Shown: in pieces, positions 1-64,000 of the stretch | How the letters are laid out: each line of letters begins with the position of its first letter | Position numbering within the stretch: the stretch's first letter is position 1 | Assembly: GCA_944388805.1 (NCBI GenBank) | Contig: CALXKE010000003.1 | Location: 27,480-91,479, forward strand | Reading direction: 5' to 3' | Length of the DNA: 64,000 bases | Source of the DNA: an uncultured Clostridia bacterium | Lineage (GTDB): Bacteria; Bacillota; Clostridia; TANB77; CAG-508 | Position numbers and translations under genes: made by a program | The notes under the pieces: generated by a model | What the model saw: only the letters and a program-made list of their open reading frames with translations | What the model was told of the DNA's origin: nothing | The model's database searches: none

Positions 1-1582
1 GCCCAAGTCCACATATACTTGATTTTTGTATATTTGCTGCTAATTTTTCTAGTTTATATATGTCAAGTTCTTCTCCTTCTCCATTGCATAATCTTTCTAA
101 TATCTCTAACATTCTTTTTGTACCAATTCTACATGGTGTACATTTACCACAACTTTCACTAACTGTAAATTCAAGGTAAAATTTTGCTAAACAAACCATA
201 CATTTTGTATCGTCCATAACAATTAATCCCCCAGATCCCATCATAGAACCAATTTCTTTTAAAGATTCATAATCGATTGGGGTATCTAAGTGTTCTTTTG
301 GAATACAACCTCCTGAAGGTCCTCCTGTTTGTGCAGCTTTAAATTCTCTACCATTTGGAATTCCGCCACCAATATCATAAATAATTTCTCTTAAAGTCGT
401 TCCCATAGGTACTTCTACTAATCCAATGTTATTGACATTTCCACCTAAAGCAAATACTTTTGTTCCTTTTGAGGTTTCTGTTCCAATAGAAGAATACCAT
501 TTTGCTCCTTTTAATATGATTTGTGCAATATTTGCATAAGTTTCTACATTGTTAATTAAAGTTGGTTTTCCCCATAATCCTGATTGTGCTGGATATGGTG
601 GTTTTACTCTTGGTTGCCCTCTTTTTCCCTCAATAGATTCTAATAATGCTGTTTCTTCACCACAAACAAAAGCACCTGCTCCTAATCGAATTTCAATATC
701 AAAACTAAAGTCTGTTCCAAAAATGTTTTCTCCTAATAATCCATAATCTCTTGCTTGGTCAATGGCAATCTTTAATCTTTGAACTGCAATTGGATATTCT
801 GCTCTAACATAAATATATCCTTTATTAGCTCCAATGCTATATCCTGCAATTTCCATAGCTTCTAATACAGAATGTGGATCACCTTCTAGAATACTTCTAT
901 CCATAAATGCACCTGGGTCACCTTCATCTGCATTACAAACAACATATTTTTGGTTTCCTTCTGATGCCTTTGTAAGTTCCCATTTCTTACCTGTAGGGAA
1001 ACCAGCGCCTCCTCTACCTCTTAAGCCTGATTCTTTTATGACATCAATAACCTCATCTGGTGTCATTTCTTTTAATACTTTTTCCAATGCTTTATATCCA
1101 TCAAATGCTATGTATTCATCAATTTCCTCAGGATTTACAACACCACAATTTTTAAGAGCAATTCTCTTTTGCTTTTTATAAAAGTTTAATTCATCTAAAC
1201 TATTAACAACCGTTCCATCAATATCTTTGCAAAGTAGTCTTTCTACTCTTTCACCTTTTACAATATGTGTATCAATAATTTCTTCACAATCATCTGGTGT
1301 TACCATTGCATAGAAAGTATCTTCAGGTCTAATGATAACGATAGGTCCTTTAGCGCAAAGACCAAAACAACCTGTTTTAATAACTCTTACATTATCTATA
1401 TGTTTTTCTTTCAAAATTCTTCTAAAATTTTCTAGAATCTCAGGTGATTTTGAAGAAGTACAACCTGTACCATGACAAACTAAAATATGTTTTTCTCTGG
1501 TATCTGCTTTAGTATTAACTCTTAAATCTAATTCTTTTCTTTTTTCTTCTCTTATTTTGTGAATTTCTTCTAGACTTTTCAT
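1..1582 (-). CDS. nuoF: NADH-binding flavoprotein subunit, HydB/NuoF type (3' end outside window)
   Basis: The frame stays open to the window edge; 527 residues are visible. It has an N-terminal thioredoxin-like [2Fe-2S] domain (C36, C41, C72, C76), then a NuoF core with the FMN/NADH loop GRGGAGFPTGKKW at 189-201, and the 4Fe-4S cysteines C478, C481, C484 and C524. The fused N-terminal ferredoxin domain is typical of HydB of NAD-linked and electron-bifurcating [FeFe]-hydrogenases rather than respiratory NuoF. Such subunits move electrons between NAD(H), FMN and FeS centres in the cytoplasm. The start ATG at 1580-1582 follows AAGGAGG-like bases. The nuoE/hydC partner lies upstream; the catalytic hydA would be expected beyond position 1. 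The 250-bp gap to nuoE holds a repeat element, which is unusual inside this operon. Confidence 0.93.
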   Translation of the reverse strand, partial: MKSLEEIHKIREEKRKELDLRVNTKADTREKHILVCHGTGCTSSKSPEILENFRRILKEKHIDNVRVIKTGCFGLCAKGPIVIIRPEDTFYAMVTPDDCEEIIDTHIVKGERVERLLCKDIDGTVVNSLDELNFYKKQKRIALKNCGVVNPEEIDEYIAFDGYKALEKVLKEMTPDEVIDVIKESGLRGRGGAGFPTGKKWELTKASEGNQKYVVCNADEGDPGAFMDRSILEGDPHSVLEAMEIAGYSIGANKGYIYVRAEYPIAVQRLKIAIDQARDYGLLGENIFGTDFSFDIEIRLGAGAFVCGEETALLESIEGKRGQPRVKPPYPAQSGLWGKPTLINNVETYANIAQIILKGAKWYSSIGTETSKGTKVFALGGNVNNIGLVEVPMGTTLREIIYDIGGGIPNGREFKAAQTGGPSGGCIPKEHLDTPIDYESLKEIGSMMGSGGLIVMDDTKCMVCLAKFYLEFTVSESCGKCTPCRIGTKRMLEILERLCNGEGEELDIYKLEKLAANIQKSSICGLG

Positions 1583-1602
1583 ATTTTCCTCCTTTGGGGA
1601 CA

Positions 1603-1778
1603 TGTCAAATTGGACATTTAACAAGAACAATAGCGGGCTTTTTTAACATTTCTCTGTTTATAACATTTTTTGAAGCCCGTGTCATTGTTCGGCGCCAATT
1701 TTACGTAAGTAAAATTGTGTGCAATGTTTGCAGTTTTAGAAAAATCTTTGATTTTTCTAAAATTGTCCAAAAGGGACA
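1603..1778. repeat. Palindrome-rich intergenic element (family B, copy 1)
   Basis: Between nuoE and nuoF lies a block of stacked inverted repeats. Outer arms TGTCAAATTGGACA (1603-1616) and the related TCCAAAAGGGACA (1766-1778) face each other. Inside, AGCGGGCTT pairs with AAGCCCGT (1632-1680), followed by GGCGCC, the hairpin AATTTTAC/GTAAAATT (1697-1716) and a 13-bp hairpin at 1734-1762. About 95 bp (1626-1720) recur almost unchanged at 39136-39230. No protein is encoded; the open frame across it has no support. Confidence 0.8.
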
Positions 1779-1833
1779 GACCTCTATTTTTCTTTTATCA
1801 TTTCTGACAATTTTGCTAGATTTTTAGATACCC

Positions 1834-2349
1834 CTATGAATTTTCATTTACTTTTTCTTTGTTGTTTATAATTTCATCTAAAACTTCATCCAACTTTTTA
1901 ACAGTTGCTTTTCCATATACTTCACCATTTACAGTAAATACTGGTGCTAAACCACATGCTCCAACACATCTTGTTTCTTCAATAGAAAACAATCCATCTT
2001 TTGTTGTTTCACCTGATTCAATTTGTAATCTTTCTTTTAATCTATCCATAATTTTTTGAGAACCTTTTACATAACATGCCGTTCCCAAGCATACTGCAAC
2101 ATTATATTTTCCTTTTGGTTTTAGGGTAAATCTCGAATAAAAAGTTATGACTCCATAAATCTCTGCCATTGGAATATTTAAAAATTCCGAAAGTTCTATT
2201 TGTGCATTTTGTGGAATATATCCATAATGCTCTTGTACCTCATTTAACATTTGAATTAAATTATCTTTAATAGGTAAATACTCATCAAACAATTTTTGCA
2301 TAAATTCGTCCCTTTTAGGACTACCACATTGACATTTGTTTTCGCTCAT
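1834..2349 (-). CDS. nuoE: [2Fe-2S] thioredoxin-like subunit, HydC/NuoE type
   Basis: A 171-residue NuoE/HydC homologue of normal length. The [2Fe-2S] ligands are C87 and C92 (CLGTAC) and C128 and C132 (CVGAC); an extra CxC pair (C6, C8) sits at the N terminus. The N-terminal helical part (QEHYGYIP, FYSRF) is typical of the family. It passes electrons to the NuoF/HydB flavoprotein encoded next, probably as part of a soluble NADH-dependent or bifurcating hydrogenase or related oxidoreductase. The ATG follows GAGGAGG. A consensus-like promoter lies 41 bp upstream and should drive both genes. Confidence 0.95.
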   Translation of the reverse strand: MSENKCQCGSPKRDEFMQKLFDEYLPIKDNLIQMLNEVQEHYGYIPQNAQIELSEFLNIPMAEIYGVITFYSRFTLKPKGKYNVAVCLGTACYVKGSQKIMDRLKERLQIESGETTKDGLFSIEETRCVGACGLAPVFTVNGEVYGKATVKKLDEVLDEIINNKEKVNENS

Positions 2350-2389
2350 TTCAATACCTCCTCGTATATATTATTGCGTAACTACATAG

Positions 2390-2418
2390 ATTATATCAGA
2401 CTAACATTTTTTATACAA
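2390..2418 (-). promoter_or_regulatory. Sigma-A-type promoter of nuoEF
   Basis: On the minus strand TTGTAT (2413-2418) and a perfect TATAAT (2390-2395) are 17 bp apart. The expected start site is about 35 nt before the nuoE start codon. Confidence 0.65.
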
Positions 2419-2439
2419 GTTTTTTTTGTTTTTATATTG

Positions 2440-2459
2440 ACATTTTTGTCGAAAAATGT
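2440..2459. promoter_or_regulatory. Inverted repeat in divergent promoter region
   Basis: ACATTTTT and AAAAATGT flank GTCG, a perfect 8-bp inverted repeat in the gap between divergent nuoE and the membrane protein gene at 2499. It could be an operator for either gene; no regulator can be assigned. Confidence 0.35.
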
Positions 2460-2498
2460 GAAAATTTAATTATGAAAACATGAAAGGGGGATTAATTT

Positions 2499-3074
2499 AT
2501 GGGGTATTATGATTATTACTCTTCTTATCCAAGTTATTATGATTATTATGATTATGGATATGCAACAGATACAGCTGCTGCTACAGGATTAGGAGCAATT
2601 TTAGGAGCTTTTTTAGGTATTATCCTTGTTATTGGATTAGTTGTTGCTATCATACAATTAGCTGGAATGTGGAAAGTTTTTACAAAGGCTGGTGAAAAAG
2701 GATGGAAATGTATTATACCAATTTATAACTTGGTTATATTATTCAGAATTTCTGGACTTTCACCATGGATTATATTTGGATATTTAGCAAGTATTATTCC
2801 ATTCGTTGGATGGATTGTATGTTTAGGTATTACTATCTACCAATGTAATTCTTTAGCAAAAGCTTTTGGAAAAGATGTTGGTTATACAATTGGACTATTA
2901 TTCTTACCAACTATTTTCTATATGATTTTAGGATTTGGTAAAGCAGAGTATGTTGGAAAAGGAAATGTTTCAACTGCAAGTAGTACATATCAAGGTGATG
3001 GTGTTGTCAATATTTCTGAAAAACCACAAGATGAGCCACCAACAAATAATGATGAAGATAATGCGAATTTATAA
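2499..3074 (+). CDS. Small membrane protein, DUF5684 type
   Basis: A 191-residue protein and the only accepted plus-strand gene. A Tyr-rich N terminus (YDYYSSYPSYYDYYDYGY) is followed by a hydrophobic segment at about 29-55, the family-like motif AGEKGWKCIIPIYN at about 64-77, and two or three more membrane segments to about 150. The C-terminal tail is polar and acidic. This architecture matches DUF5684 proteins, whose role I do not know; they are sometimes annotated as signal peptidase I-related. The ATG follows AAAGGGGG. It is flanked by two hairpins downstream and is probably monocistronic. Confidence 0.85.
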   Translation: MGYYDYYSSYPSYYDYYDYGYATDTAAATGLGAILGAFLGIILVIGLVVAIIQLAGMWKVFTKAGEKGWKCIIPIYNLVILFRISGLSPWIIFGYLASIIPFVGWIVCLGITIYQCNSLAKAFGKDVGYTIGLLFLPTIFYMILGFGKAEYVGKGNVSTASSTYQGDGVVNISEKPQDEPPTNNDEDNANL

Positions 3075-3077
3075 TGA

Positions 3078-3105
3078 GAAACATGCATAATTTTATGCAT
3101 GTTTC
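3078..3105 (+). terminator. Hairpin after the DUF5684 gene
   Basis: GAAACATGCAT and ATGCATGTTTC form an 11-bp perfect stem with a 6-nt loop, four bases after the stop codon. It lacks a good T-run, so it may protect the 3' end rather than terminate. Confidence 0.5.
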
Positions 3106-3129
3106 AACAAGTATTAAATCAAATACATT

Positions 3130-3168
3130 AGCCAAAAAAATAGCAAGGAAACTTGCTATTTTTTGGCT
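3130..3168. terminator. Bidirectional terminator between convergent genes
   Basis: AGCCAAAAAAATAGCAAG and CTTGCTATTTTTTGGCT form a long stem (one unpaired base) with A/T runs on both sides. It sits between the DUF5684 gene (+) and uvrB (-) and can serve both. Confidence 0.8.
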
Positions 3169-3214
3169 TTAGACTCTTTATATCTTAAGATACTTTATAA
3201 AATATCAAAAGTTT

Positions 3215-5176
3215 TTATTCTGTAATCAACTTTTCTAATTCTTTTATCTTATCACGTAATTCTGCTGCTTTTTCAAATTCCATCTCAGCTGCATATTTTA
3301 ACATTTCATCAGTTAATTTTGTGATAGTCTCTTTGATATCCTCTTCTTTTTCTAATTTATATTCTACTCCTATATCATCTGTAATGGTTACTTTAATAGA
3401 ATCACGTACAGATTTTCTAATGGTTTTTGGTGTTATATGATGTTCTTTGTTATATGCTTCTTGAATTCTTCTTCTTCTGTTTGTTTCTGAAATGGCTTTT
3501 TCCATGCTTTCTGTTAATTCATCTGCATACATAATAACGGTACCATCTGTATTTCTTGCTGCCCTTCCGATGGTTTGTATTAAAGACCTCTCTGAACGTA
3601 AGAAGCCTTCTTTATCTGCATCTAATATTGCAACTAAAGATACTTCTGGAATATCTAATCCTTCCCTTAATAAGTTAATACCAACTAAAACATCAAATTC
3701 ACCCAATCTTAAATTTCGAATAATTTCCATTCTTTCTAGTGTTTTTGTATCAGAATGCATATAGGTAACTTTAATATCTAATCCTTTTAAATAATCTGTT
3801 AAATCTTCTGCCATTTTTTTCGTTAAAGTCGTTACTAAAACTCTTTCATTTTTTTCTATTCTGATACGAATTTGTTCTAATAAATCATCTATTTGATTGG
3901 TTACTGGTTTTACTTCTATTTTAGGATCTAATAATCCAGTTGGCCTGATAATTTGTTCAACAACATTTTCTTTACTATGTTCTTTTTCATAATCACCTGG
4001 CGTAGCACTAACAAACACTACTTGATTTAATTTTTTCTCAAATTCTTCAAATGTTAAAGGTCTATTATCAAATGCAGAAGGTAATCTAAATCCATAGTTT
4101 ACTAAAGATTCTTTTCTTGAATGATCTCCATTATACATAGCTCTTACTTGTGGAATAGTTGCATGAGATTCATCTATTAATAACAAGAAATCTTTAGGAA
4201 AATAATCAAATAAGGTATATGGTGGGCTTCCTGGTTTTCTTCCACTAATATGTCTAGAATAGTTTTCAATCCCTGAGCAAAATCCTGTTTCTTTCATCAT
4301 TTCAATATCAAAATTTGTTCTCTCTTCTATTCTTTGTGCCTCAATCAATTTGTTATGATCTTTGAAATATTTAATTCTTTCTTCTAATTCCTCTTCTATG
4401 GTAACAATTGCTCTTTCCATTTTACTTTTGGTTGTTACATAGTGAGATGCTGGAGAAATTAAAACATGTCTTCTCGTTCCAATCGTTTTTCCTGTTAATG
4501 GATTAATTTCTACTAATTTTTCAATTTCATCTCCCCAAAATTCTACTCTAATAGCAGATTCCGATTGGTCAGATGGATAAATCTCAACAATATCTCCTTT
4601 AGCTCTAAAAGTTCCTCTTTGAAAATCAATTTCATTTCTAGTATATTGCATGGTAATTAATTTTCTTAAAACTTCATCTCTTCCCTTTTGCATACCTGGT
4701 CTTAAAGATAACATCATTTCTTGATAATCTTCTGGATCTCCTAAGCCATAAATACAAGAAACAGAAGCCACAATAATGACATCTCTGGTTTCAAATAAAG
4801 ATAATGTGGCTGAATGTCTAAGTTTATCAATTTCATCATTGACAGAAGAATCTTTTTCTATATAGGTATCTGATTGAGGAATATAGCTTTCTGGTTGATA
4901 ATAATCATAATAAGATACAAAATATTCCACATTGTTTTCTGGAAAAAACTCTTTAAATTCGGAATAAAGTTGTCCTGCTAACGTTTTATTGTGCGCCAAA
5001 ACAAGTGTCGGCTTTTGTACTTTTTGAATGATATTTGCCATAGTAAATGTTTTTCCAGAACCTGTAACCCCTAGTAATGTTTGAAACTTCTTTCCCTCTT
5101 CTATTCCTTTTGATAAATATTCAATTGCTTTTGGTTGATCTCCTGTTGGTTTATATTCTGAATGTAATTTGAACAT
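3215..5176 (-). CDS. uvrB: Excinuclease ABC subunit B
   Basis: UvrB is the ATP-dependent damage-verifying helicase-like subunit of nucleotide excision repair; it is loaded by UvrA and recruits UvrC. The 653 residues show Walker A GVTGSGKT (36-43), the beta-hairpin YYDYYQPE (89-96) that probes the helix, [14 protein letters not shown], the C-terminal helicase motif QTIGRAARN, and a final UVR domain ([15 protein letters not shown]). The frame extends 11 codons further up, but [10 protein letters not shown] at 5176 is the normal N terminus and follows AGGAGGAGG. No uvrA or uvrC is adjacent, and I saw no SOS-box half-sites in the 215 bp upstream. Confidence 0.97.
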
Positions 5177-5328
5177 ATATCCTCCTCCTTCTAGCTTCTT
5201 CCACATCATTTTAATACATTATTTAAAAAACACTTTATTTTTTAATTTTGTTTTATTTCTTTTTACTAATAAGTTTAACATATTATTTATATCATATTTT
5301 ATGTCAAAATACAATAAATAAAAAAATC

Positions 5329-5355
5329 CAAATTATTAATCTCAATAATAATTTG
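5329..5355 (-). terminator. Terminator of the 5392-6081 gene
   Basis: CAAATTATT pairs with AATAATTTG (9 bp); on the minus strand the stem is followed by GGATTTTTTT. Confidence 0.65.
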
Positions 5356-5391
5356 AATTTTCTATTTTTGTTAATATATGATTTTCTCATT

Positions 5392-6081
5392 TTATAAAGA
5401 AATTCCTAAGAAACTAAATGCAAATGCAACAATATAATAGATAACTTCAACTTTTACAAATAATTTTAAAGCTTTTTCATTTTCTTGTTCTTTAAACATT
5501 TCTTTTACAACAAAGAACATTAATACTATTGATATCACACTTAGTAATGAAGATATTGGGTTTGTAATATATCTTACATTAGAGCTAATATATGTTAAAT
5601 ACCCTAAAATTGTAGAAAATACTAAAGGTATTTTGGCAATAGACACTGTAGTAATTGATTTTGTTAATGGTTGTTTATTGTCCTTATTTAATACATGTAT
5701 AATAATTGCCATTACTAATATTTCTAATACTGGTGATAATATTGCTTTAATTGTTGCTAGTACATTAAATTTATAATAGTCATAGACAATAAAATCTATA
5801 ATCCTATTAATTAGAATAAGTACTGCCCATGCAATAATAATGATTAATGCCGTTTTATAAAATTGATTTTTGTTGTCTTCTACAATTTCCTTAATTGTTT
5901 CTACTGGTTTTCCCAATAATTTACTTAATAACCCTTTTCCTTTTTCAGCCTCTTCTTTGAAGTTTATGTTTTTCATTTGCTCTTTTGTCTCTTTTAGCGT
6001 TTCAGCAGCTTGTTTTTTTAATTCTCCATCATTGTTTACTTGTTTCTCATTTTGTTCATTTACTTTTTCATTTTCATCCAT
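5392..6081 (-). CDS. Membrane protein of unknown function with charged N-terminal region
   Basis: 229 residues. The first 70 are highly charged (many K, E, N, Q; TLKETKEQMKN) and probably cytoplasmic and helical. Five or so membrane segments follow (about 78-97, 108-132, 145-165, 178-195, 205-227). The pattern resembles small Yip1-like or similar polytopic proteins, but I see no diagnostic motif. The ATG has a strong GGGAGG site. It has its own terminator and stands alone. Confidence 0.8.
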   Translation of the reverse strand: MDENEKVNEQNEKQVNNDGELKKQAAETLKETKEQMKNINFKEEAEKGKGLLSKLLGKPVETIKEIVEDNKNQFYKTALIIIIAWAVLILINRIIDFIVYDYYKFNVLATIKAILSPVLEILVMAIIIHVLNKDNKQPLTKSITTVSIAKIPLVFSTILGYLTYISSNVRYITNPISSLLSVISIVLMFFVVKEMFKEQENEKALKLFVKVEVIYYIVAFAFSFLGISL

Positions 6082-6196
6082 TATTTTTTCCTCCCCTTAT
6101 CATATATATTTTACTACATTTGAATTATATCAAAAAAGATGGATTTTGTGAATATTTTATAAAAATCTTTTATGATAGCTTTTATATATTGCCTAA

Positions 6197-6330
6197 TGGG
6201 ACAAATCTCGCTTCGCGAGAACTTTTCTCTACTTTTCTAATTTAACTACATTTTAACTACATGTATTTAAGTTCTCGAAGAAGCGTAAAGATTTGTCGAC
6301 GCGAAAAATTGCGTAGCAATTTTTCTGTGC
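6197..6330. repeat. Hairpin-rich intergenic element (related to family B)
   Basis: This non-coding stretch contains CTCGCTTCGCGAG (6207-6219), CGACGC, and the hairpin AAAAATTGC/GCAATTTTT at 6304-6324, then TGTGC. The order CGRCGC, hairpin, GTGYG matches the inner part of the elements at 1690-1720 and 39198-39230. No gene is visible in 6152-6434. Confidence 0.6.
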
Positions 6331-6338
6331 AACGTTGT

Positions 6339-6384
6339 TTTTTTATTGAATAGGAAAAATCGATTTTTCCTATTCAATAAAAAA
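6339..6384. terminator. Perfect 46-bp palindrome
   Basis: A perfect palindrome centred at 6361/6362 (half: TTTTTTATTGAATAGG then AAAAATC). It begins and ends with six T or A, so it reads as an intrinsic terminator in both directions, for the flavodoxin fragment (-) among others. The tail CCTATTCAATAAAAAAG is shared with elements at 39245-39263 and 24680-24697. Confidence 0.6.
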
Positions 6385-6434
6385 GCATGCATGATTTCTA
6401 TGCATACTTAAACAATTCTTATTTTTCTTTTATT

Positions 6435-6626
6435 TTATCCAATTTTGTACTCTACCTTTTCTACCTTAAACAAATCTGCTCCTGTTAATTCTTGTATATA
6501 CTCTGCAATAACCTCTGTATTTCCTTTTTCAATATTTCCAACTGCATAATTCTCATCTGCTCTTGAAAAATAAATCACTAAACTTTTCTTTCCTTTTACA
6601 GTTTCTTTATTTCCAAACAAAGACAT
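6435..6626 (-). pseudogene. Truncated flavodoxin (N-terminal fragment)
   Basis: 63 residues, preceded by a strong AAGGAGG site. The sequence KSLVIYFSRADENY (15-28) is the FMN phosphate-binding start of flavodoxin_4-type proteins, and NTEVIAEYIQELTGADLFKV follows as in the family. Family members run to about 170-200 residues, so about two thirds is missing, and the expected remainder is not found downstream, where a palindromic repeat begins. It is probably a remnant of a deletion; whether the peptide is made is unknown. Confidence 0.75.
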
Positions 6627-6694
6627 GTTTTTCCCTCCTTATTTCTTATCTTTAATTCCATTTTTAGAAATGTGTTTCATCTATATACAAAATT

Positions 6695-7291
6695 TTAGTT
6701 GTTTTCTGTTTTTAATGGTCCATAGAAATATGATGCTGTTGCTCCACCATCAATCAAGAAGTCAGCTCCTGTGATAAAAGCTCCTTTGTCTGTCATTAGC
6801 AATTCTGCTACATTTGCCACTTCATCTGCTGTTCCTGGTCTACCTGCTGGACATTTGGCAAACATATTCTTATAAAAGTCTCCACGAATTCCATTAAACT
6901 CATCAATAGCAAGAGGTGTTACGATAATTCCTGGTGATATAGAGTTTATTCTTGCTCCTCTTTCACCCCATTTTACAGATTCTGCCATAACTCTTTTTTC
7001 ATTACATCTTTTTGCTAATTGATAAGCATGTAATGTATCTTTTATATTTTCTGGTTGTAATACATCTAACTTTAATAATTCTTCTGTTGGTGTAGTTGCT
7101 AATTGTTCATCAATAAATGCTCCTAATTGCTCCATTCTATGTCCTGATTGAGATGAAATGGTTACACCTGTTCCACCTTTTTTAATTACCCTTCCTACTT
7201 CTTCTAATAATACAGCTGTTCCGTATAAGTCAACATGCAAAATTCTTTCTATTGGTGCTAATGGAAATAAAATATTGCATTTGTTTGAAAA
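6695..7291 (-). pseudogene. Short-chain dehydrogenase/reductase, N-terminally truncated
   Basis: The frame is open from a TGA at 7292-7294 but has no ATG; family similarity begins near PLAPIERILHVDLYGT. The C-terminal SDR part is intact: ISSQSGHR, active-site-like AYQLAKR (Y and K of YxxxK), INSISPGII, the substrate-lid region and GADFLIDGGATASYFYG at the end. The Rossmann start (TGxxxGxG) and roughly 90 residues are absent. A TTG at 7238-7240 could start a 181-residue product but has no good ribosome-binding site. Together with the flavodoxin fragment it marks a decayed locus. Confidence 0.75.
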
Positions 7292-7322
7292 TCATATTCT
7301 TTTTCTCCAATTCTAAAAATTC

Positions 7323-8684
7323 TTACTTTATTCCATAAAAATTAGCTATGCTATTGGTAATCGCTTGTGCATATAGGTTACCATTTTCTAAAATATTATC
7401 TAAATCTTCATCCACATTGATATATCCAAGTTCTACTAAATAGCCTTCTATACCTACATTTGAATTTCGATATTCATTAACACCATAGGCTTTATTGGTT
7501 CCATCCACATAGGCTCCTGTTGCAATTCCTCCAATCTCTCTTATGATATACAAGTATGGAATAGAATCAAATATTCCTTTATAATTTTCTCTTGAAAAAG
7601 AAGCTTCATTTTTTTGATCTTCAACTTCTATAGTTCTAACATAAACTCCGTCTTCTATTTTATCTGTTTGATTAGTAGAATATTCTGTTTTTGCTGTTTC
7701 AACAATATCATCTGCCAACTTTTTTGCTAATGTTAAATCACTATTAGGAGAGGCATAAATTTCAACACCACCATCTACATTATCTGAAAGATTACTATTT
7801 AAATGTAAAGATATAAGAATTTTTGCATGAGATTCATTTGCCATGGTTACTCTTCCATCTTTATCATAAATATTGTACATAGTATATTCTTCTTCTGATT
7901 CTGTACCATCTCTTGTTAGTAACACCTTTAATCCAATATCTTCTAACTGTTTTTTTAATTCAAGAGCACAATCTAAAGCTATTTCTGATTCCATATATCT
8001 ACCATTGACAGCTCCTACATCACTTCCTCCATGTCCTGGATCAATTACTACATCATACACATCATCTGGCAATTCCTTTACAGTTGTTATATGAAATCCT
8101 AAAATAGGCATATTATCAATTGTAGTAAAATCAATATTTATTCTATTGTTGGAATGGTTTCTTGTTAAGGTATAATATTCTATATTTCCATATTCTGTAT
8201 CATTCGTTAAAGAATAGTATTTTGTTTCATTGTTTGAAAATTCAACTTTTAACAAAATATAATAATCCTCAACTTTTAAACTTTCTAAATCTAATCCTGT
8301 ATTAATTTCTTTTAGAGTAGAAAAAGAAATCTGATTATTTTCATATGTATATTCTGTATCTATACCAATTTCTTCCCCTGATGCTGTTTTCGCTACTACT
8401 TTTGCAGACTCTATTGAATTGTTTCCAGAAATGTCCATATCTCCTTCTATATTGAAATGGGTTCCATATACAATATAGCGATTTATGTTTGCATATGTAC
8501 CAGTTTCGATTTCATCAACAATTTCATTAATAGAAGAAAAAGCATTAACAGAGGCATTTTCCTTGTTTTTATTTGCACTAGTAAAATAGATAAGTGCTAT
8601 AATAGCTATGATAACTATAAACATAATCATTCTTTTTGAAATCAATTCATTTTTCTTATATCTTCTTTTCTTTTTTCTTTTCAT
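7323..8684 (-). CDS. Membrane-anchored N-acetylmuramoyl-L-alanine amidase (Amidase_3)
   Basis: 453 residues. A very basic cytoplasmic N terminus (MKRKKKRRYKK) precedes one membrane segment at about 18-35, so the enzyme is anchored and faces outside. Residues 50-205 form an unassigned domain. The catalytic Amidase_3 domain starts at DVVIDPGHGGSD (H218), with the second zinc-ligand region MESE (232-234), SLHLNSN (about 293) and the catalytic LVELGY near 422. It cleaves the amide between MurNAc and L-Ala in peptidoglycan. It is CwlD/AmiC-like and may act in sporulation or separation; the sequence does not decide this. Confidence 0.9.
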   Translation of the reverse strand: MKRKKKRRYKKNELISKRMIMFIVIIAIIALIYFTSANKNKENASVNAFSSINEIVDEIETGTYANINRYIVYGTHFNIEGDMDISGNNSIESAKVVAKTASGEEIGIDTEYTYENNQISFSTLKEINTGLDLESLKVEDYYILLKVEFSNNETKYYSLTNDTEYGNIEYYTLTRNHSNNRINIDFTTIDNMPILGFHITTVKELPDDVYDVVIDPGHGGSDVGAVNGRYMESEIALDCALELKKQLEDIGLKVLLTRDGTESEEEYTMYNIYDKDGRVTMANESHAKILISLHLNSNLSDNVDGGVEIYASPNSDLTLAKKLADDIVETAKTEYSTNQTDKIEDGVYVRTIEVEDQKNEASFSRENYKGIFDSIPYLYIIREIGGIATGAYVDGTNKAYGVNEYRNSNVGIEGYLVELGYINVDEDLDNILENGNLYAQAITNSIANFYGIK

Positions 8685-8773
8685 AGGTTTCTCCTTAAAT
8701 TCTTCCTGTTTTTTCTTACTAATTATATATCATTTTCCTAATATTGTTTTCATTCGAACTTTTTCTCTTTATT

Positions 8774-11700
8774 TTATATCTTATATTTTCTATATTTTAT
8801 ATATGTAAATATAGAAACACCACCTGCAATAATTATGCCAATCATTAATATATTTCTAAGTCCTGCATAAGGTAATTTTGAATTACTCGTAGAAATGTTA
8901 TTTTTTTCTGAATTGTTAATTATATTTTGTTGATTATTATTAGAATTATCACTTATATTGTTGTTATTTGCACTTCCATTATTGTTTGTATTATCTATGG
9001 TGTTATTGTCATTATCATTATTATCTGTATTGGTAGCATTGTCATCTGTGCTTGTATTGTTATTTGTGTTGGTGTTCGTATTTGTATTAGTGTTTGTATT
9101 CGTGTTTGTATTGGTATTATCATTATCATCATTGTTATTGTCATCATCGTTGTCTTCTTTAATATCTATCACAAATTCTACAACTGTTCGATTTCCTGCC
9201 TCATCTGTTGCTGTCAAGACATATGTACCATTTTCAGATATAGTATCTCCGCTTTGATAGTTTCCAACAATATTACCATCTTTTGTTAATGTCACACTTT
9301 CTAAATTTTCATCCTCTATTCTAGGTGTTACCTCAGTTCCATATGTCATACCATCTTCTACACCCGAAATTGTAGGTGGTGTAGTATCATCTGGTTCAGG
9401 TTCAGGTTCAGGTTCTGGTTCTGGATCTGGTGTTGGTTCTGGTGTTACAATTTCTGTAATCGTAATCACTTTTACTGTACTGTTTCCTTGTTCATCTTCT
9501 GCATAAATGGTATATGTTCCATTTTTTGTAAACATAACTGCTGCCTCTGCTGATTTATCATCAGTTATCATTTGAAGTGAATTTCCTTCATTTTCAAAAT
9601 AATCTGTATTTTGTTCTCCGTTCGCTATTTTTATTGTCTTAATTTGAGACTCTGTATCTGTTACATGAATCGTTAATTTTATAGATTCATTTTCATTAAT
9701 ACTTTCCTCCGTTGTTTGTATTTCTGGAGGTGTTATATCATCAATTTCTGGTTCTTCTGTAATGGTTGTTACTTCAAATACTTCTATTTTAGCATTTCCT
9801 GCTTCATCTTCAACATATACCGTGTAGGTTCCATTCTCTATAACATTAATAGCTGCTAATGCAGAATTTCCTTCTTTTTGAAGATTTAATTCTTGTCCTT
9901 CGTTTTCAAAATATTCTATTGTTTGTTCTCCTTTTGCTACCTTTACTAAGTTAATGTTTGTAAGGTTATCTAAAAGATTGATAGACACTTTCACATTTTT
10001 ATTATCTGTATTTTCTTGATTGATTGTAATTACAGGTGCTGTTTTATCGATCACAAATTTTACGACTACTTCATTTCCTGTTTCATCCACTGCATTTAAA
10101 ACATATGCACCTTCATCTTCAATTACATCACCATTTTGGTAATCTTCTACGTCGATACCATCTTTTGTTAAATATATTTCTGCCAAGTGTTCATCTGTAA
10201 TGATTGGTGTAACAGATTGATTATAGATACCATTATCTTGAACATTATTCACTTCTGGTGGAGTTTTATCTTCTTCTGTTGGTGGAGTATCATCTATATT
10301 CGTAATTTCTATTGTTTTAACCGTTTCATTACCATTTTCATCTTTTGCATATACGGTATATGTTCCAATAGAATCAATTGTAAATTCTGTGCGAATAGAT
10401 ACACCTACTTTGCCTTGTCCAATACGCGTTCCATTTGTTGCAAAATATGCTATGTCTTCTTCCCCTTTTGCCCATTTCACTTCATCAACATTAGAATTAT
10501 GTGCTTGAACATCTACATCAATTTGTTTTGGATTTTCTGTATTTTGTGTAAGGGTAATCGTTGGTGCCTCACTTGGTTCTGGTTCTGGTTCTGGAGTATT
10601 GATTCCTATAAGTGTTTTTGTATAGATGTGTGAATATCCTTGTTCATCTTTAACATATACATGAATTGTACAATTTTCTTGAACTGTATATTTTCCAACA
10701 ACTTCTTTTCCTGGTGTAATTGAAATAGACTCTCCATTATTTTCAAAATAGTCATCAGCAATGTCATCACCTATCGCTACTTTCATTTCAACAATATTAC
10801 ATATTGTATTTGCAGCAGTAATTGTTAAATTACCTGGAGCATTTTCGTCTTGTTCAATTGATATATTCATGACATTTTTCTGCGCAGTGATTCTACTTTG
10901 TGTAAATAATCTATATCCTGCTTCGTCTTCTATACAAAACATATATGTATCATCTGCTGGTGCTGTATAACTTAAATTAACTGTTTGCCCTTCTGTAATT
11001 GGTAGTCCTTCAATTGTGTCAAATTTATCATAATCTTCTCCTATTTCAGAAAGTTTTGCTACCTTCACAGAAACAATATTGCAAATCGCATCTGTTATAT
11101 GTAAATTCACTTCTCTTGTATTTGTTCCATTTGTGATTTCAACTGATATTGGCGTATTTTGTTTTGCTACATACATTTGACGAGTTGCTTTATTTCCTTC
11201 ACTATCTTCTGCATAAATGACATATAAGCCTTCCTCTGTAATTTCTGTATATCTTACAGATACATGATTATTTTCTATGAATTTTATATCTGTTCCTTCA
11301 GTACTAAAATCAATATTATCATTTATATTATCTTTTTTGGCAATTTTTAATTTTGTTATTGTATTCTTATTACTTGTTACCTCAATATTTAAATTTAATG
11401 AATCTTTTTCTTTTGTTAATGAAATTTGTGGCATATCATTTGGGTCATTTACGGTTAATCTTGCTAAAAATGCATTTTTATTTTCATCTTTCGCAAATAC
11501 TGTGTAACTTCCATAACCATCTAATTTGAATGTTTCTTCAACTGTTGGTGCTGGTGTTATATCAAATGTATAGATATCCTCATGGTCTTCTTCGAAATAA
11601 GAAGCATTATTTGTATCTATATATTGTTTTACATATTTCAACTCTATAATATTCCCCTCTGTACTTGTTGCCATTATATGAATTATATCAGGATTAGTTT

Positions 11701-11860
11701 CATCTCTTTTTAATTCTACATTAACTGGATAATCTTGTTTTGAAGTTGATGATGTTCCACTATCTACCGCTTTTGATACAATTGGCAAACTAATTGATAA
11801 TATCATTATCATAATAATTAAAATAGATATGATTTTTTCAACTACATTTTTCATTTTCAT
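8774..11860 (-). CDS. Large repeat-rich surface protein with LPYAG-type wall-anchor signal
   Basis: 1028 residues with a signal peptide (about 1-31, ending VSKA). Nine Ig-like units of about 80-95 residues each end in a motif such as NGTYTVYVEDEAGN or GTYTVYAKDENGN; many contain KxAKGEQxxxYFENEG. Pro-Glu runs (PEPEPEPEPEP) separate units. Then comes a long Asn/Thr/Asp linker ((NT)n, NNNDDN), the motif LPYAG, a hydrophobic helix and the tail KYRKYKI. That layout is a cell-wall sorting signal with Ala where LPXTG has Thr. A sortase would link it to the wall, but none is in the window. Likely an adhesin or wall stalk protein; ligand unknown. Confidence 0.85.
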   Translation of the reverse strand: MKMKNVVEKIISILIIMIMILSISLPIVSKAVDSGTSSTSKQDYPVNVELKRDETNPDIIHIMATSTEGNIIELKYVKQYIDTNNASYFEEDHEDIYTFDITPAPTVEETFKLDGYGSYTVFAKDENKNAFLARLTVNDPNDMPQISLTKEKDSLNLNIEVTSNKNTITKLKIAKKDNINDNIDFSTEGTDIKFIENNHVSVRYTEITEEGLYVIYAEDSEGNKATRQMYVAKQNTPISVEITNGTNTREVNLHITDAICNIVSVKVAKLSEIGEDYDKFDTIEGLPITEGQTVNLSYTAPADDTYMFCIEDEAGYRLFTQSRITAQKNVMNISIEQDENAPGNLTITAANTICNIVEMKVAIGDDIADDYFENNGESISITPGKEVVGKYTVQENCTIHVYVKDEQGYSHIYTKTLIGINTPEPEPEPSEAPTITLTQNTENPKQIDVDVQAHNSNVDEVKWAKGEEDIAYFATNGTRIGQGKVGVSIRTEFTIDSIGTYTVYAKDENGNETVKTIEITNIDDTPPTEEDKTPPEVNNVQDNGIYNQSVTPIITDEHLAEIYLTKDGIDVEDYQNGDVIEDEGAYVLNAVDETGNEVVVKFVIDKTAPVITINQENTDNKNVKVSINLLDNLTNINLVKVAKGEQTIEYFENEGQELNLQKEGNSALAAINVIENGTYTVYVEDEAGNAKIEVFEVTTITEEPEIDDITPPEIQTTEESINENESIKLTIHVTDTESQIKTIKIANGEQNTDYFENEGNSLQMITDDKSAEAAVMFTKNGTYTIYAEDEQGNSTVKVITITEIVTPEPTPDPEPEPEPEPEPDDTTPPTISGVEDGMTYGTEVTPRIEDENLESVTLTKDGNIVGNYQSGDTISENGTYVLTATDEAGNRTVVEFVIDIKEDNDDDNNNDDNDNTNTNTNTNTNTNTNTNTNNNTSTDDNATNTDNNDNDNNTIDNTNNNGSANNNNISDNSNNNQQNIINNSEKNNISTSNSKLPYAGLRNILMIGIIIAGGVSIFTYIKYRKYKI

Positions 11861-11979
11861 TCACGTTCCTTTCATAAGTATATAAAGTATTATACCATTG
11901 CCAAAATATTTTAGCAATGGTAATTTTTATTTCTTTTTATAACTTCCAATAAACTAAGAATATTAGTTGATGTATTCTG

Positions 11980-12161
11980 AAAAGAGCTAATATATAAATA
12001 TTTTTTAATTCTCGGTTATCCTACATTACGTTTAACAAATTCTAAAAATAAAACTGTAACAATACCCGGAAACAGGACCCTTTACAGTTTTATTTTAAGA
12101 ATTTATAAAACTATTTCGGTCACATTCGAATTTTAAAAAATATTTATGTATTAGCTCTTTT
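11980..12161. mobile_element. MITE-like long palindromic element
   Basis: A 182-bp non-coding element in the 325-bp gap before the surface-protein gene. Its ends AAAAGAGCTAATATATAAAT (11980) and the reverse complement of ATTTATGTATTAGCTCTTTT (12142-12161) match with few changes over about 35 bp. A second inner stem joins AAAATAAAACTGTAA (12045-12059) and TTACAGTTTTATTTT (12082-12096) around CCCGGAAACAGGACCC. No clear target duplication was found. It may also fold as a terminator-like RNA. Confidence 0.6.
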
Positions 12162-12185
12162 CGATGGATAATTCATTCGGATTAT

Positions 12186-13136
12186 CTATTCTCCTCTAAT
12201 ATCTGCTTCTACTTCTTCATTATTTTTATTATTTTTATCATGCACTTTCAAATAATATGGCTGTATATCAAGTAGACTATCCATGTAGACAATATTTCCA
12301 TTTTTATCATTTATTTTTAAGTTTGGAAATGTTCTTATCATCTTTTTATCTCCCCAAAATCGATAAATAAATTTTGATAATTTTTCATTTTCATAAATTT
12401 TATCATATTGTTCTATTACTAATTCTTTATTATCAATATCAATATCATTTTGAACAATCATTCTTACTAAAAAGAATTCAATTGCAAAACCTGTAGATAC
12501 ACAATCTATCATAAGTAAAATAAATACTGTCATAACAAATGTCTTTAAACCTTTATAGGTTTTAAATTTGCTTTTTATCCAATCAATGATTTTATCTACT
12601 TTAGGATTTAAAGAAGCTATTAAATAAATTCCTAAAAATCCCCAGAAAACAGAGAAATACACGCAAATTCTTCCATTAAGATTTAATGGCATGCTAGAAT
12701 AATCCCACCATTTTACACCTAATAACATTTCTCCAACAAGACTTACTACATATTCAACAATTGAACCTACAATAAATCCGCCTATAAATAACGTATTAAA
12801 TTTTCTAGGAAACTTGTGTAAGCAAATAATCATAACAACAGCACCTAAACCATAAATACCACAAAATGGTCCATATAAAAAGCTTTGTCTACTTTCCCAT
12901 ACCCCTTTTGTTATCATACCATATATAGTTTCTATAATATATCCTAATACACTATAAATAATAAAATATGCCAAAATTCTCCATATACTAATTCCATTAA
13001 TTGTTCTTTTTTTCTTTACTTTTGGTTGGTTTTGTGTTTCATTATTTTCTTCACATTGATTTTTTTCTACTGGCACATTGATTTCTTCATCTTTTATTTC
13101 TTCTTTTTTCATTTTTTTATTTTCCATATATTGCAA
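12186..13136 (-). CDS. Putative ABC-transporter type IV membrane protein (CmpB/DUF1113), paralogue 1
   Basis: 316 residues. A charged N-terminal extension of about 50 residues precedes the CmpB-type membrane domain with six or so helices. Family motifs are ETIYGM, SFLYGPFCGIYGLGAV (about 86-101), KWWDYS and LNLNGRICVYFSVFWG. A 100-residue C-terminal extension follows and is absent from paralogue 3. The family is called putative ABC transporter permease, but its substrate is unknown. The start is uncertain: TTG at 13136 is 4 nt after AAAGG, ATG at 13127 (MENKKMKK) is 13 nt after it. It follows pepF by 9 bp. Confidence 0.85.
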   Translation of the reverse strand: MQYMENKKMKKEEIKDEEINVPVEKNQCEENNETQNQPKVKKKRTINGISIWRILAYFIIYSVLGYIIETIYGMITKGVWESRQSFLYGPFCGIYGLGAVVMIICLHKFPRKFNTLFIGGFIVGSIVEYVVSLVGEMLLGVKWWDYSSMPLNLNGRICVYFSVFWGFLGIYLIASLNPKVDKIIDWIKSKFKTYKGLKTFVMTVFILLMIDCVSTGFAIEFFLVRMIVQNDIDIDNKELVIEQYDKIYENEKLSKFIYRFWGDKKMIRTFPNLKINDKNGNIVYMDSLLDIQPYYLKVHDKNNKNNEEVEADIRGE

Positions 13137-13145
13137 AAATCCTTT

Positions 13146-14921
13146 CTATAGCAAACTTTTTAACTCTTCAATTTTATTTTTATAAAATTGAACAATCACT
13201 TCATAAGTGTGTATATCTTCTAAATCAACATCTACCATTTTCAAAAGATCTATTGATTTTTTAGTACAACCTTGACTTAACATATGAATATATTTTTCTA
13301 CATATCCTTCTTCTTTATTCAAGATTTTTGTTGCAATACAAACAGCTGCTGATATTCCCGTTGCATATTTATATACATAAAAATCTCTATAAAAATGAGG
13401 AATTCTAGCCCATTCATATTGTATTTGACTATCAATAATAATATCTTTTCCAAAATATTTTTGATTTAATGCATAATACATTTTATTTAAGTCTTCTGCT
13501 GATAACATTTCTCCATTTTCAATCTTTTCATGAACTTCCTTTTCAAACTCTGCAAACATTGCTTGTCTATAAAAAGTTGCTCTTACCATCTCCAAAAGTT
13601 CATAAATATATTCTGCCTTTTTCTTTTTATCTTTCTCATGTTGTATTTGATATTCATTAAGTAAAATTTCGTTCACTGTTGAGGCTACTTCTGCTACCAT
13701 AATTGTATAATTCGCATTAATTATATTTTGATTTTTATTAGAATAGTATGAATGGATACTGTGTCCTAATTCATGAGCAATAGTTCCAACATCTCTCTTA
13801 TTTTCTGTAAAACTCATCAACACAAATGGATGAACTCCATATACTCCAGAACTATATGCTCCACCTCTTTTATTGGGTTTTTCATATACATCTATCCAAC
13901 GGTTTTCAAAAGCCTTATTTAATATATCACCATATTCTTTACCTAATACAGCTAATGCATCTTTTACTTCTTTTTTTGCCTCTTCAAAAGAAATTTGGTC
14001 TTTTTCTACTTGAAATGGATTAACATAGATATCATATATATGCATTTCATCCATATGTAACAATTTTCTTTTTAAAGATATAAATTCATGATTAATTTCT
14101 AGTCCATCATTAACACCTTTCATCAATGCTTCATATACCTTAATTGTTGCATCATCATGAATAGTTGCTTGTTCTAAAGAAGAGGTGTATTTTCTTAATC
14201 TTGAAGTAATAACCGTTTGCTTTACATTTGATAAATACATTTCTGTTATGGTATTAATATATTCACTATATTTCTTATACATTAAATAAAAAGCTTGTTT
14301 TCTCACTTCTATATTTGAACTTTTTAAATATGTTGTATATGTTGCATCTGTTAATTCTACTTCTTTTCCCTCTTCATTTGTTAGTTTTCCAAATTTAAAT
14401 TCTGCATTTGTTAAAATATCATATATATTTTCTGGTCCAGAAAACACTTCTGAATAATTAGCAAGTAAACTTTCTTCTTCTTTACTCAAAACATGTTTTT
14501 TCTTTTCTAAAATATCTTCTATATCTCTTTCATATGGTTTTAATCTTTTATCTTCAGATAAATATGTACGAATTGTTTTTTCATCTGTAAATGTAATTTC
14601 AGGTGTGATAAAAGAAGTGATTGTACTGAATTCTGATGATAGATTTTCCACCTCTTTAAATAACTTGATTCCTTCTTGATCTGCCATATTTAAATGATAA
14701 GAAAACATTCCATAAGAATAAATTTTGTCAAAACTCATTAATAGCTTTTCATATAAAGCATAACATTGATATAAATTTTCTGAACTATTACATAATATTC
14801 CTTTATAGTTTTCTATTTGTTTTAATTTATCCTTTACATTTTTTATTTCTTCATAAAATTCTTCTTTATTTTTAAATAAATCTGTTAAATCCCAACTATA
14901 TTTGTCTTGTACTTTTTCCAT
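13146..14921 (-). CDS. pepF: Oligoendopeptidase F (M3 family)
   Basis: A cytosolic zinc metallopeptidase that degrades oligopeptides of about 6-18 residues. The 590-residue protein has the family length. The zinc site is IAHELGHSIHSYY (HELGH 383-387), with the third ligand expected in the EVASTVNEILL stretch that follows. N-terminal KYSWDLTDLFKNKEEF is typical. The open frame continues 29 codons upstream, but MEKVQDK at 14921 follows AAGGAGG at ideal spacing and matches the family N terminus. It is cotranscribed with CmpB paralogue 1. Confidence 0.95.
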   Translation of the reverse strand: MEKVQDKYSWDLTDLFKNKEEFYEEIKNVKDKLKQIENYKGILCNSSENLYQCYALYEKLLMSFDKIYSYGMFSYHLNMADQEGIKLFKEVENLSSEFSTITSFITPEITFTDEKTIRTYLSEDKRLKPYERDIEDILEKKKHVLSKEEESLLANYSEVFSGPENIYDILTNAEFKFGKLTNEEGKEVELTDATYTTYLKSSNIEVRKQAFYLMYKKYSEYINTITEMYLSNVKQTVITSRLRKYTSSLEQATIHDDATIKVYEALMKGVNDGLEINHEFISLKRKLLHMDEMHIYDIYVNPFQVEKDQISFEEAKKEVKDALAVLGKEYGDILNKAFENRWIDVYEKPNKRGGAYSSGVYGVHPFVLMSFTENKRDVGTIAHELGHSIHSYYSNKNQNIINANYTIMVAEVASTVNEILLNEYQIQHEKDKKKKAEYIYELLEMVRATFYRQAMFAEFEKEVHEKIENGEMLSAEDLNKMYYALNQKYFGKDIIIDSQIQYEWARIPHFYRDFYVYKYATGISAAVCIATKILNKEEGYVEKYIHMLSQGCTKKSIDLLKMVDVDLEDIHTYEVIVQFYKNKIEELKSLL

Positions 14922-15002
14922 TTTTTCTTCCTCCTTGTCCCCTATTCTACCATACCTGAATTTTATATACAAGGAATTCATCACTCTTTTTTCTAAATAA
15001 AA

Positions 15003-15058
15003 AAACACCTTTATTCATGTATAATTTCTATTACCAGATTATACAAATAAAAGTGTTT
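15003..15058 (-). terminator. Terminator of the yneA-like gene
   Basis: AAACACTTTTATTTGTATAA pairs with a near-complementary arm (TTATACATGAATAAAGGTGTTT-type) around a 12-nt loop; on the minus strand the stem runs into a T-run at 14998-15005. Confidence 0.7.
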
Positions 15059-15074
15059 CTATATTACATATTCA

Positions 15075-15380
15075 TTAATAGACAGGAATTTTTATTTCCA
15101 TCCCTTCCGATAAATTACTAGTTGTCATATGGTTAACTTTTTTTAATTCTAATATAACATTTTGAATATCTGCATTTTCAAAATATGCATTTTCTTGTAT
15201 TTCCTTTTCTGCAATTTCCCATAATGTTTCTCCTTTTACAACATATTCTGTTTTATATTTTGTTTCACTATTAGAATATGTTTTATGGCTTGCAATACAT
15301 ATGATAGCAATTACTATACATGTTAGAATTGTCATTGTTCTTATAAATTTATATTTATTAATAATTTTTATATGTTTCAT
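15075..15380 (-). CDS. LysM-domain membrane protein, YneA-like SOS cell-division inhibitor candidate
   Basis: 101 residues: a basic start, one membrane segment at about 14-32, then an extracellular LysM domain starting KTEYVVKGETLWEIAEKE and ending LSEGMEIKIPVY. Size and layout match YneA of Bacillus, an SOS-induced protein that delays septation. The promoter is near perfect and carries two SOS-box-like sequences, which strongly favours this identity over a generic LysM protein. AAGGAGG precedes the ATG at good spacing. It is monocistronic with its own terminator. lexA is not adjacent, unlike in Bacillus. Confidence 0.8.
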   Translation of the reverse strand: MKHIKIINKYKFIRTMTILTCIVIAIICIASHKTYSNSETKYKTEYVVKGETLWEIAEKEIQENAYFENADIQNVILELKKVNHMTTSNLSEGMEIKIPVY

Positions 15381-15395
15381 AACAGTCCTCCTTTA

Positions 15396-15409
15396 AGAAT
15401 ATATGTTCG
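15396..15409. promoter_or_regulatory. SOS-box-like site 2 (LexA)
   Basis: AGAAT-ATAT-GTTCG on the plus strand: one perfect half of the Gram-positive LexA box CGAAC-N4-GTTCG and one degenerate half. It lies just downstream of the -10 box. Confidence 0.6.
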
Positions 15410-15419
15410 GTATGTTTGT

Positions 15420-15448
15420 ATTATATACGAACATTTATTCTTTGTCAA
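15420..15448 (-). promoter_or_regulatory. Promoter of the yneA-like gene
   Basis: Perfect TTGACA (15443-15448) and perfect TATAAT (15420-15425) with a 17-bp spacer. Such a strong promoter in front of a division inhibitor implies tight repression. Confidence 0.85.
15428..15441. promoter_or_regulatory. SOS-box-like site 1 (LexA)
   Basis: CGAAC-ATTT-ATTCT inside the promoter spacer: again one perfect and one degenerate LexA half, in mirror orientation to site 2. Confidence 0.6.
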
Positions 15449-15478
15449 TACTTGTTGCAAAAAAATGTTTGTTTTTTC

Positions 15479-16057
15479 TTAAATCAATATTGGACTGATT
15501 TGTTCTCCCTCTAGGGCATATTCTATTGTTTTTATGATGTATTCTGCATCAAATACAATTGATCTTGGTTTTGTTATGGGATTATCTTGTCTAAATGGTA
15601 CAAAATAATAATTTTTTCTATTCAATAATTTTCCTATGTTTTCAGCATTACCACTTAATCCATTATTCGTAGATGGTGCAATCACTAATGGTCTATTATT
15701 TCTTAAATGCGATTTTGCTGCCATAGTGGCTGGCGTATCTATAATATCACAGGCTAACTTTGACATTGTATTTCCAGAACAAGGTGCAATAATCATCACA
15801 TCTGTCATTTTTTTAGGACCAATTGGTTCTGCATCTACAATAGTATGAATAATTTTCCTTCCTGTCATTTCTTCTATTTCATCAATAAAATCTTCTGCTT
15901 TTCCAAATTTTGTGTCTAATTGATAGCTATTAAAAGACATGATGGGTACAATTTCTGCTTCTCTTTTTATTAATTCTTTCATTTTTGGTAACACTTTTCG
16001 AAATGTACAAAATGAACCTGTTAATACAAATCCTATCTTTTTTCCCTTTACTTCCAA
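15479..16057 (-). CDS. spoVFB: Dipicolinate synthase subunit B
   Basis: A 192-residue flavoprotein-like subunit (DpaB) that with DpaA makes dipicolinic acid in the sporulating mother cell. Evidence: KKIGFVLTGSFCTF at the N terminus, IVPIMSFNSY, IIAPCSGNTMSKLA (91-104), PATMAAKSHLRNNRPLVIAPSTNNGLS, and KNYYFVPFRQDNP. The start is TTG at 16057, 7 nt after AAGGAGG; no in-frame ATG fits. A CATATTATA sequence about 45 bp upstream resembles a sigma-K or sigma-E -10 box, but no clear -35 is seen. The usual partner dpaA is not next to it. Confidence 0.92.
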   Translation of the reverse strand: MEVKGKKIGFVLTGSFCTFRKVLPKMKELIKREAEIVPIMSFNSYQLDTKFGKAEDFIDEIEEMTGRKIIHTIVDAEPIGPKKMTDVMIIAPCSGNTMSKLACDIIDTPATMAAKSHLRNNRPLVIAPSTNNGLSGNAENIGKLLNRKNYYFVPFRQDNPITKPRSIVFDAEYIIKTIEYALEGEQISPILI

Positions 16058-16140
16058 AAAAATTCCTCCTTTCTTTTTATCTTTTATATAATATGATTTT
16101 ATGTAAATATTGCTTGCTATTTTTTATAATATCTAACATA

Positions 16141-16174
16141 AAAATAGAACAGTATATAAATACTGTTCTATTTT
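16141..16174. terminator. Strong bidirectional terminator
   Basis: AAAATAGAACAGTA and TACTGTTCTATTTT form a perfect 14-bp stem with a 6-nt loop between dpaB and the CmpB paralogue 2 gene; T-rich on the minus-strand exit. Confidence 0.75.
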
Positions 16175-16193
16175 GGTTAATTTTATTTTTTCT

Positions 16194-16838
16194 CTATCTC
16201 TTTACTTCTATTTTGTTTTCGTAAATCACATCCATCACTTCATCAGAATAATATTTGTCAAAAAACATATCTATATTGCTTGTTGCTGCTATTTCACGAT
16301 TTCTTTCATCTTGTCTAATGGCTGCCATTGAAGATACAGATATATTAAATAACATAAATATAGCAAATAAAGCAGTTATCGTTCTAAAATATTGATTTTT
16401 TATTATATTGTCAATATGATTAATTAATGGCATAACATATTTCATAAATAATACTCCTCCTATTCCCCAATATGTGCAATGTAACAAACTTGTCCTTCCA
16501 TTTATATTAAACCATAGATTTGAATAATCCCATGATATGGTGCCAAATAAAAGCTCTTGAAAATAAGAACATAAATATTCTACAATTCCTCCTAATACCA
16601 TTGTTACAAAAAATATTTTTAGATATCCTCCTTTTATTTTAGGAACAACAAAATAGTAAGCTAATATTCCTAATCCATAGACCTGTGCAAATGGCCCAAA
16701 TAGTAATCCCTGTCTTGATACAAAATGTCCATTTTGAACCAATCCTACAATCATTTCTACTACATATCCAATAAGACTTCCTATAATAAACACCCAAAAT
16801 ATTTTTATGAATTGATTAACTAATTTTTCTTTCTTCAT
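16194..16838 (-). CDS. CmpB/DUF1113-type membrane protein, paralogue 2
   Basis: 214 residues from ATG at 16838, which lies 6 nt after AAGGGGTG (an upstream GTG at 16847 overlaps that site and is less likely). The core matches paralogues 1 and 3: GYVVEMIVG, GLLFGPFAQVYGLGIL, ISWDYSNLWFNINGRTSLLHCTYWG. It ends in a membrane helix and a polar 50-residue tail (FDKYYSDEVMDVIYENKIEVKR) like the one in paralogue 1 (EQYDKIYENEKLSKF). Function unknown; it sits upstream of dpaB but is separated by a terminator. Confidence 0.85.
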   Translation of the reverse strand: MKKEKLVNQFIKIFWVFIIGSLIGYVVEMIVGLVQNGHFVSRQGLLFGPFAQVYGLGILAYYFVVPKIKGGYLKIFFVTMVLGGIVEYLCSYFQELLFGTISWDYSNLWFNINGRTSLLHCTYWGIGGVLFMKYVMPLINHIDNIIKNQYFRTITALFAIFMLFNISVSSMAAIRQDERNREIAATSNIDMFFDKYYSDEVMDVIYENKIEVKR

Positions 16839-16963
16839 TTGCTTCACCCCTTATATTATTTTTGTAATTTTACTATATCATGTAAATCTTAATAATATTT
16901 TTAGGGATTCTTAAATTTACTTGAATAATTTCTTAAGAAAAATTAATGTCCAATTGAAGGCAT

Positions 16964-17276
16964 TTTGAGGGAAATTGGGGACGGACTCATTTTTCCCTTT
17001 TTCAAGTTTGATTAAAACGAAAAATATAGAATATAAAAAAATGAAACGATTTTGCGTATCTAAATTTGAAATTAGAAATTCTAAAGAAAAGCATGAGGAC
17101 TGCTCATTTTGCTTAAGATTTATAGCAACAATGAGAGAGGCGCATGTTTTTCTTGTAGAAATTTCTATGAAAATTTAGCTTATACAAAATTGTGTAATGG
17201 CTTTATATTCTATATTTTTTTATAGTTTCTCAATTTAAAAAAGGGAAAAATGAGTCCGTCCCCAATTTCCCTCAAA
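16964..17276. mobile_element. MITE-like element with 40-bp terminal inverted repeats
   Basis: 313 bp bounded by near-perfect inverted repeats (16964-17003 and 17237-17276) starting TTTGAGGGAAATTGGGGACG. The right end abuts the stop codon of the gene at 17277. The interior has one weak 67-codon frame with no recognisable domain. AAATTAATGT occurs at 16940-16949 and 17274-17283, a possible target duplication, although on the left it lies 14 bp outside the terminal repeat. GGGGAC-type ends also occur near 1597 and at 37950. Confidence 0.75.
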
Positions 17277-17828
17277 TTAATGTAAATATTTTAATACTGA
17301 AAAAACTGTGTCTGCTATTAATATGCCTATAAATACAAAGCAAACAATTTTCTGAATATTATTGGTATTTCCTTTTGTTATCTTTTGGATTTTATCTTGT
17401 ATGTATGGGTGTAACTTTTCTAATAATATCAATCCTATAACACCCCAAAATATAGAATATAATAAACTAACTCTTCCTTGAATATTTAAGAAATCATTAG
17501 AATAATCCCACCATCTTAATCCAAATAACATTTCTAATATAAAAGAAACCATATATTCAAATAATGTAAATGCAATTGTAGCAATTAGAAATTTTAGAAG
17601 AGGCTTTTTATATAGTTTTTTTGTTGCCATTAATAATAAGACTGCTCCAAAACCATATATCGGACAAATTGGTCCAAATAAAAATCCTCTTTTTACAAAA
17701 TAACCATGTACAAACATAGCATAAATGGTTTCAATTAACCAGCCTAAAAAAGAATATATGAAAAAGTAGGTTATATATTCGATTATTTTATCTTTTGTTG
17801 TTTTGGCTAAGACTATTTTCTTTTCCAT
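17277..17828 (-). CDS. CmpB/DUF1113-type membrane protein, paralogue 3
   Basis: 183 residues, the shortest paralogue and close to the bare family domain: FIYSFLGWLIETIYAMF, RGFLFGPICPIYGFGAVLL, LRWWDYSNDFLNIQGRVSLLYSIFWG, six predicted helices. It lies 22 bp downstream of the TVP38-family gene and is probably cotranscribed with it from the promoter at 18626, which carries a BceR-type site. A role in envelope stress would fit, but no substrate is known. Confidence 0.85.
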   Translation of the reverse strand: MEKKIVLAKTTKDKIIEYITYFFIYSFLGWLIETIYAMFVHGYFVKRGFLFGPICPIYGFGAVLLLMATKKLYKKPLLKFLIATIAFTLFEYMVSFILEMLFGLRWWDYSNDFLNIQGRVSLLYSIFWGVIGLILLEKLHPYIQDKIQKITKGNTNNIQKIVCFVFIGILIADTVFSVLKYLH

Positions 17829-17850
17829 AAACTTCCCTCTTATTTCCTTT

Positions 17851-18582
17851 CTATTTTATATCTTCTTGTATTGATTTTAAAGCTTCTTCTGTGGTTTTAC
17901 TTTTATCAAACTTATTGATGATAAACACAACTACACCAACTAATAAAAATGTAATTGCATATATGACTAAGCTTGATTTCCAATCACCTTTCATCAATGT
18001 ATTTCCTGCAAATGTTGATGAAACTACTGATGGTAATCTAGCAAATGTAGATATTAATATCAAATGCAATGGTTTGATTGGTAACAATCCTGAAATATAT
18101 ACCAACAAATCTTTTGGTGTTCCTGGTATCATAAATAATATAATTAATATCCACTCAACTTTCTTTGGATTTTTAAATATTTTACTATTTTCAATTTTCT
18201 TTACTTTTTCTTCATCACAAAAGTCATATACAAATTTTCTCCCTAATTTTCTTACTAAGAAAAAGATTATTGTTGTAATAATACATACAGATATGGTAAT
18301 AAATAATAATCCACCCCAGCCACCATAGCACATACCTGCTAATATTTCTATTGGCTCTCCGGGTAATATAAATAAAAATATTTGCGCCACCTGAAGGCCA
18401 AATAACATTAATAACCCAATAAATCCTGAGTCGTTCACTTTATTTTTAAAAGCTTCTTGCCCTTCTACTGTACTTAGATTTTTCATCACTGGTATTAAAT
18501 AAACTAACATTCCTATAATAATTGCTACTGCAATGATTGTTAATATAATTCTAAATATTTTTACCTTTGCTTTTCTACTCAT
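17851..18582 (-). CDS. TVP38/TMEM64 family membrane protein (VTT domain)
   Basis: 243 residues with five or six helices. The VTT-domain core is visible: FILPGEPIEILAGMCYGGWGG (about 93-113), the polar IPGTPKDLLVYISGLLPI (about 152-169) and STFARLPSVVSSTFAG. Proteins of this and the related DedA group are proposed lipid scramblases or flippases in the cytoplasmic membrane. A DedA paralogue is encoded at 30079. The ATG follows AGAAAGGA. The promoter region carries an inverted repeat nearly identical to that upstream of the peptide-resistance ABC transporter. Confidence 0.88.
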   Translation of the reverse strand: MSRKAKVKIFRIILTIIAVAIIIGMLVYLIPVMKNLSTVEGQEAFKNKVNDSGFIGLLMLFGLQVAQIFLFILPGEPIEILAGMCYGGWGGLLFITISVCIITTIIFFLVRKLGRKFVYDFCDEEKVKKIENSKIFKNPKKVEWILIILFMIPGTPKDLLVYISGLLPIKPLHLILISTFARLPSVVSSTFAGNTLMKGDWKSSLVIYAITFLLVGVVVFIINKFDKSKTTEEALKSIQEDIK

Positions 18583-18625
18583 TTTTATCCTTTCTGTTTA
18601 TGTTAAAATAAACCATGACATATAT

Positions 18626-18631
18626 ATTATA
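18626..18631 (-). promoter_or_regulatory. Extended -10 promoter of the TVP38/CmpB operon
   Basis: TGGTATAAT on the minus strand is a perfect extended -10 box (TGnTATAAT); the -35 is poor, as expected for an activated promoter. Confidence 0.55.
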
Positions 18632-18674
18632 CCACATTTTTCCTAAAATGTATGCATTTTGCTATATTTTTGTC

Positions 18675-18688
18675 TTACATTTTTGTCA
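18675..18688. promoter_or_regulatory. BceR/YxdJ-type regulator binding site (candidate)
   Basis: On the minus strand TGACA-AAAA-TGTAA fits the inverted repeat TNACA-N4-TGTAA that I recall for BceR-like response regulators. The upstream edge of the -10 box is 44 bp away, against 45 bp at the transporter promoter. The same 14 bases TCTTACATTTTTGT occur in both sites. Confidence 0.55.
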
Positions 18689-18799
18689 CTTTTAGTATAT
18701 CAGCTATTTATTAAGTATTTTTTTACGAAATATTAAAATTTTCTTAAGATAGTTAACACTCATATTTTTAATTTATAAGAGTATTTTTTTCTATAGGAT

Positions 18800-18837
18800 G
18801 AAAAAGGATAAAGTACCTGCATACTCTATCCTTTTTA
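18800..18837 (-). terminator. Terminator of the GNAT gene
   Basis: GAAAAAGGATA and TATCCTTTTT, extended by AGTA/TACT, form the stem around CCTGCA, 8 bp after the acetyltransferase stop codon. Confidence 0.65.
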
Positions 18838-18845
18838 TAGATTTG

Positions 18846-19283
18846 TTATTCTTTTTTCCAAGTCATAACATATTCTTTCTCATTAAATTGTTCATTTAGC
18901 TGAATCTTGGTATTTCTAAATTGTAGATTTGAGAAAAATAGAATACCATTCATATTTTTTTCAAACACCTTCACAAAAAGTTCTGCATTTTCTTCTAAAT
19001 TATTTCTGTAATAATTTAGCAATTTTGTTCCAATTTCATGTCCTCTGTTTTCTTCTTTTACAAATATAGCCTTGATTTCATTCTCATTAACAGAAATAAA
19101 TCCTAAGACTTCATCATTTTCTACATAGACATAAGTTTTAAAATTTTCCAAGAAATCCACTTTTACTTGATTATAAATTTCTAACCAATAATCTTTCTCA
19201 ATAAAGCTATTAGCTTTGAAATTTCCTTTTACCCATATGGTCATGACTTTTGTTAAGTCTTCTTCTTTTATTTTTCTTATCAT
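18846..19283 (-). CDS. GNAT-family N-acetyltransferase
   Basis: A 145-residue acetyl-CoA-dependent acetyltransferase. The GNAT fold shows as IRKIKEEDL (strand 1), YVYVENDEVLGFISV (strands 3-4), IKAIFVKEENRGHEIGTKLLNYY (strand 4 and the pyrophosphate-binding loop, Q/RxxGxG/A-like RGHEIG) and MNGILFFSNLQF near the end. The start is ATG at 19283 after AAAGGTGATG; an upstream in-frame ATG at 19340 lacks this. The acceptor is unknown. The neighbour at 19351 is 68 bp upstream. Confidence 0.88.
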   Translation of the reverse strand: MIRKIKEEDLTKVMTIWVKGNFKANSFIEKDYWLEIYNQVKVDFLENFKTYVYVENDEVLGFISVNENEIKAIFVKEENRGHEIGTKLLNYYRNNLEENAELFVKVFEKNMNGILFFSNLQFRNTKIQLNEQFNEKEYVMTWKKE

Positions 19284-19350
19284 ATCATCACCTTTTTCCT
19301 TTGTTTTCCTTAATGTAACAGAAAAATGTGTATTTTTCAATATATTTTTG

Positions 19351-20172
19351 TTAAAATTTGGTGATTTCTATATTATGTTTTTTTATATTTGGTATATCCA
19401 TAAACCTTCCAATCCCATATCCTAAAATACTTTCTCCAGCTACTAATACTATTGAAATGATTACATTGAATTCCATTATAGCTCCCCATGAAATCATATA
19501 TATACTATATACTGCTAAAAGGACAATATAATTTACGAGTAAGAATTTTAAAAAATCAGAAGAGGATTTTTGTATTGTTTTTTCTTTTTCGATATAATAG
19601 CTAATTAATCCCACTAATCCTGTTCCTCCAAATACAACTAATATCATTACAGGAATCATTAGAAAAGGAGTTGTTAAAGTAAATACAATATTGCAAATAA
19701 TCATAAAAGTAAAAATAATCTTGTTCATAATAGAAATATTTGTATTTTTCCTATCTTTTTTAAAGTCTTTCCTTATTTTAATTGTATTTAGAATAAAAAT
19801 GATAATAAGAACAAATGTAATCCCTAAGTTTCTTATAGGAATATAAATGCCCTCTTCTTTTATTAAATTATCCTGCCAAGGAATACCTTCCAAATATAAG
19901 ACTTCTTTTTCTCCATCTTCATAATAAACTTCATAATGATTATTATCCCAGACTTCTTCATATATAATTTTCTTTACTTCACTATCTGTTTTAAAATTTT
20001 CCTCTCCTATATATGTATAAATCCTATCTTTATTACTCTTGTTTATATACAATTCATATTCTCCTGAATATCTTAATGTATAAGTTGAAAATACAAGTAT
20101 AAAAATGGCTAAAATCGAATTTAGTATTCCATATATGCTTCTCAAAGATTTCTCTTTTTTATTTTCTTCCAT
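19351..20172 (-). CDS. Membrane protein of unknown function
   Basis: 273 residues. One membrane segment at about 12-30 is followed by an outside domain of about 80 residues rich in Tyr, Asp and Glu (TYIGEENFKTDSEVKK, YYEDGEKEVLYLEG), then four or five helices between about 110 and 255. No motif I recognise. A 14-bp inverted repeat (TTGTAA-TT-TTACAA) lies 70 bp upstream. It may form an operon with the GNAT gene. Confidence 0.75.
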   Translation of the reverse strand: MEENKKEKSLRSIYGILNSILAIFILVFSTYTLRYSGEYELYINKSNKDRIYTYIGEENFKTDSEVKKIIYEEVWDNNHYEVYYEDGEKEVLYLEGIPWQDNLIKEEGIYIPIRNLGITFVLIIIFILNTIKIRKDFKKDRKNTNISIMNKIIFTFMIICNIVFTLTTPFLMIPVMILVVFGGTGLVGLISYYIEKEKTIQKSSSDFLKFLLVNYIVLLAVYSIYMISWGAIMEFNVIISIVLVAGESILGYGIGRFMDIPNIKKHNIEITKF

Positions 20173-20242
20173 AAACTCCTCCTTTATCCGTTATATATTA
20201 TTATTTTATGTTTGTCAATATTTTTTTGTTGTTTTTCAATAA

Positions 20243-20256
20243 TTGTAATTTTACAA
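20243..20256. promoter_or_regulatory. Inverted repeat upstream of 19351-20172
   Basis: TTGTAA-TT-TTACAA, a perfect palindrome in the intergenic gap. It is the reverse arrangement of the TNACA/TGTAA sites elsewhere and so probably a different operator, if functional. Confidence 0.3.
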
Positions 20257-20313
20257 AGTAATTAAGAAGTCCTAAACATATATTTAGGAATAATTATAAT
20301 TAGTTATAAAAAA

Positions 20314-20342
20314 AAGAAGATATGCAAAAATATATCTTCTTA
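20314..20342 (-). terminator. Terminator of the transporter operon
   Basis: AAGAAGATAT pairs with ATATCTTCTT (loop GCAAAA-type) 5 bp after the glycosyltransferase 51 stop; the minus strand continues with a run of T. Confidence 0.75.
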
Positions 20343-20347
20343 AAATT

Positions 20348-21043
20348 CTATTTTTCTTCATATATTGTATCTGCTTCTTCTTGTGTTAAATATTTATATT
20401 TCACCATTTTATTTAATACTTGTTTTTGTCTTTGTTTTGCAAGCTTTGGATTAACAGTTGGTGCATATACACTTGGTGCATTTGGTATTCCTGCAAGCAT
20501 AACACATTCTCCATCTGTCATTTCATTTGGCTCTTTTCCAAAATATCCTCTTGAAGCCTCTTTTACCGTATCATATCCATCACCAAAATAGCTAGTATTT
20601 AAGTACAATTCTAAAATTTCTTCCTTACTTAAATTTCTTTCTAAATTAAATGCCATAAACATTTCTGCAATTTTTCTAGTCATCTTTTTTTCTTGTGTAA
20701 AATATATATTTTTTGCCAATTGTTGTGTAATGGTACTTCCACCTTCTACATAACTCATTGCTTTGATATCATTGATAAATGCTCTTCCAATGGCAATGAC
20801 ATCAATTCCTGGATGTTGATAAAATCTATGATCTTCTACACTAATAACAGCATCTAAATAAATTTGTGGTAGTTCTGAAAGTTCTGTATAATTTTCTTTT
20901 TCTTGTATTTGTTCTATTTTTTCTTCAAGTGGTGTATTTTCTATTGCTTCCTTATACATGCTATATCCATTTCCTACAAACAATAAGGCAATACTTAATA
21001 AGATTAATACTATCAAAAATACAACTTTAAAAAATACTTTCAT
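20348..21043 (-). CDS. Monofunctional peptidoglycan glycosyltransferase (GT51)
   Basis: 231 residues with an N-terminal membrane helix (about 4-25) and a GT51 domain that polymerises lipid II outside the membrane. Visible motifs: catalytic E70 in ISVEDHRFYQHPGID, GGSTITQQLAKN (101-112), ERNLSKEEILELYLNTSYFG and the late NAPSVYAPTVNP. No transpeptidase domain follows, so it is shorter than class A PBPs. It is the last gene of the YxdLM-YxeA-like operon (40 bp from yxeA), which suggests wall repair is induced together with peptide detoxification. Confidence 0.92.
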   Translation of the reverse strand: MKVFFKVVFLIVLILLSIALLFVGNGYSMYKEAIENTPLEEKIEQIQEKENYTELSELPQIYLDAVISVEDHRFYQHPGIDVIAIGRAFINDIKAMSYVEGGSTITQQLAKNIYFTQEKKMTRKIAEMFMAFNLERNLSKEEILELYLNTSYFGDGYDTVKEASRGYFGKEPNEMTDGECVMLAGIPNAPSVYAPTVNPKLAKQRQKQVLNKMVKYKYLTQEEADTIYEEK

Positions 21044-21082
21044 TTTACCACCCCATTTCTTTTTACATTTATTTTTTCATAT

Positions 21083-21436
21083 TTATTCTACATTCATTGC
21101 TGTTTTAACTTCATCTGGTAAATCATCTGTTTGAACTTCTCTCCAGTTTACTACTCCTCTCATTTGCATTACATCTAATTCTAAATATGCTCCTTCTCTT
21201 AATTCTCTACTAGTTTTAAATTGTACTTCTTTTTCTTTTCCATTTTTATTATAAGCTGTTAATGTATATTGGTATTTCATATCATCTGTTCCAGAAACTT
21301 CTTCCATTTTCGTATTATCTATTTGCGTATAATATTGGTCTTTATGTACTACTAAGAAGTAATATGTTCCAATCATCAAAGCAATTATAATAATGACTGC
21401 AATAATAATCGGTAATTTTTCTTTAAAATCTTCCAT
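21083..21436 (-). CDS. YxeA-family (DUF1093) small membrane/secreted protein
   Basis: 117 residues: one N-terminal membrane segment (about 10-29), then an extracellular beta-rich domain with YYTQID, YQYTLTAYNKNGKEKEVQFKT and REGAYLELDV, typical of YxeA. In Bacillus subtilis yxeA closes the yxdJKLM-yxeA peptide-sensing operon; the order here is the same. It starts 3 bp after the permease stop. The role is not established; it may aid the transporter. Confidence 0.85.
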   Translation of the reverse strand: MEDFKEKLPIIIAVIIIIALMIGTYYFLVVHKDQYYTQIDNTKMEEVSGTDDMKYQYTLTAYNKNGKEKEVQFKTSRELREGAYLELDVMQMRGVVNWREVQTDDLPDEVKTAMNVE

Positions 21437-21439
21437 CTT

Positions 21440-23536
21440 TTATTCCTCCTCTTTAATAATGTTCTTGCTACCAATATATGTTGCTAAGAAATATAAACCA
21501 TAGATAACACCAATAATAACTGCTGTTGCTATTACAGAAGGTAATAAATCACTTGGAGAGGCTAATGCAGCAAGCATTGATAATATAAATTTAATTCCAA
21601 ATATAGAATGTATAATCGCAAGAGCTAATGGTAACATGAAAAATATAAATATTTGTCTAAATAATGCTTGATTGATCATCTTTTCATCACAACCAATTTT
21701 TCTTAAAATTGTATATCTTTGTTTGTTATCAGAACTTTCTGTCAATTGTTTTAATGCTAAAATGGCAGAACTTGCAATTAAGAAGATAACTCCTAGATAA
21801 ATGGCAATAAATATAATAATCGTTGCTAATCCTTTACTTGCTTCTATTAAACTAATTTTTGTCATGCCCTCTAGTTCTATACCTTTTTGTTCTAAGTTTT
21901 CCAAAAAGGTATTGTTATTTGTTTCTGATAATGTTTTTTCTATTTCTTCTTTTTCTTCATCAGTTTTAGCATTATAATTTGCTGCTAAAAATTCTTCTTC
22001 TTTCCATTCTTCTTTTAATTCAAAATTATCTGGAACTAATATAATTCCTGTATTTACATGACTTGCAGACATTTCAATAAATCCACTCTTACATTCATTA
22101 TATTTAGCATGTAAAGTTTTTCCTTCAATTTGTACTGTTGAATTTTGTTTTAATGCTTGATTTCTTAATTCTGTCATATTATCAAAATCGCAAAGGACAA
22201 TATATTCATCTTCGTTTAAGCTATATTGTTCTTGTCCATAAAGTTCTGCAATTTTATTATAATCAGATACTTTGATAATTTCTTCTGGTAAATCATACAT
22301 AAGCATTGAAAATTGTGCTTTTGCTTGTTCATAATAAGTTCCTAAACTATATTTTAAAGTCCATTCTGGAATTGTATAAACTGAAATTTCTACTATATCT
22401 TTTAAATTATTCATATCATAACCATTGGTTTCTAATGTGTAACTAACTGGTTGTTTTGAATCTTCAATTTGCTCTTCTGTAGGATATATCATCTGACCTG
22501 TATAAGAATCTTCATAACTTTGTGGTAAATTTGCTGTTTTATATAAATTGACATCTACTGGTGTCATTTCTTGCAATTCTGAATCCATTGTTGTTTGGAT
22601 AGATAAACTACTAGATAAGACACTTATGGTCATAAATAGCATTAAGCAAATTACAGACATACTAATAACGGTTGTATTAATCTTATTATTCAATTGTCTT
22701 AATACAAACATATTGGTTCCTTTAAGATATATTTTTTTACTTGTTTGTATCATTCTTAGTATAAATCCTGATAAAGACCAAAATACGCCTATTGTTCCTA
22801 CAATTCCCATTAAAATTGGTACTAACATTTTTTCTTCTGTATTTAATTCATAGATGCCACCTGTAACTATATAATATGCATATCCTAATAATCCTGCTGA
22901 AATTAAGAATACAATAATAGAAATGATTGGATTTTTTATTTTTACCTTTTCATTTTTTCTAACAGCTGTTAATAAATTAATTAATTTGTATCTTGAAATA
23001 GTAAGTGTATTAAATATCATAACTGCTAAATACATAACGGCAAAATAAATACATGTTTTAATACAAGCATCTTTTGAAAATACAAAGGTAAATTCACTCA
23101 TATCTGCTTGAAAAAGTTTGGCTACTAGTATAGACATAAATTGTGAGCCAAATACACCTATAAAAATACCAACAATTAATGAAATGATTCCTACTAATAT
23201 GGTTTCTATCAATATAATTTTGGATATTTGTCTTCTTCCCATTCCTAATGTCATATAAACACCAAATTCTCTTTTTCTTCTATTTACTAAGAAATTATTG
23301 GCATATACAATTAAAAATCCAAGTACAATGGCAATAAATACAGATACCATTCCTAACATACTAATCATGAGTTTTATCATATCTCTTGTAGATTCAGATA
23401 CTTCTAACATAGCTTGTTGACTATCTAAAGAGTTAAACATATAAAAGATTGCTACACCTAATACTAATGTTAAAAAATAAATGGCATAATCTTTAAAACT
23501 CTTTTTCATGTTTTTAACAGATAATTTAAATAACAT
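21440..23536 (-). CDS. BceB/YxdM-type ABC transporter permease (FtsX family)
   Basis: 698 residues. Layout: helix 1 (about 17-37), helices 2-4 with FtsX motif NNFLVNRRKREFGVYMTLGM (about 80-100), helices 5-7 to about 310, a large extracellular domain of about 250 residues (about 311-560), and helices 8-10 with YTILRKIGCDEKMINQALFRQ. Ten helices and a big loop before helix 8 are the signature of BceB-like permeases, which bind peptide antibiotics or their lipid II complexes and signal to a partner histidine kinase. It overlaps the ATPase gene by 11 bp. Confidence 0.93.
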   Translation of the reverse strand: MLFKLSVKNMKKSFKDYAIYFLTLVLGVAIFYMFNSLDSQQAMLEVSESTRDMIKLMISMLGMVSVFIAIVLGFLIVYANNFLVNRRKREFGVYMTLGMGRRQISKIILIETILVGIISLIVGIFIGVFGSQFMSILVAKLFQADMSEFTFVFSKDACIKTCIYFAVMYLAVMIFNTLTISRYKLINLLTAVRKNEKVKIKNPIISIIVFLISAGLLGYAYYIVTGGIYELNTEEKMLVPILMGIVGTIGVFWSLSGFILRMIQTSKKIYLKGTNMFVLRQLNNKINTTVISMSVICLMLFMTISVLSSSLSIQTTMDSELQEMTPVDVNLYKTANLPQSYEDSYTGQMIYPTEEQIEDSKQPVSYTLETNGYDMNNLKDIVEISVYTIPEWTLKYSLGTYYEQAKAQFSMLMYDLPEEIIKVSDYNKIAELYGQEQYSLNEDEYIVLCDFDNMTELRNQALKQNSTVQIEGKTLHAKYNECKSGFIEMSASHVNTGIILVPDNFELKEEWKEEEFLAANYNAKTDEEKEEIEKTLSETNNNTFLENLEQKGIELEGMTKISLIEASKGLATIIIFIAIYLGVIFLIASSAILALKQLTESSDNKQRYTILRKIGCDEKMINQALFRQIFIFFMLPLALAIIHSIFGIKFILSMLAALASPSDLLPSVIATAVIIGVIYGLYFLATYIGSKNIIKEEE

Positions 23537-24293
23537 CGTTCAAATCACCTCCAAGAAGTGTTTGTACTTCAATTATCTTTTCAAAGAATTGTTTTCTAGT
23601 ATCTTCTCCTTTTACTAGTTCATTAAAGATTTTTCCATCTTTAATGAAAATAATTCTATCTGCATAACTTGCTGTAAAGGCATCATGTGTAACCATTAAA
23701 ATGGTTGCTCCTAGATTTTGATTTAAATGTTCAAATGTTTCCAATAATTGTCTTGCGGATTTACTATCTAATGCACCTGTTGGTTCATCTGCCAAGACCA
23801 TTTTAGGATTTGTAATAATGGCCCTTGCTGATGCTACTCTTTGTTTTTGTCCTCCTGATATTTGATATGGATATTTATTTAAAATATTTGAAATTTCTAA
23901 TTTTTCCGCTACTTCTTTTACTTTTTTATCAATTTCATGTGCATTTACTTTTTGAATAGTTAATGCCAAAGCTATATTTTCATAAGCAGTTAATGTATCT
24001 AATAAGTTAAAATCTTGAAATATAAATCCTAATTCCTCTCTTCTAAATTTGTTTAACTTATTTCCTTTTAGTTTGGTAATATCTTGATGATTGATGATAA
24101 TGTTTCCTGCTGTTACTCTATCAATTGTTGAAATACAATTTAAAAGTGTTGTTTTTCCTGATCCTGATGCGCCCATGATTCCAACAAATTCTCCTTCTTC
24201 TACATTAAAGCTAATTCCTGCAATGGCTTTTGTTAAATTTGATTTGTTTCCATAGTATTTTTCTATGTTTTTGACTTCTAATACATGACTCAT
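23526..24293 (-). CDS. BceA/YxdL-type ABC transporter ATPase
   Basis: 255 residues, MacB/BceA-type ATPase. Walker A GASGSGKTT (about 40-48), Q-loop FIFQDFNLLDTLTAYEN, signature ISGGQKQRVASARAI (about 145-159), Walker B MVLADEPTGALDSKSA, H-loop MVTHD. It powers the permease encoded next. The operon has its own promoter (24482-24510), a BceR-type site and a 120-bp palindromic repeat between start site and ribosome-binding site (AGAAAGGAAT). Confidence 0.95.
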   Translation of the reverse strand: MSHVLEVKNIEKYYGNKSNLTKAIAGISFNVEEGEFVGIMGASGSGKTTLLNCISTIDRVTAGNIIINHQDITKLKGNKLNKFRREELGFIFQDFNLLDTLTAYENIALALTIQKVNAHEIDKKVKEVAEKLEISNILNKYPYQISGGQKQRVASARAIITNPKMVLADEPTGALDSKSARQLLETFEHLNQNLGATILMVTHDAFTASYADRIIFIKDGKIFNELVKGEDTRKQFFEKIIEVQTLLGGDLNDVI

Positions 24294-24324
24294 TTAATTT
24301 CATTCCTTTCTTTAGGCACAAATT

Positions 24325-24446
24325 ACTTGGAAAAGAATTGTGCTTTTGGCTAGGCAGACAAGTCCAAAATCAATGAGGCGTGCTTTTGCACGTTGATTTG
24401 ATTTTGGATGAAGTCTAACAACGCCAAAACGCAATTATTTTTCAAG
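24325..24446. repeat. Family A long palindromic leader element, copy 1
   Basis: Outer arms ACTTGGAAAAGAATTGTGC (24325) and GCAATTATTTTTCAAG (24431-24446) with TTTTGGC/GCCAAAA; inner arms CCAAAATCAA (24364-24373) and TTGATTTTGG (24398-24407), then CGTGC-TTTT-GCACG at the tip (24379-24392). It ends just before the tail TTTGTGCCTAAAGAAAGGAAT (read on the minus strand), which supplies the ribosome-binding site of the ATPase gene. Confidence 0.75.
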
Positions 24447-24481
24447 CTTGTAAACCTCCATTTATCTTTTATTCTATATTT

Positions 24482-24510
24482 ATTATACGGCTTATTCTTT
24501 TTTCTTTCCA
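24482..24510 (-). promoter_or_regulatory. Promoter of the ABC transporter operon
   Basis: TGGAAA (24505-24510), 17-bp spacer, perfect TATAAT (24482-24487). The weak -35 fits an activated promoter. The transcript would carry a leader of about 180 nt containing the family A element. Confidence 0.65.
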
Positions 24511-24531
24511 TTGTTTAATCTTACATTTATC

Positions 24532-24545
24532 TTACATTTTTGTAA
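24532..24545. promoter_or_regulatory. BceR/YxdJ-type regulator binding site (candidate)
   Basis: TTACA-TTTT-TGTAA, a perfect fit to TNACA-N4-TGTAA, 45 bp upstream of the -10 box. A second half-site CTTACAT lies 11 bp away (24520-24526 and 24531-24537 are direct repeats). The response regulator at 27338 is the natural partner. Confidence 0.65.
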
Positions 24546-24548
24546 GGT

Positions 24549-24690
24549 AATTGTGCGTTAACGAAATCAAAGATTTCGACGCACACATGTGAAGACTGCT
24601 TCGCAGTACTTCACAAATATAGGAAGCCTACCTTGTTGTATACGAAAAAATCCACATAGGGTCAAGATAAAAGTCGATTTCCTATACAAT
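24549..24690. repeat. Tandem hairpins, related to the intergenic repeat families
   Basis: First hairpin: TGTGCGT/ACGCACA plus CGAAATC/GATTTCG (24552-24585). Second: GTGAAG-CTGC/GCAG-CTTCAC (24587-24617). Then TTGTATA (24635) and TATACAA (24683) can pair across a loop, ending TATACAATAAAG, a tail shared with 39248 and 6371. No gene is visible. Confidence 0.55.
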
Positions 24691-24696
24691 AAAGAA

Positions 24697-24726
24697 AAGG
24701 TAAGATATTTTTTGTATCTTACCTTT
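24697..24726 (-). terminator. Terminator of the higBA operon
   Basis: AAAGGTAAGATA and TATCTTACCTTT form a perfect 12-bp stem with loop TTTTTTG-type, 27 bp after the antitoxin gene. A degenerate copy lies at 26262-26298 on the other side of the cassette. Confidence 0.7.
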
Positions 24727-24752
24727 AAACAATCTATCTCTTTTTTATTAAT

Positions 24753-25844
24753 TTATTCTTTCCATTTATATCTTGTTTTTAAATTACTATATTTATCATA
24801 TGGTAAAAGATTATCATTTTGTAATCTTCCTATTAACACAAATTCTTTTATCTTATTTTGTTGACTAAATTCTTTTATACTTTCTATTGAAAAGTCTTTT
24901 TTCTGTATATATTCCTCATATTTATCACTACTTATTAAAAAATCTTTGGCAAAATTATCTGCTATATCTTCTGCCTTCGTATTTTCAATATAATAATCCA
25001 ATTTATTTTCTTTGATATCATCATTTAATATATGTCCTATTTCATGAAATAATGTAAACCAAAAAATATCAGCATATGATTGTCTTATTGTCATACATAA
25101 TATAATTCTGTCATTTTTATTCTCTATAAATCCCTGTATAGGCGCTCCTTGAAAATTCTTTACTAACTCAAATATAATTCCACACTTCTTAAATATTTCC
25201 TTTAATTTTTGTATCATCATATTAGGATTTTCTTCAAACATTAATTGTTTAATATCTTGTAAATAATTCTTTAATTTTTTACTATCATATGCATCTTCAA
25301 CACTTTCTTTTTCAGCTATTAATTCACATACTCTTTGCCATGCATATAATACATATTCATCGACTTGTATATTTTTTGCAGCTCGATAAGCCACTTTTGT
25401 TATTAATAGTTTTTCTATATTTAACAAATTATTTGTTTTACAAAGATTTCTAGCTATAATGACTTCTTCAGTAGTATTATTATATTTATTTATTAAATTT
25501 AATAAGATAGCATATTCTAAAATAGGTTCTATTCTTTTTGTAATCTCTATTTCTCTTTTATCAATATTATTTTTTTCTTGATATTCAATAATTTCTTTGT
25601 CATATATTGCTTGTAAATTTAACCAAAATGTAAATTTTACTCCAAAGACATATTCCAATGCCTTAGCAAATTTGGGTGAAATTCCTTTTTTCCCGTTTAT
25701 CACTTCACTAATATGTTTGGCAGAAAAACCTGTTCTTTCTGCCAACTCTTCTTGATTCATATTATTTTCTTCTAATTTTTCTTTTATACTTATTCCTGGA
25801 TGTATAATAAAATCAAGGGATAAGCCAGTTATACTTGTCTCCAT
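24753..25844 (-). CDS. HigA-type antitoxin fused to ImmA/IrrE-like metallopeptidase domain
   Basis: 363 residues. An N-terminal XRE helix-turn-helix (about 18-70: MNQEELAERTGFSAKHISEVINGKKGISP) resembles HigA antitoxins. A middle helical region leads to an IrrE/ImmA domain with the zinc motif FHEIGHILND (HEIGH 267-271). The DNA-binding part should repress the operon and neutralise the toxin; the peptidase-like part may trigger antitoxin turnover or regulator cleavage, as in phage ImmA. The start overlaps the toxin gene by 32 bp, which implies coupled translation. Confidence 0.9.
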   Translation of the reverse strand: METSITGLSLDFIIHPGISIKEKLEENNMNQEELAERTGFSAKHISEVINGKKGISPKFAKALEYVFGVKFTFWLNLQAIYDKEIIEYQEKNNIDKREIEITKRIEPILEYAILLNLINKYNNTTEEVIIARNLCKTNNLLNIEKLLITKVAYRAAKNIQVDEYVLYAWQRVCELIAEKESVEDAYDSKKLKNYLQDIKQLMFEENPNMMIQKLKEIFKKCGIIFELVKNFQGAPIQGFIENKNDRIILCMTIRQSYADIFWFTLFHEIGHILNDDIKENKLDYYIENTKAEDIADNFAKDFLISSDKYEEYIQKKDFSIESIKEFSQQNKIKEFVLIGRLQNDNLLPYDKYSNLKTRYKWKE

Positions 25845-26130
25845 GATAATCTATCACTCCTCTCACAATTATTTTTTGGTTACCCTTAGGCATTACTACC
25901 AATCTATAATTTCCTGTAATCCCAACACCAAAATATCTTTTCAGGTTGCCTTTTAAAGGATGTGGTTTTCCAAAACCATATTTCATAAATTCTTGGAAAT
26001 TTTCTGTTGCTTCTATTTGATTAAATCTTAATTTAACCATCTTAGCTAATTCTATGCCTATTATTTTTCTTAATTCTTCCATATTTGACATTTTCTTTTG
26101 TATCTCATGATTATGCCATTCTATTTCCAA
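25813..26130 (-). CDS. HigB/RelE-type toxin
   Basis: 105 residues. The C-terminal half has the HigB/RelE fold signature: PHPLKGNLKRYFGVGITGNYRLVVMPKG and VRGVIDYHGDKY (KG-L-YxV-I-NYR and DYH of the family). Such proteins are mRNA interferases that act on the ribosome. The start is TTG at 26130 after AAAGGAGG at good spacing. Toxin-first order is typical of higBA. It has its own consensus promoter and a palindromic operator. Confidence 0.82.
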   Translation of the reverse strand: MEIEWHNHEIQKKMSNMEELRKIIGIELAKMVKLRFNQIEATENFQEFMKYGFGKPHPLKGNLKRYFGVGITGNYRLVVMPKGNQKIIVRGVIDYHGDKYNWLIP

Positions 26131-26157
26131 GTTCTTTCCTCCTTTTGTATCTTGTTG

Positions 26158-26172
26158 TTACCTATTAGGTAA
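26158..26172. promoter_or_regulatory. Palindromic operator of higBA
   Basis: TTACCTATTAGGTAA, a perfect 15-bp palindrome starting 4 bp downstream of the -10 box; a natural site for autorepression by the HTH antitoxin. Confidence 0.7.
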
Positions 26173-26176
26173 TTAA

Positions 26177-26205
26177 ATTCTATCATATACTTATATATAT
26201 GTCAA
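26177..26205 (-). promoter_or_regulatory. Promoter of higBA
   Basis: Perfect TTGACA (26200-26205), 17-bp spacer, TAGAAT (26177-26182). Confidence 0.8.
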
Positions 26206-26254
26206 TGCTATAGAATTTTTTCTTTAAAAAATAAAACTATTTATGTTGTCCTTG

Positions 26255-26285
26255 ACAAAAAAAGATAAGACATTCTTTATATCTT
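26255..26285 (-). terminator. Weak terminator after the histidine kinase gene
   Basis: AAGATA (26262-26267) can pair with TATCTT (26280-26285), and the minus strand continues with seven T. The stem is short and A/T only, so termination may be partial. Confidence 0.4.
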
Positions 26286-26324
26286 ACCTTTTAAATATAT
26301 ACAATTTAAAAATCTATTTTTCAA

Positions 26325-27341
26325 CTACTTCAAATTTGTATAACTATTTTTAGGAAATATAATCCTTACTTCTGTTCCTTTATCTTTTTCTGAATTCAAT
26401 TCTATTCCAAGACTTAATTTATCACATAATTTTTTGCACAAGTATAAACCAATTCCAGTAGATTTTTGTCCTATTAATCTTCCATTTTCTCCTGTAAAAC
26501 CTCTTTCAAATACTCTTGTGATTTCTCCTTTTTTTATTCCAATTCCATTATCTTGTATGTATAAAATGACTTTATCGTTTTTGGATTTTGCAAATATCTC
26601 TATTTTCTTATTTTCATCTTTAGAATACTTGATTGCATTTTGTATAATTTGGTTAATAATAAAAGTTGCCCATTTACTATCTGTATAAACTTCATGTTCT
26701 AAATCTTTTAATTCCAAAGCTACTTTTTCATTTAGTAATGTAGTTTTATTTTTTAATATAGCATTATTTACAATTTCTTTTAGATTGTTTTTGGTAATAA
26801 TATAGTCTTTTTCAACGGCATTGCTTCTTGCATAAAATAAGGCTTGTTCTGTATAATTTTCTACCTTATCTAGTTCTTCATCTATACTTTTGGTTACTTC
26901 ATTTTTATGGTTTTCAATAATCATTTTACTTGCCGCAATTGGTATTTTTACTTCATGGATCCATAATTCTATATATTCTTTATAATCTTCCTGAATACGT
27001 TTATAGTAATTTACATTTTCAAGCATAGACTTTCCTGCATCTAGCATGACTTCTTTTAAAATTTTGCCTTCTGTAAAATTAGCGTTTTTTATAATTTCAG
27101 AAATCAAATACTTTTCATGTAATTCTTCCATATTATTTTTTAATTGATTATAAAAATGTTGTTTTCTTTTATATTCAACAAATATGGAAATGGATACAAC
27201 GATAATGATAATAGCAGCTATGTAAATTTGTGCAATAATTCCGATTTGATAAGCCAATAATAATATTTCTATACTAATTAAGGCTAATAGAACACTTACA
27301 ATTAACAATACTTTATCTTTTATAAAATCACTAAATTTCAT
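26325..27341 (-). CDS. Intramembrane-sensing histidine kinase, BceS/YxdK type
   Basis: 338 residues. Two N-terminal helices (about 11-31 and 35-54) with almost no extracellular loop, as in BceS-like kinases that sense through the partner ABC transporter. Phospho-accepting H129 lies in IELWIHEVKIPIAASKM; the ATPase domain has the N box (INQIIQNAIKYS), G1 (IQDNGIGIKKGE) and G2 (GQKSTGIGLYLCKKL). Its ATG overlaps the regulator stop by 4 bp. The gene is cut off from its transporter genes by the toxin-antitoxin cassette. Confidence 0.93.
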   Translation of the reverse strand: MKFSDFIKDKVLLIVSVLLALISIEILLLAYQIGIIAQIYIAAIIIIVVSISIFVEYKRKQHFYNQLKNNMEELHEKYLISEIIKNANFTEGKILKEVMLDAGKSMLENVNYYKRIQEDYKEYIELWIHEVKIPIAASKMIIENHKNEVTKSIDEELDKVENYTEQALFYARSNAVEKDYIITKNNLKEIVNNAILKNKTTLLNEKVALELKDLEHEVYTDSKWATFIINQIIQNAIKYSKDENKKIEIFAKSKNDKVILYIQDNGIGIKKGEITRVFERGFTGENGRLIGQKSTGIGLYLCKKLCDKLSLGIELNSEKDKGTEVRIIFPKNSYTNLK

Positions 27342-28009
27342 TTTAATATATACCCCTGTCCTCTTTTGGTTTCTATTCTATCATGTAATCCTAATTCTTC
27401 TAGTTTTGTTCTTAGTCTTTTTATATTGACATTTAATGTATTATCATCAATAAATTCTTCACTTTCCCATAAATAATCCATGATTTCATCTCTTGATACC
27501 ACTTCATTTTTATGAGTACTTAAATAGTATAAAATAGTATATTCATTTTTTGTTAAGCCCATTTTCTGATTATCTTTTTCTATAGTTCTTTCTGCTATAT
27601 TTAATACAAAATCATGACAGTCAATTTTTTCTGGATTTCTTCCTGCATTTTGATTTCTTTTTAATAAACCATTTATTTTTGCAAGTAATATTTGTATATT
27701 ATATGGTTTTGTAACATATTGGTCTGCTCCATAATTTAGACTCATTAATTCATCAATTTCATTATCTCTACTTGTTACCATAATAATTGGCACATTAGAT
27801 ACTTTTCTTACTTCTTTGCAGACAAATTCTCCATCTGTATATGGTAAATTAATATCTAGTAATACCAAATCTGCATTTTCATCTAATATATCTTGTATTG
27901 TATTATCAAAATTTTCTAATCCTTTTGCTTCAAATCCATTTTTATTTAAAAATGTTTCTAATTCTTGTCTTAGTTTTTTATCATCTTCAACAATTAATAT
28001 TTTACTCAC
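27338..28009 (-). CDS. OmpR/PhoB-family response regulator, BceR/YxdJ type
   Basis: 223 residues. Receiver domain with acidic pocket E8-D9-D10, phospho-acceptor D52 (VLLDINLPYTDG), conserved T and K (IMVTSRD, QYVTKPYN), then a winged-helix domain with LTKNEYTILYYL and DDNTLNVNIKRLRTKL. Start is GTG at 28009. It should bind the inverted repeats at 24532 and perhaps 18675. It forms an operon with the kinase gene. Confidence 0.94.
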   Translation of the reverse strand: MSKILIVEDDKKLRQELETFLNKNGFEAKGLENFDNTIQDILDENADLVLLDINLPYTDGEFVCKEVRKVSNVPIIMVTSRDNEIDELMSLNYGADQYVTKPYNIQILLAKINGLLKRNQNAGRNPEKIDCHDFVLNIAERTIEKDNQKMGLTKNEYTILYYLSTHKNEVVSRDEIMDYLWESEEFIDDNTLNVNIKRLRTKLEELGLHDRIETKRGQGYILK

Positions 28010-28042
28010 TTTTTAATGATTCCTTTCTCAATATTATATTTA

Positions 28043-28071
28043 CTAAATAGAAAATCAATTTTTCTATTTAG
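28043..28071. promoter_or_regulatory. Perfect 12-bp hairpin upstream of the regulator gene
   Basis: CTAAATAGAAAA and TTTTCTATTTAG flank TCAAT. It sits between the ABC-F stop and the regulator start, without a T-run, so it may be an operator or mRNA processing/stability element. Confidence 0.4.
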
Positions 28072-28136
28072 CAGAATACATTAAACTTTTCAATCTTTTT
28101 CTTTTTTCATTTCATTGTTATTATACGAATTTTTAT

Positions 28137-29723
28137 TTATTTCGTCAAATGTTTTAATTTTATGAGTTCATTAAATTCTTCCTCAAGCTCTTTTTTTCTT
28201 TTCTCATCTTTTGTCATTGCTAATTCTGAAGTAATTTGTGATATCTTAAAATCTAATAATAGTTTATCATTTTCATTTTTACTTTGTTGTTTTTTACTTC
28301 TTTCTTTTTCATATTGTAGATAAGAAGAATAATTTCCTTCATATTCTATAATTTTATGGTTTTTTATAACTAAAATATCTGTTGCAATATGATCAATAAA
28401 TGTTTTATCATGTGTAACAAATAAAATCGTTCCATTATATTCTTTTAACAATTCTTCTAAACTTTCAATGGATTCTATATCCAAGAAATTAGTAGGCTCA
28501 TCTAATATCAGTAAATTATTGTCTGATACCAATATCTTAGCAATCGATACTTTTACTCTTTCTCCACCACTTAAATCTTTTATGTTTTTTTCTAAGTCTT
28601 TATCTTTGAATAACAAATTTGCTAATATATTTTTTACAATCATTTCTGATTGATTCGTATCTTGCATGACATTTTGTAATACATTTTTACTAAAATCTAA
28701 GTTTGAAAAATCCTGCGAAAAATATCCTATTTTTATATTCGGATTTACTCTTATATGACAATTTCCATTTATGATTTGATTGATCAGTGTTGTCTTTCCT
28801 GCTCCATTTTCTCCTATTAAAGCTGTTTTTCGATTGGTTTTGATAACACAACTTGCATGTTCAAATAATTGTTTTTCTCCTAATTGGATATTTAAATTTT
28901 CAATACGGATTGCTATTTTATTTTTTGTATTTTCTTTTGTTTGATATTTCATATATATTTTTTGATTGTTTTGTGGTTTTTCTTTTACTTCTAGTTTTTC
29001 TAATCTAGTTTGCAAGGCATTTGTGTGTCCTTCCAATTTTTCTCTTATGTTTTCAACACCTCTTTTATGCAATCTTGCTTCAGAATTTCCCATTCTTTTG
29101 GGCGTTTTTCGAATTTCTTTTGCTGTATTTTTTGAAACATGAATCGCTTTTTCTAATCTTTGTTTTTCATTTATATATTGTATATATTCCAATTCTTTTC
29201 TTTTCGTTTCAGCCTCTTTTTGTAACTTATATTTTGAATAATTTCCTTCATATCTTTTTACTTTTCCATCTTTTATTTCTATAATGGCTGAACAAATTTC
29301 ATCTAATAGACTTCTATCATGAGATATGATTAATATTGTTCCTTGATATTTTTTTAATTCTTTTTCAATATGACTAATCCCATTCCTATCTAAATTGCTT
29401 GACGGTTCATCTAGTAATAGGATGCCATTTTGATGTAATACTTTTTGATGAAATGCTTCTTTCTTCTTCTCTCCGCCGCTTAAACTCTTATTTTCATAAT
29501 TAATTTCTTCAAATTGCTCCATATATATGATATTTTGCTTACGAATAATTTCTCCTGTATCTGGCTCTATTCTTCCAGCTATGATGTTCAATAAAGTAGT
29601 TTTTCCTGATCCGTTTTGTCCTACTATTCCTATTTTTTCATTTTCATATACTTTTAAATCTTCAATTTCTAATATCTTTCTATCACCATAATATTTTGAT
29701 ATATTTTTTAATTCTAATACCAT
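28137..29723 (-). CDS. ABC-F ATPase, antibiotic-resistance (ribosome protection) type
   Basis: 528 residues with two ABC domains and no membrane segments. Domain 1: GQNGSGKT (35-42), LSGGEKKKE (81-89), LLLDEPSSNLD (102-112). A long charged linker (about 180-255, EIRKTPKRMGNSEARLHKRG) is the interdomain arm that reaches the ribosomal P/E site. Domain 2: GENGAGKT, LSGGERVKV, LDEPTNFLD. The Lys/Glu-rich C terminus is as in Vml/Lsa/Vga-type proteins, which release pleuromutilins, lincosamides and streptogramins A. The true start is MVLELKN at 29723; an in-frame ATG at 29744 lies in the loop of a hairpin that hides the ribosome-binding site. Confidence 0.9.
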   Translation of the reverse strand: MVLELKNISKYYGDRKILEIEDLKVYENEKIGIVGQNGSGKTTLLNIIAGRIEPDTGEIIRKQNIIYMEQFEEINYENKSLSGGEKKKEAFHQKVLHQNGILLLDEPSSNLDRNGISHIEKELKKYQGTILIISHDRSLLDEICSAIIEIKDGKVKRYEGNYSKYKLQKEAETKRKELEYIQYINEKQRLEKAIHVSKNTAKEIRKTPKRMGNSEARLHKRGVENIREKLEGHTNALQTRLEKLEVKEKPQNNQKIYMKYQTKENTKNKIAIRIENLNIQLGEKQLFEHASCVIKTNRKTALIGENGAGKTTLINQIINGNCHIRVNPNIKIGYFSQDFSNLDFSKNVLQNVMQDTNQSEMIVKNILANLLFKDKDLEKNIKDLSGGERVKVSIAKILVSDNNLLILDEPTNFLDIESIESLEELLKEYNGTILFVTHDKTFIDHIATDILVIKNHKIIEYEGNYSSYLQYEKERSKKQQSKNENDKLLLDFKISQITSELAMTKDEKRKKELEEEFNELIKLKHLTK

Positions 29724-29725
29724 AA

Positions 29726-29760
29726 AAACTCCTCCTTTAATCATATTAAAGAAGGAGTTT
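29726..29760 (-). promoter_or_regulatory. Hairpin sequestering the ABC-F ribosome-binding site
   Basis: In the minus-strand RNA, AAACUCCUUCUUUAAU pairs fully with AUUAAAGGAGGAGUUU (16 pairs, one G-U) around the loop AUG. The 3' arm is the Shine-Dalgarno sequence of the ABC-F gene. The stem runs into UUUUU, so it could also act as a terminator. Confidence 0.8.
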
Positions 29761-29856
29761 ATTATCTATTATTTTAAATCTCATCTCATTTTCGCATTTA
29801 TATTCTTATATATGTTCACTTATTTAATAGTTTTGTACATAAATTTTAAAATTTGC

Positions 29857-29921
29857 ATTATTAATAAACCATTCTAAAATATGATTACCTCTTATTTTAT
29901 TTGTTGTAGTTTATTAATAAT
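29857..29921 (-). promoter_or_regulatory. Leader stem overlapping the upstream ORF
   Basis: GTTTATTAATAAT (29857-29869, minus strand) is a perfect 13-bp complement of ATTATTAATAAAC (29909-29921), which forms codons 2-6 of the leader ORF. A ribosome on the leader ORF would prevent this stem. Confidence 0.6.
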
Positions 29922-29927
29922 AATCAT
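29892..29927 (-). CDS. 11-codon leader peptide upstream of the ABC-F gene
   Basis: ATG at 29927 reads MIIINKLQQIK then TAA. GGTGGG lies 4 nt before the ATG. It lies in the 235-nt leader between the promoter and the ABC-F gene, like the stalling leader peptides of several ARE ABC-F genes. Expression is inferred, not shown. Confidence 0.5.
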   Translation of the reverse strand: MIIINKLQQIK

Positions 29928-29965
29928 TTTCCCACCATTTTAACCTTTCTTTTTAATTCCTTTTT

Positions 29966-29994
29966 ATTTTACCATATGTTTATTTATTTTTCAA
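29966..29994 (-). promoter_or_regulatory. Promoter of the ABC-F gene
   Basis: TTGAAA (29989-29994), 17-bp spacer, TAAAAT (29966-29971). It gives a long leader holding the small ORF and both hairpins. The 334-bp gap 29745-30078 is thus fully accounted for by this leader, its promoter and the DedA terminator. Confidence 0.65.
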
Positions 29995-30021
29995 TAAAAA
30001 CTTTCCTTATATTTAAGTAAT

Positions 30022-30051
30022 AAAATAGCGTACCATATGATACACTATTTT
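30022..30051 (-). terminator. Terminator of the dedA-like gene
   Basis: AAAATAGTGTA and TACGCTATTTT pair over 11 positions (one G-U) on the minus strand, 27 bp after the stop. Confidence 0.65.
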
Positions 30052-30078
30052 GTTATTAAATTTATTATTGAATAACTA

Positions 30079-30735
30079 CTAATCTGTTGAATCTCCCAAA
30101 TAATATATTTTTTTCTTGAAAATAAACTTGTTTGTTTTTTTCCAATAGAATAATAAACAACCAATAACAAAAGCAATTGCTAATACGGTTAATGTAATAT
30201 GAGAATATTGATCAAAAATTGCAAGCATATTTGCCCAATTTTCTCCTACGATATTTCCAATTGTTAATAGAACTGTATTCCAAACAGCAGATCCTGATAT
30301 AGTATACATTAAAAATTTCCCCATAGACATTTCACTCATTCCTGCTGGTATAGAAATTAAACTTCTAACAATAGGAATAAATCTGCAGAAAAACACCGTT
30401 TTGTTTCCTTTTTCATCAAACCACTTATCTGCTTTATCAATGTCTTCTGTTTTTAATCTAAGTATTTTTCCCACTTTTCCTGAAACTAATTTTTTTAGTC
30501 TTTCTTTATTTAATATTCTTCCTACATAATATAGCACAATGGCACCAACTAATGATCCCAAAGTTGCTGATATAATCATGATAACAATATTTAATCCTGT
30601 ATAAGTAGTCATAAATCCACCAAATAATAAAACTGCTTCTGACGGAATTGGTGGAAAAATATTTTCTACCGCTATTAATAAAAATACACCTAGATATCCA
30701 AATTGTTCCATTATAGATAACATGATTTCTTGCAT
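30079..30735 (-). CDS. DedA-family membrane protein
   Basis: 218 residues, four to five helices. Family motifs: VENIFPPIPSEAVLLFGGF (about 23-41), LGSLVGAIVLYYVGR (about 59-73) and CRFIPIVRSLISIPAGMSEM (about 116-135). Some DedA proteins recycle undecaprenyl phosphate across the membrane; others affect proton motive force and cationic peptide resistance. Position between the glycan locus and the resistance genes fits a lipid-carrier role, but this is inference. The ATG follows AGGAGAAAACAT. Confidence 0.92.
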   Translation of the reverse strand: MQEIMLSIMEQFGYLGVFLLIAVENIFPPIPSEAVLLFGGFMTTYTGLNIVIMIISATLGSLVGAIVLYYVGRILNKERLKKLVSGKVGKILRLKTEDIDKADKWFDEKGNKTVFFCRFIPIVRSLISIPAGMSEMSMGKFLMYTISGSAVWNTVLLTIGNIVGENWANMLAIFDQYSHITLTVLAIAFVIGCLLFYWKKTNKFIFKKKIYYLGDSTD

Positions 30736-30797
30736 ATGTTTTCTCCTTTTTATTCATAACATGAATATACTATGATTATATTCCATTCGTTAAATTT

Positions 30798-32102
30798 TTA
30801 ACTATTTTTTTGTTTTTCTGGTCTATTAATACTATATCGTATATCTTCATCATTATATTCTTCTGGCTTCAAACCTACTTTATCTCTCATATAGTCTAAC
30901 AATAATATGATTCCAATTGTTGTAACACATCCTATGATAATAAATGTATTTGCAGTTGTGGTTATCGCTAATAATCCAGAGGAGATTAATGATAAAATAG
31001 CTGTTGCTAAATTGGCTGTTAAATATCTTAAAGCAGATATTTTAGGTCGTATGCTTCTATTGGTAAAATTATTTAAATATCTTGTAATTAGTCCTACATA
31101 TGGTCCTTTAATAGCATATTGAATTGCAAATAAGACTACAATTAGGATTAAAGATGACCTTGATAATTGGTCTTGTCCTATAAATCCTATAACAATACAT
31201 GACATTACCATAGGAATTCCTAACCATGCTAATGTTTTATTTCCAAAATTTTCTTGTATTTTTTCTGTATTTCTAGTAGAAATTGCCGCAATAATTTGTA
31301 ATATAGCAAATATAACGCCAAAATACTGTTCAGGAACATGTATTTCTTCTAATATACTACTTCTTAAATTAACAATTGCCGTTATAGTTCCCATTAACAA
31401 TGCATTAAACATAATTAATGAACGAATCCTTTTTGACTTTAAGAAATACCTAAAAGACGTTTTTAATTGTACCATATATTCTGTAAACTTAATTGGTTTT
31501 ACCTTGTTTTGTGCAATTGCTGTATGCCTGAATTTAAAAGATAAAATCGTTGCAAGTGTACAACATATAAAACATAAAACCATAGGAATATATCCATTGA
31601 TAACAAATGTAAAACCTGCTGTTGTAGAAGCAATGGCTTCCAATATATAGAAATAAGATGTAGATTTCCCATCTATTTTTGAGAATATCTTTCCTCTTCT
31701 ATATCCTTTTGGTAAAGAATCATATAATATATTTGCTTCACATATTCCTTTTATAGAATATCCTAGTGCATATATAAATTGAATAATTAGTAATTCATAA
31801 TATTCCTGCATAAATATCATAGATAATATGCTTAATGTATATAATACATTTCCAACAATTAATGCATTTTTCTTTCCCACTCTATCTACTAATCTTGTTA
31901 CTGGTATCTGCCATAAAGTATTGGATAATGTATAAAAGGCGTCAGAAAATAATACTTGTGCTGCTGAAAATCCCTTTACTTGTGTCAGAAATAAAAATAT
32001 AATTGGGTAATAAAATAATAGGTCCCATGATACCATTTTGTATAATGGGAATAACCTAACATTTTTCTTTTTATGTCTGATTAATTTTTCCTTTGTACTC
32101 AA
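30798..32102 (-). CDS. Major facilitator superfamily transporter
   Basis: 434 residues with about 12 helices. Loop 2-3 motif ARLVDRVGKKNALIVGN-like (VTRLVDRVGKKNALIVG, about 70-86) is the MFS motif A. Start is TTG at 32102 after GAGGAGAAAC. Substrate unknown; it lies at the downstream end of the glycan operon, 15 bp after the GtrB-like gene, so it may move a metabolite or drug. No flippase signature (MATE/Wzx) is seen. Confidence 0.85.
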   Translation of the reverse strand: MSTKEKLIRHKKKNVRLFPLYKMVSWDLLFYYPIIFLFLTQVKGFSAAQVLFSDAFYTLSNTLWQIPVTRLVDRVGKKNALIVGNVLYTLSILSMIFMQEYYELLIIQFIYALGYSIKGICEANILYDSLPKGYRRGKIFSKIDGKSTSYFYILEAIASTTAGFTFVINGYIPMVLCFICCTLATILSFKFRHTAIAQNKVKPIKFTEYMVQLKTSFRYFLKSKRIRSLIMFNALLMGTITAIVNLRSSILEEIHVPEQYFGVIFAILQIIAAISTRNTEKIQENFGNKTLAWLGIPMVMSCIVIGFIGQDQLSRSSLILIVVLFAIQYAIKGPYVGLITRYLNNFTNRSIRPKISALRYLTANLATAILSLISSGLLAITTTANTFIIIGCVTTIGIILLLDYMRDKVGLKPEEYNDEDIRYSINRPEKQKNS

Positions 32103-32117
32103 CTGTTTCTCCTCTTT

Positions 32118-33062
32118 TTAATCATTCATTTCTTTTTCTCCATTATACTCATTTACCAAATATAATGGTCTATCTTTACTTTCATTAAATATTCTTCCTA
32201 AATATTCTCCTATAATTCCAAATAATAATATTTGTACGCCAGAGAAAAATAGAATCAATAATATAATTGCTTGATATGCTTGGATCATTGTACTTGTTAT
32301 AATACATTTTGCAATTACATATACAAAATATACAAATAAAATAATAAATGTTGGTATACTAATATATGTTGATATTCTAAGTGGTGATGTCGTAAATGAT
32401 GTAATTCCATCTATTGCTAAATCTATTAGCTTTTTATAATTCCATTTTGTTTGCCCTGCAATTCTTGGGTCTCTATCATATAGTACTTCTTTTTTCTTGT
32501 ATCCTATCCAACTAAACATACTTTTTGAATTTCTTTGAGATTCTCTCATTTTTCTCAAGGCATTCACACATCTTCTGTCTAATAATCTAAAATCTCCTGT
32601 GTCTTGTTGAATTGGTACATTTGTTAAATGTTGCAAAACTCTATAATACATTTTTGATGTAAATTTCTTTAGCCAAGTTTCTCCTTTTCTTGAACTTCTT
32701 TTGGCATAAACGTCATCATATCCTTCTTCCCAGTATTTTACCAATTCAGGAATCAATTCTGGTGGATCTTGTAAATCGGCATCCATAAAAATAACACAAT
32801 CTCCTGTTGCATAATCTAATCCTGCAATCATAGCAATTTCTTTTCCAAAGTTTCTAGAAAAATCAACATAGCATATTCTATTATCTTTTTCTCTATATTC
32901 TTTTATTAAATTAATGGTATTATCTTTACTTCCATCATTTACAAATAAAATTTCAAATTCATAATGCTCCATAGAACTCATTAATTTTTCTAATCTTTCA
33001 TATAAATGTGGTAATGATTCTTCTTCATTATATGCTGGTATAATTATGGTTATTTTTTTCAT
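32118..33062 (-). CDS. Polyprenyl-phosphate glycosyltransferase, GtrB/DPM1-like (GT2)
   Basis: 314 residues. GT2 domain: IIPAYNEEESLPHL, FVNDGSKDNT, FMDADLQDPPE (DxD-type), QQDTGDFRLLDR, then two membrane helices at about 232-255 and 263-290. This layout makes undecaprenyl-phosphate-sugar in the cytoplasm for use outside by GT-C enzymes. The GtrA flippase-like gene is immediately upstream (69 bp), as in gtrAB pairs. ATG follows AGAAAGGAATG at rather long spacing; this leader belongs to the family A repeat set. Confidence 0.93.
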   Translation of the reverse strand: MKKITIIIPAYNEEESLPHLYERLEKLMSSMEHYEFEILFVNDGSKDNTINLIKEYREKDNRICYVDFSRNFGKEIAMIAGLDYATGDCVIFMDADLQDPPELIPELVKYWEEGYDDVYAKRSSRKGETWLKKFTSKMYYRVLQHLTNVPIQQDTGDFRLLDRRCVNALRKMRESQRNSKSMFSWIGYKKKEVLYDRDPRIAGQTKWNYKKLIDLAIDGITSFTTSPLRISTYISIPTFIILFVYFVYVIAKCIITSTMIQAYQAIILLILFFSGVQILLFGIIGEYLGRIFNESKDRPLYLVNEYNGEKEMND

Positions 33063-33069
33063 TTTATTC

Positions 33070-33125
33070 TCATTCCTTTCTTAAGGTCAAAATTGGTTAA
33101 AAAAGAATTATTTCTCAACCCTTTC
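33070..33125. repeat. Family A leader element, reduced copy
   Basis: Only the outer hairpin remains: GGGTTGAGAAATAATTC pairs with the TTAACC end (minus strand), followed by the common tail TTTTGACCTTAAGAAAGGAAT that supplies the ribosome-binding site of the gene at 32118. Confidence 0.5.
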
Positions 33126-33131
33126 ACTTTT

Positions 33132-33557
33132 CTACCCATTTACTTCTTTCTTTGTTTTAAATGCAAAAAATTTACTTATAAAAAAGTTTAGAATGACAAC
33201 AATCACTGTAATGGTTACTTTTGTGATGACATATTCTACATGTAAGACTGTATAAAGTAAAAATACACCTGCCATTTCTAATACCATCGTAAACAATCTA
33301 CCTAATATAAATTTAAAAAATTCTGTCCATTTTTCTTTTGCAGTTTCCGCTGTAGAATTAAATACCATTTTACGATTGGTAAAATAAGCAAACAAAATAG
33401 AAATAATAATTCCTATTGTACTTGCTATATTTCCTTCAACCTGAAATGCTTTTACTAATATTGTTGAAACTCCTATATTAATGAGTGTTGTTAATACACC
33501 AAATATTAAATATGATATGGTTTCTCTTGTACATAATTTTTTTATAATTTTTTCCAT
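33132..33557 (-). CDS. GtrA-family membrane protein
   Basis: 141 residues, four helices (about 12-33, 42-60, 85-103, 112-132), with YLIFGVLTTLINIGVS at the start and ANRKxVF-like FTNRKMVFNST in the middle, as in GtrA/DPMS2 proteins. The family is thought to flip or stabilise polyprenyl-linked sugars made by GtrB. Pairs with the gene at 32118. Confidence 0.92.
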   Translation of the reverse strand: MEKIIKKLCTRETISYLIFGVLTTLINIGVSTILVKAFQVEGNIASTIGIIISILFAYFTNRKMVFNSTAETAKEKWTEFFKFILGRLFTMVLEMAGVFLLYTVLHVEYVITKVTITVIVVILNFFISKFFAFKTKKEVNG

Positions 33558-33702
33558 TTTTCTTCACTTTCTTATTATTTTCTTTATTAAATTTAAAGTT
33601 CATTCCATATTTTTTTATTTGTATCTTCTTTATATTTTTCATTATCATTCGTTAAAATCGTTACTATTATATCAATAAATATATTTCTTGTAAAGCATAT
33701 GA

Positions 33703-34612
33703 TTATTGCTTATTCTTAAAATAATAACTTTTTATCATTCCTGGAATGAATAATAATATATATAATATTTTGTTTTCTATTCCTTTTATGTTTCCTATGT
33801 TATATTGTTTTGTTAAATAACCAAATAAAATATAATGTTTCATAACATATAACCTCTTTTTTAGAGAAATTCCTCGCATATCCTGTTGTTCTAAAATCTC
33901 TTTGAAATATGCAAAATGTCCATATGGATTTTCTTTAAAAACTTTTCTAATATTTTTGGTATATCCATCTTCTTTGTAATCGCATATCATAAGTGGTTTA
34001 TTGATACATTTCATTTTATATTTCAAATCCATTTCATGATACATCCTGGCTTCTGTTGAAAACTTTTCATGATTTTCAATTTTATACTGATACTGTTTTC
34101 GGATATCTGCAAAAAATACAATTGCTTTTTCTCCAGTTTCTCCGCTCTTTAAAATATAAATCAAACATGGTGGTCTCTTCTTTTCGAAATAAGTTTCCAA
34201 TATTATTTCCGTTTAAATCATATTTTAAAAAGCACAAACCATATAAATCATTTCTCTCTCTTGTTTCATAATAAGCTTGTAAAATATCATAAAATGCATT
34301 ATCTGAAAATATATCATCAGAGTCACACTCTACAATTAAATCTCCATTAGCATATTGAACAACATTGTTAATAGCTGACATTTTTCCTTGATTTTTTTGT
34401 TTATGATATTGTATTTCTATCTTTTTTTCATTTATGTACTGATGGATTACTTCTTCTGTATTATCTGTTGAACCATCATCTATAACAAGCCATTGTACTT
34501 GTACACTTTGCCTTACTTCATCATTTAGTTCTAAGTTTTTCACAATGCTGTTGTATAAATTACCAAGCATATTGGCCCTATTATATGTTGGTGTAATAAT
34601 AGATAATTTCAT
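33703..34612 (-). pseudogene. Family 2 glycosyltransferase with internal frameshift
   Basis: Two frames together make one GT2 of about 300 residues. The first (ATG 34612) gives IITPTYNRANMLGNL, VIDDGSTDNTEE, ECDSDDIFSDN and runs to DLYFK near 34154. The sequence then continues in another frame with SGETGEKAIVFFADIRKQY and ARMYHEMDLKYK to the stop at 33703. One extra base near TTTTAAAGAGCGG accounts for the shift. No programmed slippery site fits. It could be a real mutation or an assembly error. It follows the GT4 gene by 2 bp. Confidence 0.85.
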
Positions 34613-34614
34613 AA

Positions 34615-35721
34615 TTATTCTTCCTTTAATAATTTTTCTAATTTTTTGATGATATGCTGATTATCATAAGTTTGTTTCTTCTCATCAAAAGTTTTTATAT
34701 TATTTTCAATGATATATTTTAATTTATTATAAATTTCATGTTCATCGTTTTCTACAATCACTGTATTTCTATAATTTTCAACAGCTTCTCTTGCTGCTGT
34801 ATTGGTAATAATAATTGGCTTATTCAAAATTTTTGCTTCTTCTAGCACCATACCATATCCTTCAAATTTAGAAAGTAAGCAAAAAATATCTGCTTGTTTC
34901 ATATATGGATATGGATTTTCTTTGGCACCTAATAAGAAAAATGTTTCTTGTAAATGTTCGTCTTTTATTAATTTTTCCAATTTTTCTTTTTCTGGTCCAT
35001 CACCAATAATATAAAATTTATTCATATAATGATTTGCAATTAATTCTCTATGAATACGAATTAATCTATCAATTCCTTTTTGTTCTACTAATCTTGCTAC
35101 TGTCAAGAAATTGATTTGGTGATTATCAAAAGAAAAGTCTATTTTTTCTTCTGCTTTTTCTATTACTTTCTGTGCATTTATATAATTATAGATAACCTCT
35201 TCTGTTGGTTTCATATTCGGATATCGTATGTCAAACACTTCTTGATTATCTTTACTAACAAATATCAGTTTTTGATATTTGTTATAAATCCTTCTATCTA
35301 TGAGTAATTTTAGTTTTGCTTTTAATCCATTTCCATATACTTTTGAAATATCATTATGAATCCAAGCTATTTTCTTTGTATTTTTATTTTTTGTGCTAAA
35401 TAGCCTTGTAATTGGTCCTTCTAAGAAAGCGATTTCTATATCATAATTACCTTGAATATATTTTTTATAATATTGTTTTTGGAAGCATAAAATCTTTAAT
35501 GGTATTTTTATTTTTTCAAACTGACTAAATCTCTTGTATGGTTTGTCAAATATTCTTTTTACTTTTATCTTATCATTTAAACTTTTTTCTAACTCACCTT
35601 TTCCATAAATCGTAAATATCGTAATGTCAAATGTATCACATAAACGATTTGCCATATCAACCAATACTCTCTCTGCTCCGCCTAACGTTAAACTCGTTAT
35701 TCCCAATATTATCTTTTTCAT
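34615..35721 (-). CDS. Family 4 glycosyltransferase
   Basis: 368 residues with the GT-B fold. N-terminal acceptor domain starts LGITSLTLGGAERVLVDMANRL; the C-terminal donor domain has FLTVARLVEQKGIDRLIRI, FYIIGDGPEKEKLEKL and the EX7E-like region LLSKFEGYGMVLEEAKILNKP. It probably transfers a nucleotide-activated sugar onto the growing glycan at the membrane face. The gene is preceded by family A element copy 2. Confidence 0.93.
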   Translation of the reverse strand: MKKIILGITSLTLGGAERVLVDMANRLCDTFDITIFTIYGKGELEKSLNDKIKVKRIFDKPYKRFSQFEKIKIPLKILCFQKQYYKKYIQGNYDIEIAFLEGPITRLFSTKNKNTKKIAWIHNDISKVYGNGLKAKLKLLIDRRIYNKYQKLIFVSKDNQEVFDIRYPNMKPTEEVIYNYINAQKVIEKAEEKIDFSFDNHQINFLTVARLVEQKGIDRLIRIHRELIANHYMNKFYIIGDGPEKEKLEKLIKDEHLQETFFLLGAKENPYPYMKQADIFCLLSKFEGYGMVLEEAKILNKPIIITNTAAREAVENYRNTVIVENDEHEIYNKLKYIIENNIKTFDEKKQTYDNQHIIKKLEKLLKEE

Positions 35722-35756
35722 ATTTTCATGTATTCCTTTCTTAATGCTTCAAACAT

Positions 35757-35881
35757 GGTTAGGAAAGAATTAAATTTTGGCTAGGAAAACAAGTTTGAAA
35801 TTTATGAGACGTACTTATTTGTACGTTGATTAAATTTCAAATGAAGTTTGACAACGCCAAAATTCTAATTATTTTCTAACC
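35757..35881. repeat. Family A long palindromic leader element, copy 2
   Basis: Outer arms GGTTAGGAAAGAATTAAATT (35757) and AATTCTAATTATTTTCTAACC-type (35861-35881) around GGC/GCC; inner arm TTTGAAATTTA/TAAATTTCAAA and tip GTAC-loop-GTAC. Same order as copy 1 (24325-24446), but both arms differ together at many positions, so pairing is kept. Confidence 0.75.
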
Positions 35882-36867
35882 TAAACAAATTTTTCTTGTA
35901 ACTTATCTCTTATAAATTTAATTCTCGCTAAACTTGTATAAATTTTTAATGTAATTGTATTTACAGATCTCATATATAAATTCTTTAACCCTTTTTCCTT
36001 TAAATAGGTATTTTCCTTCCAATTTGTAAATTGTGTATTCAACGATTTCCATGCCATATGAATCATTTCTTTTCTTTCTTTTTTATTTTCAATCATTACC
36101 ATTCTAAGCATAGAACTACATAAAATATATCTTGCATAAGTGTATTCTATTTCTTCTTTGTATTCTTCAAACAAATTATTTGCTTTGTAATATTCAATAA
36201 CATGTCCTAAAACATCAATAATTTCTTTTGTTCTTGTATTTTGTACATTTGAGATAGAGTCTTCTCTTTGTACATAATGAATGAATGGTTTTTGAACAAT
36301 TCCATAATCATGTATCAATGGCAATAGTTTATAGAAAAACTCTACATCTTCATATCGATATCCTTTGGGAAATTCTAAATGGTTATCTTGTACAATTTCT
36401 CTTTTAATTAGTTTATTCCATGCAACAACTCTTGTATGGATAAACATTTCTTTTTTATTACTATATTGTTTTCCTTTGCTTTCTAATGTCTTATCTGGAT
36501 ATTCCCATAGAAAATTACATTCTACATAATCCAAATCTTCTTTTTTTGCTTTATTATACATTTCTTCATACATATTGGTTTCAACATAATCATCAGAATC
36601 TAAAAAAGCAATATATTCTCCCTTGGCATGTGGAATTGCATAATTTCTAGCATCTGATAACCCACCATTTTCTTTTTCCAAATAGATAATTTTATTTGGA
36701 TATTTTTCTACAAATTGTTTGGCAATCTCCTCCGTCCCATCTTGACTTCCATCATTCACAAGCAAGATTTCAATATCTTCTAATGTTTGATTTACTAAAG
36801 ATTGCAAACATTTTTCTATGTAATTTTCTACATTATAAAATGGAACAATGATACTAACCTTTATCAT
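35881..36867 (-). CDS. Family 2 glycosyltransferase
   Basis: 328 residues. GT2 domain at the N terminus: SIIVPFYNVENYIEKCLQSL, LLVNDGSQDGTEEI, YLEKENGGLSDARNYAI, FLDSDDYVETNMYEEM, later GYRYEDVEFFYKLLPL with a likely catalytic Asp. The C-terminal 100 residues are helical and specific to this subgroup (EpsJ-like). Part of the glycan operon; 60 bp separate it from the next GT2 and include a reduced family A element. Confidence 0.93.
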   Translation of the reverse strand: MIKVSIIVPFYNVENYIEKCLQSLVNQTLEDIEILLVNDGSQDGTEEIAKQFVEKYPNKIIYLEKENGGLSDARNYAIPHAKGEYIAFLDSDDYVETNMYEEMYNKAKKEDLDYVECNFLWEYPDKTLESKGKQYSNKKEMFIHTRVVAWNKLIKREIVQDNHLEFPKGYRYEDVEFFYKLLPLIHDYGIVQKPFIHYVQREDSISNVQNTRTKEIIDVLGHVIEYYKANNLFEEYKEEIEYTYARYILCSSMLRMVMIENKKERKEMIHMAWKSLNTQFTNWKENTYLKEKGLKNLYMRSVNTITLKIYTSLARIKFIRDKLQEKFV

Positions 36868-36890
36868 GATTTAACGCATTCCTTTCTAAG

Positions 36891-36938
36891 GCACAAGTAC
36901 TGAAATCTGACGACGCCAAAATTGTATTTATTTTCCAA
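36891..36938. repeat. Family A leader element, half copy
   Basis: On the minus strand CTTGGAAAATAAATACAATT, TTTGGCGTCGTCAGA and the tail ACTTGTGCCTTAGAAAGGAAT remain; the centre is deleted. The left arm forms the last codons and stop of the gene at 36928. Confidence 0.55.
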
Positions 36939-37902
36939 GTTTTTTTCTTAAACTTAAATACCATCTTATATTTAAGCTTAAAATTATTTTTCTAAATAAT
37001 TGTCTTGTATCTTTCGCCTTAATATTTTTTGTCATGTTTCTTTTTCTAATTTCTTTTATATATTGCTTTTGATCCTTTTTTTCTAACGTTTCTATTTTTA
37101 ATAAAATTGCATTTGTATAATAAATTTTTAATGTTTCTGCTATTTTTTTGTTTAATTTATATCTCTCAATTTTTAATAAAGCTTCATCATATTGTTTTAG
37201 TGCATCATTTGCTTTTTTCTTTGTTTTTTCATAACTGTCATTTCTTGTAATGCTTCCTTTTACTTGTACATAATGATATCCATAAAAATTAATAGAAATC
37301 ATTGTTTTGGCAAGTACAATCACAAATGGCATTAATCCAAAATCTTCATGTTCTGTTCCAACCTTAAACTCTAATTTGTTCTTTGTAAATATCTCTTTTT
37401 TTATCACATACACACAAGGAGAGTCTAATAAAACATCTGTTGAATATAGTTCTTCAAATCCTTCTTCTCCTGTTTTATTTTCAAATACAGGTCCACTGAC
37501 TGTTTCTATGACATTTCCTTTTTCATCTTCTCTTTGCAATTTAAATTTAATTAACTCTATATCTTTTTCCATATATTGTTTTACTAAACCATATAAATGA
37601 ATATCTAAGTAATCATCTGCATCTAAAAACAAGATATATGTTCCTTTTGCTTTTTTAATTCCATAATTTCTTGTATCAGCAACTCCTGTATTTTTCTTTT
37701 TGTAATAAGAAATGATTTTAGGATTTTTTTCTTTATATTCTTGTATAATTTTATCAGATGCATCTGTACTTCCATCATTAATTAATACAATTTCCAAATC
37801 TTCATCTTTTTGTTTTAAAACAGATTCCATACATCTTTTTAATGTTTTTTCCGCATTATATACGGGAATAATGACACTTAATTTTTTCAATATTCTCTCC
37901 AT
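36928..37902 (-). CDS. Family 2 glycosyltransferase
   Basis: 324 residues. SVIIPVYNAEKTLKRCMESV, LINDGSTDASDK, YYKKKNTGVADTRNYGI, FLDADDYLDIHLY and TEHEDFGLMPFVI give a complete GT2 catalytic domain, followed by a basic helical C terminus. ATG at 37902 is the first start; a TTG 12 bases later (reading MKKLSVIIP) has a better placed GGAGAG and cannot be excluded. Confidence 0.92.
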   Translation of the reverse strand: MERILKKLSVIIPVYNAEKTLKRCMESVLKQKDEDLEIVLINDGSTDASDKIIQEYKEKNPKIISYYKKKNTGVADTRNYGIKKAKGTYILFLDADDYLDIHLYGLVKQYMEKDIELIKFKLQREDEKGNVIETVSGPVFENKTGEEGFEELYSTDVLLDSPCVYVIKKEIFTKNKLEFKVGTEHEDFGLMPFVIVLAKTMISINFYGYHYVQVKGSITRNDSYEKTKKKANDALKQYDEALLKIERYKLNKKIAETLKIYYTNAILLKIETLEKKDQKQYIKEIRKRNMTKNIKAKDTRQLFRKIILSLNIRWYLSLRKKLGK

Positions 37903-37908
37903 CTTTCT

Positions 37909-37988
37909 TTTTAAAATATTGTTTCTAATTGAAGATGTCCAAACAGAAACGTCCCCAATTGTCCGAATTTTAAAATATTGTTTCTAAT
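37909..37988. repeat. 21-bp direct duplication around a 38-bp GGGGAC-type remnant
   Basis: The 21 bases at 37968-37988 (the 3' end of the next gene, core AAAATATTGTTTCTAAT) are repeated exactly at 37909-37929. Between them lies a 38-bp piece reading on the minus strand GGACAATTGGGGACGTTTC then TGTTTGGACATC. It looks like an insertion footprint or a minimal element. Confidence 0.65.
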
Positions 37989-39064
37989 GTTTTTACAATG
38001 TTTTCATTATATGTTTCATAATCAAATGAATTGTTTATTTCATATCCATTTTGTATAAATTCTTTCATTGCATTATATATAGATTGTGTATCTTTTTCTA
38101 CAACCATTCCTCTTCCGTCTTCTACTTGTTCATAATCAGATACTTTTGTCGTGATGATTGGTTTATGCAATACAAAACTTTCTAAATATACAACTGGATA
38201 TCCCTCATATTCAGAAGATAGAATCACACAATCACTAATTGTAAAATAAGGATACGGATTCTTTTTTCTCCCCAAAAAGAGAATTGTATCTTCCAAGCCA
38301 TATTCTATAACAAGATCTTTATATAATTTCGTATCTGGTCCATCACCAACCAATAAAATTTTAAATAGAAAACCATCTTCTTTTAATTTTTTGGCAGCTT
38401 CTATAATTCTTGTTAACTTTTTCTGTAATTCATCATGTCTTCCTACATTTAGAAAAACTGGAATTTCTTTTTTGGCTAATTCTAATACCACTTCTTCTGT
38501 AATAGCTTCTTTTGATTTTTCTTCAAGTCTTTTTCCGTTTATCATATTGTTACATACAATAACCTTTTCTTTCATATCTGGAAAACTTTCTATAAAGTGA
38601 GTTTTTCCTTCATTTGAAACAAATATGATATGTTTAAATTCTCTGCAATGTATATTTTCAAAAAATGCAATCATCTTTTTTCTATCTCCATGATATAAAC
38701 TAAGATAATCTGCATGACACCATAATGCTGAATTTTTTGATGCTATTCTTGCCATAAAACTACTTGCTAAAGAATATGTAGCAAAGCTTGCTGAAAAGTC
38801 AAATTTGTTTTTATATTTTATGATAAATTTTATTCTATTCAATAAATTACATATCTTTCGCAAAATAACATTTTTATTGTTATTGGTGTTGTATTCTACA
38901 ACTTTTATTTTGTTACTTAATCTGTCTAAAAACACACCTTCTCTTTTTTCTAATGCAATCGTTATATCATAACCTCTTTCTGATAAATCATTTACTAATG
39001 TAACAAGTGCGGTTTCTATTCCGCCTAAGTCTAAGTTATGTGTTGCAAAAAAAAGTTTTTTCAT
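37970..39064 (-). CDS. Family 4 glycosyltransferase
   Basis: 364 residues. ATHNLDLGGIETALVTLVNDL at the N terminus, VPVFLNVGRHDELQKK-like donor-domain entry (PVFLNVGRHDELQKKLTRI), ILLVGDGPDTKLYKDL and SSEYEGYPVVYLESFVLHKP (EX7E) near the C terminus. GT-B retaining enzyme of the glycan locus. Its last 21 bp including the stop are duplicated downstream. Confidence 0.93.
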   Translation of the reverse strand: MKKLFFATHNLDLGGIETALVTLVNDLSERGYDITIALEKREGVFLDRLSNKIKVVEYNTNNNKNVILRKICNLLNRIKFIIKYKNKFDFSASFATYSLASSFMARIASKNSALWCHADYLSLYHGDRKKMIAFFENIHCREFKHIIFVSNEGKTHFIESFPDMKEKVIVCNNMINGKRLEEKSKEAITEEVVLELAKKEIPVFLNVGRHDELQKKLTRIIEAAKKLKEDGFLFKILLVGDGPDTKLYKDLVIEYGLEDTILFLGRKKNPYPYFTISDCVILSSEYEGYPVVYLESFVLHKPIITTKVSDYEQVEDGRGMVVEKDTQSIYNAMKEFIQNGYEINNSFDYETYNENIVKTLETIF

Positions 39065-39135
39065 TCATTTTCTCCTCTATTTAGACATTATTTTTTCTTT
39101 ATTATCTTATCATTATATTGTTTTTTTTTCAAGAA

Positions 39136-39260
39136 ACAATAGCGGGCTTTTTTAACATTTTTCTGTTCATAACATTTCAAAGCCCACGTCATTGTTCGGC
39201 GCCAAATTTTACGTTAGTAAAATTTGTGTGTGAAGGAAAATTACTTCCTATACAATAAAA
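39136..39260. repeat. Palindrome-rich intergenic element (family B, copy 2)
   Basis: 39136-39230 repeats 1626-1720 closely: ACAATAGCGGGCTTTTTT, TAACATTT, AGCCCACGTCATTGTTCGGC, then the hairpin AAATTTTAC/GTAAAATTT (39204-39225) and GTGTG. It continues with AGGAAAATTACTTCCT and the tail TATACAATAAAAAAG. No gene in 39065-39300. Confidence 0.8.
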
Positions 39261-39267
39261 AAGCTAA

Positions 39268-39294
39268 AGCGGAAAACTTTCATAGTTTTCCGCT
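39268..39294 (-). terminator. Terminator after the DUF2142 gene
   Basis: AGCGGAAAACT and AGTTTTCCGCT form a perfect 11-bp stem (loop TTCAT-type) 6 bp after the stop; the minus strand continues TTTAGCTTTTTT. Confidence 0.75.
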
Positions 39295-39300
39295 CTTCTA

Positions 39301-41277
39301 TTACAAATGTTCTACTAAAATCTGAGAAATTGTAAATATTTGTAATACCAAAATAGATATTGCAACAAACTTCGTAACTTTTTCCTCGTTATATAAAGAT
39401 TTTACTTTTACAACACTTCCCAATAATAACATTACCAATGGTAATATTGGTAAGAAATATCTACCTTGTATACCTGCTATACTTGTTTGTCCCACTGTTG
39501 TCCATTGTACATATAAACTTGTAAATATTAGTCCTACAATTGCTAATATGACTAATGATATCCAAACAATTTGATATTTTTTTAATTTGTCTTTCAATTC
39601 ATTATCTGTAATTGCTGTAAATAGATAAATTCCTAAAAATGCATATGGCACAATAGAATATAGTTTAATTAACTCACCCCATCCTAAATCAGCTCCAAAT
39701 AAGGATAGTAGATAATTACTACCATTAAGGTTGAATGTATATAACACATTTTGTATGTATAAAATCGGATTTTGTAATGCTAGCAGTACTTGAATTTTTG
39801 AATCTCCTTCTCTAAATGTAGATAAATATCTACTAGATATTGCTAACCAAATTAGATTTATCATTACCGCAATTCCTGCTATCACACAGAAGTTTAATAT
39901 TTTGTTTTTATTTCCTGCATTTTTGAATTTCTCTTTTGGAATAATCAAAATTAATCCAACTAATGGTATATATACAATCTTACATAATGCAATAACAATA
40001 GATGAAATGAGTAGAATTCCTTTTTCTTTAATCCCTAGTTGTTCTTTTTTTCCAAAGGCTAAATGTAATATATAAGCAATATAGAAAAATGCTACAGAAA
40101 TTGTCATAGCATCAGGAGATAAAGATGTAAATCCTTCTATCGCAATTGGTATCATAGCTGGTATTAATAACAATTTTTTTCCAAACGGCATAAGTTTTAT
40201 TGCAAAATACAATACCAATAATGCAAATATCATATTAACGATTCTTCCGCCATATGTTATCAAATATACATTATCTGTCACTAATCTTGCTAAAGCTATA
40301 CCTGTTGCTTGTGGTATATATTGTACAAAAGAATATACAGCTGCTGTTTCTGGATTTAAGATTCCCTTATTATCTTCATTTAGTTTTACACTTAAAAGTT
40401 GTTTCATTGTTTGATAATCTATTGCTGTCCAATTAGTTGGAAATACCTTTGATACACCTTCTGGCATCATCGAACCTTGCACACCATCTTCTTGTGGTGT
40501 CATTAATGTACCTTGTGATACCTCATATGCTTTTAACCAATGATAATATTCATCATGATTTTTAAATGTTGGCATTGTTACTAAAAAGAATACACATGCA
40601 AGCGGTGCTATCATTAAAAAGATATTTTCAATCCTCATTCCTTTTTTATAATAAATAATACTTGATACAATATAAACTTCTAATATAAACACACTTAGAA
40701 CAACGGAATATATAACTGTTCTAATATCACTTTTATATAAATCTTGAAAAATGATTGAAGCCCCTTGCATTTCTTCGCCATTTACAGTTAAATGATTTTT
40801 TTGAAATTCATTTTTATCTGTATATTTTACACTATAAAATCTATTGGCTCCTTCAAGATCATTAAATCTTATAAAGATTTGATATTCTTTATCTTTTGAA
40901 TCCTTTTGTTTTTCAAATTCCAAAGTATATTGTGATGTTTCTCTTACATAATTACGTAAAATCTCTTTTTCTTCTATCACATTTCCATCAGCATCTTTTA
41001 TTCCTACTGTTACTTTTCCACCACAATTAACATCCTCTTTATATGGTTCAAAATCTATTTTTACTTTTTCTAAGTTATTAGCAACTGCAACAAAAGTTTG
41101 TACAATTTCAGTTCCTGTTGTCACCTCTTCCAATGTTCCCGTTTCCAGTTGTATGTCTCCTGATGTATAAAGTTTTTCTTCTATTTTTAGTGAATAATTC
41201 GCTATTAAAATAATTATCAAAATGGCTATTGTTAAAATACCATAAAATTTCCAATCTTTTTTTAAATCTATTTTCAT
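39301..41277 (-). CDS. DUF2142-type polytopic membrane protein (predicted GT-C glycosyltransferase)
   Basis: 658 residues. One N-terminal helix, an outside beta-rich domain (about 35-175, TGTEIVQTFVAVANNLEKV), then 10-11 helices. The conserved acidic KNHDEYYHWLKAYEVSQG follows helix 2, where GT-C enzymes carry their catalytic Asp/Glu; a loop with GVSKVFPTNW follows. DUF2142 proteins occur in O-antigen and teichoic-acid loci beside GT2 and GtrA-like genes; transfer of a polyprenyl-linked sugar is the likely but unproven role. Confidence 0.88.
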   Translation of the reverse strand: MKIDLKKDWKFYGILTIAILIIILIANYSLKIEEKLYTSGDIQLETGTLEEVTTGTEIVQTFVAVANNLEKVKIDFEPYKEDVNCGGKVTVGIKDADGNVIEEKEILRNYVRETSQYTLEFEKQKDSKDKEYQIFIRFNDLEGANRFYSVKYTDKNEFQKNHLTVNGEEMQGASIIFQDLYKSDIRTVIYSVVLSVFILEVYIVSSIIYYKKGMRIENIFLMIAPLACVFFLVTMPTFKNHDEYYHWLKAYEVSQGTLMTPQEDGVQGSMMPEGVSKVFPTNWTAIDYQTMKQLLSVKLNEDNKGILNPETAAVYSFVQYIPQATGIALARLVTDNVYLITYGGRIVNMIFALLVLYFAIKLMPFGKKLLLIPAMIPIAIEGFTSLSPDAMTISVAFFYIAYILHLAFGKKEQLGIKEKGILLISSIVIALCKIVYIPLVGLILIIPKEKFKNAGNKNKILNFCVIAGIAVMINLIWLAISSRYLSTFREGDSKIQVLLALQNPILYIQNVLYTFNLNGSNYLLSLFGADLGWGELIKLYSIVPYAFLGIYLFTAITDNELKDKLKKYQIVWISLVILAIVGLIFTSLYVQWTTVGQTSIAGIQGRYFLPILPLVMLLLGSVVKVKSLYNEEKVTKFVAISILVLQIFTISQILVEHL

Positions 41278-41320
41278 CTTTTTATCTTCCTTTTACCTTC
41301 GTTTATATTTTCTTACGTAT

Positions 41321-41674
41321 TTACTTTATATTTAGTAAGATAACTCCAATAATAATTAATACAATTCCACCAATTGCATAAGCATTTAGATGTTCCTTAA
41401 AAATAAATACACCAGCTAATATAATTAAAATTTGTGTAATGGCTGTAATAATTGGATATATATAACTTAAGTCAAAATTTTTAATAATATAAAAAGTATA
41501 TATTAAAAAGCTACCAATATATGCAATAAAGCCTAGCATTGCTTTTAAGCCCATAGAAAAATTAAATGTCCCATCCTGTATAGCAATTTGAATATTACTT
41601 GATCCTGCTTTTACTAAAATAAGTCCTCCTACTGTTAAAACCAAATATACGATAATACTAAGAATTTTCATCAT
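41321..41674 (-). CDS. Small EamA/SMR-like membrane protein
   Basis: 117 residues, four helices, with KAGSSNIQ after helix 1, DLSYIYPIITAITQILIILAGVFIFKEHLNAYAIGGIVLIIIGVILL in the second half. This is the DMT half-repeat also seen in ArnE/ArnF subunits that flip undecaprenyl-linked aminoarabinose. Encoded between GT2/DUF2304 and DUF2142 genes, a lipid-linked sugar flippase is the best guess. It overlaps the DUF2304 gene by 17 bp. Confidence 0.85.
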   Translation of the reverse strand: MMKILSIIVYLVLTVGGLILVKAGSSNIQIAIQDGTFNFSMGLKAMLGFIAYIGSFLIYTFYIIKNFDLSYIYPIITAITQILIILAGVFIFKEHLNAYAIGGIVLIIIGVILLNIK

Positions 41675-42038
41675 TTGTTTCCTCCTTTATCTTTTTTTCT
41701 AACTTTTCTACCTTGGCTGACAATATCGCATTTTCCTGTATTAGGGTCGTAACTTTTTCAAATAATTTTGAAAATGCCAAACTAATATAAAATATAATAA
41801 CAATTATCAAAAATAGATAAATTAGAAACAAAGCATTTGTTGGTTCTGCTATATGTAACACTTTAGAAATCCAAATAACAATATTCGGAAAAATAGCACA
41901 AAGCAATGTTATGAATCCAAAACATAGCCATAAAAGTGTATATCGATAAGATAATTTTTTCTTTTGTGTAACAGTTAAAATAAATATACAAAAGAAAAAT
42001 GTTGCTACAATTAAGATTATCTGTAATCCACGATTCAT
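41658..42038 (-). CDS. DUF2304 membrane protein
   Basis: 126 residues with three helices (about 5-25, 33-55, 67-90) and a coiled-coil C terminus (LIQENAILSAKVEKLEKKIKEE). LSYRYTLLWLCFG is typical of DUF2304. The family accompanies GT2 polyprenyl-phosphate sugar transferases and probably binds them at the membrane. Sits between GT2 (42098) and the SMR-like gene. Confidence 0.88.
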   Translation of the reverse strand: MNRGLQIILIVATFFFCIFILTVTQKKKLSYRYTLLWLCFGFITLLCAIFPNIVIWISKVLHIAEPTNALFLIYLFLIIVIIFYISLAFSKLFEKVTTLIQENAILSAKVEKLEKKIKEETNDENS

Positions 42039-42097
42039 TTTTTTTCCTCCTCTAATGATTAATAATCTAATTTCTGATTATCCGTAACATATAAGCA

Positions 42098-42796
42098 TTA
42101 TATTTCTCGATTCTTAAAAATACATGCCAATACAACTGCTAGTCCTACTTTTACAGCATAATATATAGATTTTATTGGTGTAATTGAAGATGATCCGCTA
42201 TCTCTTTCTTTCATCTTCATTGGAATTTCTATGATTTTAAAATCATTTTTTGCTATAAAAGCATTTGTTTCTGGCTCTGGATAGTCAACTGGATAATTTT
42301 TTGCAAATATACTTATTACTTTTTTACTTGCTGCTCGATAACCTGATGTTGTATCTTTTATTTCTTTTTTTGTAAATATTTTAATAATTTTAGAATAAAG
42401 CACAATTCCCATTCTTCTAATAAATGTAGATTGAAACCCTTCTTTTTCTAAAAATCTAGAGCCTATGACCAAGTCATTTCCTTCTTCAACCTTTTTAATA
42501 AGTTCTGGTATATACTTAGGATCATGTTGTCCATCTGCATCCATTTGAATTGCCACATCATAATCATTTTCATATGCATATTTATAACCTGTTTGAACTG
42601 CTCCTCCTATTCCCAAATTAATCGGTAAATGTATAACATGAAAATTGTTTTGTCTTGCTATTTCTAAAGTCTTATCTTTTGAACAATCATCTATGATGAC
42701 ATAATCAACATCATGGCAAATTGATTTTAAATTGTTTATAGTATTTACGATTGCTCCTTCTTCGTTATATGCTGGTATGATTACTAGTGCTTTCAT
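42098..42796 (-). CDS. DPM1-like family 2 glycosyltransferase
   Basis: 232 residues without C-terminal helices apart from a short one near 210-225. LVIIPAYNEEGAIVNTI, VIIDDCSKDKTLEIA, HLPINLGIGGAVQTGYKYA, QMDADGQHDPKYI and TSGYRAASKK mark a dolichol/undecaprenyl-phosphate sugar synthase. Together with DUF2304, the SMR-like protein and DUF2142 it forms a four-gene module for lipid-linked sugar transfer. Confidence 0.93.
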   Translation of the reverse strand: MKALVIIPAYNEEGAIVNTINNLKSICHDVDYVIIDDCSKDKTLEIARQNNFHVIHLPINLGIGGAVQTGYKYAYENDYDVAIQMDADGQHDPKYIPELIKKVEEGNDLVIGSRFLEKEGFQSTFIRRMGIVLYSKIIKIFTKKEIKDTTSGYRAASKKVISIFAKNYPVDYPEPETNAFIAKNDFKIIEIPMKMKERDSGSSSITPIKSIYYAVKVGLAVVLACIFKNREI

Positions 42797-42895
42797 TTTT
42801 TCCTCCTATATTCCCATAAATTCTATATAAATTAACAAAAGTCTCTCTTTGTTTTTTCAATGTTGCTTTTAAAGTTAAAAATGTAATTTCTAAAT

Positions 42896-44377
42896 TTAAA
42901 AAACACATAAATGCATAACATTATTTTCAAAAATAATTTGTTCTTCAGAAAAATGATCCCATGATTTCTGTTCAAATTGTTCCTTTATTTCTTGATTACC
43001 TTCTATAATATTAAATTCTCTACCTGTATACAATTTTAATATTCTACTCACACACCAATCAGCAGAATATGCCTTAATATTGATATCTCCTGATGCTCTT
43101 AATTCTGGATATACATATTGTGGTGTTTTATCTCTGTAAATTGCAATTGTATCTACTGTATTTCCGGTTTTTTCTTCATAGTTCAATATTTTTTGATTAA
43201 TTTCTAAGGTGATTTGTTTATCCATATAATTTCCAATATAATTGTCTCTTGTATAATCCATAAAATATACATATTGTACTAATAAAAATACAATAAGTAT
43301 GCAAATCACTATATCTTTTACTACCTCTTTTATATCAAATTTTGAAAATAAATACAACCCTAAAATTCCAATAATAGCTGCCATTGGATATGAGCTTCTA
43401 GCAACAAACCATATTGAATTTGTATCTTGTAACATTTGTGGTGCTACTGTTGCAAATAATGTACCTGCAATTAAGTAAAACGCCCCTAATATTTTTAATG
43501 TTTTTTCTTTTATGCTAATGTTTTCTCTTATGGCTTTATAAATGATAATTCCTAGTAATATAATACCTATTGCTAAAAATAAATATTTAGGTAATAAATC
43601 ATAGCTATCTACCAGCATTCTTCTGGTTCCATCCATGACCTTTGCAAATGATTCTGAAAAAATCATCTCTCCATTTACTCTCGTATTTGTAAAGCAAAAT
43701 CGTACTAATAAGAAATTCAATAGAGCTGGGATTCCATATGTTAATGCAACAATGACATTATTTACAATGAATTCTATTATATTTTTTGAATATTTTATGA
43801 TATAGATTAATGATATAGCAACAAACAATCCAACAGTTCCTTGATAGCAACAATTTGCAATTATCATTAAAATTCCTGCCCATATAATGGATTTCTTTTT
43901 TCCTTGGAAAAATTTATCCATTTGTTCTACGGCTAATACACATAATAGAACTGATAAAACCATGATTCCTTTTTCTATGTACAAAAATAATTCCAAAGAA
44001 AATGGATTGATTAACATTAAAGTAGCAATGATAGCACTTACTATATGATTTTTTATATCTTTTTGTATTAATTTGTTTAATCTATACAATGCAGTTATCA
44101 TGCAAATCATGGCAAATACATATGACAAGATATATGTCCATTCATTACTTAATTTTAATATTCCCATGACTATATATGTCGCAATAGCTGTTACAACTCT
44201 TCCGCAAGATAAAAAGTGTTTTACACTATGCATTAAGTCATTTGTAAAAACACTGTATGTATCTGGAGCATATTGTAATTTACAAAGTGCTCCAAAAAAT
44301 ACAATGGTTATTATTGTAAACATATATAAATTTTTATCTGTTATGATTTCTTTTGTTTTTTCTTTAAACTTTTCCAT
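42896..44377 (-). CDS. Polytopic membrane protein, GtrC/Glucos_trans_II-like
   Basis: 493 residues with about 10-11 helices. FGALCKLQYAPDTYSVFTNDL follows helix 1 and carries the acidic residues expected of a GT-C active site; CGRVVTAIATYIV and FSLELFLYIEKGIMVLSVLLCV resemble Glucos_trans_II proteins. The last 110 residues form an outside domain. Probably transfers a sugar from a polyprenyl carrier. Its start overlaps the YfhO gene end by 14 bp. Confidence 0.8.
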   Translation of the reverse strand: MEKFKEKTKEIITDKNLYMFTIITIVFFGALCKLQYAPDTYSVFTNDLMHSVKHFLSCGRVVTAIATYIVMGILKLSNEWTYILSYVFAMICMITALYRLNKLIQKDIKNHIVSAIIATLMLINPFSLELFLYIEKGIMVLSVLLCVLAVEQMDKFFQGKKKSIIWAGILMIIANCCYQGTVGLFVAISLIYIIKYSKNIIEFIVNNVIVALTYGIPALLNFLLVRFCFTNTRVNGEMIFSESFAKVMDGTRRMLVDSYDLLPKYLFLAIGIILLGIIIYKAIRENISIKEKTLKILGAFYLIAGTLFATVAPQMLQDTNSIWFVARSSYPMAAIIGILGLYLFSKFDIKEVVKDIVICILIVFLLVQYVYFMDYTRDNYIGNYMDKQITLEINQKILNYEEKTGNTVDTIAIYRDKTPQYVYPELRASGDINIKAYSADWCVSRILKLYTGREFNIIEGNQEIKEQFEQKSWDHFSEEQIIFENNVMHLCVF

Positions 44378-46964
44378 CTCTATTTTTTTCCTTTCTTAAA
44401 TAAACATGATTTGAGATTAATAAGAAATTAGAAAATTTCCTATTTTGGAAAAATACTTTTTCACACACTACAAGCCCTATTCCTATTAAAGTGATGATCA
44501 TACCTATATAGAAACCTTCTGGACAATAAACAAATTCAATTGTGTGTTCTCCTTTTTCAATATCAATTCCAATTAAATTTTCTGCAATTATTTGTTTTTC
44601 TACACTTTTACCATCTATTTTTACTGTCCACCCCTTATCATTGATAATAGATGTTAAAAGCAATCCTGATTCTTCTGCTTGAATCGTTCCTTTTAGATAA
44701 TGACTCTTATTTTCTTCTATATCTAACTGTGTTGTTTTTAATTTGTCATACATTTTTCTCCATACTTTAGGATGAAATTCATAACACTCCCAATTAAATC
44801 CTTTAAATGATTCTTTGTCTATTTTTATTATTGTATTCTTTGCTTCTTTTGGAATATACACTACATTACTTGCTTCTGCATTAACTTCTGAAGCAGATAC
44901 ATAACTCTTTCCATCTACATAAATGGTAACACCTTTTGTTGAACCATTGACAAGTTGATAAACAATATAATATTCTTTTTCATTTTCGTTTTGGATTTCT
45001 ATTGTTATGCCATTTTCATCTTCTTTTATGGTACTGACTTCTTCTTTTGGTACATTTGAAAATGCATCTTCTTGAATGCCAGTAATTCCTTTCAATAAAT
45101 GATTTTGATTTTCTAAAGGCTTATTGTCTTCTAATTCTATATATTTTGCTTGCTCATTTACCATAAATCCTATTGATAAGGCATATGGGTTTTTCAACAA
45201 TTTTACTTGTCCATTATTTTCTATTTCTTCATATGTTTCATAATTTTGATCTTCCACCCTATCTTCTCGAAGAATTGTATATTTGATTCCTAATAATGAA
45301 TTCATTGGTAAAGTCACTTTACTAGCGTTTTCTGTTATTAAATTTTGTCTGATTCCAAAGTCTGTTAAAAAGTCTTTATTTGCCTTTCCTGAAGTAGAAC
45401 TATAATGTCCAAATCCATTATAGTGATATAACATAGAATCATTAATACTTCTATATTCTTCACTATTTATACGATAAAAATCATTTTCTTGAGATTTATA
45501 TTTTTGAATGATATCATTTACTTTATTATATGAATTTACAAATTTTTCTCTTTTTACATAACTGATTTGATTTGTAATCTGATATCCATTTATAATCATT
45601 TCCAGGCAAACAAATATGATTAATGCTATTTTGAATATCTTTTTTATTTTATCCTTCTTACTATTTACATAAAAATAAAGTTGGCCTAATATAAACAAAC
45701 ATAAAATCGTAATGACAACATTGTTATTGGTAATATATTCTGGATATAACTTTCCAAATAAGGCTATGATGATATTTAATACAATTTGTCCTATCCATAA
45801 TATTTTTAACTCTATTCCCTTTTCCATATTTTTACTAGCTAAAACAATCATAAGAAAACTAAATACAAACGAATATCTAAAAGGAAACCATACAGGACTT
45901 TGTAGCATATGGAATACTAAGTTCAAAGGAACCAATACAAATGCCAATATGATAATAGCCATCAAAATAAAGTTTACGATTTTTTCTTTCTGCTTAATAT
46001 TCTTGTTTAAAAAATATGTAAAACATAATAATAAACTCAAAGATCCACAATAAATATTCGGTGGACCAAATACCAATTCATCTCGTGAAAACGCACCTAT
46101 CGTAATTTTGGAAAGAGCATCTAATGGATTAAAGTAAGTATCTATTTCAAAATTACTTGCTTGAATATCTGCTTTACTGTTGATTAAATTGATTCCTACT
46201 GGCAATAGTAATATAGCGGTAATTAAAATTGCAAAAATGCTTGCTTTACAATATATAAAAAATACTTTTCTAAATTGTTTCCAATAGTCTTTTTTGTTTG
46301 TGCTTTCAGTTTTTATGACTAAATTTGCAATGAAATATAATACCCCAAATACACCTATCATATAGCCAATATAAAAATTAGAAAAAATAGCTAATGACAA
46401 AAATATCAAATACACATTATATTTTTGTTCCTTAATAATTTTTTCTAATCCTAACATAACCAGTGGTAAATATATCACACCATCTAACCACATAATATTT
46501 TGTGAATATATGATGTTATAACTCATTAAAGCATACATGACTGATAATGCAATAATTTGATAGTTTTTTAATTTGGTTACTTTTGACAAGTATATGGCCA
46601 TTGTTGTTCCTGCAAGGCCTATCTTTATAATATTTAAACATAGTATGGCTTCTAATATATATTCTTGTTTAAAAAAACATAAAATAATATTTAGAGGACT
46701 AGAAATATAATAAGCAAATAGTCCATATGCATTACTTCCCAAATTCATAGAAAAATCATAAAATATACTTGCATTGTCAAAAAATATATTTCTAAAATAT
46801 GCCAAGTAATTGATATATTGTCCTGACATATCCATTGTTAGAATTGTCTTATCACCAAATGGATACATTCCTGTTAGGGCATATATCATCCCCATACTAA
46901 TAGATGATATGATAAACGTTATCACACTTAGTTTCAAGGTTCTTTTCAATTGCGCTTTTTCCAT
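44364..46964 (-). CDS. YfhO-family membrane protein
   Basis: 866 residues from ATG at 46964 (6 nt after GGAG; a GTG four codons upstream overlaps that site). Helix 1 is followed by GMYPFGDKTILTMDMSGQYINYL, the conserved first outside loop of YfhO; about 12-13 helices reach to about 480, followed by a 350-residue extracytoplasmic domain and a last helix near 840. YfhO of Bacillus glycosylates lipoteichoic acid together with GtcA/CsbB-like partners, so a GT-C role fits here. Confidence 0.9.
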   Translation of the reverse strand: MEKAQLKRTLKLSVITFIISSISMGMIYALTGMYPFGDKTILTMDMSGQYINYLAYFRNIFFDNASIFYDFSMNLGSNAYGLFAYYISSPLNIILCFFKQEYILEAILCLNIIKIGLAGTTMAIYLSKVTKLKNYQIIALSVMYALMSYNIIYSQNIMWLDGVIYLPLVMLGLEKIIKEQKYNVYLIFLSLAIFSNFYIGYMIGVFGVLYFIANLVIKTESTNKKDYWKQFRKVFFIYCKASIFAILITAILLLPVGINLINSKADIQASNFEIDTYFNPLDALSKITIGAFSRDELVFGPPNIYCGSLSLLLCFTYFLNKNIKQKEKIVNFILMAIIILAFVLVPLNLVFHMLQSPVWFPFRYSFVFSFLMIVLASKNMEKGIELKILWIGQIVLNIIIALFGKLYPEYITNNNVVITILCLFILGQLYFYVNSKKDKIKKIFKIALIIFVCLEMIINGYQITNQISYVKREKFVNSYNKVNDIIQKYKSQENDFYRINSEEYRSINDSMLYHYNGFGHYSSTSGKANKDFLTDFGIRQNLITENASKVTLPMNSLLGIKYTILREDRVEDQNYETYEEIENNGQVKLLKNPYALSIGFMVNEQAKYIELEDNKPLENQNHLLKGITGIQEDAFSNVPKEEVSTIKEDENGITIEIQNENEKEYYIVYQLVNGSTKGVTIYVDGKSYVSASEVNAEASNVVYIPKEAKNTIIKIDKESFKGFNWECYEFHPKVWRKMYDKLKTTQLDIEENKSHYLKGTIQAEESGLLLTSIINDKGWTVKIDGKSVEKQIIAENLIGIDIEKGEHTIEFVYCPEGFYIGMIITLIGIGLVVCEKVFFQNRKFSNFLLISNHVYLRKEKNRDGKV

Positions 46965-46979
46965 TCTTTTCTCCACTTA

Positions 46980-47756
46980 TTATAGTTCTTCAGCAAATCC
47001 TTTTTGCAATTTATTAAATATTAAATATCCAATAACAATTGCGACTAAAACAATGGCAATTAAAATCAAAATACTTTGAATATCTGGCATTGTTTGGTTA
47101 TAAAAAATGTCACGATATCCTTCAATAATATATGTCATTGGATTTAATTTTAATATCCAAGCTGCTTCTGGTGGTAATGTTTCTACTGAATATACAATTG
47201 GTGTTGCATAAAATAATAATTGTAAGAATATACCTATAAAATGTTGTAAATCTCTTACATATACACACACACTAGAAACAATAAAAGATATTGCTAATAA
47301 TAATAAGTATTGTGCAATAAATATTAGTGGATATACTAAAATATATTTTGTGATACCAATTCCACTAAAAATAACAAATGCAAATATGATAATAGTAGAA
47401 ATTAAGAAATTTACTGCTTCACTGGTAACAACGGAAATTGGTAATATTTCTCTTGGAAAATATACCTTTTTTAGAATATTCCCATTTTCTATCATCGTAA
47501 ATGCTGATCTTGAAATAGAAGTTGAAAAAAATGTCCATGGTATTAATCCACAGCACAAGAAAACAACATAGTTTTCTTGTGGATTTTTTAAAATCATCTG
47601 GAATACAATCGCATAAACTGCTATTTGTAATAATGGATTTAAAAATGACCAAATGACTCCTAAAAAAGAATTTTTATATTTTCCTCTAATTTCTTTTTTT
47701 ACATTTGTTTTTAATAGCTCTCGATAATTATATAAATTTTTAAAAACATTTAACAT
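46980..47756 (-). CDS. Polysaccharide ABC transporter permease, TagG/Wzm type
   Basis: 258 residues, six helices. KTNVKKEIRGKYKNSFLGVIWSFLNPLLQIAVYAIVF is the ABC-2 signature, and YFPREILPISVVTSEAVNFLIS and the final LNPMTYIIEGYRDIFYN are typical of Wzm/TagG. It exports an undecaprenyl-linked polymer with the ATPase at 50104. It starts 3 bp after the GT2-GT4 gene. Confidence 0.93.
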   Translation of the reverse strand: MLNVFKNLYNYRELLKTNVKKEIRGKYKNSFLGVIWSFLNPLLQIAVYAIVFQMILKNPQENYVVFLCCGLIPWTFFSTSISRSAFTMIENGNILKKVYFPREILPISVVTSEAVNFLISTIIIFAFVIFSGIGITKYILVYPLIFIAQYLLLLAISFIVSSVCVYVRDLQHFIGIFLQLLFYATPIVYSVETLPPEAAWILKLNPMTYIIEGYRDIFYNQTMPDIQSILILIAIVLVAIVIGYLIFNKLQKGFAEEL

Positions 47757-47759
47757 TGA

Positions 47760-50075
47760 TTATTCTCCTCTTTTTAGTATCTTTTTCAAAAATGGATATA
47801 TGTGTAATTTTGTAAGTACAACATAGAATGGATGTTTAATTTTATATTCTAATGTATTTTCATAAAAAAGCATTTTATCTTCTTTTTTCTCTAAATTCCA
47901 ATCTATATCGACATATTGTTTGTTAAAATTCTCTGCTAACCATTTATATTCTACTTGTTCGCTAATGAAATATTTTGTGATTAATTCTTTTGTTATATCT
48001 TTATATGGTAATAAATTTTCAGCATTTTCTATTTTTTCTTGATTTGGATTGTTTTTTATATTTTCAAAAATATCTTCCATATTTTTTATCATGTTATCAA
48101 TGGTAAATCCATCTAGTACCCTCTTTCTTGCCTCTTTTTTATATTCTTCTAAGTTATTAAGAATTGTATTAATTCCTTCAACATATGGAGTAATTTCTTC
48201 CTCTTTATAATTCAAATCAAAAATGTCTTCTTCTTTTTGTAAACATGGTACAATGACTCCTACTTTTGAATTAATTAATTCCTTTTGTCCTCCCACATCA
48301 CATGAAACAACTGGAACTCCCATGGCTAATGATTCATATGCCGTTAATGCTAGTCCTTCTTTTATAGAACAATTTATAGTTAAATCACTGATTGCATAAA
48401 TTTTTTCTGTGTCTTTTACACTTCCCAAGAAAATCATTTTATCTTCTATTTTTTTCTTTCTTGCTTCTTTTTTGATTTTGTCTAGCAATGGTCCATCTCC
48501 AGCAATGATAACCATGAAATCATTTCTAGTTTTACTTAATTTATCTATAATTTCTAATAATAAATATGGTCTTTTTTGTTCTGCTATTCGACAAATATAA
48601 CTGATAACGTATTTTCCGTTTGTTTCAATATGTTTTTCTTTTAAGATTTCTTCTTTATTAAATTTTTCTGGATTATAGATTTTTTCATCTACACCAATAT
48701 ATACTGTTCCTAAATCTTCTGGTTTTCTATGAAAATGGTTTACTAATATTTTTTCACTATTTTTGTTACATAGATAGGTTTTATCAATTACAGAAGATAC
48801 GCTACTTGAATCTCTTGAAAATCCGCCATTACGATTATACCATTCTTCCATATGTATATAATCCATGATTGGAATTTGCGGATATGTTACTTTTAAATAT
48901 GGTAAAATATTATATCCAAATGTACTATTTGTATTAAATATAATATCTATATGATTCTTTTGGATTAGATAATTAATAAAGCTTATCCAATATTTTCTAT
49001 CCAAAAAAGTTGTCAAATCATATACTTCTGCACTTTCTTCAAATTGTTGTCTCCATTCATTTCTATTTGGCTCTGTTGATACAATGATAAAATTGAATTT
49101 ATTTTTGTCACTACGTTTTACAATATCAAGATTAAATTTGTCTGCACCTCCCATTGTCATCCATGGTATAATCATTAATATATTTATCTTCTTGTTTTTT
49201 GCTTTTTTAGGAATTTCTATTTTATCAAATGTTTCGATGATTTCTTCCCAATCGTAATCTTCTTTTGGATATTGAATTGCTTTTTTTAATATAAATGCTT
49301 CTTTTTTCTCTTTTTGTTCTATTTCTTTGTTTATATTTCTAACATAATTCATGGCCTTTTCTCTGTTGTCTTCATTTGATTGTCTTAACTGGCTTTCTTC
49401 TTTTTTCTTTTGGCGATACCAAAAGCCAAAGAAATTCATTCTAACTGGGAACATACCTTCTTTCATCATCTTTAGCCATAAACACCAGTCTTCATAGACA
49501 TTTTTATCTCTTATTTCAAATCCATTCACTTTTAAAAATGCTTCTTTTCTTATCATAGCTGTCATAACTAAAATATTGTCTTGCATCATTTTTTTAGGTT
49601 GATACCATTTTGTCCATGTATAATATTGTCCATCAAAATTGATGGTATCTGCATATGCCCAACTGGCTTTTGAGTTTGTCTCTAATGTCCAATAGGCACA
49701 TTCTAAATAGGTATCAACAATCAAATCATCTGAATCAAGAAAAACAAGATATTTTACAGACTTACTTATTTTTTCTACTCCAAAATCTCTTGCAGCTGCT
49801 GGTCCTTCGTTTTCTTTATGATATACTTTTATTCTGTTATCTAATTTTTTGATGTCTTCTAATTTTTCTATATCTTCTTTATTGGTAGAACCATCATCAA
49901 CAATAATCCATTCAAAATAAGGAAATGTTTGATTTAATACACTATTTACAGTTGTATCTATATATTTGTTGGTATTATAATATGGGGTTATTATTGCAAT
50001 AATGGGGTCTTTTTCTTCATATTGCTCTTTTTCTTTTCTTTGTTTTCCTGGAAATATGTTTTTGTCTATATTCAT
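47760..50075 (-). CDS. Two-domain glycosyltransferase (GT2-GT4 fusion)
   Basis: 771 residues from MNIDKNIFPG at 50075, which follows AGAAAGGATTG; the frame extends 8 codons upstream. Domain 1 (about 35-260) is GT2: IAIITPYYNTNKYIDTTV, WIIVDDGSTNKED, FLDSDDLIVDT. Domain 2 (about 290-680) is GT4: ILMIIPWMTMGGADKFNLDIV, YISYICRIAEQKRPYLLLEI-like, VIIAGDGPLLDKIKKEA, KEGLALTAYESLAMGVPVVSCDVGGQKELI. A helical tail of 90 residues follows. It lies between the exporter subunits, so it probably builds the repeat or primes the exported chain. Confidence 0.9.
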   Translation of the reverse strand: MNIDKNIFPGKQRKEKEQYEEKDPIIAIITPYYNTNKYIDTTVNSVLNQTFPYFEWIIVDDGSTNKEDIEKLEDIKKLDNRIKVYHKENEGPAAARDFGVEKISKSVKYLVFLDSDDLIVDTYLECAYWTLETNSKASWAYADTINFDGQYYTWTKWYQPKKMMQDNILVMTAMIRKEAFLKVNGFEIRDKNVYEDWCLWLKMMKEGMFPVRMNFFGFWYRQKKKEESQLRQSNEDNREKAMNYVRNINKEIEQKEKKEAFILKKAIQYPKEDYDWEEIIETFDKIEIPKKAKNKKINILMIIPWMTMGGADKFNLDIVKRSDKNKFNFIIVSTEPNRNEWRQQFEESAEVYDLTTFLDRKYWISFINYLIQKNHIDIIFNTNSTFGYNILPYLKVTYPQIPIMDYIHMEEWYNRNGGFSRDSSSVSSVIDKTYLCNKNSEKILVNHFHRKPEDLGTVYIGVDEKIYNPEKFNKEEILKEKHIETNGKYVISYICRIAEQKRPYLLLEIIDKLSKTRNDFMVIIAGDGPLLDKIKKEARKKKIEDKMIFLGSVKDTEKIYAISDLTINCSIKEGLALTAYESLAMGVPVVSCDVGGQKELINSKVGVIVPCLQKEEDIFDLNYKEEEITPYVEGINTILNNLEEYKKEARKRVLDGFTIDNMIKNMEDIFENIKNNPNQEKIENAENLLPYKDITKELITKYFISEQVEYKWLAENFNKQYVDIDWNLEKKEDKMLFYENTLEYKIKHPFYVVLTKLHIYPFLKKILKRGE

Positions 50076-50103
50076 ACTCTCAATCCTTTCTAGGTACAAA
50101 TTT

Positions 50104-50850
50104 TTAACTGATTGCTTTTATATATTCATCTACTACTTTTTCTGTGTCTCCATCCATTTTGATTTTTCCGTCACATAACCAAATGGTTCGATTACATAAC
50201 TTTCTTACAGATTCCATACTGTGGGTTACAAACACCATTGTCTTTCCTTGATTTTTCAATTCTAACATTTTATCAAAACATTTATTTTGAAAATGTTCAT
50301 CTCCAACAGATAATATCTCATCAATTAGCAAAATATCTGCATCTACATTTATAGCAACTGAAAATGCAAGCCTCATATACATTCCTGATGAATATGTTCT
50401 TACTGGATTATCTATAAAATTCTGTAATTCTGAAAATTCTATAATATCTTCTAATCTATCATCAATTTCCTTCTTAGTCAAACCAAAAATGGAAGCATTA
50501 AAATATATATTTTCTCTACCAGAAAAGTCAGGATGGAACCCTGCACCTAATTCTAGTAAAGAAGTCAATTTCCCATGTGTTTCAATTCTTCCTTTATTGG
50601 GATAGATAATTTTTGTAAGCAACTTTAATAAAGTAGATTTACCACTTCCATTTGTTCCAATTAATGCAACCACTTCACCTTTTTTTATCTTTGCATTAAT
50701 GCCTTTTAAAACTTCCCTTTTTTCTTTTCTATTTCTTGAAAATAAAAATAATAATTTTTCTTTTATGGTATTTGCCTTATCTAAATACACATTAAATGTT
50801 TTATAAACATCATCTATAATAATACTATATTCTTCTTGATTTTCTTGCAT
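50104..50850 (-). CDS. Polysaccharide ABC transporter ATPase, TagH/Wzt type
   Basis: 248 residues: Walker A IGTNGSGKSTLLKLL, LLELGAGFHPDFSGRENIYFNASIFGL (hallmark of Wzt/TagH), YSSGMYMRLAFSVAINVDADILLIDEILSVGD and FVTHSMESVRKLCNRTIWL. It ends at the nucleotide-binding domain; the C-terminal carbohydrate-recognition domain of O9a-type Wzt is absent, so export is probably not coupled to a terminal modification. Partner permease at 46980. Confidence 0.94.
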   Translation of the reverse strand: MQENQEEYSIIIDDVYKTFNVYLDKANTIKEKLLFLFSRNRKEKREVLKGINAKIKKGEVVALIGTNGSGKSTLLKLLTKIIYPNKGRIETHGKLTSLLELGAGFHPDFSGRENIYFNASIFGLTKKEIDDRLEDIIEFSELQNFIDNPVRTYSSGMYMRLAFSVAINVDADILLIDEILSVGDEHFQNKCFDKMLELKNQGKTMVFVTHSMESVRKLCNRTIWLCDGKIKMDGDTEKVVDEYIKAIS

Positions 50851-50964
50851 ATTTTATCTCATTCCTCTCCAAAGTTTAAATTTTTTTAAACCTTTTTTCT
50901 TATCTGTTAAGCTTTGCTTATTATATCATAATTTGTCATATTGTAAAGTAAAAATAATTTAACT

Positions 50965-52179
50965 TTATTCAAATTGAAAATTTTTTTCAATATAAAAAGA
51001 TGATGGATTATATATCATTAATACAATATCTGGTTTATATTCTTTTATGTATTCTATTTCACTTCCTTCAAAATGTCTTAAATCAATTGTTCTTAATTCT
51101 TTTACCCTTAAAGATAAGAAAGAAGAAAATGGTAATCCATAAGAATCTTGAATAACTAATACTTTTTTGTCAGACTCAGATGTTTCATTTTGAATGATAA
51201 TTTCTGGGAAATCTCCTCCGAAGTAACAGGCGTATTTGTTTAACAAAATATCATCACCTAATAAATCTTTCACAATGATAGTATCTTCAAAACTGCCATT
51301 TTTTATATCCCCACTCTTATTAACTGATAATTGTGTTTCAAAGTTAGGTAATATGTATTCAAAATCATCTACTCCACCATAAAATCTTCCATTTCGTTTT
51401 CCAATAGAACCTAAATAAGCATTTTTTTGTGTGATAATATGATAATGATTTATATCTGTATAAAAACTATCCATGTGAAAATTATATTCATTGTTTAATA
51501 TTTCACTGATATGATTCACTGCTTCAAATGCTGTTTTTATTTTCCAATGATGATCTGTTACAAAATATTCTTCTTGTATTGGCATTTCTTTGAAATATTC
51601 TCTTAAATCTACTGTTTCAACTTGTTGTTCATTTAATGATTTTAATAAAGCATCTGCATTTTCATTTGCGTAATCGATAACCCCTGTTGGCAATTCCTCA
51701 TTATCTCTTATTTTGTATGGTGCTTGAATATATATAAAAGGAATTCCTTCTTCATGGATACTCTTTTGCAATTCAGCAATATGATTTGCTCTTGTTACCA
51801 TATCTTCTTTCTTTTGAAGAAATGTTAACATTCCATTGTTAAGTTTCACAACATCTCTTGTTGGATCATTACTATCCTCTAAATAATTTTTAAAAAGAAT
51901 TCTTTGCACAAGGCCATATACATCCACAAATTCATCTTTTCCATATATTTCTTCATTAAACATGGTTTCTGTATTTTTAGTTAATTCAACTACCTTTTCA
52001 TATCCGTCTGTTTCACTATTTTCAAAAATAGCAACTATTTGTGCTTTTAATTCTTCATACTTTGAAAACACTGTAAAAATTAATGTAGAAAAAATGATGG
52101 CTAAAAATATAATAGCTACCACCTTTTCTTCAGTAATCTTATATTTTTTTATTGTGACTAATTCTTGATTATCTTTCAT
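50965..52179 (-). CDS. AlgX/AlgJ-like SGNH-type O-acetyltransferase component
   Basis: 404 residues. One N-terminal helix (about 18-38), then an extracytoplasmic domain with KNGMLTFLQKKEDM-like NNGMLTFLQ, PFIYIQAPYKI, TDHHWKIKTAFEAVNHI (DHHW catalytic pair) and VLVIQDSYGLPFSSFLSLR (SGNH nucleophile Ser). AlgJ/AlgX proteins pass acetyl groups received from the MBOAT partner to exported polysaccharide. The MBOAT gene is 30 bp upstream. Confidence 0.88.
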   Translation of the reverse strand: MKDNQELVTIKKYKITEEKVVAIIFLAIIFSTLIFTVFSKYEELKAQIVAIFENSETDGYEKVVELTKNTETMFNEEIYGKDEFVDVYGLVQRILFKNYLEDSNDPTRDVVKLNNGMLTFLQKKEDMVTRANHIAELQKSIHEEGIPFIYIQAPYKIRDNEELPTGVIDYANENADALLKSLNEQQVETVDLREYFKEMPIQEEYFVTDHHWKIKTAFEAVNHISEILNNEYNFHMDSFYTDINHYHIITQKNAYLGSIGKRNGRFYGGVDDFEYILPNFETQLSVNKSGDIKNGSFEDTIIVKDLLGDDILLNKYACYFGGDFPEIIIQNETSESDKKVLVIQDSYGLPFSSFLSLRVKELRTIDLRHFEGSEIEYIKEYKPDIVLMIYNPSSFYIEKNFQFE

Positions 52180-52209
52180 TTTTTTGCATTCCTTTCCTAT
52201 CCTAATGTC

Positions 52210-53625
52210 TTAAAAATTAAAATATATAAATGGATTATATGTTCCTTTAATAATATAGCTTAGACATACATAAAAAATTAAAATTGTAGCCACTCCATAA
52301 ATGACTTCGAATCCCTTTTTATCTTTATATTTTTGTAATGCCTTTCCAAAAGGAATACTAAATGAAATTCCCAATAACATATAGATTCCATATTCTTTCA
52401 AGTATAGAATTGCCTCTGAATTGATAAAGGTATTTCCTATCAATCCGAATAAGCTTTTTATATATTGTATCGCATAACCTAAATTATCACTTCTAAATAA
52501 TACCCATCCTATCATAACAAAGAACATTGTGTAAATGTGTTGACATATGATAAGTACCTTATTTTTCATTTGCTTTTTATCTATCTTAGTTAGTTTTTCA
52601 ATTGTTAACAATACAAAATAGAAAATTCCCCATGCAATAAATGTCCAATTGGCACCATGCCATAATCCTGTTAAAGTCCAAACAATAAACAAGTTTAATA
52701 TTAGTCTTTTTTTACCAACTCTACTTCCGCCTAGTGGGATATATACATAATCCCTAAACCATGTACCTAAAGATATATGCCATCTTCTCCAGAACTCTGT
52801 GATTGTTTTTGAAATATAAGGGAAATTAAAGTTTTCTTCTAATTCAAATCCAAACATTTTGGCAAGTCCTATCGCCATATCAGAATATCCACTAAAGTCA
52901 AAATAAATTTGTAATGTATAACTAATGATTCCTAGCCATGCTAAAAGAACAGATAGTTCAGATGGTATCATTCCAAATGTGTAATCTGCTACGATTGCTA
53001 AAGAATTAGATAATAATACTTTTTTGGCTAATCCTTTGATAAATCGTTGTACACCTTGTGAAAATTTTTCAAATGTTTCTTTTCGTTCCTCTATCTGTTC
53101 TGCTATTGTTTTATATCGTACAATTGGTCCTGCTATTAATTGCGGAAAAAAGGCAATATATAATCCCATATTTAATGGATTTTTCTGTGCCTCTGCATCC
53201 TTTTTATAAATATCTAATACATAAGATATTGCTTGAAATGTAAAAAATGAAATTCCAATTGGTAATACAATATTAGGTACAACAAAATTTGTATGAAAGA
53301 AAGCATTTGTATTGCTAATAATAAAATTCAAATATTTGAAAACACCTAATATGGATAAATTGAAAATAAACATAAGAACAATTACGATTCTTACTTTTAT
53401 CTTATTTTCTCTATACTTATCTACTAAACCTCCAAAAAACCAATTGGCTATGATTGATAATAACATAATTAATACAAAATAGGGTTCTCCCCAAGCATAA
53501 AATAATATACTGACTAAAAACAAAAATACATTTTTTAATGTCTTTGTTTTTCTTAATAAACCATAATATATTGCTATCACTATTGGTAAAAAGATGATAA
53601 TAAATGTTGTTGTTGAAAATAGCAT
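52210..53625 (-). CDS. MBOAT O-acyltransferase, AlgI/DltB/PatA family
   Basis: 471 residues, about 10-11 helices. FYAWGEPYFVLIMLLSIIANW, LPIGISFFTFQAISYVLDIY, FWRRWHISLGTWFRDYVYIPLGGSR and the catalytic-His region WTLTGLWHGANWTFIAWG are diagnostic. It moves acetyl groups across the membrane for glycan O-acetylation with the AlgJ-like protein. No dltACD genes are near, so it is not the D-alanylation enzyme. Confidence 0.95.
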   Translation of the reverse strand: MLFSTTTFIIIFLPIVIAIYYGLLRKTKTLKNVFLFLVSILFYAWGEPYFVLIMLLSIIANWFFGGLVDKYRENKIKVRIVIVLMFIFNLSILGVFKYLNFIISNTNAFFHTNFVVPNIVLPIGISFFTFQAISYVLDIYKKDAEAQKNPLNMGLYIAFFPQLIAGPIVRYKTIAEQIEERKETFEKFSQGVQRFIKGLAKKVLLSNSLAIVADYTFGMIPSELSVLLAWLGIISYTLQIYFDFSGYSDMAIGLAKMFGFELEENFNFPYISKTITEFWRRWHISLGTWFRDYVYIPLGGSRVGKKRLILNLFIVWTLTGLWHGANWTFIAWGIFYFVLLTIEKLTKIDKKQMKNKVLIICQHIYTMFFVMIGWVLFRSDNLGYAIQYIKSLFGLIGNTFINSEAILYLKEYGIYMLLGISFSIPFGKALQKYKDKKGFEVIYGVATILIFYVCLSYIIKGTYNPFIYFNF

Positions 53626-53636
53626 TTTTGTTTCTC

Positions 53637-54701
53637 CTATTCTTTGTTATGTAACCAATTTTCTAAATCATTAAATTGGTTTTCTGCTTCTTTGATTACT
53701 TTTTTTAGTTTATCATTACTTGCTCTTTTAAAATAATATTTTCTCAATATTGTTTCATAATTCATATCTCTAATAGGTTGATATCTATTAAAAAATTTTG
53801 ATTCTTCAATAACTGTTTCCTGTTTTTTACTATATGTTAAATTGTAAATTTTTTGTCTATATAGCATAGATAATATCATAGAATGAAATCTTCCACATAC
53901 CATATATTCCATTTTGGCATATTTTTCTAGATATTCTTCTATGTTTTCTCTAAAAATTTCTACTTGAACACTGTTTTTGTATTCTTCTGGTATAGTGGAT
54001 AAAATATTTTGAATTGCTTCACTATCCTTTTCAAATTCTGAAAATCCAAATAATGTTACTTTATAATTTTTTTTTGCAAATTTGATAATAATTCTCTTAA
54101 TAAAGTCATTATAAGGTCCTTCTTTTTCTTTTAAGTCCTGTCTAATGGCTAAACTAATAACAGAAATTCCTATTGTATTTTTTTCTTTTTCGACATTTTT
54201 TACTGGTAATGTAAAAGCCATATCTGGTGCTTGTCTTACTTGTGGAATTTCTTTAAATAAATTATATGATTTTTTATCACGAAAGCAAATTCCTCCACAT
54301 AGTGAATATGTTTCCTTTGCTAAATTCAGATATTCTTCTGTTTGATATGGTCCAAAATTGCAAGACATGTAAAAGAACTTTTTATTTTTTTCATTACATC
54401 TTTTTACAAATTTATTTACTTCTTTTAGTTCATGTCTTGCATATTCTGACTCCATAAAGATAGAGCCGCCTACATAAAGGTAGGCGTCAAAATCTTCTAT
54501 ATGTATTTTATCAAAATCTCTATTTTCATAAAGATAATGTAAATTCTCAAAATTTTGATATACTTTTTCATATTCCTTTTCTACAACATGTATATAAAAA
54601 TCAATATTTGGATATCTCTTTAATAGTAAATAGATAAATAAATTGTCTCCTAAATTCACTTTTGTATAAGCAAATAGTAATATTTTGGTCTTATTTCCCA
54701 T
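53637..54701 (-). CDS. Polysaccharide pyruvyl transferase family protein
   Basis: 354 residues. FAYTKVNLGDNLFIYLLLKRYP at the start, YLYVGGSIFMES (GGS loop), FRDKKSYNLFKEIPQVRQAPDMAFTL and CGRFHSMILSMLYRQKIYNLTYS near the end match the CsaB/PF04230 family, which adds ketal pyruvate from PEP to sugars. Pyruvylated wall polymers bind SLH domains; no SLH protein is in the window. It is 11 bp from the MBOAT gene. Confidence 0.9.
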   Translation of the reverse strand: MGNKTKILLFAYTKVNLGDNLFIYLLLKRYPNIDFYIHVVEKEYEKVYQNFENLHYLYENRDFDKIHIEDFDAYLYVGGSIFMESEYARHELKEVNKFVKRCNEKNKKFFYMSCNFGPYQTEEYLNLAKETYSLCGGICFRDKKSYNLFKEIPQVRQAPDMAFTLPVKNVEKEKNTIGISVISLAIRQDLKEKEGPYNDFIKRIIIKFAKKNYKVTLFGFSEFEKDSEAIQNILSTIPEEYKNSVQVEIFRENIEEYLEKYAKMEYMVCGRFHSMILSMLYRQKIYNLTYSKKQETVIEESKFFNRYQPIRDMNYETILRKYYFKRASNDKLKKVIKEAENQFNDLENWLHNKE

Positions 54702-54716
54702 AACAAGTCCCCTTTT

Positions 54717-57245
54717 CTATTGAATCGTTACTTTTATTTTTTTCTCAAACATTCCATCTAATGTTCTTACAACAATATTCGTTGTTCCTTTTTTCAATCC
54801 TCTAAATCGATTATTGTATACTCTTATGATTTGAGGATTTTCTGCATACCATTCTAATTGTGTATTTTGACTATTTTGTGGTGTACATGTATATGTTAAA
54901 TCGACTGCTTCATTTACCTTTGCTACATATTCTTCTTTATCTGTTGTAATATCCTTCACATAGACTTTACCCTTTTTTTGGACTTTTACCGTAATTCTTT
55001 TTTCTAAACTTCCATCTCTTGTTCTTACAATCACATCTGCTACCCCTTCTTTTAAACCTCTAAATCGATTGTTATATACTCTTAATATTTCTGGATTACT
55101 TGATATCCAATCAAATTGGGCATTTGTTGCATATTGTGGTGTATAGCTAAACGGAATATCTATGGCTTCATTCTCATAAACTGTGTATTGTGTGGTATTT
55201 AATACAATATCTTTTACTTTTCCTGGGTCTTTTATGGTAACCTTTATTTTCTTTACAAATAATCCATCTAGTGTTTTTACAACAATATTGGTTGTTCCTT
55301 TTGCAAGTCCTCTAAAACGATTATTATATACACGAATAATATTAGGATTTTCTGCATACCATTCAAATTTTGCATTAGTACTATTTGATGGTGCATAATT
55401 ATATGAAAGATCAATAGCTTGACCAATATAAGCTGTATATTCTGTTTGATCTGTCGTTACACTTTCTACATATATCTTTCCTGGTTTTACAACTTTTACT
55501 TGAATTCTTTTTTCAACCATTGGACCTGTACGTGTTCTAATAATGACTTCTGCTGTGCCTTCTTTTAATCCTCTGAATCGATTGTTATATACTCTCAAAA
55601 TATTAGGATTTGAAGAAATCCAATCCAATTCTGCATTTGTTGCAAACTCTGGTGTAACTTTAAATGGAATATCCACTGCTTGGTTTTCATTAACTGTATA
55701 TTCTGTCTTATCTAGTACAATATCTTTTACTGTTCCTGGATCTTTAATGGTTACTTTTATTCTTTTTTCAACAACTGGACCTGTACGTGTTCTGATAATC
55801 ACTTCTGCAGTTCCTGCTTTTAATCCTCTAAATCGATTATTATATACTCTCAAAACATCAGGATTTGATGAAATCCAGTCCAATTCTGCATTTGTTGCAT
55901 TTTTTGGTGTAACTTCAAATGGAATATCCACTGCTTGATTGATATTGATTTGATAATCCGTTTTTTCTAACTGAATATCTGTTAAATAAATTTTTGATGG
56001 GTCTTTGACATATACTACACAGCTTACTTGTTTTCCACCTGCGATAGATGTAGCTGTAATAGTTGATTTTCCTTCTTTCAATCCTCTAAAATGTCCATTC
56101 CATATACGTACAACTTCTGGGTCTGAAGATTCCCAAGATAGTGCTTTATTTGTTGCATTACTTGGAGTAAAGCTTACAATAATATCTCCTGTTTCATTTA
56201 TATTAACCGTTTGTGATGTTTTATCTACTGTAATATTGGTTACAGGAACTGTTGCTCTCGTTACTTTGACTTTACATTTTGCAATTCTCTGATTATTCCA
56301 ACTAATTGCTGTAATAGTGGCCTCTCCTTCTTTTAATCCTCTTAAATGCCCATTCCATACACGTACAACATCTGGATTAGAAGAATACCAATCTGCTCCT
56401 TGCATATAGGCATTTGTTGGCGTAATAAGTGTATTTAATTGTGCTGTTGGTTCTGGATTTGTATTACTGATTTCTAGTTGTAGCTCTGTTGTATTTAGTC
56501 TCATCTGCCTTACAGGTTCTCTTCCCTGTCCTTTTAATTGTAGATTATATGCTTCAACAATTCCTTGTGCATCTGCCACACCCAAGTTCTTTAGTTTTGC
56601 ATCAGAATTAAGAAACTGTTGACAGTCTGCATCACTACTAATATAGCAATGTTCCACTAACAAAGAACGAATCCCATAATTCATTGGATATCGAATAATA
56701 CCATAATAATCTTTTACAATTCCACTTGGATACCATTCATTTGGTTGTCCTGAACGTGTAGAAACACCATGGTCTTGTAATCCTAATCTTGCAAGTCTAT
56801 ATAGTATTTTTTCTCCTACGATTTTACTTCTTTCGTAATATTCTACTTGAGAATTATCTTGTGTTACCCAAACTTCTGCACCTCTAGCTGATTGTGATCC
56901 ACTTGAATTAATATGAATACTAACAACTAAATCTGCATTATATCTTTTGGCAAATTCGCCTCTATCATATATACTAGGACAATCTGCATATCTTGTTAGA
57001 TAAACTTTTACACCTTCATATCTTTCTAATTCTTGTTTTGCATAAGTCGCTATTTTATAATTAATATCTGACTCTTTTAATCCAAATCTGCTATTAGAAG
57101 CACCTGGATCTGAACCACCATGGCCCGGATCCAGTACAATAACTAAATTTCCTTCTTCATCTGCTGCATTGACTGTTGTTTGTAAAATTCCAATAAATAC
57201 AAAAGCTACAATCATAATCATAATGATTTGAAAAACTCTTTTCAC
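54717..57245 (-). CDS. Secreted N-acetylmuramoyl-L-alanine amidase with seven Big2-like repeats
   Basis: 842 residues. Signal peptide (about 1-28, ending VNA), then Amidase_3: VIVLDPGHGGSDPG (H42), LKESDINYK (E58), SIHINSS (about H114), LLVEHCYIS (catalytic E about 200). From about 255 come seven repeats of about 80-85 residues, each with SSNPxxxRV(W/Y)N(G/N)(H/R)FRGLKxG. GTG start at 57245 after GAGGGGG. The repeats probably attach the enzyme to the wall or its glycan. It lies 14 bp downstream of the glucosaminidase gene with the same repeats. Confidence 0.92.
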   Translation of the reverse strand: MKRVFQIIMIMIVAFVFIGILQTTVNAADEEGNLVIVLDPGHGGSDPGASNSRFGLKESDINYKIATYAKQELERYEGVKVYLTRYADCPSIYDRGEFAKRYNADLVVSIHINSSGSQSARGAEVWVTQDNSQVEYYERSKIVGEKILYRLARLGLQDHGVSTRSGQPNEWYPSGIVKDYYGIIRYPMNYGIRSLLVEHCYISSDADCQQFLNSDAKLKNLGVADAQGIVEAYNLQLKGQGREPVRQMRLNTTELQLEISNTNPEPTAQLNTLITPTNAYMQGADWYSSNPDVVRVWNGHLRGLKEGEATITAISWNNQRIAKCKVKVTRATVPVTNITVDKTSQTVNINETGDIIVSFTPSNATNKALSWESSDPEVVRIWNGHFRGLKEGKSTITATSIAGGKQVSCVVYVKDPSKIYLTDIQLEKTDYQININQAVDIPFEVTPKNATNAELDWISSNPDVLRVYNNRFRGLKAGTAEVIIRTRTGPVVEKRIKVTIKDPGTVKDIVLDKTEYTVNENQAVDIPFKVTPEFATNAELDWISSNPNILRVYNNRFRGLKEGTAEVIIRTRTGPMVEKRIQVKVVKPGKIYVESVTTDQTEYTAYIGQAIDLSYNYAPSNSTNAKFEWYAENPNIIRVYNNRFRGLAKGTTNIVVKTLDGLFVKKIKVTIKDPGKVKDIVLNTTQYTVYENEAIDIPFSYTPQYATNAQFDWISSNPEILRVYNNRFRGLKEGVADVIVRTRDGSLEKRITVKVQKKGKVYVKDITTDKEEYVAKVNEAVDLTYTCTPQNSQNTQLEWYAENPQIIRVYNNRFRGLKKGTTNIVVRTLDGMFEKKIKVTIQ

Positions 57246-57259
57246 TATATTTTCCCCCT

Positions 57260-59845
57260 CTATTTCACAGTCACTCTAATTCTTTCTTCATATGTTCCAT
57301 CTAGGGTTTTTACAACCACTTCTGCTGTTTCTGCTTTTAATCCTCTAAATCGGTTATTATATACCCTTACAATTTCTGGATTGGTTGAATACCATTCAAA
57401 TTGTGCATTTACTGCATTTGTTGGGTTATATGTAAATGGTATATCTACTGCTTGTGTTTCATTCACGGTATATTCCATTTGTGGTAATTGTATATCTGTT
57501 ACATATTTTTTCTTAGGATCTCTTATAGCAACTTTAATCCTTTTTTCTACCGTTGGTCCTGAACGTGTTCTCACAATGACTTCTGCTGTTCCTTCTTTTA
57601 AGCCTCTAAATCGATTATTATATACTCTTAGTATTTCTGGATTTGATGAAATCCAATCAAATTCTGCATTAGATGCATTTTCTGGTGTCCAACTAAATGG
57701 AATATCTACTGCATCATTTATATTAACAATATAAGATGTTTTATCTAACTTAATATCTTGCACTTTAATATTACTATAATCTTTTACTGTTACTTTTATT
57801 CTCTTTTCTACCTTTGGTCCAAAACGTGTTCTAACAATCACTTCTGCAGTTCCTGCTTTTAATCCTCTAAATCGATTATTATAAACCCTAATAATTTCTG
57901 GATTACTTGATATCCAATCAAATTCATAATTACAAGCATTATTTGGAGAATATGTAAAAGGAATATCTACTGCTTCATTAATCCCTACTGTATAAGATGT
58001 TTGCTCAAATTGAATATTTTCTACATATGTCTTTTCTACTACTACATTACTACTTGTTGCTACTGTTCCATCTAATGTCTTTGCAACAATTTGTGCCGTT
58101 CCCTCTTTTAAACCTCTAAAACGATTATTATATACTCTTAATACTTCTGGATTTGTTGAATACCATTCAAATTGTGCATTTACACTATCTGTTGGTGTAT
58201 ATGAAAATTTTACATCTACTGCTTCATTTTCCTTTACTACATATTGAGATTTTTCAATCCATATATTTTGTACATAATGTTTATTTGGATTTCTTACAAT
58301 TACCTTTATTCTCTTTTCTACAGTTGGTCCTGAACGTGTTCTAACAATCACTTCTGCCGTTCCTGCTTTTAATCCTCTAAATCGGTTATTATATACTCTT
58401 AGTATTTCTGAATTTGATGAAATCCAATCAAATTCATAGTTTATACTGTTTTTTGGAGTATAGGTAAATGGTATATCGACTGCTTCATTAACTTCAATAA
58501 CATATTGATCTTGCTCAAATTGAATATCACTGACATATATTTTACTTTTATCAATAACAGTTACTGTACAAGTTGCTGTATATCCGCCATCAATTGTTTT
58601 TGCTGTTAATACAGATTTTCCTTGTTTCAAACCTCTAAAATGTCCATTCCATACTCTAACAACATCAGGATTTGATGATGTCCATTCCACACTTTGGTCA
58701 GTAGCATTAGATGGTGTAATCACTGGAATAGCATCTCCTGTTTCATCTATACCCACCGTAAAGGCATTTTGTTTCATTGTAATTCCTTGAACACGAACAT
58801 CTTGTGGCATTGGATTAGATGCTGGCATATTATCATATACTGGTATAATAAATGTTATTTCACTTTGTAAACTATTACTATATAATTGATAATTTGAATA
58901 GGATTGTGATGTTGGATCTTGAACATTTGTCATATATTGATGCCAAAACATATCTGATTTATTAACTGTTTGAGATTCTCCATCTCGTAATATTTTTGTT
59001 CCTACAACATCCCATTTATTAAAATATGCTGTATTTTGTCCTGCTTCAATATAATTTTTTCCAATTAACTTTGCTCCATCAACAATGGCTTTATATGGAC
59101 TGTCCCATCCTTTATCTTTTGCATATAATAAACCATTGGCAATTGGATCTCCTGTGTCATATGCTCCAAAATTGTAGAAATTATAATATCCTTCATATCC
59201 TGGATATGTTCCAGAAACAGAACCACTTCCTTGGCTTCCTACCTCTTGAATAATTTTACTTTTAATGTAAAAAGCACTAACATTAGACTCTTGTGCAGCT
59301 TTTATTATCATTTCAGCATAAGACATTGTTACTGGATTATTATTTAAATCATTACATGTAATGGTTTTATCTAAAAATGTTCCTTTTACAGATTTTTGAA
59401 TGGCAGATAGTGTTTGTACTTTGGAATTATAAGAACTTTCTACAAATTGAAATATTTGTGTTTCATTTAAGAAATTTCTAGGATCCAAATAATATGCTAC
59501 AATTGCATCAGAGGCACAAGCATATCCGTTATCATCTACAAATCCACAGCTATCTTTCCAAGATTTTGGTGCACTATTTATAACACGGTTTCTATGTACA
59601 CTTTCATCTCTTTCATTTTGCATTAATTCATTCCATGAAATTCCTGTATAATATGCTTGAAATTTCCAGTTTGGATATTTACTTGCTAATTGTTTTAATC
59701 TTTCCTGATAAGATGCAGGAAATTGATTAATTCCTGTTTTTATATATTGATAATATGTATTAGCAGCGTTCGACACTTGTCCAAAGTTTAATATGATTAA
59801 GATACATACAATACTTATGAATACGATGTTTTTTACTATTTTCAT
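57260..59845 (-). CDS. Secreted endo-beta-N-acetylglucosaminidase (GH73-like) with six Big2-like repeats
   Basis: 861 residues from MKIVKNIVF at 59845 (after GAAAGGAACG). Signal peptide to about 27; a LytD/GH73-like catalytic region (about 40-330): KYPNWKFQAYYTGISWNEL, YYLDPRNFLNE, IKSKIIQEVGSQGSG (likely catalytic Glu) and YPGYEGYYNFYNFGAYDTGDP. Then six repeats with RVYNNRFRGLK cores up to the C terminus. It cuts the glycan backbone of peptidoglycan. The first repeat in both hydrolases has RVWNGHFRGLK instead, so the repeat arrays share their order and origin. Confidence 0.9.
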   Translation of the reverse strand: MKIVKNIVFISIVCILIILNFGQVSNAANTYYQYIKTGINQFPASYQERLKQLASKYPNWKFQAYYTGISWNELMQNERDESVHRNRVINSAPKSWKDSCGFVDDNGYACASDAIVAYYLDPRNFLNETQIFQFVESSYNSKVQTLSAIQKSVKGTFLDKTITCNDLNNNPVTMSYAEMIIKAAQESNVSAFYIKSKIIQEVGSQGSGSVSGTYPGYEGYYNFYNFGAYDTGDPIANGLLYAKDKGWDSPYKAIVDGAKLIGKNYIEAGQNTAYFNKWDVVGTKILRDGESQTVNKSDMFWHQYMTNVQDPTSQSYSNYQLYSNSLQSEITFIIPVYDNMPASNPMPQDVRVQGITMKQNAFTVGIDETGDAIPVITPSNATDQSVEWTSSNPDVVRVWNGHFRGLKQGKSVLTAKTIDGGYTATCTVTVIDKSKIYVSDIQFEQDQYVIEVNEAVDIPFTYTPKNSINYEFDWISSNSEILRVYNNRFRGLKAGTAEVIVRTRSGPTVEKRIKVIVRNPNKHYVQNIWIEKSQYVVKENEAVDVKFSYTPTDSVNAQFEWYSTNPEVLRVYNNRFRGLKEGTAQIVAKTLDGTVATSSNVVVEKTYVENIQFEQTSYTVGINEAVDIPFTYSPNNACNYEFDWISSNPEIIRVYNNRFRGLKAGTAEVIVRTRFGPKVEKRIKVTVKDYSNIKVQDIKLDKTSYIVNINDAVDIPFSWTPENASNAEFDWISSNPEILRVYNNRFRGLKEGTAEVIVRTRSGPTVEKRIKVAIRDPKKKYVTDIQLPQMEYTVNETQAVDIPFTYNPTNAVNAQFEWYSTNPEIVRVYNNRFRGLKAETAEVVVKTLDGTYEERIRVTVK

Positions 59846-59925
59846 TTTATCGTTCCTTTCTAAAAATAATCCATTTATACTTTTTAATCCTCTTAAGTAT
59901 ATCATCTATACTTTTTTTTGACAAT

Positions 59926-60738
59926 TTATTTTTCTTCTTTTTTATTTCCTTTTTTGGCTATTATTACTAACACAATAATCACTATCAAAACTAGTAATAC
60001 GATTCCACCCCAAATCATATAATTCTGATTCTCTTCTTTTTGTTCTTCTTGTTGTGCTTGTTCTAAATCTGCTTCATAATCTTCTAATCCACTTGGATCT
60101 TCAACACTTTCTCCTGCTTTTTTGGCTGTCAACTTATATTCTTTTGTTGTAACACCATCTTCAGCAGTTACTTTTACAGTAACAATATGAAGTGTGCTGC
60201 TAAAATTGTTGTTATCTAATATTTCTACTTTTGCATTTTCATTTTCAGGAGTTGCGACAATGTCTAAACTATCTATATATCCTTCATATTCCACAAGATA
60301 ATTAATATCTTTATCATTAAATGCTGGATTTAATTGTAAGCCTCTTACCTCTAAATTTTTTAAATTTGCATTTGCCTTTTCTTGATCTCCTTTTGTAATA
60401 TGTAAATAATAAGAATTTGTAGTTGTACCATCTTCAGCTGTTACTTTAATTTCAAAATCATTTACTCCTGCTTTTAAATTTGTATCACCTATAACTTCTG
60501 CTGTGGCATTTGGATCATCTGTTATAGCTTCTATCTCTATTTTGTCTTTATCTTCACCTATTGCTATTACATAATCCGTAATAAATTGATCAAATTGAGG
60601 TTCCATCTCTTCTCCATCAATTTTTATATCTCTTAATAATGGATTATTATTTTTCATTACCGCTTGTACCTTTGCCATTGGTAACAAATTGATTACTATT
60701 GCCAATATAAATATAAAACTTAAAATACTTTTTTTCAT
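59926..60738 (-). CDS. Membrane-anchored protein with two cadherin-like beta-sandwich domains
   Basis: 270 residues: signal peptide (about 1-26), two PF12733-type cadherin-like domains (about 36-115: LLRDIKIDGEEMEPQFDQFITDYVIAI ... VKVTAEDGTTTNSYYLHI; about 122-210: LKNLEVRGLQLNPAFNDKDINYLVEY ... VTAEDGVTTKEYKLTAKK), a Gln/Glu linker, one helix at about 240-261 and a basic KKGNKKEEK tail. Such proteins act as surface stalks or binding modules. It is 80 bp upstream of the glucosaminidase gene. Confidence 0.88.
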   Translation of the reverse strand: MKKSILSFIFILAIVINLLPMAKVQAVMKNNNPLLRDIKIDGEEMEPQFDQFITDYVIAIGEDKDKIEIEAITDDPNATAEVIGDTNLKAGVNDFEIKVTAEDGTTTNSYYLHITKGDQEKANANLKNLEVRGLQLNPAFNDKDINYLVEYEGYIDSLDIVATPENENAKVEILDNNNFSSTLHIVTVKVTAEDGVTTKEYKLTAKKAGESVEDPSGLEDYEADLEQAQQEEQKEENQNYMIWGGIVLLVLIVIIVLVIIAKKGNKKEEK

Positions 60739-60951
60739 TTAAAATCATTCCCCCTTCTCCTTTTGTATAGTTTACATTTGTAATCTTATTTTGTCAATAG
60801 TTTTTATTTTTTCTTTTATGATTTTATCTTAAAATCTTATTTATATAAACATATATATACATATAATTTTACTGTTATATTAAAATTATCTTCTTTGCTA
60901 TTGTTTGAATTTAATGATATTTGGATTATTTTTCAATTTTATAATAAAAAA

Positions 60952-60980
60952 GAGATGGAACATTTTACGTTCTCCACCTC
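60952..60980 (-). terminator. Terminator of guaB
   Basis: GAGGTGGAGAACG and the GTTCCATCTC arm form the stem; the minus strand continues TTTTTTATT. The rest of 60739-60994 is A/T-rich with nothing else I can support. Confidence 0.75.
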
Positions 60981-60994
60981 AATTTTAATATAGC

Positions 60995-62500
60995 TTATTT
61001 ATATTGATTATCAATTTCCTTTAAGATAACATCATGTGCGCTACCTTCTGAAATACTAACATCAGAAACTAATGTTAATCTCGCTTTTTCATGTAATTCA
61101 GGTATCGTAACACTTCCACAATTACACATAGTTGATTTGATTTTTGCACAAGTAATTTCTAAATTGTCTTTTAATTTTCCTGCATATGGAATATAAGAAT
61201 CAACACCTTCTTCAAATGAAAGTTTTGCATCTCCTCCCATATCATATCTTTGCCAGTTTCTTGCTCTGTTAGAACCTTCTCCCCAATATTCTTTTACATA
61301 TCCATTTCCTTTTTTTACAACTCTTGTTGGGCTTTCATCAAATCTAGCAAAATATCTTCCCATCATTACAAAATCTGCTCCTAATGCTAAAGCAATAGTA
61401 ATATGATGATCATGTACAATTCCACCATCTGAACAAACTGGAATATAGATACCTGTTTCTTCAAAATATTTATCTCTTTCTGCAACAACATCAATTAAAG
61501 CTGAGGCTTGTCCACGTCCAATACCTTTAGTTTCACGAGTGATACAAATAGATCCTCCTCCAACACCTACTTTAATAAAATCTGCTCCAGCTTCTGCTAA
61601 ATATCTAAATCCTTCTGCATCTACAACATTTCCTGCACCAATTTTAACAGAATCTCCATATTTCGCTCTTACAAAATCAATTGTATTTTTTTGCCATACA
61701 GAATATCCATCTGAAGAATCCATACAAAGCAAATCTACACCTGCGTCAACTAATGCTGGTATTCTTTCTTCATGGTCTCTAGTATTAATACCTGCACCTA
61801 CAATATATCTTTTATCCTCATCTAATAAAGAGTCTGGATTGTTTTTTCTTTCTTCATAATCTTTTCTAAATACTAAATATTTTAAGTTTCCTTCGTCTGT
61901 TAATATTGGCAAACATGCAATTTTCTTTTCCCATATTAAATCATTTGCTTCTGACAAAGAAATTCCTTCATGTGCCCATACTGCTTTTTCTTTTGGTGTC
62001 ATAAAATTATCAATTGGGGCTTCCATATCATCTCTAGATACACGATAATCTTTATCTGTTACTAATCCAATGAATTTTCCTTTTGCAGTTCCATCCTCTG
62101 TAATCATAACTGTTGAATGTCCTGTTTTAATAACTAAGTCAATAACATCTTTTAAAGGTGTTCCAGATTTTACATTTGAATCACTTACAATAAATCCTGC
62201 TTTATGTTTTTTTACTTGTCTTACCATTTCTGCTTGAGATTCAATACTTTGTGAACCATAAATAAATGCAACGCCACCTTCTCTAGCTAAAGCAATTCCC
62301 ATGTCTACTCCTGATACAGATTGCATAATAGCAGATACCATTGGAATATTTGCATAATATTTTGGTTCTTCTCCTTTTTTGTATTTTACTAATGGTGTTT
62401 TTAAAGATACCTTATTTGGTATACATCTTTCATCTGTTAAGTTTGGTAATAATAAAAATTCATTAAATGTTCTTGAAATATCTTCTAAAATCTTTGCCAT
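60995..62500 (-). CDS. guaB: IMP dehydrogenase
   Basis: 501 residues. Oxidises IMP to XMP with NAD+, the committed step of GMP synthesis. Motifs: [12 protein letters not shown], two CBS domains (about 105-220), [33 protein letters not shown] with catalytic C319, [25 protein letters not shown], and the flap region [14 protein letters not shown]. The CSCG-like end ([18 protein letters not shown]) is seen in a clostridial IMPDH subgroup. ATG after GGAGG. A MITE-like element lies about 115 bp upstream. Confidence 0.95.
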
Positions 62501-62607
62501 ATTAACTCCTCCATCTATTAAAATATTAAATTTGTCCTCCTAAAAATTGATAGTACTAGTATATCACATTTTTATTGTAGTGTAAACCATTTTTCTTTTT
62601 TTTCATA

Positions 62608-62871
62608 GCATTAAAGTAACCATTCCGTGGTTCAGAATTTCTAATTACGAGTTCTTGTATATTTATTTTTCATAAATTCCTCGGCTCAATACGTGCTTTA
62701 GCCTTTCTAAATATAAAAGAAACGAGCCTCTCGCTATTCCCGCTTCCTCATTTCTTTTATATCAAGAAAGTCTACAAGCACTCCAATCACATTCGTCATT
62801 TATGAAAAATAAATATACAAGAACTCGTTTAATATCAAATATCTTTACCACTGAATAGTTACGCATTAAAG
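62608..62871. mobile_element. MITE-like element with target duplication
   Basis: A 247-bp non-coding element (62616-62862) with terminal repeats GTAACCATTCCGTGGTTCAG and GTAACTATTCAGTGGTAAAG (16 of 20 identical) and a perfect 31-bp internal inverted repeat (62647-62677 with 62798-62828, starting ACGAGTTCTTG). The flanks carry GCATTAAA(G) on both sides (62608-62616 and 62863-62871), an 8-9 bp target duplication. Another inner stem (62703-62722 with 62751-62770) makes nearly all of it palindromic. Confidence 0.85.
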
Positions 62872-62901
62872 ATTAACCCAATTATATTTTTAGGTTAAAA
62901 A

Positions 62902-62945
62902 AGTAAACTAATCGTCGATTTCATTTTCTCAACAATTAGTTTACT
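62902..62945 (-). terminator. Terminator of the ackA transcript
   Basis: AGTAAACTAAT and ATTAGTTTACT form a perfect 11-bp stem with a 22-nt loop; the minus strand continues TTTTTTAACC. Confidence 0.7.
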
Positions 62946-62968
62946 AAAATAAAATAATATTTTATTTC

Positions 62969-63337
62969 TTACATTGATGCGCCAATTTCATATATTGAAT
63001 CGTCTTCTGTAATAGCAACAACTGCATTATAACCACTGCTATCTTGTGGAGTAACACTTACTTGTTCAAATCTATCAACATTGTTTACTCCTGAAATATC
63101 TTCTGCCACAAACTCTCCTGTTTTGTAACCATTTTCCATAGCAATTCCTTTTATTGTTCCATCCTTTAGTAATAAAAACACTAGTGGATAATCCCAATCT
63201 TGCCCTTCCATGCCATAGAAAATTGTTTCTACTTCGTCTGAAGTTACATTACTAACTATATATTTTTCATTATACTCTATTTCTTCTCTCCTTTCAATAT
63301 AATCTTTGTCGCATATTGTTTTAAATCTCTTATTGAT
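62969..63337 (-). pseudogene. Small protein gene, probably frameshifted near its start
   Basis: The long frame (open from a TAA at 63338-63340) reads EKYIVSNVTSDEVETIFYGMEGQDWDYPLVFLLLKDGTIKGI to ASM, about 100 residues of well-behaved coding sequence, but it has no ATG until residue 43 of the open frame, where there is no ribosome-binding site. An ATG at 63268-63270 lies just before it in another frame, separated by a run of five A; one more A would give MKKYIVSNVTSDEV. AAAGGAGAG lies upstream. Family unknown; the LLLKDGTIKGI ... VVAITEDDSIYEIG pattern hints at a beta-propeller-like repeat (weak). It follows ackA by 25 bp. Confidence 0.55.
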
Positions 63338-63364
63338 TTAAATATGATTGTATATTAATTGAAA

Positions 63365-64000
63365 TTATTTTACTAATCTCATTGTTTCTTTTGCAATCAT
63401 TAATTCTTCATTTGTAGGTATAACATATACCTTTACTTTTGAATCAGGTGTTGAAATGACTTTTTCTTCTCCTCTCATATTATTTGCATCTAAGTCTAAT
63501 TTTACACCCATAAATTCCAATTTTTCACAAATACCTTTTCTAATGTTAATTTGGTTTTCACCAATACCACCTGTAAAGATGATATAATCAATACCTTTCA
63601 TAGCAACAGCATATTTTGCAATAAAGCTTGCTATAGAATAATTGAATTGTTCAATCGCAATTTTTGCTCTTTCTGTTCCTTTGTTTGATTCATCTTCTAT
63701 CACTCTAAAATCTGGTGCCATACCTGATATACTTGCTAATCCAGATTTTTTATTTAAAATATCTTCCATTGTTTGTGGATCTAGATTCTCTTTTTTCATG
63801 ATAAAAGTAACTACTGATGGATCCAAATCCCCACTTCTTGTTACCATAGGTAATCCTGCAAGTGGTGTTAACCCCATACTTGTATCCATTGATTTACCAT
63901 CTTTTACAGCACATATACTAGCTCCTTGACCTAAATGGCAAGTAACAATTTTAGTTCCTTCAAGAGATTTGTTTTCTATCTCACCAAGTCTTTGAGATAC
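63365..64000 (-). CDS. ackA: Acetate kinase (5' part outside window)
   Basis: 211 C-terminal residues; the frame is open at the window edge. TCHLGQGASICAV (phosphate-binding), SMDTSMGLTPLAGL, TRSGDLDPS, FTGGIGENQINIR (adenosine motif) and PTNEELMIAKET at the end are diagnostic. It makes ATP and acetate from acetyl phosphate in fermentation. Family members have about 400 residues, so about half is visible. GLPMVTRSGD replaces the commoner GLMMGTRSGD. Confidence 0.95.
   Translation of the reverse strand, partial: VSQRLGEIENKSLEGTKIVTCHLGQGASICAVKDGKSMDTSMGLTPLAGLPMVTRSGDLDPSVVTFIMKKENLDPQTMEDILNKKSGLASISGMAPDFRVIEDESNKGTERAKIAIEQFNYSIASFIAKYAVAMKGIDYIIFTGGIGENQINIRKGICEKLEFMGVKLDLDANNMRGEEKVISTPDSKVKVYVIPTNEELMIAKETMRLVK

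Follow-up and report, generated by a model that had tools for sequence, protein, structure and literature searches.

The 64,000-nt stretch of DNA analyzed here (the window, to which all coordinates refer) derives from an uncultured Clostridia bacterium (TANB77; CAG-508) and corresponds to positions 27,480-91,479 of the forward strand of CALXKE010000003.1 in assembly GCA_944388805.1. It contains an intact gene on the minus strand whose product scored 494 bits against NCBIfam NF000355 (cut-off, 380) in a profile search, identifying it as an ABC-F ribosomal protection protein. Because the protein scored below the cut-offs of both the Vga model (564 of 725) and the CplR model (516 of 780), we claim neither name for the gene and refer to it only as Vga/CplR-like. 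The closest solved structures are 7nhl, a lincosamide-streptogramin A resistance protein, and 7nhn (Lmo0919). Upstream of the leader, on the same strand, lies a gene for a DedA/VTT-domain protein. Downstream of the ABC-F gene (23526-28009, minus strand) are genes for a response regulator, a histidine kinase, for which SapS is the best model but with a score under its cut-off, and an exporter-type ABC ATPase; we take this set to resemble peptide-antibiotic sensing modules. Within the same region (24753-26130, minus strand), a gene with weak matches to the RelE/HigB and YoeB toxins, below the Pfam cut-offs, overlaps a gene whose N-terminus is of the HigA antitoxin type, scoring above the TIGR02607 cut-off, and which also has weak metallopeptidase matches; the two possibly form a toxin-antitoxin pair.

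The leader of the ABC-F gene is compact (Table 1). It comprises a candidate promoter, an 11-codon upstream open reading frame (uORF) preceded by GGTGGG, a stem that includes uORF codons, and a 16-pair hairpin that contains the Shine-Dalgarno sequence (SD) of the ABC-F gene. All four had been described in a first-pass annotation of this DNA and were recovered here, with the uORF stem amounting to 14 pairs rather than the 13 bp given there.

Table 1. Features of the ABC-F gene and its leader (window coordinates; promoter, binding sites, and RNA structures are predictions)
Feature	Position	Strand	Description
Promoter	29966-29994	-	TTGAAA 29994-29989; 17-nt spacer; extended -10 TG.TAAAAT 29971-29966
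Two-part uORF ribosome binding site	29931-29950	-	AGAAAGG 29950-29944 and GGTG(GG) 29936-29931
uORF	29892-29927	-	MIIINKLQQIK and stop; 11 codons; preceded by GGTGGG 29936-29931
S1, anti-antiterminator 5' arm	29908-29921	-	Within uORF codons 3-7
Anti-antiterminator inner 5' arm	29893-29899	-	Last uORF codons and stop; partner 29881-29875
Antiterminator 5' strand	29862-29885	-	AUCAUAUU-UU-AGAA-U-GGUUUAUUA
S2, anti-antiterminator 3' arm	29857-29870	-	First 9 nt shared with (3' part of) antiterminator 5' strand
Antiterminator 3' strand	29740-29764	-	Base, 5' arm, and loop of terminator hairpin
Terminator/SD-sequestering hairpin	29726-29760	-	16 bp, 3-nt loop; arms 29760-29745 and 29741-29726
SD of ABC-F gene	29731-29738	-	AAAGGAGG; within hairpin 3' arm
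U5 run	29724-29728	-	Ends beside ABC-F start codon
ABC-F ribosomal protection-type gene	28137-29723	-	Intact; start codon 29723-29721

Within the genus, 22 of 97 genomes, the window's own included, encode an ABC-F protein matching at an E value of 1e-60 or better. Among 33 related loci, 31 have the same leader, while L022 and L065 lack the uORF half. The alignment used below (A2) consists of 30 distinct leaders: L022 and L065 were dropped, L042 and L045 are identical, repeat loci (such as L009-L015, L017, L018, L069, L070, and L072) were counted once, and L027-L032 were left out as broken or because their ABC-F protein is more distant. L041, L024, and L074, which the pattern missed, were added by hand, the latter two after trimming of an inserted hairpin. 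A2 covers relatives with ABC-F proteins that are only ~46-56% identical, and the near named relatives are metagenome assemblies. In L022, the SD hairpin is retained; because the uORF half of this leader is replaced by the apparent end of another gene, its control by drugs may have been lost.

Near the leader, six promoter-like matches compare with 5.1 expected, and such matches as a class are thus not above chance; TTGAAA-17-TAAAAT is the top of the six. A loose promoter pattern lies upstream of 24 of the 30 leaders and TGnTAnnAT upstream of 25, with the window counted in both cases. The uORF and its putative binding site are conserved throughout the alignment. A uORF of 9-16 codons is present in 30/30 leaders (27 by pattern and L041, L024, and L074 separately), GGTG precedes it in 29/30, and the [ACG]GAAAGG element is found in 27/30; of the three leaders without it, L024 and L074 had lost it through trimming. 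The two parts of the site, AGAAAGG and GGTG, are 7 nt apart in the window. In L024 (3220-3273, minus strand) and L074 (1287-1345, plus strand), GAAAGGT and AAAGGTG are separated by a hairpin, GTTAGAT...ATCTAAC, and several relatives at the class level have AGAAAGG-GTA/GCA-AGGT instead. Taken together, the two parts resemble a single extended SD, presumably complementary to the 3' end of 16S rRNA, that is interrupted by a looped-out insert; the patterns tried located that 3' end neither in the window's own genome nor in any of 21 genomes.

The encoded peptide seems unimportant apart from the strand that pairs, because the amino acids at codons 8-10 differ between leaders, while the conserved codons fall in S1. 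For the same reason, peptide-specific arrest on the uORF is not supported. In some relatives (L020, L023, L024, L026, L064, L066, and L067), the uORF begins with M[RK]I. An overlapping MVGK reading frame ahead of the uORF was discarded as a conserved feature, its ATG being present in just 16 of 27 leaders.

The hairpin at the end of the leader stands out energetically. Its arms, AAACUCCUUCUUUAAU and AUUAAAGGAGGAGUUU, form 16 of 16 possible pairs, and its local fold has a predicted energy of -18.6 kcal/mol compared with a mean of -2.4 and a best value of -8.8 kcal/mol among 500 shuffled sequences; the leader as a whole folds with a z score of -4.65, which 0/200 shuffles equaled. A generic terminator scan called no terminators and left this hairpin with its five-U tail uncalled. 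Our reading is that the AAA at the foot of the stem engages three of the five U residues, so that the remaining tail is too short for the rule. In A2, 96.5% of 479 cells of this hairpin are paired, and its covariation score was matched by 0/500 shuffles; by the pair-type count, its covariation is ordinary (matched by 305/500). Here and below, the cells are not independent events, as the rows of A2 include close relatives. The in-frame AUG in the hairpin loop (29744), to which the first-pass annotation had drawn attention, does exist, yet no more than 9 of the 30 leaders, the window included, preserve its frame; in 10 the frame runs into a stop, 6 are in another frame, and 5 have no ATG. We therefore rejected it as an alternative start codon, and it is better explained as a pairing partner in the structure described below.

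Two further structures are predicted to involve the uORF half of the leader. In the anti-antiterminator, part of the uORF sequence would itself form one arm, with S1 pairing to S2 downstream and the last uORF codons forming an inner helix. In A2, S1:S2 is paired in 91.8% of 413 cells, with a covariation score matched by 0/500 shuffles, and sliding one strand by 1-3 columns reduces pairing to 27-61%. The number of S1:S2 pairs changed on both sides is four, an ordinary value that 94/500 shuffles matched. The inner helix is paired in 90.2% of 204 cells and shows weaker covariation (score matched by 8/500 shuffles). In the divergent leaders L026 and L067, the duplex of the uORF with S2 does not exceed shuffled sequences, of which 66/300 and 176/300, respectively, were as good.

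The second structure links the two halves of the leader. The first-pass annotation had seen by eye no clear alternative pairing between the two stems; such a pairing exists and covaries. It emerged when RNA truncated before the terminator's 3' arm was folded with the uORF start masked by a ribosome. In this antiterminator, a strand that includes nine nucleotides of S2 would pair with the base, 5' arm, and loop of the terminator hairpin, making it mutually exclusive with both the anti-antiterminator and the terminator. In A2, the antiterminator comprises 21 pairs, 11 of which have changes on both sides, and 93.2% of 619 cells are paired; 0/500 shuffles matched any of the five covariation measures, and slid versions pair in 40-53%. 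The outer helix, which engages the terminator loop, is paired in 97.9% of 233 cells, and 5 of its 8 pairs changed on both sides (0/500 shuffles), while the pair types of the loop helix were matched by 46/500. Variants of the loop helix preserve pairing: it reads AUCAUAUU/AAUAUGAU in most leaders, CACACU/AGUGUG in L023 and L025, and AUUAUGUU/AGCAUAAU in L064. This version supersedes an earlier one of nine pairs, replaced after constrained folding, whose counts were lowered because MAFFT had offset the terminator strand by at least one column in five rows (L023, L025, L024, L074, and L042). Across 39 leaders (37 distinct; 9 lie outside the alignment, 7 of them distinct), the antiterminator duplex has predicted energies of -16.2 to -22.0 kcal/mol. 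For three leaders outside the alignment, L130, L127, and L122, an equally good duplex arose in 1, 8, and 2 of 300 shuffles, respectively. When strands were exchanged among eight sequence groups, the own partner was the best in 5/8 groups for the antiterminator and likewise in 5/8 for the anti-antiterminator. Thus, the alignment of related leaders, which the first-pass annotation had proposed, reveals that anti-antiterminator, antiterminator, and terminator all covary in 30 distinct leaders.

Single helices may arise by chance in this leader because it is AU-rich (G+C of 0.21 in 29851-29949), and such sequence pairs easily. Together with the DedA-type gene upstream on the same strand, this could suggest that the hairpin is no more than the terminator of that gene and that uORF and stems are accidents of composition. 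Three mutually exclusive structures that covary are not what such accidents would leave; moreover, duplexes as good as the anti-antiterminator and the antiterminator of the window occurred in 5 and 15 of 2000 shuffles, respectively, and jointly in 0/2000. The uORF half was also turned into a covariance model (R1), many of whose training sequences lie in the genomes searched. R1 gave one match per genome in 38 of 194 genus genomes, and all 30 loci read among these 38 precede an ABC-F start codon (29 by script and L131 separately). We consider a terminator of the DedA-type gene the least plausible of the explanations weighed here, with a probability close to nil. In L119, L122, L127, and L128, the leader is retained although the ABC-F gene behind it is truncated within the stretch read. 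R1 also matched the window weakly at a second place (45731-45823; 27.5 bits; E, 0.0088); this match falls within an 870-aa open reading frame of the same strand and was judged to be due to chance.

Riboswitches also use transcription attenuators of this shape, and the leader might in principle bind a ligand or a protein, with the uORF being incidental. What is conserved, however, are the uORF, its binding site, and the pairing strands, with no further block between S2 and the terminator, and no Rfam family matched the window at its gathering score; in 29650-30080, the only Rfam match had an E value of 0.99 and lay on the other strand. We regard a riboswitch-like attenuator as highly improbable.

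To model a ribosome, the start of the uORF was masked in 37 distinct leaders, and the pre-terminator RNA was defined as ending with the 3' strand of the antiterminator; in L033, L016, L066, and L130, an upstream in-frame GTG was taken as the start, leaving the mask 6-9 nt short. With the ribosome in place, the pre-terminator RNA has an antiterminator probability above 0.5 in 37/37 leaders (lowest, 0.61; mean over the paired positions of the 5' strand) and, for the S2 part alone, in 32/37. Without it, the anti-antiterminator is more probable than the antiterminator in 29/37 leaders, exceeding 0.5 in 27, and is not favored in the remaining eight. In full-length RNA at equilibrium, on the other hand, the terminator hairpin forms in 37/37 leaders without the ribosome and in 31/37, the window included, with it. 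The central idea of the first-pass annotation, a leader-ORF attenuator in which a stalled ribosome could shift the folding, is well supported by conservation and covariation, and masked folding agrees with it as far as the pre-terminator RNA is concerned, but freeing of the SD in the finished mRNA is not predicted at equilibrium. Because the hairpin wins in full-length RNA despite the ribosome, the switch would have to be kinetic and, in most leaders including that of the window, could work only during transcription; without kinetic trapping of the antiterminator, the prediction is that the hairpin later conceals the SD once more. We infer such a trap because the loop, the natural foothold for the late-made 3' arm, is paired in the antiterminator.

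These folding results also bear on whether the leader acts purely by translational attenuation, as in ermC, with transcription running through, the hairpin merely hiding the SD, and a ribosome stalled on the uORF opening it. The SD lies entirely within the 3' arm, the U-run in the window is short and was not called as part of a terminator, and a C. difficile reporter with a mutated U-run stayed drug-regulated according to the parts of PMC10201436 consulted. Against this, a run of 4-7 U residues follows the hairpin in 30/30 leaders, and the SD hairpin stays shut at equilibrium in 31/37 leaders even with the uORF covered, so that opening of the SD needs a window during transcription, as in transcription attenuation. 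Overall, we find a purely translational mechanism unlikely.

Rather, we suggest, with high but not full confidence, that this leader belongs with the cplR/vmlR attenuators, which sense ribosomes and act on transcription, and that it has a translational lock in addition. In drug-free cells, 29857-29885 would be paired with S1 and the final uORF codons in the anti-antiterminator, the terminator hairpin would form, and RNA polymerase would stop at the U-run by the ABC-F start codon; in any RNA resulting from read-through, the SD would be locked in the hairpin. A ribosome held by an antibiotic on the first uORF codons would cover S1, and the segment thus freed would pair with the base, 5' arm, and loop of the terminator, blocking the hairpin and leaving its 3' arm with the SD single-stranded. 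With the loop occupied by the antiterminator, the 3' arm, which is transcribed late, would have small internal loops as its sole footholds, and the scarcity of footholds would help to keep the antiterminator trapped. The analysis shows that the elements are present and conserved and that the three structures covary; termination at the U-run and the stalled ribosome as the signal are inferred. By homology, pleuromutilins, lincosamides, and streptogramin A would be the acting drugs.

The length of the uORF may alter what is sensed. Because its stop codon lies beyond S1, the gene would be turned on solely by ribosomes halted early in the uORF, within its first few codons. We speculate, with considerable reservation, that this, combined with an antiterminator that engages the terminator loop and leaves the 3' arm hardly any foothold, makes the leader a position-gated, kinetically locked switch specific to this clostridial lineage. 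If so, slow termination would be filtered out, whereas in leaders with uORFs of 3-5 codons a ribosome waiting at the stop codon would cover S1 already. Such short uORFs occur at the class level, where 54 of 391 genomes match the ABC-F protein and 27 matches outside the genus were examined as loci. In a search that required the GAAAGG element upstream, 17 of the 27 loci have a uORF of 3-5 codons, eight have none, and one has no SD; 18 uORFs had been called, of which that of L081 was removed as being the main gene itself. For 11 of these 17 leaders, a duplex between a segment that follows the uORF and the region ahead of the SD is better than in at least 95% of 200 shuffles. L028, L030, and L031 encode a second ABC-F protein (~40% identical) behind a different leader with a six-codon reading frame, MIPRIW, and a hairpin starting with ATCACGAG, possibly another type of attenuator on a more distant ABC-F gene. 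Searches of viral contigs (by protein patterns) and of phages (by distant DNA search) found nothing at the sensitivities used, and all of 1241 plasmid records were below 60% protein identity.

If our model is correct, the window's lineage carries a silent ribosome-protection gene that is turned on during lincosamide- or pleuromutilin-type treatment. The leader adds a group of uncultured Clostridia to the bacteria with probable inducible control of ABC-F genes and provides, within one lineage, covariation evidence for all three structures of the switch, most of all for the antiterminator. Among the titles listed by an open-access literature search, none dealt with the leader of this lineage, and the parts of PMC11109978 and PMC13009471 that were consulted contain nothing on it.

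The arrangement, which the first-pass annotation had not recognized from other systems, has a close precedent in cplR of C. difficile, for which the sections of PMC10201436 available to us describe a uORF in a 5' hairpin, an antiterminator, and an SD-sequestering terminator that reaches to the start codon, where RNA ends were mapped; the switch was tested there by reporter mutations. The leader described here shares with it the uORF in the 5' hairpin, the antiterminator as the alternative, the SD-burying hairpin, a putative terminator, at the start codon, the Vga/CplR-type ABC-F gene, and a comparable length (212 nt in cplR, about 236 nt here, counted from the predicted start). It differs in its uORF: that of cplR is MRI, three codons, versus 11 codons here and 9-16 in 30/30 distinct related leaders, and MIIINKLQQIK does not conform to the three-codon consensus MR[I/M] of C. 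difficile-type cplR leaders. That study argues for drugs that arrest ribosomes early and almost regardless of sequence context, and the variable codons 8-10 in our leaders fit this. In vmlR of B. subtilis (PMC9226507, in the parts consulted), a uORF-containing anti-antiterminator, an antiterminator, and an intrinsic terminator form a switch for which a drug-stalled ribosome is the signal, the logic of which was tested by mutation and which includes a NusG-dependent pause hairpin. The same logic would apply here, with the stalled ribosome as the probable signal; in contrast, the uORF of vmlR, MIN, has three codons, and its terminator (SL-3) and SD stem (SL-4) are separate, whereas one hairpin would serve both roles in our leader. 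A longer uORF (14 codons) overlapping an anti-antiterminator, together with a terminator/antiterminator switch, is found in hflXr (rli80) of L. monocytogenes; that gene belongs to a different family, and its leader peptide contains an RLR macrolide-stall motif that MIIINKLQQIK lacks (PMC6310831, likewise in part). Finally, streptococcal msrD has uORF-controlled termination ahead of an ABC-F gene, as proposed for our system, but relies on stop-codon stalling by a specific peptide, MYLIFM, and the terminator is reportedly unwound by the stalled ribosome itself; the main text of PMC10314930 nowhere uses the word anti-terminator. Altogether, the plan of the switch is not new, and the window's lineage represents a well-supported further case with a longer uORF.
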